Of a stretch of DNA of 64,000 bases, positions 1 to 64,000 are shown piece after piece. The DNA comes from Mycteria americana. Its lineage: Eukaryota; Chordata; Aves; Ciconiiformes; Ciconiidae. The notes beneath the pieces were generated by a model. That model saw nothing but the letters and a program-made list of their open reading frames with translations. It was not told where the DNA came from and searched no databases. Numbering within the stretch: the stretch's first letter is position 1; the number at the start of each line of letters is the position of its first letter. Where the stretch lies: NCBI RefSeq assembly GCF_035582795.1, contig NC_134368.1:992001-1056000 (forward strand), in the 5' to 3' direction. The translations under genes and the position numbers were made by a program.

Positions 1-18
1 CGCAGACGCCGCTGCTGA
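1..18 (+). CDS. Protamine, 3' end only (cut by window edge)
   Basis: The last five codons (four Arg and a Cys) and the TGA stop of a protamine gene identical to the complete copies. The rest lies outside the window. Its polyadenylation signal AATAAA is at 93-98. Confidence 0.9.
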   Translation, partial: RRRRC

Positions 19-92
19 CCTCACCCCAGCAGTGGGCGTCTGCGGAGCCGGTGGCCCCGTGACCGCCACACCACGGTGGCCCTGGCTCCCTC

Positions 93-98
93 AATAAA
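93..98 (+). terminator. Protamine polyadenylation signal AATAAA
   Basis: AATAAA is followed about 20 bp later by a GT-rich stretch, the usual arrangement at a cleavage site. Copies occur at 1804, 3515, 5225, 6936, 8646, 10356, 12066 and 13776. Each serves the protamine gene that ends just before it. Confidence 0.8.
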
Positions 99-284
99 GC
101 TGGAATGATTGCATGTGCTGTGTTGTGTCTTCCTTGTGTCCCCGTGCGCCGCCCGCGTGGACCAGGGCTGGCACTCCGTGTCTACTGGGGCTGCGTGTCC
201 CCTGTGTGCACGTGTCCAGGACCAGCGCACGTCTCCAGGGATGCAGGTGGCCCAGCCTGCCTGCTCCCGTGCTGGCTCTCACCC

Positions 285-510
285 CCGTCTCCACGTGCCA
301 GCCCGTCTCCACGGCCCCAGTACGTCTCCATGGCCCCAGCCCATCTCCACGTCCCAGCCCATCTCCACGCCCCCAGCCCGTCCCCGCATCCCCGGCCCAT
401 CTCCACCTCCCAGTCCACCTTCACCTCCCCACACCGTTGCCATATCCCAGCCCAGCTCCACGTCCCAGCCTGTCTCCACGTCCCCAGCCCACCTGCATGT
501 CCCCAGCCCA
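285..510 (+). repeat. Pyrimidine-rich minisatellite within each protamine unit
   Basis: Imperfect repeats of about 15-20 bp on the theme CCCAGCCCATCTCCACGTC. Present at the same unit offset in all nine copies. The array breaks off inside this block in the ninth copy. Confidence 0.8.
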
Positions 511-514
511 TCTC

Positions 515-780
515 CAGGTCCAGAAGGACATGGGGCTCTTGGAGCCGCGCCAGAGGAGGGCCACCAAAATGATGCGAGGGCTGGAGCACCTCTCCTAGGA
601 GGACAGCCTGAGAGAGTTGGCCTTCTTCAGCCTGCAGAAGAGAAGGCTGCGGGGAGACCTTCTAGCAGCCTTCCAGTACTTCAAGGGGGGCTCTAGGAAA
701 GACACGGACAGACTTTTTTTAGCAAGGCCTCTTGTGACGGCACGGGGAGCCATGGTTTGAAGCTAAGGGAGGGCAGGGGC
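515..780 (+). mobile_element. Truncated CR1 LINE fragment, unit 1
   Basis: The translation resembles the C-terminal end of CR1 ORF2 (motifs [35 protein letters not shown]) interrupted by a TAG stop. CR1 is the dominant bird LINE. It is truncated at both ends and present at the same offset in all eight full units, so it inserted before the array expanded. Confidence 0.8.
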
Positions 781-1141
781 TCCATTTGGGGAAGCCCTTT
801 GGGGACAGCCCATCCCCATGGCACCGTGAGGCAGGCGGGGGCTTGGGCAGGACCCGGCTCAGCCCCCCCGTCCCCGAGCCCACCAGCCCCAGCGCTGCCA
901 GCCCTTGCGCCCCGGGACTGTGTCCCCGCCAGCCTGGGGGACCATGGCGGGGGCAGGTGACCACGGCACCCATGGCTCTCCCCAGGCTCCAGCTGTGGGA
1001 CCCTCCTCTTCCTCCTGCACTACCACACGCTCCTGGCATCCACACCCGGGGGACAAGCAACGCTGAGCGCCTGCGCCCGTCACCCTTCCCAGCCCCGCCT
1101 GCAGGCACCAAGAGCTGGGACCATGGCGACAGCCAGCACCA

Positions 1142-1172
<31 letters not shown>

Positions 1173-1446
1173 TGCTCCCGGCACCTCTGGCCCTTTGCCG
1201 CCTCCTCCCGCCGCGCTGCCTGCGCTGCCGCTCGGCCCGGGGGCTCCTTTTGCGTCTCCTGTGCCGGGGCAGTGACCAGCGCACCTGCCGCCACACGGTG
1301 CCGGTGACGCGGGGCCGGTGCTGCTGCGGTGCCGCCACCCTCCTCCTGCGGGCTGGGGCTGGCCGGTCGCCATGGAGCCCGCTCGTCGCCGGGCGGCACC
1401 GTGGGGACACTGTGATGCCACCGGTGAGGTTGACGCTGTAACGCGC

Positions 1447-1484
1447 TGACATCACAAAGGGCCTCGCCCGGCACCCCCATAAAA
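1447..1484 (+). promoter_or_regulatory. Protamine core promoter: CRE-like site plus TATA-like box
   Basis: TGACATCAC (1447-1455) resembles a cAMP-response element, the site used by CREM in spermatid genes. ATAAAA (1479-1484) lies 62 bp before the ATG. Both repeat in every copy. The CRE-like sites start at 3158, 4868, 6579, 8289, 9999, 11709 and 13419, and the TATA-like boxes at 3190, 4900, 6611, 8321, 10031, 11741 and 13451. Use by CREM is inferred from the motif and gene class. Confidence 0.65.
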
Positions 1485-1540
1485 GCGGGCTGGGGGGCGC
1501 AGAGCCACAGCTCCCTGTCAGGACAGGGTGGCCGGCCAGC

Positions 1541-1729
1541 ATGGCCCGGTCCCGGCGCAGCAGGCTCCGCAGCAGGAGCCGGCGGCGCCGCCACCACCCA
1601 GACCATGACGGGACGCGTCCTCGCCGCCGGTACAGGAGGACCTCACGCCGGCCTGGGGTACTCAGCCGCAGGCGGCGGTATAGGAGGACCCGCCGCCGGC
1701 GGCGTGGGACGCGCAGACGCCGCTGCTGA
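1541..1729 (+). CDS. Avian-type protamine (galline-like sperm nuclear basic protein), copy 1
   Basis: This 62-residue protein has 33 arginines and no lysine. It begins MARSRRSRLRSRS, close to the galline N-terminus, and has the Arg clusters separated by Ser, Thr, Tyr and Gly typical of bird protamines. Protamines replace histones in late spermatids and condense sperm DNA through Arg-phosphate contacts in the nucleus. Unlike galline as I know it, it has an internal His/Asp-rich stretch (HHPDHDG, residues 18-24) and ends in Cys rather than Tyr. The ATG follows a TATA-like box by about 60 bp. AATAAA lies 75 bp after the stop, so this is a compact single-exon gene. All eight full copies encode the identical protein. 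The family call is firm; exact orthology would need a search. Confidence 0.93.
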   Translation: MARSRRSRLRSRSRRRRHHPDHDGTRPRRRYRRTSRRPGVLSRRRRYRRTRRRRRGTRRRRC

Positions 1730-2225
1730 CCTCACCCCAGCAGTGGGCGTCTGCGGAGCCGGTGGCCCCGTGACCGCCACACCACGGTGGCCCTGGCTCC
1801 CTCAATAAAGCTGGAATGATTGCATGTGCTGTGTTGTGTCTTCCTTGTGTCCCCGTGCGCCGCCCGCGTGGACCAGGGCTGGCACTCCGTGTCTACTGGG
1901 GCTGCGTGTCCCCTGTGTGCACGTGTCCAGGACCAGCGCACGTCTCCAGGGATGCAGGTGGCCCAGCCTGCCTGCTCCCGTGCTGGCTCTCACCCCCGTC
2001 TCCACGTGCCAGCCCGTCTCCACGGCCCCAGTACGTCTCCATGGCCCCAGCCCATCTCCACGTCCCAGCCCATCTCCACGCCCCCAGCCCGTCCCCGCAT
2101 CCCCGGCCCATCTCCACCTCCCAGTCCACCTTCACCTCCCCACACCGTTGCCATATCCCAGCCCAGCTCCACGTCCCAGCCTGTCTCCACGTCCCCAGCC
2201 CACCTGCATGTCCCCAGCCCATCTC

Positions 2226-2491
2226 CAGGTCCAGAAGGACATGGGGCTCTTGGAGCCGCGCCAGAGGAGGGCCACCAAAATGATGCGAGGGCTGGAGCAC
2301 CTCTCCTAGGAGGACAGCCTGAGAGAGTTGGCCTTCTTCAGCCTGCAGAAGAGAAGGCTGCGGGGAGACCTTCTAGCAGCCTTCCAGTACTTCAAGGGGG
2401 GCTCTAGGAAAGACACGGACAGACTTTTTTTAGCAAGGCCTCTTGTGACGGCACGGGGAGCCATGGTTTGAAGCTAAGGGAGGGCAGGGGC
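2226..2491 (+). mobile_element. Truncated CR1 fragment, unit 2
   Basis: Copy of the fragment described for unit 1, with the same TAG-interrupted frame. Confidence 0.8.
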
Positions 2492-2852
2492 TCCATTTGG
2501 GGAAGCCCTGTGGGGACAGCCCATCCCCATGGCACCGTGAGGCAGGCGGGGGCTTGGGCAGGACCCGGCTCAGCCCCCCCGTCCCCGAGCCCACCAGCCC
2601 CAGCGCTGCCAGCCCTTGCGCCCCGGGACTGTGTCCCCGCCAGCCTGGGGGACCATGGCGGGGGCAGGTGACCACGGCACCCATGGCTCTCCCCAGGCTC
2701 CAGCTGTGGGACCCTCCTCTTCCTCCTGCACTACCACACGCTCCTGGCATCCACACCCGGGGGACAAGCAACGCTGAGCGCCTGCGCCCGTCACCCTTCC
2801 CAGCCCCGCCTGCAGGCACCAAGAGCTGGGACCATGGCGACAGCCAGCACCA

Positions 2853-2883
<31 letters not shown>

Positions 2884-3251
2884 TGCTCCCGGCACCTCTG
2901 GCCCTTTGCCGCCTCCTCCCGCCGCGCTGCCTGCGCTGCCGCTCGGCCCGGGGGCTCCTTTTGCGTCTCCTGTGCCGGGGCAGTGACCAGCGCACCTGCC
3001 GCCACACGGTGCCGGTGACGCGGGGCCGGTGCTGCTGCGGTGCCGCCACCCTCCTCCTGCGGGCTGGGGCTGGCCGGTCGCCATGGAGCCCGCTCGTCGC
3101 CGGGCGGCACCGTGGGGACACTGTGATGCCACCGGTGAGGTTGACGCTGTAACGCGCTGACATCACAAAGGGCCTCGCCCGGCACCCCCATAAAAGCGGG
3201 CTGGGGGGCGCAGAGCCACAGCTCCCTGTCAGGACAGGGTGGCCGGCCAGC

Positions 3252-3440
3252 ATGGCCCGGTCCCGGCGCAGCAGGCTCCGCAGCAGGAGCCGGCGGCGCC
3301 GCCACCACCCAGACCATGACGGGACGCGTCCTCGCCGCCGGTACAGGAGGACCTCACGCCGGCCTGGGGTACTCAGCCGCAGGCGGCGGTATAGGAGGAC
3401 CCGCCGCCGGCGGCGTGGGACGCGCAGACGCCGCTGCTGA
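3252..3440 (+). CDS. Avian-type protamine, copy 2
   Basis: Same 62-residue product as copy 1. This unit has the C7 run and matches the array consensus. Unit 1 differs from it by a T at 799. Confidence 0.93.
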   Translation: MARSRRSRLRSRSRRRRHHPDHDGTRPRRRYRRTSRRPGVLSRRRRYRRTRRRRRGTRRRRC

Positions 3441-3936
3441 CCTCACCCCAGCAGTGGGCGTCTGCGGAGCCGGTGGCCCCGTGACCGCCACACCACGGTG
3501 GCCCTGGCTCCCTCAATAAAGCTGGAATGATTGCATGTGCTGTGTTGTGTCTTCCTTGTGTCCCCGTGCGCCGCCCGCGTGGACCAGGGCTGGCACTCCG
3601 TGTCTACTGGGGCTGCGTGTCCCCTGTGTGCACGTGTCCAGGACCAGCGCACGTCTCCAGGGATGCAGGTGGCCCAGCCTGCCTGCTCCCGTGCTGGCTC
3701 TCACCCCCGTCTCCACGTGCCAGCCCGTCTCCACGGCCCCAGTACGTCTCCATGGCCCCAGCCCATCTCCACGTCCCAGCCCATCTCCACGCCCCCAGCC
3801 CGTCCCCGCATCCCCGGCCCATCTCCACCTCCCAGTCCACCTTCACCTCCCCACACCGTTGCCATATCCCAGCCCAGCTCCACGTCCCAGCCTGTCTCCA
3901 CGTCCCCAGCCCACCTGCATGTCCCCAGCCCATCTC

Positions 3937-4202
3937 CAGGTCCAGAAGGACATGGGGCTCTTGGAGCCGCGCCAGAGGAGGGCCACCAAAATGATGCGAG
4001 GGCTGGAGCACCTCTCCTAGGAGGACAGCCTGAGAGAGTTGGCCTTCTTCAGCCTGCAGAAGAGAAGGCTGCGGGGAGACCTTCTAGCAGCCTTCCAGTA
4101 CTTCAAGGGGGGCTCTAGGAAAGACACGGACAGACTTTTTTTAGCAAGGCCTCTTGTGACGGCACGGGGAGCCATGGTTTGAAGCTAAGGGAGGGCAGGG
4201 GC
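3937..4202 (+). mobile_element. Truncated CR1 fragment, unit 3
   Basis: Same fragment and ends as in unit 1. Confidence 0.8.
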
Positions 4203-4562
4203 TCCATTTGGGGAAGCCCTGTGGGGACAGCCCATCCCCATGGCACCGTGAGGCAGGCGGGGGCTTGGGCAGGACCCGGCTCAGCCCCCCGTCCCCGAGC
4301 CCACCAGCCCCAGCGCTGCCAGCCCTTGCGCCCCGGGACTGTGTCCCCGCCAGCCTGGGGGACCATGGCGGGGGCAGGTGACCACGGCACCCATGGCTCT
4401 CCCCAGGCTCCAGCTGTGGGACCCTCCTCTTCCTCCTGCACTACCACACGCTCCTGGCATCCACACCCGGGGGACAAGCAACGCTGAGCGCCTGCGCCCG
4501 TCACCCTTCCCAGCCCCGCCTGCAGGCACCAAGAGCTGGGACCATGGCGACAGCCAGCACCA

Positions 4563-4593
<31 letters not shown>

Positions 4594-4961
4594 TGCTCCC
4601 GGCACCTCTGGCCCTTTGCCGCCTCCTCCCGCCGCGCTGCCTGCGCTGCCGCTCGGCCCGGGGGCTCCTTTTGCGTCTCCTGTGCCGGGGCAGTGACCAG
4701 CGCACCTGCCGCCACACGGTGCCGGTGACGCGGGGCCGGTGCTGCTGCGGTGCCGCCACCCTCCTCCTGCGGGCTGGGGCTGGCCGGTCGCCATGGAGCC
4801 CGCTCGTCGCCGGGCGGCACCGTGGGGACACTGTGATGCCACCGGTGAGGTTGACGCTGTAACGCGCTGACATCACAAAGGGCCTCGCCCGGCACCCCCA
4901 TAAAAGCGGGCTGGGGGGCGCAGAGCCACAGCTCCCTGTCAGGACAGGGTGGCCGGCCAGC

Positions 4962-5150
4962 ATGGCCCGGTCCCGGCGCAGCAGGCTCCGCAGCAGGAGC
5001 CGGCGGCGCCGCCACCACCCAGACCATGACGGGACGCGTCCTCGCCGCCGGTACAGGAGGACCTCACGCCGGCCTGGGGTACTCAGCCGCAGGCGGCGGT
5101 ATAGGAGGACCCGCCGCCGGCGGCGTGGGACGCGCAGACGCCGCTGCTGA
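4962..5150 (+). CDS. Avian-type protamine, copy 3
   Basis: Identical coding sequence to copy 1. The unit is one base shorter because its poly-C run is C6. Confidence 0.93.
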   Translation: MARSRRSRLRSRSRRRRHHPDHDGTRPRRRYRRTSRRPGVLSRRRRYRRTRRRRRGTRRRRC

Positions 5151-5646
5151 CCTCACCCCAGCAGTGGGCGTCTGCGGAGCCGGTGGCCCCGTGACCGCCA
5201 CACCACGGTGGCCCTGGCTCCCTCAATAAAGCTGGAATGATTGCATGTGCTGTGTTGTGTCTTCCTTGTGTCCCCGTGCGCCGCCCGCGTGGACCAGGGC
5301 TGGCACTCCGTGTCTACTGGGGCTGCGTGTCCCCTGTGTGCACGTGTCCAGGACCAGCGCACGTCTCCAGGGATGCAGGTGGCCCAGCCTGCCTGCTCCC
5401 GTGCTGGCTCTCACCCCCGTCTCCACGTGCCAGCCCGTCTCCACGGCCCCAGTACGTCTCCATGGCCCCAGCCCATCTCCACGTCCCAGCCCATCTCCAC
5501 GCCCCCAGCCCGTCCCCGCATCCCCGGCCCATCTCCACCTCCCAGTCCACCTTCACCTCCCCACACCGTTGCCATATCCCAGCCCAGCTCCACGTCCCAG
5601 CCTGTCTCCACGTCCCCAGCCCACCTGCATGTCCCCAGCCCATCTC

Positions 5647-5912
5647 CAGGTCCAGAAGGACATGGGGCTCTTGGAGCCGCGCCAGAGGAGGGCCACCAAA
5701 ATGATGCGAGGGCTGGAGCACCTCTCCTAGGAGGACAGCCTGAGAGAGTTGGCCTTCTTCAGCCTGCAGAAGAGAAGGCTGCGGGGAGACCTTCTAGCAG
5801 CCTTCCAGTACTTCAAGGGGGGCTCTAGGAAAGACACGGACAGACTTTTTTTAGCAAGGCCTCTTGTGACGGCACGGGGAGCCATGGTTTGAAGCTAAGG
5901 GAGGGCAGGGGC
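5647..5912 (+). mobile_element. Truncated CR1 fragment, unit 4
   Basis: Same fragment and ends as in unit 1. Confidence 0.8.
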
Positions 5913-6273
5913 TCCATTTGGGGAAGCCCTGTGGGGACAGCCCATCCCCATGGCACCGTGAGGCAGGCGGGGGCTTGGGCAGGACCCGGCTCAGCCCCCC
6001 CGTCCCCGAGCCCACCAGCCCCAGCGCTGCCAGCCCTTGCGCCCCGGGACTGTGTCCCCGCCAGCCTGGGGGACCATGGCGGGGGCAGGTGACCACGGCA
6101 CCCATGGCTCTCCCCAGGCTCCAGCTGTGGGACCCTCCTCTTCCTCCTGCACTACCACACGCTCCTGGCATCCACACCCGGGGGACAAGCAACGCTGAGC
6201 GCCTGCGCCCGTCACCCTTCCCAGCCCCGCCTGCAGGCACCAAGAGCTGGGACCATGGCGACAGCCAGCACCA

Positions 6274-6304
<31 letters not shown>

Positions 6305-6672
6305 TGCTCCCGGCACCTCTGGCCCTTTGCCGCCTCCTCCCGCCGCGCTGCCTGCGCTGCCGCTCGGCCCGGGGGCTCCTTTTGCGTCTCCTGTGCCGGG
6401 GCAGTGACCAGCGCACCTGCCGCCACACGGTGCCGGTGACGCGGGGCCGGTGCTGCTGCGGTGCCGCCACCCTCCTCCTGCGGGCTGGGGCTGGCCGGTC
6501 GCCATGGAGCCCGCTCGTCGCCGGGCGGCACCGTGGGGACACTGTGATGCCACCGGTGAGGTTGACGCTGTAACGCGCTGACATCACAAAGGGCCTCGCC
6601 CGGCACCCCCATAAAAGCGGGCTGGGGGGCGCAGAGCCACAGCTCCCTGTCAGGACAGGGTGGCCGGCCAGC

Positions 6673-6861
6673 ATGGCCCGGTCCCGGCGCAGCAGGCTCC
6701 GCAGCAGGAGCCGGCGGCGCCGCCACCACCCAGACCATGACGGGACGCGTCCTCGCCGCCGGTACAGGAGGACCTCACGCCGGCCTGGGGTACTCAGCCG
6801 CAGGCGGCGGTATAGGAGGACCCGCCGCCGGCGGCGTGGGACGCGCAGACGCCGCTGCTGA
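6673..6861 (+). CDS. Avian-type protamine, copy 4
   Basis: Identical coding sequence. The unit has C7 like copies 1 and 2, so the two length classes are interleaved along the array. Confidence 0.93.
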   Translation: MARSRRSRLRSRSRRRRHHPDHDGTRPRRRYRRTSRRPGVLSRRRRYRRTRRRRRGTRRRRC

Positions 6862-7357
6862 CCTCACCCCAGCAGTGGGCGTCTGCGGAGCCGGTGGCCC
6901 CGTGACCGCCACACCACGGTGGCCCTGGCTCCCTCAATAAAGCTGGAATGATTGCATGTGCTGTGTTGTGTCTTCCTTGTGTCCCCGTGCGCCGCCCGCG
7001 TGGACCAGGGCTGGCACTCCGTGTCTACTGGGGCTGCGTGTCCCCTGTGTGCACGTGTCCAGGACCAGCGCACGTCTCCAGGGATGCAGGTGGCCCAGCC
7101 TGCCTGCTCCCGTGCTGGCTCTCACCCCCGTCTCCACGTGCCAGCCCGTCTCCACGGCCCCAGTACGTCTCCATGGCCCCAGCCCATCTCCACGTCCCAG
7201 CCCATCTCCACGCCCCCAGCCCGTCCCCGCATCCCCGGCCCATCTCCACCTCCCAGTCCACCTTCACCTCCCCACACCGTTGCCATATCCCAGCCCAGCT
7301 CCACGTCCCAGCCTGTCTCCACGTCCCCAGCCCACCTGCATGTCCCCAGCCCATCTC

Positions 7358-7623
7358 CAGGTCCAGAAGGACATGGGGCTCTTGGAGCCGCGCCAGAGGA
7401 GGGCCACCAAAATGATGCGAGGGCTGGAGCACCTCTCCTAGGAGGACAGCCTGAGAGAGTTGGCCTTCTTCAGCCTGCAGAAGAGAAGGCTGCGGGGAGA
7501 CCTTCTAGCAGCCTTCCAGTACTTCAAGGGGGGCTCTAGGAAAGACACGGACAGACTTTTTTTAGCAAGGCCTCTTGTGACGGCACGGGGAGCCATGGTT
7601 TGAAGCTAAGGGAGGGCAGGGGC
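7358..7623 (+). mobile_element. Truncated CR1 fragment, unit 5
   Basis: Same fragment and ends as in unit 1. Confidence 0.8.
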
Positions 7624-7983
7624 TCCATTTGGGGAAGCCCTGTGGGGACAGCCCATCCCCATGGCACCGTGAGGCAGGCGGGGGCTTGGGCAGGACCCGG
7701 CTCAGCCCCCCGTCCCCGAGCCCACCAGCCCCAGCGCTGCCAGCCCTTGCGCCCCGGGACTGTGTCCCCGCCAGCCTGGGGGACCATGGCGGGGGCAGGT
7801 GACCACGGCACCCATGGCTCTCCCCAGGCTCCAGCTGTGGGACCCTCCTCTTCCTCCTGCACTACCACACGCTCCTGGCATCCACACCCGGGGGACAAGC
7901 AACGCTGAGCGCCTGCGCCCGTCACCCTTCCCAGCCCCGCCTGCAGGCACCAAGAGCTGGGACCATGGCGACAGCCAGCACCA

Positions 7984-8014
<31 letters not shown>

Positions 8015-8382
8015 TGCTCCCGGCACCTCTGGCCCTTTGCCGCCTCCTCCCGCCGCGCTGCCTGCGCTGCCGCTCGGCCCGGGGGCTCCTTTTGCGTCTC
8101 CTGTGCCGGGGCAGTGACCAGCGCACCTGCCGCCACACGGTGCCGGTGACGCGGGGCCGGTGCTGCTGCGGTGCCGCCACCCTCCTCCTGCGGGCTGGGG
8201 CTGGCCGGTCGCCATGGAGCCCGCTCGTCGCCGGGCGGCACCGTGGGGACACTGTGATGCCACCGGTGAGGTTGACGCTGTAACGCGCTGACATCACAAA
8301 GGGCCTCGCCCGGCACCCCCATAAAAGCGGGCTGGGGGGCGCAGAGCCACAGCTCCCTGTCAGGACAGGGTGGCCGGCCAGC

Positions 8383-8571
8383 ATGGCCCGGTCCCGGCGC
8401 AGCAGGCTCCGCAGCAGGAGCCGGCGGCGCCGCCACCACCCAGACCATGACGGGACGCGTCCTCGCCGCCGGTACAGGAGGACCTCACGCCGGCCTGGGG
8501 TACTCAGCCGCAGGCGGCGGTATAGGAGGACCCGCCGCCGGCGGCGTGGGACGCGCAGACGCCGCTGCTGA
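8383..8571 (+). CDS. Avian-type protamine, copy 5
   Basis: Identical coding sequence. C6 unit with no private substitution noticed. Confidence 0.93.
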   Translation: MARSRRSRLRSRSRRRRHHPDHDGTRPRRRYRRTSRRPGVLSRRRRYRRTRRRRRGTRRRRC

Positions 8572-9067
8572 CCTCACCCCAGCAGTGGGCGTCTGCGGAG
8601 CCGGTGGCCCCGTGACCGCCACACCACGGTGGCCCTGGCTCCCTCAATAAAGCTGGAATGATTGCATGTGCTGTGTTGTGTCTTCCTTGTGTCCCCGTGC
8701 GCCGCCCGCGTGGACCAGGGCTGGCACTCCGTGTCTACTGGGGCTGCGTGTCCCCTGTGTGCACGTGTCCAGGACCAGCGCACGTCTCCAGGGATGCAGG
8801 TGGCCCAGCCTGCCTGCTCCCGTGCTGGCTCTCACCCCCGTCTCCACGTGCCAGCCCGTCTCCACGGCCCCAGTACGTCTCCATGGCCCCAGCCCATCTC
8901 CACGTCCCAGCCCATCTCCACGCCCCCAGCCCGTCCCCGCATCCCCGGCCCATCTCCACCTCCCAGTCCACCTTCACCTCCCCACACCGTTGCCATATCC
9001 CAGCCCAGCTCCACGTCCCAGCCTGTCTCCACGTCCCCAGCCCACCTGCATGTCCCCAGCCCATCTC

Positions 9068-9333
9068 CAGGTCCAGAAGGACATGGGGCTCTTGGAGCCG
9101 CGCCAGAGGAGGGCCACCAAAATGATGCGAGGGCTGGAGCACCTCTCCTAGGAGGACAGCCTGAGAGAGTTGGCCTTCTTCAGCCTGCAGAAGAGAAGGC
9201 TGCGGGGAGACCTTCTAGCAGCCTTCCAGTACTTCAAGGGGGGCTCTAGGAAAGACACGGACAGACTTTTTTTAGCACGGCCTCTTGTGACGGCACGGGG
9301 AGCCATGGTTTGAAGCTAAGGGAGGGCAGGGGC
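9068..9333 (+). mobile_element. Truncated CR1 fragment, unit 6
   Basis: As unit 1, but with C at 9278 after the T run. Confidence 0.8.
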
Positions 9334-9693
9334 TCCATTTGGGGAAGCCCTGTGGGGACAGCCCGTCCCCATGGCACCGTGAGGCAGGCGGGGGCTTGGG
9401 CAGGACCCGGCTCAGCCCCCCGTCCCCGAGCCCACCAGCCCCAGCGCTGCCAGCCCTTGCGCCCCGGGACTGTGTCCCCGCCAGCCTGGGGGACCATGGC
9501 GGGGGCAGGTGACCACGGCACCCATGGCTCTCCCCAGGCTCCAGCTGTGGGACCCTCCTCTTCCTCCTGCACTACCACACGCTCCTGGCATCCACACCCG
9601 GGGGACAAGCAACGCTGAGCGCCTGCGCCCGTCACCCTTCCCAGCCCCGCCTGCAGGCACCAAGAGCTGGGACCATGGCGACAGCCAGCACCA

Positions 9694-9724
<31 letters not shown>

Positions 9725-10092
9725 TGCTCCCGGCACCTCTGGCCCTTTGCCGCCTCCTCCCGCCGCGCTGCCTGCGCTGCCGCTCGGCCCGGGGGCTCCT
9801 TTTGCGTCTCCTGTGCCGGGGCAGTGACCAGCGCACCTGCCGCCACACGGTGCCGGTGACGCGGGGCCGGTGCTGCTGCGGTGCCGCCACCCTCCTCCTG
9901 CGGGCTGGGGCTGGCCGGTCGCCATGGAGCCCGCTCGTCGCCGGGCGGCACCGTGGGGACACTGTGATGCCACCGGTGAGGTTGACGCTGTAACGCGCTG
10001 ACATCACAAAGGGCCTCGCCCGGCACCCCCATAAAAGCGGGCTGGGGGGCGCAGAGCCACAGCTCCCTGTCAGGACAGGGTGGCCGGCCAGC

Positions 10093-10281
10093 ATGGCCCG
10101 GTCCCGGCGCAGCAGGCTCCGCAGCAGGAGCCGGCGGCGCCGCCACCACCCAGACCATGACGGGACGCGTCCTCGCCGCCGGTACAGGAGGACCTCACGC
10201 CGGCCTGGGGTACTCAGCCGCAGGCGGCGGTATAGGAGGACCCGCCGCCGGCGGCGTGGGACGCGCAGACGCCGCTGCTGA
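10093..10281 (+). CDS. Avian-type protamine, copy 6
   Basis: Identical coding sequence. The upstream spacer carries C at 9278 (A in most copies) and G at 9365 (A in most copies). Confidence 0.93.
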   Translation: MARSRRSRLRSRSRRRRHHPDHDGTRPRRRYRRTSRRPGVLSRRRRYRRTRRRRRGTRRRRC

Positions 10282-10777
10282 CCTCACCCCAGCAGTGGGC
10301 GTCTGCGGAGCCGGTGGCCCCGTGACCGCCACACCACGGTGGCCCTGGCTCCCTCAATAAAGCTGGAATGATTGCATGTGCTGTGTTGTGTCTTCCTTGT
10401 GTCCCCGTGCGCCGCCCGCGTGGACCAGGGCTGGCACTCCGTGTCTACTGGGGCTGCGTGTCCCCTGTGTGCACGTGTCCAGGACCAGCGCACGTCTCCA
10501 GGGATGCAGGTGGCCCAGCCTGCCTGCTCCCGTGCTGGCTCTCACCCCCGTCTCCACGTGCCAGCCCGTCTCCACGGCCCCAGTACGTCTCCATGGCCCC
10601 AGCCCATCTCCACGTCCCAGCCCATCTCCACGCCCCCAGCCCGTCCCCGCATCCCCGGCCCATCTCCACCTCCCAGTCCACCTTCACCTCCCCACACCGT
10701 TGCCATATCCCAGCCCAGCTCCACGTCCCAGCCTGTCTCCACGTCCCCAGCCCACCTGCATGTCCCCAGCCCATCTC

Positions 10778-11043
10778 CAGGTCCAGAAGGACATGGGGCT
10801 CTTGGAGCCGCGCCAGAGGAGGGCCACCAAAATGATGCGAGGGCTGGAGCACCTCTCCTAGGAGGACAGCCTGAGAGAGTTGGCCTTCTTCAGCCTGCAG
10901 AAGAGAAGGCTGCGGGGAGACCTTCTAGCAGCCTTCCAGTACTTCAAGGGGGGCTCTAGGAAAGACACGGACAGACTTTTTTTAGCAAGGCCTCTTGTGA
11001 CGGCACGGGGAGCCATGGTTTGAAGCTAAGGGAGGGCAGGGGC
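10778..11043 (+). mobile_element. Truncated CR1 fragment, unit 7
   Basis: As unit 1, with the common A at the site that is variable in units 6 and 8. Confidence 0.8.
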
Positions 11044-11398
11044 TCCATTTGGGGAAGCCCTGTGGGGACAGCCCGTCCCCATGGCACCGTGAGGCAGGCG
11101 GGGGCTTGGGCAGGACCCGGCTCAGCCCCCCGTCCCCGAGCCCACCAGCCCCAGCGCTGCCAGCCCTTGCGCCCCGGGACTGTGTCCCCGCCAGCCTGGG
11201 GGACCATGGCGGGGGCAGGTGACCACGGCACCCATGGCTCTCCCCAGGCTCCAGCTGTGGGACCCTCCTCTTCCTCCTGCACTACCACACGCTCCTGGCA
11301 TCCACACCCGGGGGACAAGCAACGCTGAGCGCCTGCGCCCGTCACCCTTCCCAGCCCCGCCTGCAGGCACCAAGAGCTGGGACCATGGCGACAGCCAG

Positions 11399-11429
<31 letters not shown>

Positions 11430-11802
11430 GCCACTGCTCCCGGCACCTCTGGCCCTTTGCCGCCTCCTCCCGCCGCGCTGCCTGCGCTGCCGCTCGGCCC
11501 GGGGGCTCCTTTTGCGTCTCCTGTGCCGGGGCAGTGACCAGCGCACCTGCCGCCACACGGTGCCGGTGACGCGGGGCCGGTGCTGCTGCGGTGCCGCCAC
11601 CCTCCTCCTGCGGGCTGGGGCTGGCCGGTCGCCATGGAGCCCGCTCGTCGCCGGGCGGCACCGTGGGGACACTGTGATGCCACCGGTGAGGTTGACGCTG
11701 TAACGCGCTGACATCACAAAGGGCCTCGCCCGGCACCCCCATAAAAGCGGGCTGGGGGGCGCAGAGCCACAGCTCCCTGTCAGGACAGGGTGGCCGGCCA
11801 GC

Positions 11803-11991
11803 ATGGCCCGGTCCCGGCGCAGCAGGCTCCGCAGCAGGAGCCGGCGGCGCCGCCACCACCCAGACCATGACGGGACGCGTCCTCGCCGCCGGTACAGGAG
11901 GACCTCACGCCGGCCTGGGGTACTCAGCCGCAGGCGGCGGTATAGGAGGACCCGCCGCCGGCGGCGTGGGACGCGCAGACGCCGCTGCTGA
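11803..11991 (+). CDS. Avian-type protamine, copy 7
   Basis: Identical coding sequence. The spacer shares G at 11075 with copy 6 but has the common A at the other variant site. A private C at 11411 lies in the triplet run. Confidence 0.93.
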   Translation: MARSRRSRLRSRSRRRRHHPDHDGTRPRRRYRRTSRRPGVLSRRRRYRRTRRRRRGTRRRRC

Positions 11992-12487
11992 CCTCACCCC
12001 AGCAGTGGGCGTCTGCGGAGCCGGTGGCCCCGTGACCGCCACACCACGGTGGCCCTGGCTCCCTCAATAAAGCTGGAATGATTGCATGTGCTGTGTTGTG
12101 TCTTCCTTGTGTCCCCGTGCGCCGCCCGCGTGGACCAGGGCTGGCACTCCGTGTCTACTGGGGCTGCGTGTCCCCTGTGTGCACGTGTCCAGGACCAGCG
12201 CACGTCTCCAGGGATGCAGGTGGCCCAGCCTGCCTGCTCCCGTGCTGGCTCTCACCCCCGTCTCCACGTGCCAGCCCGTCTCCACGGCCCCAGTACGTCT
12301 CCATGGCCCCAGCCCATCTCCACGTCCCAGCCCATCTCCACGCCCCCAGCCCGTCCCCGCATCCCCGGCCCATCTCCACGTCCCAGTCCACCTTCACCTC
12401 CCCACACCGTTGCCATATCCCAGCCCAGCTCCACGTCCCAGCCTGTCTCCACATCCCCAGCCCACCTGCATGTCCCCAGCCCATCTC

Positions 12488-12753
12488 CAGGTCCAGAAGG
12501 GCATGGGGCTCTTGGAGCCGCGCCAGAGGAGGGCCACCAAAATGATGCGAGGGCTGGAGCACCTCTCCTAGGAGGACAGCCTGAGAGAGTTGGCCTTCTT
12601 CAGCCTGCAGAAGAGAAGGCTGCGGGGAGACCTTCTAGCAGCCTTCCAGTACTTCAAGGGGGGCTCTAGGAAAGACACGGACAGACTTTTTTTAGCACGG
12701 CCTCTTGTGACGGCACGGGGAGCCATGGTTTGAAGCTAAGGGAGGGCAGGGGC
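12488..12753 (+). mobile_element. Truncated CR1 fragment, unit 8
   Basis: As unit 1, but with G at 12501 and C at 12698. The ninth, truncated unit has no CR1 fragment. Confidence 0.8.
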
Positions 12754-13113
12754 TCCATTTGGGGAAGCCCTGTGGGGACAGCCCATCCCCATGGCACCGT
12801 GAGGCAGGCGGGGGCTTGGGCAGGACCCGGCTCAGCCCCCCGTCCCCGAGCCCACCAGCCCCAGCGCTGCCAGCCCTTGCGCCCCGGGACTGTGTCCCCG
12901 CCAGCCTGGGGGACCATGGCGGGGGCAGGTGACCACGGCACCCATGGCTCTCCCCAGGCTCCAGCTGTGGGACCCTCCTCTTCCTCCTGCACTACCACAC
13001 GCTCCTGGCATCCACACCCGGGGGACAAGCAACGCTGAGCGCCTGCGCCCGTCACCCTTCCCAGCCCCGCCTGCAGGCACCAAGAGCTGGGACCATGGCG
13101 ACAGCCAGCACCA

Positions 13114-13144
<31 letters not shown>

Positions 13145-13512
13145 TGCTCCCGGCACCTCTGGCCCTTTGCCGCCTCCTCCCGCCGCGCTGCCTGCGCTGC
13201 CGCTCGGCCCGGGGGCTCCTTTTGCGTCTCCTGTGCCGGGGCAGTGACCAGCGCGCCTGCCGCCACACGGTGCCGGTGACGCGGGGCCGGTGCTGCTGCG
13301 GTGCCGCCACCCTCCTCCTGCGGGCTGGGGCTGGCCGGTCGCCATGGAGCCCGCTCGTCGCCGGGCGGCACCGTGGGGACACGGTGATGCCACCGGTGAG
13401 GTTGACGCTGTAACGCGCTGACATCACAAAGGGCCTCGCCCGGCACCCCCATAAAAGCGGGCTGGGGGGCGCAGAGCCACAGCTCCCTGTCAGGACAGGG
13501 TGGCCGGCCAGC

Positions 13513-13701
13513 ATGGCCCGGTCCCGGCGCAGCAGGCTCCGCAGCAGGAGCCGGCGGCGCCGCCACCACCCAGACCATGACGGGACGCGTCCTCGCCGCC
13601 GGTACAGGAGGACCTCACGCCGGCCTGGGGTACTCAGCCGCAGGCGGCGGTATAGGAGGACCCGCCGCCGGCGGCGTGGGACGCGCAGACGCCGCTGCTG
13701 A
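13513..13701 (+). CDS. Avian-type protamine, copy 8 (last complete)
   Basis: Identical coding sequence. Its unit is the most divergent, with private changes at 12380, 12453, 12501, 13255 and 13383. This fits weaker homogenisation at an array edge. It uses the polyadenylation signal at 13776. Confidence 0.93.
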   Translation: MARSRRSRLRSRSRRRRHHPDHDGTRPRRRYRRTSRRPGVLSRRRRYRRTRRRRRGTRRRRC

Positions 13702-14162
13702 CCTCACCCCAGCAGTGGGCGTCTGCGGAGCCGGTGGCCCCGTGACCGCCACACCACGGTGGCCCTGGCTCCCTCAATAAAGCTGGAATGATTGCATGTG
13801 CTGTGTTGTGTCTTCCTTGTGTCCCCGTGCGCCGCCCGCGTGGACCAGGGCTGGCACTCCGTGTCTACTGGGGCTGCGTGTCCCCTGTGTGCACGTGTCC
13901 AGGACCAGCGCACGTCTCCAGGGATGCAGGTGGCCCAGCCTGCCTGCTCCCGTGCTGGCTCTCACCCCCGTCTCCACGTGCCAGCCCGTCTCCACGGCCC
14001 CAGTACGTCTCCATGGCCCCAGCCCATCTCCACGTCCCAGCCCATCTCCACGCCCCCAGCCCGTCCCCGCATCCCCGGCCCATCTCCACCTCCCAGTCCA
14101 CCTTCACCTCCCCACACCGTTGCCATATCCCAGCCCAGCTCCACGTCCCAGCCTGTCTCCAC

Positions 14163-14843
14163 TCCTCCCAGCACTGGTGCCCTCCTTAAGCCATCCCCGG
14201 GCATTTCGGGCTGTGAAGGCACGCAGGGGTGGCCCTGAGCAGGCAGTCAGGTGCCACCTGCCGTCGATGCCCCAACCACTTGGGACAAGGAGCCTGGGCC
14301 ACAGTGCCACAGCAGGAAGGGGCTGCAGCTTTTGCTCACTTTTGCTCACTTTTGCTCACTTTTTCTGGCTTTTGTTCAGTTTCGGGAGAGGCCTTTTGAT
14401 GAGCCGGGTGGGAATCAGGAGCTCTCTTCTGCAGGTCCCCAGCAGGGCACTGCCACTGTCCCCATGTTGCTGGCCCGACACCAGCACTGTCTGCATATCC
14501 CAGGACAGCAGCGTCATCCCCATGTCCCCGGACACCGGTGCTGTCCCCCCCATCCCTGGCTGCCCTTTGGTCCTGTGACATCACAAGAGCCGGCAGCAGT
14601 GGGTGACAGCAGACCCTCATGTCGGGCCGGGTGCGGTGCCTGCGGGGGGATCCCTCGGTAATGGCTGGTTTGCATAAGAGCTGGGTGGGGGCAGCCCTGG
14701 CCCCCATGAGCCCAGGGACTGTCCCAGAGGGGCTGTGACCCTGCAGCGCTGGCCCTGCCCAGCTGAGCCCTGTCTCTGCTTCTCCCTGGCACAGCAAGCG
14801 CGCGGGAGCGAGCTGGGAGCGAGTGGGAGCTGGCGCCAGCAAT
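14163..14843. other. Unique flank of the protamine array
   Basis: Non-repetitive DNA right of the array break. It contains a short run of 10-bp TTTTGCTCAC repeats (about 14331-14375). No gene is recognised. Confidence 0.6.
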
Positions 14844-15191
14844 ATGCACACCGCCCTCCAGAGCTTCCTCCGGCTGCTCCACAGGTTCCTCTCCTTCGGC
14901 CTCACAGTGGCATTAGGCAACCTCCTGCTGTGCTCCACCTTCCCCTTCCTCTTCGTCCTGCTCCTGCCCCTCCTTGCACTGCGGGAACACGTGCTGCCGG
15001 CCCTGCTCATCCTCGGGAGAGTCGTGCTCCCCATCGCCGGCACCTTCCTCACCCGCCTGCTGCCAGCCCTGGCCGTCTTCCTCGCCGCACTCTTCCCGCC
15101 CGTCCACCTCCCCTGCAGTGGTGACCCCCCGTGCGGTGGGGGTTACCCCCTCTGCATGGGCACAGTCGGCACGTCCTGTGCCCTCCGGTGA
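14844..15191 (+). CDS. Unidentified hydrophobic ORF (possible small membrane protein)
   Basis: A 115-codon ORF starts at ATG 14844. Residues 1-75 are rich in Leu, Phe and Val and could form two or three membrane segments (for example LLLCSTFPFLFVLLLPLL). The tail is Cys/Gly-rich and looks like read-through into non-coding DNA. A plausible splice acceptor (pyrimidine run then CACAG) ends near 14793, and a possible donor GTGACC follows 15119, so this could be an internal exon. In mammals a small membrane-protein gene, TMEM239, lies near EBF4, but I see no residue-level match strong enough to assign it. It may be a chance ORF. Confidence 0.3.
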   Translation: MHTALQSFLRLLHRFLSFGLTVALGNLLLCSTFPFLFVLLLPLLALREHVLPALLILGRVVLPIAGTFLTRLLPALAVFLAALFPPVHLPCSGDPPCGGGYPLCMGTVGTSCALR

Positions 15192-15569
15192 GCCCCAGTC
15201 CCTCTGCGAGGGCAGAGCCGCCGGGCAGCACCGGGGACCGCGGCTCCAGGGAATCGATCGGCTCTCAGCTCCGGCACAGATGGATGCCTCCAGGGTGGCC
15301 ACGGCAGGGGCCACGTCCCGCCAAGGAGGGGTCCAGGGTGGGTCCTTGGTCCCCAACACAGAGCAGCTCGTCAGGAGAGCCGTGTCCCATCCTGCCCCGC
15401 TTCCCTCTGCCATCCGCCCTCCCCTCCCTCTGCCGGCACGCACCCCTCTGCGGCACTCTGGCCGGGTCCGCTGCTGGGGGTCACAGGGGCGAGACGTGAT
15501 TAAATGCCACCCTCGGGTGCTGCCTGCTCCTCTCTGTACCGCTCCGAGGGTGTGAGATGAGGCTGTGCC

Positions 15570-15740
15570 TGGGAGGGTGCAGGACGGGTGCTCCCCGGCC
15601 CCGCTACACTGCCCTTCCCTCCCTGTGCACCCCGTGCACTCCGTGCACCCTGTGCAGCCTGCGCTCCCCGAGAACCCCACGCACCCCACGCACCCTGTGC
15701 AGCCCGTGCACCCCATATGGCCCGTGCACCCCACTCTCCA
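15570..15740. repeat. CACCC/GTGCA-rich short tandem repeats
   Basis: Runs of CCCCGTGCACTC/CCCCACGCAC-like 9-15-bp units. No gene is seen in the flanking sequence. Confidence 0.5.
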
Positions 15741-15784
15741 GGGCCCAGGGGCTCCAAGGGGGGGTCACCTTGCAGTGCAGCCCC

Positions 15785-15975
15785 CTCCCCACTTTATTTA
15801 TCGCTGTTAAGTTCCCAGCAAAACAATACCGCAGCCTGACAGCGCTCGCTAATCGGAGTAAATGAATTTATCCCGGGTGCAACGTTTCAGCACGTGGCTC
15901 GCTTCCTTGCATGAGAGGTGAGCGGGGAGCTCCCGACCCGCTCTGCCTCTTGAATCATTTAGAGCCCAGGCTGTA
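15785..15975. promoter_or_regulatory. AT-rich island, candidate conserved non-coding element
   Basis: About 190 bp of mixed composition with homeodomain-like TAAT/ATTA cores and no ORF, in otherwise very GC-rich sequence. In GC-saturated bird DNA such islands are often conserved enhancers. Conservation itself is not testable here. Confidence 0.3.
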
Positions 15976-16769
15976 TCGGAGCCAGCAGGGTGAGGGGGGG
16001 GCTGCTGCGGCCAGCGCTGGGCAGGGGTGCTGGGGGGCTGGCAGGGGTGCTGGGGGGCTGCGAGGTGTGGGGTATCAGCTATGTCCCCCTTGGTTTGTTC
16101 GTCCTCCGAAGAGACGCCGTGGGGCGGAGGGTGGGTGCGTGCCCAGCGGAAGGCTGGTGGCCGGGGGCTCCTGGGCACCCGGGGATGGGCTGCACGAGGG
16201 GGGCTCAACCAGAGGGACCCTGAGGATGGGGGTGACGGGGTGGGGGGACCTGGGCTTGCTGGACTGGCGGGGGCCTGGAGGCTGCGGGCAACGCAGGGCT
16301 CGCACGCTGCTCGGGTGGTTGGGGCCACCGAGGGCTGCGAGGGGCTCACATCCCCCCAGAGCCGGGACGGGGCCCGCGTGCCCCGGCCGTGCCTGTCCCA
16401 GGCGCCCGGCGCTGCCCTCTCCCCCTTGCTCTGCTCTGCAGAGGAGAAGGAGCAACCCCTGGGCACCGTCCCTGCGTGGGGTCCTCCACCCTGCCCCGGG
16501 ACAGGAGGGAGCCGGGGGTCCGCATCCGTGCTGCCCCCTCCCCGCACCCTGCCCTCTTCTGCGAGGGCTGGGGCACGGGACAGTGCACGGGGCCGTGCAA
16601 GGGCTGGGGATGGTGCATAGCATCCGTGCAAGGGCTGGGGTGGGGCTGGTGCATGGGCTGCGTCCCGCAGCACCCACGCTTGCCCCAGCCCCTCCTCGGC
16701 ACCCCACAGCCACCCCCGGGCACTGGCCGCTCTCTGGCCCATGGCTACCACGGCTACGGGCCGTCCTAC

Positions 16770-17075
16770 CAGCCATGTTGCTCGCAGCGTGGGCTTGATT
16801 AGAAAAGTTTAACGTTCCAAGCGAGTTAATAAAAGTCTCCTTCCCCCCGCCTGCCCCTCTGCAGCAAATGGTGATAAATGGCTTCCATATGGTCCCCATA
16901 AAGGCGGCCGGTGCCACATGCCTCTCCCCTCTGCCCCAGCCGTAAGCAAATAAATGAAAGCAATTAGTGCTGCAGCTCGGCTGGCTGTTAATGAGCCGCA
17001 AGGAGCGGCTGAGAGCTCCCGACGCGTCCCGAAAGCTGGAAATGTCAGCATCGCTCTTAAACACGGCGCTGCGAA
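16770..17075. promoter_or_regulatory. AT-rich island, candidate conserved non-coding element
   Basis: About 300 bp of balanced, non-repetitive sequence includes CCATATGG, several TTAAT/ATTAG cores and AATAAATGAAAG. No coding frame stands out. Confidence 0.33.
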
Positions 17076-17379
17076 GGCAGCCAGGTGCTGGAGGCCGCCA
17101 GGGCCACGGGCCGGTGGCTGGAGGGGGAGCGGGGTGCTCCCGGGGAGCGGGGTGCTCTGGGGAAGGGGCGTGGGGTGCTCTGGGGAAGGGAAGGGGAGCG
17201 CGGTGCTGCGGGGGGGGAGAGCCGCAGGGAGGCGGCTGTGCGGGGTGGGTGCTCCCAGGCCGTGCCGGGCACGTTCCCCTGCCAGCGTTGCCCCCAGCCC
17301 AGAGAGCCCCCGGACCCCCTCGGGCTCCCCGCCGGGGCCAGCTGAACCCCTCGGCTTCAGGGAGCCGAAGCCATGGGTG

Positions 17380-17760
17380 CTGGGGTGCAGGGCTGGGGCG
17401 CGAGGGGGCTGTGCAGGGGCTGGGGTGCAGGTTGGGGTGCAGGGACAGGGGTGCAGGCAGGGGTGCAGGTAGTGACACTCACGTTGGGGTGCATGGGCAG
17501 GGATGCAGATTGGGGTGCGGGGCAGAGACGCAGGTTGGGGTGCAGGGCCAGGGGTGCAGGTAGTGACTCCTGTTGGGGTGCAAGGCCAGGGGTGCATGGG
17601 CAGGGGTGCAGATTGGGATGCAAGGCCGGGGTGCAAGGCCAGGGGTGCAGGTTGGGGTGCAGGTTGAGGTGCAAGGGCAGGGGTGCAGGTGGGGGGGCGT
17701 GGGCAGGGATGCAGGCAGAGATGCAGGTTGGGGTGCAGGCACCATCCGCGGGCCGCGACA
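17380..17760. repeat. GGGGTGCAGG minisatellite
   Basis: Irregular repeats of GGGGTGCAGG(TT/GCCA) units of 10-26 bp. Confidence 0.7.
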
Positions 17761-17959
17761 GCCCTCTTGTGGTGCGGTGCAGCCGGGGCCGCTGCCGGGG
17801 CCCGGCAGGGGAGGGGCCGGGGCCGGGGCCGGGGCCGTGTCCATGTCCATGTCCCCGTGGGGTGCTCAGCTCCAGCCCCTCCGGGCACCCCCGGGGTCCC
17901 CCAGCCCAGCCGCGTCCCTCCTTAGCCCGCTGCAAGGAGCCGGGTGCGTGTGCCGGGCA

Positions 17960-18060
17960 CGGGGACATGCAGACATGCACACGCGTGCACACACGTGCAC
18001 ACAGGCACGCACACACGTGCACACGCACACGCATGCACCCATGCATGCGCACGCACAGCA
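17960..18060. repeat. Alternating purine-pyrimidine (CA/CG)n tract
   Basis: ACGTGCACACACG-like alternation over about 100 bp, a potential Z-DNA former. Confidence 0.6.
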
Positions 18061-18204
18061 GCAGAGCTCTCCCCCCCCACGCGCGGCTGAGCACCCTGTC
18101 TCGGCGCCGGGCCGTGCTGCCGGCACGCCGGGGGCCCAGGGTGTCTGCAGAGCCCGAGCAGAGGCCAGAGGCCGGGGTGATGGCCGGGCGCTGGGGCGGG
18201 GGGG

Positions 18205-19200
18205 AGCGCGTTGCGAGCACGTCGCTTGTGCAAGTGGGAATTGCGCGTGAGGCGTGGATACGAACACAGCGCTCGTGCAAGCGGGATGTGTGCAGGGCGC
18301 CAGCGTGAGCGCGGTGCTCGTGCAAGCAGGACGCGCGTGCAAGGCAGCGATGTGAGTGCGCGAGTCGTGAGCAAGGGTGCTGGGTGGGGTACCGACGTGA
18401 GCGCGGTGCTCGTGCAAGCAGGGTGCACCTGCAGGGTGCTGTTGCGAGCACGTTGCGTGTGCAGCGGGATGTGCGTGCAGGGCACGGGTGCAAGCAGAGC
18501 GCTGGTGTGAGTGGGGTGTGCACGTGGGGCGCTGATGTGAGCGCATTGCTCAGGCTCGTGGGGCGCAACCGCAGGGCACCGATGCGAGTCTGTGTGCTTG
18601 TGCAAGGAGGTTGCGTGTGCAGGGCGCTGTTGCAAACAAGCAGCGTGCACGTGCAAGGCACTGGTGCAAGGGCGTGCACGCGGGGCACTCTTGCGAGCGT
18701 GTGAGCGGACGTGTGCTGGGCACAAACGTGAGCGTGTGAGCAGGGTGTGACTGCAGGGCACGATTGTGAGTGTGAGTGGGGTGTGCGTGCGGGGCACCGC
18801 TGTGAGCGGGCGAACATGCAGGGCACCATTGCAGCACGGGAAGCGTGCAGGGCACCGATGCAGTGTGCGAGCGTGCACAGCACCATTGCGAGCACCGGGG
18901 CACTGCTGCAGTGTGTGTGTGTGTGTGTGTGCGTGAAGGGCACGGTTGCAGCACATGAGCGTGCAAGGCACCGTTGTGAGCGTCTGATGCACCGCTGCAG
19001 CGTGTGAGCGTGCAGGGCACCGTTGCCAGTGCAGGGTGCTGCTGCAGCGCGGAAGTGTGCGGGGCACCATTGTGAGTGTGCAGGGCCTCGTCGTAGCGTG
19101 CAAACACGCAGGGCCCCATTGCAAGTGTGCAGGGCCCCGTTGCAGCGTGCGGGCGTGCAGAGCGGCGTTGCGAGCGCGCAGGGCCCCGCTGCAGCGCGCA
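18205..19200. repeat. GTGAGCG/GCAGGGCACC degenerate minisatellite
   Basis: About 1 kb of diverged units on the theme GTGCAGGGCACCGTTGCGAG. A pure (GT)n run lies near 18911-18932. No gene is seen. Confidence 0.65.
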
Positions 19201-20119
19201 GCGCCCGGGCCCGCAGCCTGCAGGTGTCCCTGTTTCCTGCGAGACGCGGAGCGGAGCGGGCGGCGGCAGCGGCCGGGGCGTAGCGGGGTCCCTGCCCGGA
19301 CCCCCGCCTCCGGCCCCCTCCCGGGGCCTGGCCCCAGCGTCCCCGGTCCCGCAGCCTGTGGGAAACCCGGGCAAAGGCCCCGGCGGCACGAGGTCCCCGA
19401 GGATTTGGGGACTGGCCCGGGTGGTCCCGAGGGGGCGCGGACCCCCGTAGCGGCGGGGTGCCCCTGGCTGGCAGCGGCGGGGGGTCCCAGGAGGGCAGTG
19501 GGAGGGATCCCCGGTGCGCCGCGGCAAGGGGCCGTGGGGGGCACGTCCCCCCTCTGCTCCAGCTCTCTCCCTGCGCCGCAGCTCCCTCGAGTGCAGCCTA
19601 AAGAGCCATCGAGCGCTCGCTCGCCATGAAGTGCCAATTCCGGCACCAGCTGCACCGCGGCACTGGGCCAGGCACCGGGGGGTGGCTGCGCCCGCAGCCC
19701 CCGCTCCCTCTAGGGACGGCCACGGCCCCCAGCAGGTCACGGCCACCCCGGGGGGGACACCTTGGCTGCGGGGTGGGGACCCCCACGCGGGCAGGGGGGC
19801 TCCGGGGCAGACCCCCGGCACGTGGCAGCGTCCCGTGGCTGCCAGACCCAGGCTGGCGGCCCACAACCCATGGGACTGGGGGTCACGGGGATGAGGTGGC
19901 CCCAAACACGTGCCGATCGCCCGGAGCGTGCCACGCTTGGTGCCACCACACTCCCGCGCCCATCGGCTGCAGGAGGGCCCCGGCAAGTTGCCCACCGCGG
20001 GCAGGGGCTGCCGGCTCACCCCCGGCTCGGGGCCTGGTGCTGGCTGTGCCACGGCTGCCGCTCACCCAAGGCTCCTGCTCACCCCGGGCTGCGCTGGCGC
20101 CCGCCGCTGTGGTAGGCGC
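19201..20119. other. GC-rich stretch with no recognised feature
   Basis: CpG-dense sequence without repeats or a convincing coding exon. Open frames here are short and shifted, as expected from base composition. Confidence 0.5.
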
Positions 20120-20205
20120 AGGCAGCCTCATTAACCTTTCTTGATTAAGGCAATTATTTCCAGCACATTATCCTCTAATCTCAACGTCGTGGCTGCGCAG
20201 CTCCG
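20120..20205. promoter_or_regulatory. AT-rich island, candidate conserved non-coding element
   Basis: Contains CATTAACC, TTGATTAAGG and AATTATTTCC within GC-rich DNA. Not coding in any frame. Confidence 0.3.
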
Positions 20206-20654
20206 CCGTGGCTGGGGGCGAGAGAGCCGGCACCCACAGCCGGAGAGGCCACGTGCCACGGGGGACACCGGCAGGGCGGGGGGGGGGGGGGGGTGTCCCC
20301 GGGGTCCCCAGGTGGGGTCCCCTCCCTGCCCTGCCTCGTCCCAAACCCGCGGGCAGAGACCTCGGTGCGAAGGGGTGGGATGAAAGGGAAAGGCCGGGGA
20401 GGGTCCTTGGGGTGACCGCGGCTCGTGGGACCCCCTGCCCCGGCCGCTCCCCGACGGGGGCAGCCCCCCACGTTCCCCAGGGGCCGGAGGAGCCCCCCGG
20501 GTGGGGCTGGGGGCTGCAGGGGGGCTGCGGCGCTCGCCCTGCTGGTTGTGCGGCCGAGTCCTGCGTCCTCGCGGGGGATGCCCCGTCCCCGCAGGAGGGA
20601 GTCCCCGGCCAAGGGAACCGGGGGGAGCCGGGTGGGCTGCGGGTGCACCCCAGG

Positions 20655-20705
20655 AGCTGCTGTCATGAATATTTACGGGTGTTAAGGCGGATGCTCTCAG
20701 CATCG
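20655..20705. promoter_or_regulatory. Short AT-richer island
   Basis: Contains TCATGAATATTTACGG and GTGTTAAGG. Weak candidate regulatory element, judged only from local composition. Confidence 0.2.
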
Positions 20706-22872
20706 GTGGGGTGGGGGGGGGCCGTCGGCACGCTGTTAGCACGGCCACGTACGCCATCCCTGAGCGCCCCGGCTTCACCGGCAACACCATGTGCCGGGCG
20801 AGCCGCCGGCAGCCCCGGGGCACCGGGTGAAACAGCAGCGGGGAAATGCCAAAGCCCGGAGCCTGGGGACGCTGGGTGACCCCCGGCTCCCTGCCCGGCG
20901 TGGGGCTGCCCCGAGGGGTCACCTCTCTCCCTGGGGCCACCGCCGGCAGGGGACCCTCGGCTGCACCCGCCGGCCGTGGTGGGTGCATGTGCATGCGGTG
21001 GTGGTCTGCTCCTCATGGGGGTCCCCAGCCAGGAGGGAGGGGAGCCCCGGGCTGGGAAGGGGCTCGGGAGGGCGCTGGGGAGGGTGCTGGGCACGGTGGA
21101 GCTGCCGCAGTGGCTCGGGGTGTCAAGGGACAGCCGGGCTGGGGAGTGGGGTCCGGAGCCATGGGGACACCAGCGGTGACAGAGCAGGGACCTGCCCAGA
21201 TGCCAGGCGGTGGCTCCCTAAGGAAAGCGGGTGCCGGTGGGCAGGAGTGGGTGGGTGCGCGTGTCCCCACCGCGTGCCACGCGCGTGTCCCCACCGTGCA
21301 CGTGGCCACGTTCGAGCGTGGGACCCCCAAGGCAGCCCAGGGCACGCTGCCAGGCTCGGCCACCGCGGCACAGCCCTGCCATCCTCTGTCGCCGCGTGCT
21401 GCCATGTTGGCAAAACCGGAGCAGCCGGGGACCCCGCGGCTCGGGGGTGACGCTCCTTCCTCCGAGGCTCTGCAGGCGGCAGGGGCTGGGATTTTGGGGT
21501 TCCCTCCCCACCTCCCCGTGCCGGGTCCAAGCAGGGGCACAGCCCCCTGCCCACCCCACTCTGCCCAGGGCGCCTGGGTAGGGGCAGGCCCCTCTTTTGG
21601 GTGCCCCTGCCCCCCCAGAGCCCCCCAGGCCATCCCTGCCCCTGCGCCCAGCAATGTTCCTGGGGGGCTGCGCCCCCCGTCCCGCCCTGGTTTCGGGGCT
21701 GTGGGCAGCGCCGCCGCGGGCACTGACCGATGCCCCCTCCCCTGGGGACAGCACCTCTGGGGGGTCCCCACCCGTGGGCTTCGGAGCAGGCTGGGGGGTG
21801 GTTGGGATCCCCCGGGACCTGCACTCTCAGCTGGGCTCCGCCGGACCCGGCCGTGGGGGGTCTGGACCCCCCCGTTCAGCCCTGCGGCAGCACCGGCGGG
21901 TGGCTGTTCCCTCCCCTGGCATGCAATGAGCTGCAAGGCCTCAGCTGCCTTTGAGGGGGGTCCCTGCACGGGCGTTGCCCACCCGGGCAGGGCTGGGTGA
22001 TGGTGAGGGGACACGGAGACCCCCCGACTCCTGCCCGGTCGGGGTGCTGGGACCGCGGCTTGGGGGATGCCCGAGGGGCCGTGGGCCGGGGGGGGACATG
22101 AGCCCACGTCCCCCTGGGGGTCTGACCCTGCCGGGCGGGGGTAGCTGCCCAGGGGTCCCGCGGGTCCGGCGTGGGAAGGAGCACCGCACCCGCCTTTCCG
22201 GGATTCCGGCAATGGGAACAAGCTGGGGCGGCCGAGCCGGGGCCAAGCGTTTCCAGCTGGGGTGGGGTGGGCTGGGCTGGGACCACCCGCGGGACCCCGA
22301 GCCGCTCGGGGTGCAGGGGCAGGACCCCGGGGGGCTGTGGGGCGCAGGGTGGGTGCTGCCAGAATGGGGTGGCCTGGTGCTGGGGCGGGGGGGGCGGATG
22401 AAGCACCCCCATCCCCTCTCCCCAGGGCTGTACCCAGGACCCCCCCCACTCCTGCTGCTGCAGGGCTGGTGTCACCGTCCCCGGGGGTGTCCCCATGTGC
22501 CGCCCCCCTCCCTGCTCCGTAAAGACCCCCGGAGCCGGTGCCCTTCTGCAAGGCCTTTTATTTCCACGTCGGAAAGCCCCGCTGCTCCGAGGGACCCTGG
22601 CACCGCCGTCCTGCGTCACCGCCGCGGGCCCCCAAGGGACCCCCACGGCCACCCCGGGCAGGGGCCGGGGACATCGGCCGAGGACCCAGCATCGAGCGAG
22701 GGGTAACGGGGGGCAGCACGGGGGACGCGCGTGCTGACGCTGAGCAGGGCACGGCGGTGTCACCATCGCTGCGGCACGTGGTGGCACGAGACACGGGGCA
22801 GGGACACAGCCCCCCCACGGGTGGGACGCGGGCGGGGGAGAGTGGGTGGTTGGTTTTTTCTTTCCCTTTGTC
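20706..22872. other. GC-rich intergenic DNA downstream of EBF4
   Basis: No exon, RNA gene or mobile element is recognised. A second minus-strand AATAAA (22557-22562) could be an alternative distal EBF4 polyadenylation signal. Confidence 0.45.
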
Positions 22873-22878
22873 TTTATT
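22873..22878 (-). terminator. EBF4 polyadenylation signal AATAAA (minus strand)
   Basis: First clear minus-strand AATAAA downstream of the EBF4 stop codon. It implies a 3' UTR of about 1.25 kb (to 24109). That UTR includes an (AAT)n-like run (about 23008-23050) and a run of CATCCCGCC-type repeats (23350-23520). Confidence 0.55.
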
Positions 22879-24109
22879 TACAAAATTCCTGGCTGCTCCC
22901 TCCCGGCTGGGAGGACAGGGAAAACCCCGGCGGGGGGAGGCAGTGCCAGGGCCGGGGGTCTCCTGCCCGCCCTGCCAGAGCCCCTGCTCACTGGCTCGCC
23001 TGCTGCTAAAAATAATAATAATATATTAATAATAATAGTGATAATAATGAGAAAAGAGCTGCGGTTGTGTCCTGGGGCAGCCAGCCCCGGCGGCTGATGG
23101 GGCTGGGAACGGTGCCATCCCCGTGCCGGGGCTCGGGCCGGTGGGCCGGGGCAGCCTAGACCCCCTGCCCGGGCGGTGCCGGGGCCCCGATCCCGCGCGG
23201 GGGTGCGGGGTGCAGGCAGAGATCCGGCCTGGGCCACCCGGGAGCCGTGGGTGGGCGGCTCCAGATGTGGAGCTGCACATCTGGGGAGAGAGTGCTGGCC
23301 ACGGTGGTGAGAGCCGGGAAGTGTGGGGGGGAGCTGGGTCACGCTGGAGCCTCCATCCCGCCCCCGAGCATCCGTCCCACCCCAGAGCATCCATCCCGCC
23401 CCGGAGCCTCCATCCCACCCCGGAGCATCCATCCCGCCCCAGAACTCCCCCCCATCCTGCCCCAGAGCATCCACCCTGCCCCGGAGCGTCCATCCCTCCC
23501 ACCCCGGAGCATTCGTCCCTCCTGTCCCCAAGGATCCTGCCCCCGGCTTCCGCCGCTGCCACCCCGCACCCCCGCGGGTCCCTCGGTGTCTTTCTGAGGC
23601 TGAACCCAGAGCGTTTGGGTCATTCCCGGGGGCTCCCTCCAAAGCCCCTCTCTGGCCCCACGAGGGGCTGCCCGCCCAGCTGAGCCGTGCCAAGCCACGC
23701 CGGTGCTGGCCCTGGCCGGGGTCACCCCCCTCACCCCGGGGATGCCCCGCTGGGGGTGCAGCCCCCGTCCTGCGAGGGGGCCGAGCTCCGCGGGGCCGGG
23801 CTGGGGCGGCCACAGGGCAGGGGGGCGGCGGGTCCCGCGGCCCCACACGCCCCGACACCGGTGGGAGACCCCAGGAGCGGGTCGGAGGGGCCGGCACCAC
23901 TGGGCTGCGAGGCCACGCTCAGTCCCGGTCCGCGCTGCGGCTCCAGCGCCGTCCCGGCTCACGTGGGCGGCACGAGGTGGCCGGGCACGGCTGCAAGGGA
24001 AGGCGAGGGGTGGGCACGCCAGGGCGGGGGGTCCCTGCCCTCCTCGGCCCCGCTCCCCCTGCCCGTCCCAGCGGGGTGGGGGGCCGGTGCATGCCAGGAC
24101 CTACTGTGC

Positions 24110-43548
<19,439 letters not shown>

Positions 43549-43829
43549 GGCAGGGGCTCAGCGGCCGCCCCCAACTTTCCTGCCCCGGGCCCGGGAGCGG
43601 AGCTCAGCGCCGGGCAGGTGCCGGGGGCCGCCGTCCCGGCCGCCGGGGAAGCGGCATCTGCGGCGGGTGGCCGGGCGGGAGGCGGGGGGAGGCTCGGGGG
43701 GGCTCGGGGGGGCGGGAGGCGGAGGCAGGCGGAGGCAGGGCCGGAGAAGTTGGAGACGGAGGCGAGCAGCAGCCGAGTGCGGGGACCGGGAGGGGAAGGG
43801 GCGGGGGGCGGCGGCGGGGGGGGAGGAGT

Positions 43830-44400
43830 GGAGGGAGGGATGGAGGGAGGCAGAGGAGGAGTGGAGGGAGGGAGGGAGGAAGGCTTAGAGGAGCGGAGGG
43901 AGGGATGGGGAAGGCAAAGGAGGAGTGGAGGGAGGGAGGCTTAGAGGAGCGGAGGGAGGGATGGAGGGAGGGATGGAGGAAGGCTTAGAGGAGCGGAGGG
44001 AGGGATGGAAGGAGGCAGAGGAGGAGTGGAGGGAGGGATGGAGGGAGGCTGCGAAGACTGGAGGGAGGGATGGAGGGAGGCAGAGGAGGAGTGGAGGGAG
44101 GGATGGAGGAAGGCTTAGAGACTGGAGGGAGGGATGGAGGGAGGCAGAGGAGGAGTGGAGGGAGGGATGGAGGAAGGCTTAGCGGAGTGGAGGGAGGGAT
44201 GGAGGAAGGCTTAGAGACTGGAGGGAGGGATGGAGGGAGGCAGAGGAGGAGTGGAAGGAGGGATGGAGGAAGGCTTATAGGACTGGAAGGAGGGATGGAG
44301 GGAGGCAGAGGAGGAGTGGAGGGAGGGATGGAGGAAGGCTTACAGACTGGAGGGAGGGATGGAGGGAGGCAGAGGAGGGCGGGAGGGAGGGAGGGGGCAG
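43830..44400. repeat. GGAGGGAGGGATGGA polypurine minisatellite
   Basis: Units of about 30-65 bp built from GGAGGGATGGAGGAAGGCTT. One strand is almost pure purine, so G-quadruplex or triplex formation is possible. Lies 0.3-0.85 kb upstream of the EBF4 ATG. Confidence 0.82.
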
Positions 44401-44495
44401 GAGGCCGGAGAGGGGCGCGGGAGGGGGCAGGCGCGGCCCGGGCTGGGGCGGCGGCGGGGCTCGTTACCGGGCAGGCGGCGGCGGGCGCGGCGCGG

Positions 44496-44499
<4 letters not shown>

Positions 44500-44540
<41 letters not shown>

Positions 44541-44555
44541 AGCGGCAGCAGCAGC
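44500..44555. repeat. (GGC)n triplet repeat
   Basis: About 14 consecutive GGC units plus interrupted GCA units, in the EBF4 upstream CpG island. Confidence 0.85.
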
Positions 44556-44994
44556 AGGAGCGGGCGGGCGGGGGGCCCGGGGGGCGGCGGGGGCCCGGGG
44601 GGGCCGGGGGGGCCGCCTCCCCGCCGCCGCCCCGCGCCCCGGCCCCGCCGCCCCGCCGCGGCCACCAGCACCATCAGCACCAGCACCCGCCGCCGCGGCC
44701 CCGCCGCCCCGCCGGCCCGGGCCATGCCGCCGCCGCCTCCCCGGGGAGGCAGGGCCGGAGCCGCCGGGGGAGGCGGGGGCCGCGGCCGGGCAGGCTGACA
44801 TCATTCCGGGGAGGAGCGGTCCCTCCCCGCGCCGGCGGAGCGGCTCCGCGGCCAGCGCCGCACCGGCCGCGCCGGGGGAGCCGGCGGCCCCGGGGGGCGG
44901 CCGGGCCCGGCTGGGCCGCGGAGCCGCTGCGCTCCCCCGGGCGGCCGCCCCGAGAGGGCCCCGGGGACGGCGCGGGGAGAGCCCGCCGCAGCCC

Positions 44995-45600
44995 CCGAGA
45001 CGGCCTGGAGAGACCCCGGGCAGCGCCCGGGGACACCCCGGAGGGGACCCCGCTGCGTGCCCTGAGACGGCCTGGAGAGACCCCAAACAGGTCCCGGAGG
45101 CAGCCCAGAGCAACCTCGCTGTGGCCCCCAGGCACTCTGCAGACCCCCGGCAGGGCCCGGGGACACCCCGGAGGGGACCCCACCGCACCCCCTGAGATGG
45201 CCCGGAGAGACCCCAAACAGCTCCCGGAGATACCCCAGAGCAACCTCACTGTGTCCCCCAAGACCCCCCGGCAGGCCCCGGGGGTACCCCAGAGGGGACC
45301 CCGCTGCAGCCCCTGAGATGGCCTGGAGGGACCCCACGCAGGCCCCGGGGACACCCCAGAGGGGACCCCGCTGCAGCCCCTGAGATGGCCCGGAGAGACC
45401 CCAGGCAGGCCCTGGGGACACCCCGGAGAAGACCCCGCTGCACCCCCCGAGATGCCCTGGAGGCACCCCAAACAGCTCCCGGAGATACCCCAGAGCAACC
45501 TCACTGTGTCCCCCAAGACCCCCGGCAGGCCCCGGAGGGGACCCCGCCGCATCCCCCAAGACACCCTGGAGAGACACCCCCCCCCCCACATCGCGAGGCG
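44995..45600. repeat. About 60-bp degenerate repeat block
   Basis: Repeats of CTGAGATGGCCCGGAGAGAC followed by CCCGGGGACACCCCGGAGGG variants, with a longer higher-order period. Confidence 0.7.
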
Positions 45601-46144
45601 CCTCGGAGAGACCCCAGACGAGCTCTGGAGAGAAGCCAGCGGGACCCCTCTGCGTCCCCCCGCCACCCCGGCGAGGCCTCAGGGCATCCCCCGCAGAGAC
45701 CCCCCCCGGGCCCCTCACAAACCCCACCGGGACCCGGGCAGACCCTCCTGTGTGCCCAGCGTGAGCCCCATGGGCCCCCGCCCCCCCCGCGGTGCCGCGG
45801 TGACCCCGTTTGGGTCCCCTGCACCCCCGGGGTCCCCCACACCCACCCCCTCAGACACCTCAGAGTGACCCCAAAGAGCCACCGAGCACCCCAAAAACTA
45901 TCCAGGCCCCTCGAGATGCCCCACACGGGACCCCTGCACTCCAGAGACACCCCAGGGTGACCCCCCTGTCCCTCAGCACACCCCAGAGGTGACCCCAAAA
46001 TCACCCCCAGTGCCCCACATAAACCCAAGTGACCCTCTCTGGGGCACAGCCAGCGGGGCCTCAGCCCCCCACATCACCGTGCCCACAGCAGACCCACGGC
46101 GAAGGGGGCCTGTCCCCATCCCCTCCCCGCTGTGCAGCGCTGCC

Positions 46145-46815
46145 AGGCAGGGTACGGGCAGGGTACGGGCAGGGTATGAGCAGGGTACGGGCAGGGTACG
46201 GGCAGGGTATGAGCAGGGTATGGGCAGGGTATACGCAGGGTACAGGCAGGGTATGGGCAGGGTATGAGCAGGGTACGGGCAGGGTACGGGTAGGGTATGG
46301 GCAGGGTACAGGCAGGGTACCGGTAGGGTAGGAGCAGGGTATACGCAGGGTACAGGCAGGGTACGGGCAGGGTATGGGCAGGGTACGGGCAGGGTACGGG
46401 CAGGGTACGGGTAGGGTATGGGCAGGGTACAGGCAGGGTACCGGTAGGGTAGGAGCAGGGTATACGCAGGGTACGGGCAGGGTATAGGCAGGGTATGGGC
46501 AGGGTACAGGCAGGGTACGGGCAGGGTATGAGCAGGGTACGGGCAGGGTACGGGTAGGGTATGGGCAGGGTATGGATGGGTATGGGCAGGGTACGGGCAG
46601 GGTACGGGCAGGGTACGGGTAGGGTATGGGCAGGGTACGGGCAGGGTACCGGCAGGGTAGGAGTAGGGTATATGCAGGGTACGGGCAGGGTATAGGCAGG
46701 GTATGGGCAGGGTACAGGCAGGGTACGGGCAGGGTACCAGTAGGGTATGGGCAGGGTACGGGCAGGGTATGGGTAGGGTATGGGCAGGGTACAGGCAGGG
46801 TACAGGCAGGGAAGG
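46145..46815. repeat. 11-bp minisatellite (GGGCAGGGTAC)
   Basis: About 60 units of 11 bp. Because 11 is not a multiple of 3, the minus strand reads PCPYPAHTLPV-type 11-residue repeats in all frames, giving spurious long ORFs. Confidence 0.92.
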
Positions 46816-48903
46816 GGGTGCCAGCCCTGCACAGCTGCCTCCACTCCGTGCATCGCTGCTGGGCTGGGGGCCGGGGGGACAGCGGGCAGCACCCAAGGGG
46901 GCAGGGACCCCGGGGGCAGCGTGGAGACACCCATCCCAGCCCCTCCCGGGGTGTCCCCAGCACCCAGCGGGGTGGGCTGGGAGCCCCGGGGGGCTGCGCG
47001 TTGCCCGGGGGGACCCTCGCCCACAGGGGAAGGCCCCAAAGGAGGCTGAGGAGCCAGCGCTGCCAGCCCGGGGGGAAGCGAGGGGGGGCCCGGGGGAGCA
47101 GAGGCCTCCAGCGGCCGAAGGGGCCGGGAATCCCGAACCACGACCAGCTCCGGCTCTCCCGTGCCGCCGGCCCCGCGGCGGGAGCGGGAGGCTCGGCGAC
47201 CGCGCCTGGGCAGCGGGGGCCGCGGGCAGAGCCGGCCAGGGCGGCACGCAGGGACCCCCGCGCAGCCCCTCGCCACGGGCAGCGTCTCCCGCCCACCGCC
47301 CTCTCGCTCGCACGCCGTGCGGGGGGCTCCGCAGCCTGTCCCCCCACGCAGCTCCACGCTGTCCCCTTTTCCCTCCGGCCACGCGGCCCCGGGGCTGCCG
47401 CAGCGCCTGCACGGGGTGGGGGGGCTCTGCAGACAGACACCCCCCCCACCGTGGGGCTTGGCACCAGGGGCCCAGCCCACCCAGCACCCCCGGAGCCTCC
47501 CGAGGGCTGGGGGGGGCCACGATGGCTCCTGCAGAAACCGGAGGAGCCCAGCGTCCCACCCAGCCCAGCGTCCATCCGTCCATGCCTGCATCCCGCCCAG
47601 ATACCCCGGGGATGGGCACCACCGCAGGGCCCCCAGCTCTTGCTGCAGGCAGAGCGGAGGGCAGTGGGGGACCTGGCTCCCTGCCCCCCCCCCCCCCCCC
47701 CCCATCTCCCATTTCCAGGCAGCGCTGGGCTGAGCCGTGCCGGGGGACGCGGGTCCCTCCGCCGGGAGCGTCCCCGTGGGGACCCACGTTCCCTGGCGCG
47801 GCTCCGGTTAATGGGCCCTAATGGAGGCGGCACGGGCAGGCGCGGGGCGGGGGCCGGCAACGCCGTGGGGGCTGCCCCCACTCGTGGCTGGGGGTGAGGG
47901 GGGATGCTCGGGGCCCCTTGCTCCGGCCGCCCCATAGCAAAACCCCTGTGGGGCCGAGCAGTGGGGTGGGGGCTGCTGCACCCACTGCCCAGGGGCACCC
48001 ACAGGGACCCCCGCGGGCCCCCACACCCGCTTGCTGCGGGCAGAGGAGCCCTGGGGAGGGGGCCAGGACCCCGGGGCAGCCCGGCTCCAGAGGGGTCTGG
48101 GGGCGGCGGGGGGGGGGCTGGAGGATGGAGGCGGGGGTCTCACCCCCCTCGCCTGCCCCCAGACGGGTTTTATGGACGGGCTTCTCCCTCCCCCGCTAAT
48201 GGGCTGCGGGGCCCATGGGAGCCGCCGCCGTTCGGGTAAGTGCGGGGTGGGGCTGAGCTGGAAGAGGGGAGCCCATTTACCGCCTCCCCAGGGACCCCCC
48301 CGCCCTGGGACCCCCCTTCCGCTGCGGGCAGCACCGGTGCTGCCGGGAGGGCTGGGTCCCCCCCGCTGCGGGGAGATGGGGACCCCCACACAGCCAGGAT
48401 CCTGCCCCCCAGCCTCCCCTCCCGTGGGGCTGGGGCTGAGCAGGGGGGGGGGAACCCGGGCAGGGCTGGGCCCCGTCCCCGGTCTCGCCGGGGCTGGAGA
48501 GGGGTCCCCCGGCCCCGTCCTGGCGCGGGCACGAGGATGGGCACAGGGAAAGGGGTTTGGCAGCAGAGCTGGGAAAGGCGACCCACGCCAAGCCCACGCC
48601 AAGCCCACGCCATCCCGTGCCAGACCCACAGCATCCCTCACCAGATCCATGCCGAGCCCAGGACCCCCTCCCCGACCAGGACCACCCCGAAACGCCAAAC
48701 GTGCCACCCGTGCCATCTAGTGGGGCAAGGCCAGAAGGCAGCCGGGCACCCACCGCGCACCCACCGGGTGCCCCCCCTCCCCACGCCCACAGCAGAGCCC
48801 CTGTCCCTACCCCAGGGACGCGCCAGGCCCAGGGCACCGTCCCGGCACGGGGCGGGCGAGAGGAGCAGCCCCGGCCCTCGGGCGCAGCCGCTTCGGCTCC
48901 GGC
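46816..48903. other. Intergenic DNA between EBF4 and the RNF145-like gene
   Basis: GC-rich, with poly-C runs and no recognisable exon on either strand. CGCCAAGCCCA-type short repeats occur near 48585-48615. Confidence 0.5.
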
Positions 48904-48909
48904 TTTATT
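48904..48909 (-). terminator. RNF145-like polyadenylation signal AATAAA
   Basis: Minus-strand AATAAA 126 bp past the stop codon, implying a short 3' UTR. Confidence 0.75.
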
Positions 48910-49034
48910 GCAAAAAGAGTCCGTGGGGATGCGGGCGCTCGGGGACGCCGGTGCCACGCGGGGTCCCGGCCCCGCTCGCCGCTGGCACGGCCCCCGCAGA
49001 GGGACCCCGGCACCGGGGGCTGCAGCCCGCGGTG

Positions 49035-49538
49035 CTAGGAGGGGGGGTGGCCGCTGTGGGAGTCCCCGCTGGCCCCCGCGCCGAGCTCGGGGCCGGCGGG
49101 CGAGGGGGACGGATGCTGCGTGTCCCGGACAAGGGGGCGAGGGTCCCCGTGGGGCTGCGGGACGGCACCCGCTTCTCGTTCCTGGGGGGCGGAGGCGTGG
49201 GGGTGAGCAGGGTGGTGGGGGCCGAGGTGCCCAGCCCCGCTGTCCTGGGAAGCCCCGCTGTCCCCCTGCTCGGGGACCACACCGTCCCCGCCGGGCAGCT
49301 CAGCCTCCTGGGGCCGAGCCGGGGCTGGGCTGGCGGCAGCTCCTCCATCCTCCGGCACCTCATCGCCGCCGGCCGGCGCTGGCCGAGCCACCCTCCCGCT
49401 GCCGGGATCCTCCTCGGCGGCCACCGGCGTGACTTGCTGGTGGCACATGGGGCACGTGTCCTGCACGTAGAGCCACTTGCGGAGGCAGGCGGCGTGGAAG
49501 AAGTGACTGCAGGGAGTGATGACGGCCACCTGCATGTC
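49035..49538 (-). CDS. RNF145-like coding exon 10
   Basis: Residues 538-704. Rest of the RING-H2 (TPCSHFFHAACLRKWLY, CPMC), then a low-complexity tail; TAG stop at 49035-49037. Confidence 0.94.
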   Translation of the reverse strand, partial: DMQVAVITPCSHFFHAACLRKWLYVQDTCPMCHQQVTPVAAEEDPGSGRVARPAPAGGDEVPEDGGAAASPAPARPQEAELPGGDGVVPEQGDSGASQDSGAGHLGPHHPAHPHASAPQEREAGAVPQPHGDPRPLVRDTQHPSPSPAGPELGAGASGDSHSGHPPS

Positions 49539-52500
49539 CTGCGGGCGGGGAGAGGACGTCACCCGCCGGGCAGGGGACCCCCGGGGCTGCCCAGAGCGGG
49601 GTCCCCCGGCGCGGCAGGGGCTCCGGCGAGGGGAGGGGGCTGACCTGGAAGCAGATGGCACAGACGTCGTTGTGGTCCCGCAGCTGCCCGCCCGTGGCCT
49701 GGGGCAGGGAGTTGATCTTCTTGGCAGCCTCGCGGCGCAGCAGAAAGCTCCTCCAGCCCGACTGAGCGCGCAGCCAGACGTTGAAGTAGGAGTGGATGAT
49801 GATGACGGAGGCACCCATCCAGCTCCACTCCCCGAAGAGGGACTCCCAGGTGCCGTAGCCCACCACGCAGACGGCCACCAGGAACTCCAGCACCCGGCTC
49901 ACCGCGTTCACGCAGTAGATGATCTCGTCCATCCGCTCCAGCGGCGTGTCCTGGAGCAGCTCCACCATGAAGAGGGCGTAGATGAAGAGGGTGCCCATCA
50001 CCTGGCGAGCGGCGGGACGGTGCCTCGTTGACGGCGGCCGGACGGCAGACCGCACGCCCCCACCCAGCGTCCCCCACTCCGGGGCTGGGTGAGGGTGACC
50101 GGGGCAGGGTCGTGGGCATGGGCCGGGCGGGGATGCCCACCCCAGGGTGCCCAGCGAGACCCCCGTCGGCGGGAGCGGGAGCTGCCGTACCTGCAGAGAG
50201 GTGAGCATGCAGCTGGAGACCAGGATCAGCAGCCAGAAATCCAGGTGGAAGAAGTGGGCGATCTTGTAGGCCATGAAGCAAGGGAAAACCAGCAAGAAGA
50301 GGCACATGCTGACGCCACGGAAATGCTTCCAGGGGCTCCTAGGGGAGGCACAGCTCAGCGGGGCCGTGCCCACCCCCCCCCCGCCCCGGGACCCCGTGCT
50401 CCCTCCGCTGGCACCGATCCTGCTCAAAAACCGGCAGCGAGGACCCGAGGAGGGGGCAGCACACGTGGAGGGCACGGGACCCAGCCTGGCTCTTCCCCAA
50501 CGCAGGGGGTGGGGGAGGACCCCCGCTGCCCCCCACCACCACCACCACGCAACCCCCGGGGGCAAGGGCTGCTCCCGGGGGGCCGGATCCTGCTGCTCTT
50601 CCTTCCCCCCGGTACCTGTTGCGGGAGGCCCCCAAGGCCAGCACGATGGGATCAGCTATCTCGATCATGGACTGCAGCGTGGAGGTCACCACGATGAAGA
50701 GGATGATGCTGAGGAGGAAGGTCCGCTGGAGGATCTGCAGGTCGAGCAGCCCCGTCTGCAGCGCCAGCAGCAGCAGCGTCACGCCCTCCGTCACCCCCCT
50801 GCCAGGAGCGGGGCGTGAGGCCGGCAGCCGCGGGCACGCGCCACGTGGCGCCGCCGTGCCCTGGTCGCCCCGCAGGGACGAGCCCCGGTCCCCGGATCCC
50901 TCGTGACACCCCCGTCCCGCCCACCCCGCGCCGGGCTCCTGCCCGCAAACAGGGCCGGGAGGGGGGATGCCCGCCCGCGCCCCCCCGCCGCGGGCTCACC
51001 TGTGCATGACGTTGCCGTTCTGGAAGGCGCCGAAGCCCAGCAGGTAAAATTTGCAGAGGTTGAGGACGCCCAAGGCGAGGTAGGAGACGGTGAAGGTGAG
51101 GCCGACGAGGGAGTAGGGCGTGCTGCAGCACTCGGCCGCGCTGCAAGGGAGCCCGGGCTGAGCGCAGGGGCCGGCGGGGGCCAGGCGGCACAAACCGGAG
51201 CCCCTGCCCCTCCTCATCCTCCTCCCGCTGCCCCCAGCTCCTGCCTGCCCCGGTCCCTACCTGCTGAGGAGGAGGAAGAGGAGGCCCTGCTGGGCCAGGG
51301 GGCTGCCGGAGGAGGTGAGGAAGGAGGAGAGCCGGAGGGAGAACAGCACCAGCCAGAAGACGAGGAAGAGGAGCGGGACGGCCAGCTGGCTCCAGAGGGA
51401 CGCCGCCAGCGCGACCAGCCGGTACACCTCCAGCGCCTGCGGGGACGGGTCGCTCAGCGGGGCCGCCCCCCGTCCCGCCCCACACGTGGGGGGCAAGGAG
51501 GCGGCGGGGGGCCCCGCCGTGCGAGGGGACGGCCCCGCAGCCAACCCTGCGTCAAGCCGGGCTCAGGATGGGAACCCCCATCCCGCAGCCCCCCCGCCCC
51601 ACAGCCCCCCACCCTACAGCCCCCAGCCCTGCAGAACCCCAAATCCCACAGCCCCCACCCTGCAGCCCCCCGTCCCGCAGCCCCCCGTCCCGCAGCCCCC
51701 CGCCCCACTCACCTGCACGACCTCCCGGCAGGCGGCGGCGAGCAGCCGGAAGGGGACGAGGACGTGGGAGCCGAGGACGTAGAGCACCTCCAGCGCGGTG
51801 AGGACGGCGGCGAAGGTGTCGAGGCCGGGCAGGGCGCGGAGGGGGAGGCCGCAGAGGCGCGCCAGCACCGGCAGCAGCGGGGCAGCGAACAGCCACGGCC
51901 GCCTGCTCCTCATCAGGAGGGAGCAGAGGGTGCAGAGGCAGAGCTGGCCTGCGCGGGGGACGGGGACGCCTGGGCACGCGGCACGACGGGGACCCCCGCG
52001 CCCCCGCCCCGGCTCCCCCGGCACGGCCACCTCGCGCCGGCCGCAGGAGAGGGGGCTCGGGGCTGGCATCGGGCGGGGGGGGCCATCCCCCTGCTCGGTG
52101 CCGAGCGGTGCGGGCGATCCGGCTCAGCCGTGCCATCGTCGCCCAGCACGCCATCGTCACCCAGCACGCCGTGCCATCGTCACCCAGCATGCCATCATCA
52201 CCCAGCACGCTGTGCCATCGTCACCCAGTACGCCGTCCCATTGTCACCCAGCACACCGTGCCATTGTCACCCAGCATGTCATGCCATCATCACCCAGCAC
52301 GCTGTGCCATCGTCACCCAGCATGCCATGCCGTCACGCAGCACACCATGCCATCGTCACCCAGCACGCCGTGCCATCGTCACCCAGCATGCCATGCCGTC
52401 ACGCAGCACACCGTGCCATCAACATCCAGCACGCCATCCCATCGTCACCCAGCACGCCATGCCACCATCACCCAGCACGTCATCCCACGGGTGACGGCTC

Positions 52501-54702
52501 CCACAGCCGGGTGAGCGCAGCAGACCCTCACCCTGCCCGGTGCCACCCCCCGTCCCCTGGCAAGGGACATCTCGGGGGGCCGGGACCCCCCCGGCTCACC
52601 TGCGAGGGCGGTGGCGAAGCGGCCGAGCGCCGCGGGGTCGCTGTACACGGCGCCGTGGAAGCCGTACTCCAGCTCGCGGCGGATGTAGTCCCTGCGGGGA
52701 GAGAGGCTCAGCCCCCCCGGCCCCTCGCCGCACCCCGGCACGGCCCCCCCGGCCCCCCGGGCTCACCTGGCCGCCGCGTGCCCCGCGCCGAGCAGCAGCG
52801 CGGTGAGGAGGTGGAGGTAGAGCTTCACCAGGGACCGCACCGGCAGCACCAGCAGCACCACGCACAGCACGTGGCCTGTGGCGGGGGGGACGGGGGGGTG
52901 AGATGGCCCCGCCGAGCCACCCCCCGCCCCGCCCAGCCAGGCAGCCCCCGCCGGTGACACCGCCGTCGCCGCGCACGGCGCCGGGGTGCCAGGGTCACCT
53001 CCTGGCCCCGGGGCCCGCAGCTGCCCCCCCTGCCAGGGGACAGGCGGAGCTGGGGGCACGACGCCGGGGACGCAGCGCCCGCCGGCCCTGGGGACAGCCC
53101 CGCAGCGAGCGGGTGACAGCAGGGGCTGGGGAGGCAAAAGCCCAAACACGGCCAGCCCTTGGGGTGTCCCCACTGTGTCCCCACACGTGGCCACCCCTTG
53201 GAGCGCAGCCTCGTGTCCCCCCGCCTGGCCAGGGCCTGGGTGTCCCCTCGTGTCCCCAACCTGCCCGTCCCTTGGGGTTTCCACTCGTGTCCCCAACCTC
53301 TCCGTCCCCTGGGGTGTCCCCTCATGTCCCCAACGTGGCCATCCCTTGGGGTGGCCCCACTGTGTCCCAACCTGTCCTTCCCCAGGGGGTCCCCTTGTGT
53401 CCTCAACCTATCCCTTGGGGTGTCCCCTCATGTCCCCAGCCTGTCCATCCCTGGGGTGTCCCCTCATGTCCCCAGCCTGTCCATCCCTGGGGTGCCCCCA
53501 ACCTGGCCACCCCTGCTGTGTCCCCTTGTGTCCCCAACCTGTCCATCCCTGGGTTGTCACCTCATGTCCCCAACCTGGCCACCCCTCGAGTGTCCCCTTG
53601 TCTCCCCAACCTGTCCATCCCTTGAGGTGTCCCGTTGTGTCCCCAGCCTGTCCATCCCTGGGGTGTCCCCTCGTGTCCCCAACCTGGCCATCCCTTGAGG
53701 TGTCCCCTCATGTCCCCAGCCTGTCCATCCCTTGGGGGGTCCCCAACCTGTTCATCCCTGGGGTGTCACCTCAAGTCCCCAACCTGGCCACCCCTGGAGT
53801 GTCCCCTTGTGTCCCCAACCTGTCCATCCCTGGGGTATCACCTCAGGTCCCCAACCTGTCCCTCCCTGGGGTGTCACCTCAAGTCCCCAACCTGGCCACC
53901 CCTGGGGTGTCCCCTCGTGTCCCCAACCTGTCCATCCCTGGGGTGTCCCCAACCTGTCCCTCCCTGGGGTGTCACCTCAAGTCCTCAACCTGGCCACCCC
54001 TGCCGTGTCCCCTTGTGTCCCCAAGCTGTCCCTCCCTGGGGTGTCACCTCAAGTCCCCAACCTGGCCACCCCTGCCGTGTCCCCTCGTGTCCCCAACCTG
54101 TCCATCCATGGGGTGTCCCCTCATGTCCCCAGCCTGTCCATCCCTTGGGGGGTCCCCAACCTGTTCATCCCTGGGGTATCACCTCATGTCCCCAACCTGT
54201 CCATCCCTGGGGGGTCCCCAACCTGTCCCTCCCTGGGGTGTCACCTCAAGTCCCCAACCTGGCCACCCCTGGGGTGTCCCCTCGTGTCCCCAACCTGTCC
54301 ATCCCTGGGGTGTCCCCAACCTGTCCCTCCCTGGGGTGTCACCTCAAGTCCCCAACCTGGCCACCCCTGCCGTGTCCCCTTGTGTCCCCAACCTGTCCAG
54401 TCCCTGCATGTCCCCAACCTGTCCATCCCTGGGGTGTCCCCTCCCGTCCCCAGCCTGGCCACCCCCGGGTCCCCCCAGCCTGGCCACCGCGGGTCCCCCA
54501 GCCCGCTGCCCCCCGTCCCGCCGCAGCCCTCACCCAGGCAGTAGCCGCCCCAGAGGGCGGGGGGCCGGAGGAGGGGGGGGTCCCCGCGGCGGGGCCGCAG
54601 CAGCTCGGCCAGGGCCGCCGCGTCCCAGCGGTACAGCAGGTCCAGCAGCGCCAGCCCCGGCACCCGCAGAGCCACGTTGGCCACCGCCTCCAGCCGCGCC
54701 AT
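49035..54702 (-). CDS. RNF145-like E3 ubiquitin ligase (multi-pass ER-type RING-H2 protein), complete gene
   Basis: Coding exons in order: 54534-54702, 52767-52875, 52600-52691, 51713-51948, 51261-51436, 51000-51140, 50616-50798, 50191-50338, 49645-50001, 49035-49538. All borders are GT-AG with matching phases, giving 704 residues (RNF145 is about 660-690). The start LEAVANVALRVP plus LLYRWD matches the RNF145 N-terminus. Many hydrophobic segments follow, as in the TRC8-type membrane domain (for example LLFLVFWLVLF and LLSIILFIVV). A RING-H2 finger spans residues 532-569 (C532, C535, C547, H549, H552, C555, C566, C569). The last 130 residues are Pro/Glu/Gly-rich and not conserved. RNF145 and RNF139 are ER ligases linked to sterol homeostasis; the same activity here is inferred. 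It resembles RNF145 more than RNF139 and is probably its whole-genome-duplication paralogue. Confidence 0.93.
49645..50001 (-). CDS. RNF145-like coding exon 9
   Basis: Residues 419-537. Last membrane segments, IIHSYFNVWLRAQSGW and the first two RING cysteines (CAIC). Confidence 0.95.
50191..50338 (-). CDS. RNF145-like coding exon 8
   Basis: Residues 370-418, with WKHFRGVSMCLFLLVFP and DFWLLILVSS. Confidence 0.95.
50616..50798 (-). CDS. RNF145-like coding exon 7
   Basis: Residues 309-368, with GVTEGVTLLLLALQTGL and IADPIVLALGAS. Confidence 0.95.
51000..51140 (-). CDS. RNF145-like coding exon 6
   Basis: Residues 262-307, with the family AECCSTPYSLVGLTFTVS. Confidence 0.95.
51261..51436 (-). 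CDS. RNF145-like coding exon 5
   Basis: Residues 203-260, with LAVPLLFLVFWLVLFSL. Confidence 0.94.
51575..51708. repeat. CCCCGCAGCC short tandem repeats in RNF145-like intron 4
   Basis: 8-15-bp units (CCCGCAGCCCCC), close to the exon 4 donor. Confidence 0.65.
51713..51948 (-). CDS. RNF145-like coding exon 4
   Basis: Residues 125-202, membrane segments including TALEVLYVLGSHVLVPF. Confidence 0.94.
52130..52495. repeat. 18/23-bp minisatellite in RNF145-like intron 3
   Basis: About 17 units on the theme CCATCGTCACCCAGCACGCC. Confidence 0.88.
52600..52691 (-). CDS. RNF145-like coding exon 3
   Basis: Residues 94-123 (DYIRRELEYGFHGAVYSDP), hydrophilic loop. Confidence 0.92.
52767..52875 (-). 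CDS. RNF145-like coding exon 2
   Basis: Residues 58-92, membrane segment. Reads YLHL (76-79) where RNF145 has YLYF. Confidence 0.93.
53160..54475. repeat. 36-bp minisatellite in RNF145-like intron 1
   Basis: About 35 units on the theme CCTGTCCATCCCTGGGGTGT plus CCCCTCATGTCCCCAA, with 24-bp variants. It fills most of the intron. Confidence 0.9.
54534..54702 (-). CDS. RNF145-like coding exon 1
   Basis: Residues 1-56. ATG at 54702 aligns with the family start; ends in WGGYCL, phase 1. Confidence 0.92.
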
Positions 54703-55240
54703 GGCCCGCGGGGCCGGGGGTCCCCGCGTCCCGCAGCCCCGCCCGGGGCCACCGGGGGGACCCCCCGGCGCTGCCCCCGCCGCCTCCCCCGGCCCGGCAG
54801 GGGGCGCCCGCCCCGCGCCCAGCAGGGGCCCGTCTGCCCGGCCGCCCCTCGCCGGGGCCCGGCCGCCTCCCGCCGGGGCGGGCCCCGCTCCCGCTCCCGC
54901 TCCCGCTCCCGCCGCCGCCGCCGCCGTTCCGGTCCCTCCGCCACTTTCGCTTTCTCCCGCCCCGCCCCTACCCCCAGCGCGTAGCGGAGCGGCCTTGCGC
55001 CAGGGCGCTGCGCTGACGCCTCGACCGCCATCTTAGAAGAGGGCGCACTCGCTTTCCTCCCCTATGTGTTCCGCCATCTTGGATGAGGGCAGTACGTGGG
55101 CGGTGGGGAGTACACGGCCATCTTGGAGAGGGGCGCGGCCCTCTGCGTGACGTCGCTCCCGCCGCCCCGCCCAGCCCCGCGTCAGCCATCTTGGGTGCGG
55201 GCAGACGGTGAGGGCAGGCTCCGGCCGCCATTTTGATAGG
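54703..55240 (-). promoter_or_regulatory. RNF145-like promoter / CpG island with YY1-type motif cluster
   Basis: Five GCCATCTTG/GCCATTTTG cores start at 55027, 55073, 55117, 55185 and 55227, all in the same orientation. A CRE TGACGTC lies at 55148-55154. No TATA box. GCCATNTTG is the classic YY1 core. The position just upstream of the ATG exon supports a promoter. Confidence 0.6.
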
Positions 55241-55319
55241 GGAATGGGGGGGGGGACACGGCAGGCGCTGCCGGGGGGCTGGGGTCCTTGGGGAAGAGGG
55301 GGTCCCCTGCTCCGAGGGG

Positions 55320-55740
55320 GTCAGCTGGGGGCCTCAAGGATCGCCTGGGGCCCTCAGGGGTCGCCTGAGGTCCCTTGGGATCAGGTGGGGTCCTCTGGGG
55401 TCACCTGGGGCCCTCTGGGGTGAGGTGGGGTCCTCTGGGGCTGGCTGAGGTAATCCGGGCTCAAGCGGGGTCCTCGGGGATCGGGGGAGGTCACCTGGGG
55501 CTGGGGGGACCCCTGGGGGTATCTGGGGTCAGCTGGGGTGGGGGGGACCCCTGGGAATATGTGGGGTCCTGGGGGTCAGCTGGGGTGGGGGGGACCCCTG
55601 GGAGTATGTGGGGTCCTGGGGGTCAGCTGGGTTTGGAGGGACCCCTGGGAATATCTGGGGTCAGCTGGGGTTGGGGGCACCCCCTGGGAATATGTGGGGT
55701 CCTGGGGGTCAGCTGGGGTTGGGGGCACCCCCCAGCACCA
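55320..55740. repeat. GGGGTCAGCTGGGG minisatellite
   Basis: Units of about 20-50 bp (GGGGTCCTGGGGGTCAGCTG, GACCCCTGGGAATATGTG). Confidence 0.75.
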
Positions 55741-56770
55741 GCTGGGGTCAGTGGGCCCCTCGGGGACGGGGTCCCTGTGAGCCCCTGCCCCGTCCCTGCT
55801 CTCCTCCCCCCAGGGTCTCGGGAGCAGTCGCCGCTGGGGGGGACGAACCGGGGGGTCCCCGTGGCTGGGGGGTGGTGGAGGGGGGGGGGGTGTCGTTGTG
55901 GGCACTTCGAAAGCTCGGGGGGCTGATTTTTAACCATAAATTGAGAAAGCAAAGCGGGAGCTCAAAGCCCACGGGGCTCCCGGTGCGGAGCTGCCGCCGC
56001 CGCGGCGCGGGGACGTGCCAGGCGCGTGCCGGGCCCGTCGTGCCGTCGTCCTCTCCCGGCTGCCCCTCTGCCATGCCGCTGCGGGGGTCTGTCGCCCCGG
56101 GGAGCCGCTCGGCCCCTCGCGTCGGGTCGGGACAGGGACAGGGACGGTCGAAGCTCGAGCAGAGCTGAGCGTCCCAAAGCGCGAGGCCGTGTGTCCCTGG
56201 GGGGGGGGGGGGGGAAGATGCCTTTCAAACCCCGCAGCCCCAGCCTGCGGCCCGTCCCCCCCAAATGCTTTTATCAGCGCGTTTCCCACGGGTGAAGCTG
56301 ATTTTCCTCCCCGCTGTACCGGGACGCAGGGCTGCAGGCGCAGCCCACGCTGCCGGAGGGGTTGCGTGTGTCCCCCCCACGGGGCTCTCCTCCTCCCAGT
56401 TCAGCACGAGGTGGTTTGAGGTGTGACGCCCAGTTTGGCCCAGTTTGGTCCTTCCTGGGTCTTTTCTAGCTTGAATTTTGCCGGTAGAGACGGCAGCTGG
56501 GCACCCCCCATTTTGGGTCCATCTCTTCCCCCTCTCTTTTCTCCTTGCAGAAAAGGACAGGGCTGGGACAGAGCTTCCCATCAGCAGGAGACTTTAATTT
56601 CCCTAAACTTTCCCATTTTATGACCCCGAGCCCCGCTTCCCGCTGCGATCCCACCCCAAACCTCTCCGGTTTCTCCCAGGTTTCGCTTTACCCCAGCCCG
56701 GGGCGAGGGCAGGCGTGCGGCGCGGGCTCCTGCGTGCACCGTGTGTCCCAGGGGACCTGAGCAAGAACTC
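55741..56770. other. Intergenic DNA, no gene recognised
   Basis: Mixed GC-rich sequence with moderately AT-rich patches (55920-55960, 56420-56640). No coding exon is supported. Confidence 0.4.
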
Positions 56771-56774
56771 AGAG

Positions 56775-56965
56775 CTCGGAGTTAATAAATCAGCTAAGGT
56801 AATATTTGCACGGCCGTTTCCTAAATTACTTCTTCCCCTGCATGTGCGTCTGCACGGCTCCTCGGGGACAGGCGTCGGGGCCCGCTTGTCTCTGGGAATT
56901 GCCTGTCACCCGCGCGGTGACATCCCGAGCGGTGTTAATTGCTCGTTTAATGGAGCTGGCGGCTC
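56775..56965. promoter_or_regulatory. AT-richer island, candidate conserved element
   Basis: Contains GAGTTAATAAATCAGC, GGTAATATTTGC, CTAAATTACTT and GGTGTTAATTGC. Lies about 2 kb upstream of the RNF145-like gene. Judged from composition only. Confidence 0.3.
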
Positions 56966-58189
56966 TGGAGGAGGGGGACGTCTCCCGTCTCCCCTGGTTT
57001 GACTTGGGGTTGAGTTTGCCGAGGCGGCCGGTCCCGCAGACGGTGCTCGGGGCTCGGACGCTCCGCTCGGCCGGCATCGCGGGGGCCGAGGCTCCCGGTC
57101 CTGCTGAAAAAGAGGGCGCAGACACCCCAGGACTGGGCACTGGGCTGGGGGCGCGGCTGGGCCGGGCTCTCGGCTCCCTGTCCCTGTGTCCCTGGCGGCA
57201 CCCCCGGCCGGGGGGCGAGGGGAGGGGGCTGGGTGCAGCCCCACGGTCCTGCCGTGGCCCCGGGGCGGGGGGGGGGGGGTTGCGGAGGGACCCCCGAGAG
57301 CCCCCGTGGCTCTGCCTGGGCCGGTCTCCGTGGGGGTCCCGGCCATCCTGCCGGGGTGCTGGGGGACAGGGGACGGCCCCGCTCTGCCCCCTCCCCGGTC
57401 GGGTGGCACAGGGGACAAGGACCAGTCCCCCCCACAACCACGGACATGTGCTCGGCATCCAGCTCCCGCCCGGTCCCTCTGCCCTGCCGCTGCCTGCAGA
57501 AGGGTCCACGGGGTCTCCACGTCCTCGGCGCGGGACTCGCCCGGTGCATTGCCGGGCGAGACCCCGGGAGAGGATCCGGCCACCCCGGCACCCGTGACCC
57601 CCACGGGGTGGGGAGCAAGGTCCCAGAAAGGGTGGGCAGAGAGATTGACTGGGAACCCCCCTGGGGACCGGAGCAGTGGGTGACAGAGGGGACAGCAAGA
57701 GCTGCCCTCAGTCCCTGTCACTGCTGTACGCTCCCTCGGTGATCCCCGGACGCCGGGTCCGTGCCTCAGTTTCCCCATGGGGCAGCAGGGGTAGCACAGC
57801 GCGGGCCGGTGCTCGGTGCCGGGGCTCCGGGGAGGAGCGGGGCTGGCAGCACCCACGGGGGGACCGTCCTGCTCGTAGCACCCGCGGGCACCAGCGGGGA
57901 TCGCTCCTGGCCCGGTAGCAAGCGTCCCCGGGTGCCGCCGTCTGTCACCTGGGTCCCCCACCCCTTCCCGGCCGCTGGGCCGCGGCTCGCTCAGCCAGCG
58001 CGGCCCGAGTCCCATCGCCTGGGATCGCGGCTGCGCCTCGGGCCCGGGCTCAGTGGCTGCTCTCGCCTTCCCGGTGCCCGCCGGGAGCGCGGGCGCTGCC
58101 GGGGCTTTCCCCGGGGAACGGGCGGCTGCGGCTCGGCGTCGCAGAGACTGAGGGCACGGCGGCACGCTCCCGCACGGCCCGGCGGGATG
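56966..58189. other. GC-rich intergenic DNA
   Basis: No exon, RNA gene or repeat block recognised on either strand. Confidence 0.4.
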
Positions 58190-58440
58190 CAGGTGGTCCA
58201 GTGGGCACAGGGACGGACCGATGGGCACAGGGACGGACCAGTGGGCACAGGGATGGACCAGTGGGCACAGGGATGGGCTGATGGGCACAGGGACGGACCA
58301 GTGGGCACAGGGACGGACCAGTGGGCACAGGGATGGGCTGATGGGCACAGGGACGGACCAGTGGGCACAGGGACGGACCAGTGGGCACAGGGACGGACCA
58401 GTGGGCACAGGGATGGGCCGATGGGCACAGGGACAGACTG
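58190..58440. repeat. 20-bp minisatellite (GGGCACAGGGACGGACCAGT)
   Basis: About 12 nearly perfect 20-bp units. Confidence 0.92.
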
Positions 58441-59640
58441 ACAGGCGCTCCGAGTGCTGTGGCTTTGGGTGGCCCCGTCCTGGGCTCTGTGCGTCCCCCG
58501 GTCCCGGTCCCGCTCCCCGCTGCCGTGCTCCCCGGCCGCTGCACCCCGGTCCCCATCCCGGGTGCCTGGTCGCTGCCTCCCGGCCGCTCCCCAGTGCCCT
58601 CGCTCGGTGTCCCTGGGCCGGGGGGGGAACCGCTGCCACCCCCTTCCCGTCCCCTCACCGGACAGCGGCCGGGACCCCCCGCTCCGGGAGCCCCACACCG
58701 TGCAATGCCCGGTGCCCCCAGGGCAACCCACCTCCCGGGACCCCCGCAATCCAAACCCCCACACCTCGGGACCCCCAGCCATGGGACCCCACGTCCTGGG
58801 ATCCCCCTCACCTGGAACCCCACACCCCAGGACCCCGGCACCACCCAACCCCCCGGTGCCCCCAGGGGACCCCACGTCTTGGCACCGCTGCACCCCAGGG
58901 TCTCCCCCTCCCCACAGCCAGGCCACCCACCCCACAGGGCCCCCCCAGTGCCCCCGGGGGACCCCACGGCCGGGGTCCAGCTGCAGTGGGCTAAAGGGGG
59001 GGACGTGTCCTGCTCTCGAGGCGTCTCCTCGGTGCCCGCGGTCGGCGCACGGACGGGACCCCCTGCGCCGAGCCGGGGTGCCGGGGGGCTCACGGCGGGG
59101 CAGCCGGCGGGGAAGCTGCCAAGGGGGGAGGTGAAGGGGGGGGAAGCAGCCCCGTCCCTGCTCAGGGCAGCCTGAAATCCCCTCCCCAGCCCCAAACCAG
59201 CCCCACCTGACAGCACCCGGCTGCGTCGGCCCCGACCCCCCGCCCTCCCCAGGTCTGCACCCAAGCCAGGGCAGAGCACCCACCCGCTCCGGCACCCTCC
59301 CCACGCCACGCGTCCCTGCCGCCCGCCCCGCAGCTGCCTGCACCGGAGGGACGGGGTCAGGGACCCCCGCGTGTCCCCAAATGCCCCCCTCGCCTCGCCG
59401 CGTCCTCAGAGCCCCCCTCCTCCAGGCCAGCCTGCCCAGCGCGTCGGTCCTCGGCGCGCTGGGGTGACGCTGCCAGGGGACGCGGGGGACCCTGGGCGGG
59501 TGGGTGCTGCCCTGGCTTTGGCCTCGGCTGTGGGGTGAGAGCCGGCCGAGGCCAGGATGGGTTGGGCGAGATCGCACGAGGCTGGGTTGGACTCGATCAG
59601 AACGGGAAAGACGGCCAGCAGGAGGAGGGGCGGACAGACG
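58441..59640. other. GC-rich intergenic DNA
   Basis: Short GGGACCCC-type repeats (58690-58980) but no supported gene. Confidence 0.4.
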
Positions 59641-59960
59641 GACGGTGGAGGGATGTGTGGATGGAGGGAGGGATGGAAGGAGGGATGGAAGGATGGCAGG
59701 AGGGAGGGATGGATGGAGGGATGGAAAGATGGAGGGATGGAGGGAGGGATGGATGGAGGGAGGGAAGGAGGGAGGGATAGAGGGATAGAAGGAGGGAGGG
59801 ATGGAGGGAGGGATGGATGGAGGGAGGGAAGGAGGGAGGGATGGAGGGATAAAAGGAGGGATGGAGGGATAGAAGGAGGGAGGGATGGAGGGAGGGATGG
59901 AGGGATAGAAGGAGGGAGGGAGGGAAGGAGGGAGGGAGGGATGGCGGGAGGGATGGCTGA
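59640..59960. repeat. GGAGGGATGGAGGGA polypurine repeat
   Basis: 4-12-bp GGGA/GGAT units for about 320 bp, almost pure purine on the + strand. Similar in theme to the block at 43830. Confidence 0.88.
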
Positions 59961-60544
59961 GTGCAGGGGTGCTGTGGGGTGCGGGTCGTCCTCCCGTTGG
60001 AGCCCCAGGACCAGGTTTGCTCCCCCGGCCCCTCGTCAGAAAGCGGCTGAGCCAATTTGGACTGGCTGGGCCAGAGGCGGGTGCCGGCAGCGGGGGTGCA
60101 GGGAAGGTTGGGGCCAACCCCGCACGCAGAGCGAGGCTCAGGGCGCTGGGTGGCCCCGGAGCATCCTCTCGCTGGCAGCTCTGCGGTTGGGGGCCCGCAG
60201 GCACCGTCCCGGTTTGAAGGCATTTTTCACTATTTGGCCTCATTTCTTCTCTGTTTCGTGCCCTGGATTGGGTCTGTACCCTGCAGCCTGGGCTCCTGCC
60301 TGCCGCTGCAAAGCTGACCTTGAACACTTTGGGGTTTTCTGCTCCCCGACAGACAGACGGACACTGGGAAAAGCCCTGGGGACCTCCCGCTGACGGGAGC
60401 CGTCTCTGGCCGTAAGTCCCGCGGCTCCCGGCAGAGCCGGGGTGTTCGGTGGGGATGCGCGCGGAGGTGCTCGTGCCGGCCTCATCCTCCTCCTGACCGT
60501 GCAGTGCCGTGACTCTGCCAGGGACCTCGGAGGGAGAGGCTGCC

Positions 60545-61225
60545 CCTCGTTACCCCTCGGTTACCCCTCGGTTATCCCTCGGTTATCTCTTGGTTACCCC
60601 TCAGTTATCCCTCGGTTATCCCTCGGTTACCCCTCGGTTATCCCTCATTACCCCTTGGTTATCTCCCGGTTATCCCTCGGTGACCCCTCCGTTATCCCTC
60701 GTTATCCCTTGGTTATCCCTCGGTTACCCCTCGGTTCTTCCTCAGTTACCCCTCGGTTATTCCTGTTACCCCTCAGTTATGCCTCGGTTATCCCTCGGTT
60801 ATCCCTCGGTTACCCCTCGGTTATCTCTCGGTTACCCCTCGGTTATCTCTCGGTTATCCCTTGGTTATCCCTCGGTTATCTCTCGGTTATCTCTTGGTTA
60901 TCCCTCGGTTACCCCTTGGTTATGCCTCGGTTATGCCTCGGTTACCCCTCGGTTACCCCTCGGTTACCCCTCGGTTACCTCTCGGTTATCCCTCGGTTAC
61001 CCCTCGGTTATCTCTCGGTTATCCCTCGGTTATCCCTCGGTTACCCCTCGGTTATCCCTCAGTTACCCCTCGGTTACCCCTCGGTTATCCCTCGGTTATC
61101 CCTCGGTTATCTCTCGGTTATCCCTCGGTTACCCCTCGGTTACCCCTCGGTTACCCCTCGGTTATCCCTTGGTTATCCCTCGGTTACCCCTCGGTTATCC
61201 CTCGGTTATCCCTTCGTTATCCCTG
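60545..61225. repeat. 11-bp minisatellite (GGTTATCCCTC / GGTTACCCCTC)
   Basis: About 60 units of 11 bp in two interleaved variants (TATCCC and TACCCC). Open on the + strand in two frames because the unit has no stop there. Confidence 0.93.
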
Positions 61226-61369
61226 CTGCTGTCACCGATGGATGAGGGATGGGGACATGGGGCCAGCTGCTCCCCAGCAGGGACCGTCCCTCCCCTGCCC
61301 GCTCCCTGATGTTATCATATAACGTCACGATATCGTGATGGTGTCATGATAACGTCTCCTGATGTTATC

Positions 61370-62460
61370 GCGAGACCTCTCTCCATTATTGTTCAACGGT
61401 CTTGGGAGTCTGGAGAGGTCCCGGTCGGCTGGAAGCTGGCAGATGTTGTCCCCATCTTCAAGAAGGGTAAGAAGAAGACCCTGGGCATGACAGCCCTGTC
61501 AGTCTCACTCCAGTAAAATGATGGAAGTTATTCTGGGAGCGACTGGAAACCACTCGAGGGACCACGCAGTCATTGGTCCCAGCCAGCACGGGCTCACGAG
61601 GGAAAGTCCTGCTTAACCGACCTCACGCCCTCTTATGACACCCATCGACTTGACCGAGGGAAGGCAGTAGATGCGGGGGGGGGGTTTTTTTGGATTTTAG
61701 CAAAGCTTTTGATCTGTCTCTCTCAGCATCCTTCTGGACAGAACGTCCAGCACGCCACTAGACAAGTCCACCACACGATGGGTGAGCAATTGGCTGGCGG
61801 GTCGGGCTCAAGGAGTTATAGTAAATGGGGTGACATCAGGCTGGTGGCCGGTCACAGTGGGGTTCCCCAGGGCTCGATTTTAGGGCCAGTGCTCTTTAAT
61901 GGTTTTATAAATGATCTGGATGCAGGAGCCGAATGTATTTTAAGTAAGTTTGCCGATGACACTAAACTAGGAGGAGCTGTGGACTCCCTCGAGGGTAGAG
62001 AGGCCTTACGGAGAGATCTGGGCAGAGCAGAGAGCTGGGCTATCGCCAACCGTGTGACGTTTGTCAAGAGCAAGTGCCGGATTCTGCCCCTGGGACGGGG
62101 TAATCCCGGGCATACGTCCAAACTGGGGGAGGAGAGGCTGGAGAGCAGCCCCAGGGAACGCGATCGGGGCGTTGGGGTGGATGGCAAGTTGAGCATGAGT
62201 CAACGGCGCGCCCTGGTAGCCAAAGGGCCAAGCGTGTCCCGGGGTGCGTCGAGCCCAGCGTAGCGAGCCGGTCGAGGGGGGTGATGGTCCCACTCCACGC
62301 TGCGCTGGTGCGGCCCCACCTCGAGCCCTGGGTGCATTTTTGGGGGCCTCAATAGAAGGACATCGAACTATGAGAATCGAACAGGCTCCCCAGGGCAGCG
62401 GTCACGCCACCGAGCCCGGCAGAGTTCGAGGAGCATCTGGATGATGCTCGTAGTCATACG
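61370..62460 (+). pseudogene. Degenerate CR1 LINE, reverse transcriptase region and 3' end
   Basis: Pieces of CR1 ORF2 occur in order: WKLADVVPIFKKG-like (about 61425), LDFSKAFD (about 61691), SGVPQGSILGPVLF (about 61855) and the catalytic FADDTKL (from 61949), then the LGR and LSMSQ regions and the 3' end. Frame changes and stops between them show it is dead. In life, CR1 copies itself through an RNA intermediate. Confidence 0.85.
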
Positions 62461-62484
62461 GTTTAGGTTTAGGTTGTCAACGAA

Positions 62485-62545
62485 TTACAGAATATTCGGA
62501 GTTGGAAGGGACCCATCAGGATCACCGAGTCCAACTCCTGCTCCT
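62485..62545 (-). mobile_element. CR1 3'-end fragment, minus orientation
   Basis: The AGTTGGAAGGGACCC core and the flanking CAGGATCACCGAGTCCAACT are the reverse complement of the CR1 3' tail. Confidence 0.65.
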
Positions 62546-62564
62546 CACCCTGCTCCTCGCCGTG

Positions 62565-62630
62565 CGATGGGCTCGATGATCCTGATGGGTCCCTTCAACT
62601 CGAGATACTCCATGGCTCTATGATTCACCG
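62565..62630 (+). mobile_element. CR1 3'-end fragment, plus orientation
   Basis: ATCCTGATGGGTCCCTTCAA and GGCTCTATGATTC are the CR1 3' tail. With the preceding fragment it forms an imperfect inverted repeat. Confidence 0.65.
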
Positions 62631-63014
62631 TTTGTGCAACCCGCAGACAAGCTGGCTTCCTTCCTCCTCCCCGGCCGTTTCATCTTCCTGCAGCCACTTC
62701 TCCAGCATCATCTTGGTGACGGCCGTCGGGGAACACCGGCCCTGACTCACCCTGTTTCACAACGCCTCAAACGCCGGCCGCATCCTCTCACCCCCGCGGT
62801 CCCGGCAGCTCCAAAGGGGTGAGCACCTCCATCCGACGCCGCTCACGGATTTGGTGGTGCTGTATCCCTGAAAAACTTTATAAAAATTCAGGTGGGAAAC
62901 AGAAGACTCAAGGCGTTACAGTCCATACCCACGTCACGTAGGAACGGTGGAGTTGAGTTGACAGAAAAGCAAAGTGCGGCCCAATAAATTAAATGTTATT
63001 ATGACACCCAAATG
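62631..63014. other. Unrecognised AT-richer DNA between CR1 fragments
   Basis: No coding frame or RNA gene is seen. Confidence 0.4.
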
Positions 63015-63245
63015 TAGAACCATAGAGCCACAGAATATCTGCAGTTGGAAGGGCCCCATCAGGATCATGGAGTCCAGCTCCCTAAAGCTAAAGCACTGAC
63101 ACTGAACCGCACGGCTAAGAGCGGCGTCCAGAGGCTCCTTGAACATTGACGGGCTTGGTGCCGTGACCGCTGCCCTGGGGAGCCTCTTCCAGGGACCGAC
63201 CACCCTCCCGGTGAAGAACCTTTTCCTAACGTCCAGTCTAAGCAG
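63015..63245 (-). mobile_element. CR1 3' fragment, minus orientation
   Basis: Runs from ATAGAGCCACAGAATATC and GTTGGAAGGGCCCC to CCTAACGTCCAGTCTAA, the reverse complement of a CR1 3' end. Confidence 0.75.
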
Positions 63246-64000
63246 AGAACCTTTATGGACTGGAAGCCCAACCGAGAAAGGCAGAGTAGAGCTACAGCAC
63301 GGGAGAGCGGAGAAGGATGCTGATGGTGTCTACAGAACGTCAAGGAGAACCGGAGAGGCTGCGGGTCTCATCCAGGGCAGAAAATACAATCGCGGTAACA
63401 GGACAATTCAGTTAATCCCCCCCGAGAGTCGCAAACGTGAAACCAGGTTTGATGCAGAAATGACGCTCGAGGTCCCACGCAGGATCTCTCCCCGCGCCGT
63501 CTCCTCAGCCGAGGACGCGGCTGTCCGTGCATCCTGCTCCGCCGTTCCTGGCCAACGAGCCTCGGCGCGAGCAGGAGGAAACCAGGCGTTGCCGGGGATG
63601 GGGGTCCGGGCTCTGCGGAGCCCCTCAACCACGCTCAGCCCCGCTGCTCCTGCCCGCTCTGGGGCCGGCCGTGTAGACGTGACTCGAGATAACCACCAGA
63701 ACCCAGCTCTGCTGCGGAGCCCACCACGCAGCCCAACCCAGAAGTCTTCTGAACACAAAAGCCACGCAGAAAAGTCCGTTACACTGACACTTAACTAAAG
63801 AGAAGGGCACTTGACTGGGAAAATGTGTTAAAAGAAAATTAAACGGAGCAGCTAAAAGGGCGAGGGCTTGCAGGAGAGGTGGAGAACTCGGAGAAGCGCC
63901 CCTCGGAGAAGACCCTCGGCGGCGGCCCCTCGCCGCCCCGGTGCACCCGGCGCTGCCTCCGATTCAGTGCCGGCAGCCGGCTCTGAGCCGACCGGCAACT
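63246..64000. other. Unrecognised sequence at right edge
   Basis: Less GC-rich than the rest. A 219-codon + frame spans 63139-63798 but starts inside the CR1 fragment and matches nothing I know, so it is not called as a gene. Confidence 0.35.

Follow-up and report, generated by a model that had tools for sequence, protein, structure and literature searches.

A 265-copy tandem array of a protamine-like gene in the genome assembly of Mycteria americana

In the genome assembly of Mycteria americana, a gene for a short, arginine-rich, protamine-like protein is repeated 265 times, always on the same strand, in one head-to-tail array of about 454 kb. With kilobase-sized units (~1.71 kb), this array is a macrosatellite. 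The copies are full length, each carries its own regulatory sequence, and they are homogenised locally. We interpret the locus as a protamine macrosatellite that was expanded by unequal crossing-over, was homogenised and supplies the protamine dose of sperm, a reading to which we give somewhat better than an even chance.

The window, that is, the whole 64,000-nucleotide stretch analysed, contains the right-hand end of the array (1..14172, forward strand), which in the same assembly extends over C4:552495-1006172. Eight complete units of 1710 or 1711 bp are present in the window, each with an identical 62-codon ORF. These ORFs lie on the forward strand at 1541..1729, 3252..3440, 4962..5150, 6673..6861, 8383..8571, 10093..10281, 11803..11991 and 13513..13701, the ATG being at the first position of each interval and the eighth copy being the last of the array. 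The left edge of the window cuts a further ORF, whose final 18 nt, including the stop codon, are found at 1..18 (forward strand). The ORF coordinates and unit lengths agree with the original prediction of at least nine 1.71-kb units, eight of them complete, encoding the same 62-residue protein. The high-copy tandem amplification that it proposed is also confirmed, with an assembly copy number about 30 times that visible to its author. However, the array is not open-ended, as had been suggested, since its right end lies inside the window and its left end at C4:552495.

Assembly-wide, the first 40 nt of the ORF (up to three mismatches) matched 265 times on the forward strand and never on the reverse strand. 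The same result, 265 forward and 0 reverse, was obtained with the full-length 189-nt ORF (up to three substitutions, no indels), and the backward-pattern control gave 0 in both searches. Each count is a total of 265, with positions known for 100 among the matches listed. There are 105 copies within C4:553857-732000 and eight in the window, with space for 152 between them; considering this spacing, all 265 copies belong to one array, and the ORF counts and spacing together revealed no protamine copies outside it.

Each coding frame is an uninterrupted run of 62 codons with its own predicted promoter and poly(A) signal. Upstream of the first copy, the motifs TGACGCTG (1431) and TGACATCA (1447), both present in the unit consensus (1431..1454, forward strand), are presumably CRE-like sites. 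They are followed by a TATA-like CATAAAAG (1478..1485, forward strand), which lies 63 bp ahead of the ATG. Of the 265 copies, 253 carry an exact match to the 34-mer that surrounds this TATA-like motif. The AATAAA signal begins 75 nt past the stop codon (1804..1809, forward strand, in the first copy) and precedes a GT-rich stretch; all 265 copies match exactly the 44-mer that surrounds the signal. A TATA/CRE-like promoter and a poly(A) signal per copy, as anticipated from the window, are thus found along the array. The unit also contains a 19/56-bp minisatellite (284..521, forward strand) and a segment that we take to be a CR1-LINE-like 3′ fragment (512..709, forward strand). An Rfam search of positions 1-5200 of the window returned nothing. 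A His-rich frame further upstream in the unit (111-aa ORF, 972-1307) was considered as a protamine-2-like gene and rejected, as it contains many variants and a GCCACC repeat of variable length.

The array protein is 62 aa long with 33 arginines (53%), as in galline-type protamines of about 60 aa that are more than half arginine, which upholds the initial identification of a protamine-like gene. A chance GC-rich frame can be ruled out as the source of this ORF, because an order-1 Markov null of the unit reached at most 17 arginines in 25,336 stop-free 62-codon frames, compared with 33 of 62 in the real one. The N-terminus, MARxRRSRxRSRS, agrees with that of chicken galline. In a global alignment to galline, the array protein scored 117.5 against 96.6 ± 9.0 for shuffles, with 36 of 2000 composition shuffles scoring as well, and BLASTP against the same sequence produced no alignment. 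No Pfam match was obtained for the array protein at E values up to 10. Galline itself was unmatched as well, so that a Pfam match has no power as a test for protamines. A PDB search with the array protein was likewise without result. We infer that the array protein is a true protamine.

Variation among the copies is low and structured. The ORF is identical in 228 of the 265 copies, and among the 130 copies that were read none is broken and 115 encode the identical protein. Only 10 alignment columns vary among the eight complete units of the window, and 111 units differ on average by 7.4 columns in pairwise comparison. Distance between units grows with their separation, from 3.8 substitutions at a separation of 2 to 6.5 at 60. 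A block of nine units is duplicated within the array, with seven of the nine unit pairs identical; in its second copy, one unit has been added and two are altered. Both the local differences and the imperfect block duplication fit unequal crossing-over, and the copies appear, on this sequence pattern, to be homogenised by unequal exchange. The seven identical pairs could also come from assembler error, which raises the alternative that a genuine but short array was lengthened artificially during assembly. Against this, variants are ordered along the array and neighbouring units are more alike than distant ones, and the second block is not an exact copy of the first; these features argue, at the level of the assembly rather than of reads, against simple assembler stuttering. 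In the human reference, arrays of this kind are reported to suffer from under-representation by collapse (PMC4063668). We consider inflation very improbable, and the assembly does not show just one or two copies, as a collapse would leave.

Whether selection acts on the copies bears on a second alternative, namely that the locus is a neutral macrosatellite in which the gene hitchhiked while unequal crossing-over enlarged a tandem repeat within a GC-rich stretch that contains a minisatellite, with few copies at most expressed and a total number devoid of function. Missense variants in the ORF (12 seen, 8.6 expected without selection) and ORF SNPs overall (14 seen, 12.0 expected) occur at about the neutral rate, as this alternative would have it, and single copies thus look dispensable. 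The lack of broken copies was rejected as strong evidence of function; it is weak evidence, since only 0.06 nonsense variants were expected. CpG transitions are far commoner in the units than other changes; this points to methylation in the germline, perhaps with part of the array silenced, and is also in line with neutrality. So is the position of the array limits, as the right break (~14162-14172) falls inside the minisatellite and the left limit lies about 100 bp short of that repeat. Comparable arrays are known, REXO1L1 and OR29G (PMC4063668, PMC9974502).

Nevertheless, two patterns speak against strict neutrality and hint at constraint, both through tests of modest strength. The 154 bp 3′ of the ORF, a stretch that takes in the poly(A) site, contain no SNPs among 121 units, compared with 7.2 expected from the rates of the mutation classes in the unit (Poisson P 0.0007, the region having been chosen post hoc; permutation P 0.037 for the longest SNP-free run); a 1-bp deletion occurs in this stretch in one unit. 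In addition, none of 14 ORF variants has reached at least three copies, compared with 21 of 67 outside the ORF (Fisher 0.016; 0.045 in a CpG-stratified permutation); taken alone, neither the CpG nor the non-CpG class was significant in this test (0.53 and 0.28, respectively). The promoter region was not significantly depleted of SNPs (2 compared with 5.2 expected, P 0.11). Overall, we regard the neutral account as unlikely, albeit one to be taken seriously. A stronger version of the functional reading is a dosage array resembling a histone cluster, in which hundreds of active, co-regulated autosomal protamine copies would stay uniform through concerted evolution and through selection for summed output, the 3′ UTR and poly(A) region included, and males would differ in dose by array length. 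We put this forward tentatively, as a possibility that falls short of being probable.

The array is placed between CPXM-like and EBF/RNF145-like genes, and a decayed, inverted protamine 3′ end adjoins it. The first ORF to its right (14844..15191, forward strand) encodes a hydrophobic protein of 115 aa, with TGACATCAC and CATAAGAG upstream. It had no match in Pfam, and its promoter was no more similar to that of the array than shuffled sequences (39 of 300 as good); for the other neighbouring gene, 7 of 300 shuffles were as good, and we claim promoter similarity for neither. The two hydrophobic flanking ORFs gave no BLASTP result against each other. Further right, exon-like segments of an EBF/COE transcription factor gene, by its position perhaps EBF4, occupy 25442..37829 (reverse strand). 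Pfam identified COE1_DBD on 37704-37829 and TIG on 28248-28376 at an E value of only 0.012, with no match for 25442-25633. Segments similar to RNF145/RNF139 follow at 49410..51823 (reverse strand), with TRC8_N (49621-50004) and RING (49410-49541) matches in Pfam; the remaining ones were identified by coding score, and a PDB search with an RNF-like exon gave no result.

Five DMRT-domain matches were found in the assembly, three on C32, two on C7 and none on C4, the contig of the array. We take the three on C32 to be the Z-linked DMRT1-3 cluster, so the array is probably autosomal, with a neo-sex chromosome as the other possibility. This location weighs against a third alternative, genetic conflict, in which extra protamine copies would distort transmission, or oppose a driver, while sperm chromatin is being packed, as do the ZZ constitution of male birds and the absence of any further counted copies of the gene outside the array. 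Conflict has been proposed for sperm nuclear basic proteins (SNBPs) on fly sex chromosomes, and the mostly sex-linked amplification of SNBP genes in Drosophila (PMC9917458) speaks for it. For the array, we deem it improbable.

Under the favoured reading of a homogenised protamine macrosatellite, the starting unit (1.71 kb) would have comprised one protamine gene, intronless in its coding sequence, plus the promoter, poly(A) site and flank belonging to it. Repeated unequal crossing-over would have expanded it at one locus into the present array, and gene conversion together with crossing-over would keep the copies nearly uniform. Many copies would be expressed in the testis, activated together in spermatids, yielding protamine in the great quantity that takes the place of histones; the array might then act much as tandem histone arrays do for histones, and dosage may be the cause of its upkeep. 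Chicken gets by with two protamine copies, which implies that a high dose is not strictly needed. Protamines are normally encoded by one gene or a handful, and male fertility is sensitive to their dose. The array offers a natural system in which to ask if the amount of protamine, the compaction of the sperm head and fertility depend on copy number, and which force, drift, dosage selection or conflict, makes arrays of this kind expand outside sex chromosomes. As arrays tend to collapse in assemblies, similar loci may go unnoticed.

Among the known systems closest to the array are the galline genes of chicken and quail. They share a short arginine-rich protein, a MAR-RRSR-RSRS start and an intronless coding part with the array gene, whereas the single C-terminal cysteine and the HHPDHDGTRP stretch of the array protein are absent from galline. 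Chicken galline is encoded by two linked genes per haploid genome, in contrast to 265 copies here. Tandem histone arrays are similarly a high-copy source of a DNA-packing protein, but they encode histones and have several genes per unit. Among the matches listed in the open-licence PMC literature, none described an array of protamine genes in a bird. Chicken is already known to have large testis-gene arrays, and Drosophila amplified SNBP genes; it is in its gene and scale that the protamine array is remarkable. In Drosophila, SNBP genes were amplified to between 5 and >50 copies, many in tandem arrays, with sex chromosomes accounting for 16 of 20 events (PMC9917458). Drosophila SNBPs (tHMG, Mst77F/Mst77Y, Prtl99C and others) resemble the array in being sperm chromatin genes in young tandem arrays, with homogenised copies in tHMG (PMC9917458, PMC4478544), but they are unrelated proteins and mostly sex-linked, whereas the array is probably autosomal. 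With 265 copies, it would exceed every sperm nuclear protein amplification in the cited work (fly maximum >50, PMC9917458). The complete chicken genome, in whose report the word protamine does not occur, provides bird genes raised to high copy number, namely OR29G (386 intact copies) and HINT1W (5.6 kb × 52, a tandem satellite expansion) (PMC9974502); unlike the array, these multicopy genes sit in pericentromeric heterochromatin of dot chromosomes or on the W. Primate macrosatellites such as REXO1L1 and CT47 have a gene-containing unit in tens to hundreds of tandem copies, with a mean of 171 copies of REXO1L1 in human and ~860 in one gorilla sample (PMC4063668), but, unlike the array, they do not encode sperm chromatin proteins.

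The window opens within a head-to-tail array of 1710/1711-bp units on the plus strand, at window positions 1-14172. The original prediction of eight complete units encoding one identical protein was borne out, as eight complete 62-codon ORFs with the same product are present; the window's first 18 nt are the tail of a further ORF. The last unit is interrupted at about 14162-14172, beyond which lies non-array sequence. We regard the array as most likely a protamine macrosatellite, many copies of which would fire together in spermatids.

Copies were counted across the 1.348-Gb assembly (279 contigs), in which the array-bearing contig, C4, measures 92.9 Mb and contains the window at C4:992001-1056000. 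A protein search retrieved 265 candidates, and all 150 that were scored were 100% identical and located on the plus strand of C4. Whole-genome pattern counts allowing at most three mismatches gave 265 forward and 0 reverse occurrences both for the ORF's first 40 nt (control, 0) and for the whole 189-nt ORF. Exact occurrences numbered 228 for the ORF, 253 for a 34-nt TATA core and 265 for a 44-nt poly(A) region. Per count, 100 places were located and the remaining copies were assigned to the array by spacing. Both array limits were observed, at C4:552495 on the left and at about window position 14172 on the right. C4:553857-732000 contains 105 copies and the window eight, and the interval separating them would accommodate 152 units, which accounts for all 265. 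None of the 130 copies read as DNA was broken, 115 having the identical protein and 113 being identical in DNA. Thus, 228 exact copies and 17 variants read are intact, while the other 20, unread, are full length with at most three substitutions.

The ORF product is very probably a protamine. Arginine accounts for 33 of its 62 residues, and its start motif presumably resembles that of galline, the protamine of chicken and quail. CATAAAAG is found at -63 of the ATG, with an open frame downstream, together with a CRE-like TGACATCA at -94, and AATAAA begins 75 nt past the stop codon. Global alignment to a galline sequence was equalled or bettered by 36 of 2000 shuffles. BLASTP against this sequence gave no match, and Pfam had no power for the array protein, galline likewise being without a match. 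The protein, the size of the genome and CR1-like sequence point to a bird.

Directly left of the array, the minus strand carries the decayed 3' end of a protamine gene, poly(A) region included (C4:551992-552189; local score 62 vs at most 37 in 300 shuffles). Judging from this remnant, another protamine gene, in inverted orientation, seems once to have stood at the locus. The left flank also contains exon-like carboxypeptidase segments, which we read as CPXM-like (PDB matches include carboxypeptidases N, D and M), and two adjacent GNAT acetyltransferase ORFs of 216 and 221 aa (C4:533369-537500; Pfam), read as NAT8-like. EBF/COE and RNF145/RNF139-like segments lie to the right. We take CPXM1 and EBF4 to be neighbours in human 20p13. 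A small hydrophobic ORF on the left (C4:550887-551036) and a 115-aa hydrophobic ORF on the right (window 14844-15191) have neither Pfam matches nor mutual similarity, and are possibly further testis genes. The first 3 kb of C4 contain no TTAGGG, giving no support there for a subtelomeric position.

Amplification by unequal exchange, which would have multiplied the protamine unit into the array, is well supported. The first 111 aligned units fall into 76 distinct sequences, with a mean pairwise difference of 7.4 columns. Haplotypes shift along the array and adjacent units are closer than remote ones (4.2 substitutions at separation 1, 3.8 at 2 and 6.5 at 60). A nine-unit block (C4:555567 to C4:569265) is repeated at C4:570975 to C4:586378; seven of the nine pairs are identical, and the other two show one substitution plus a short indel. 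Assembly error could by itself yield the seven identical pairs, but the changed units and an additional unit (C4:577815) in the second copy argue otherwise. Local haplotypes and block duplication are what one would expect after unequal crossing-over and gene conversion. A GCCACC repeat (window 1132-1172 and the equivalent place in every unit) differs in length between units in increments of 6 bp and could act as a copy-specific tag.

The main rival to jointly active copies is that the macrosatellite is neutral and few of its copies are active. Selection was assessed in 121 of the 265 units (104 from the array's left part), for variant spread and SNP-free stretches. ORF variants in 111 units comprised 12 missense and one synonymous, vs 8.6 and 1.9 expected from noncoding rates, which speaks against selection on single copies. 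None of the 14 ORF variants reached three or more copies, as against 21 of the 67 variants elsewhere (Fisher P 0.016; CpG-stratified permutation P 0.045); within the CpG or the non-CpG class alone, the contrast was not significant at this cut-off. In the 154 bp that follow the ORF, 121 units show no SNP, although 7.2 were expected (P 0.0007, for a region selected after inspection). The whole SNP-free run of 171 bp (permutation P 0.037; 121 units) spans positions 173-343 counted from each ATG, or window 1713-1883 in the first complete copy. It takes in the final 17 nt of the ORF, the 3' UTR, the poly(A) site and further downstream sequence, and one unit has a 1-bp deletion inside it. Unlike this stretch, the ORF itself shows no SNP depletion, and that of the promoter stretch is not significant (2 SNPs vs 5.2 expected, P 0.11). 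Limited spread of ORF variants and the SNP-free 3' stretch hint at selection on the array, which may have favoured protamine dose; for the 3' stretch, a role of the 3' UTR in translational control is one possible reason.

Genetic conflict is a further, less probable force behind the amplification. One review links the growth of multigene families chiefly to sex-chromosome conflict (PMC10618873), and Drosophila SNBP genes were amplified to between 5 and >50 copies, 16 of 20 events being sex-linked (PMC9917458). Of five DMRT-domain matches in the stork assembly, two are on contig C7 and three on C32 within about 101 kb; the latter look like the DMRT1-3 cluster. As C4 has none, it is unlikely to be the ancestral Z. 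The PHF7 family, acting in histone-to-protamine exchange, is described as expanded in turkey and chicken (PMC10360393). In the stork, we retrieved 31 PHF7-like matches with a human query (best E 1.9e-13, 39% identity), with clusters of weak matches at C23:1310140-1514844 and C11:5733192-5760760.

Among the matches listed, none of the open-licence papers described a protamine array in a bird. Large amplified arrays are already known: the chicken complete-genome paper describes testis-expressed amplicons, 386 intact OR29G copies and a 5,648-bp HINT1W unit in 52 repeats (PMC9974502), and human and ape multicopy genes reach up to hundreds of copies (PMC4063668).
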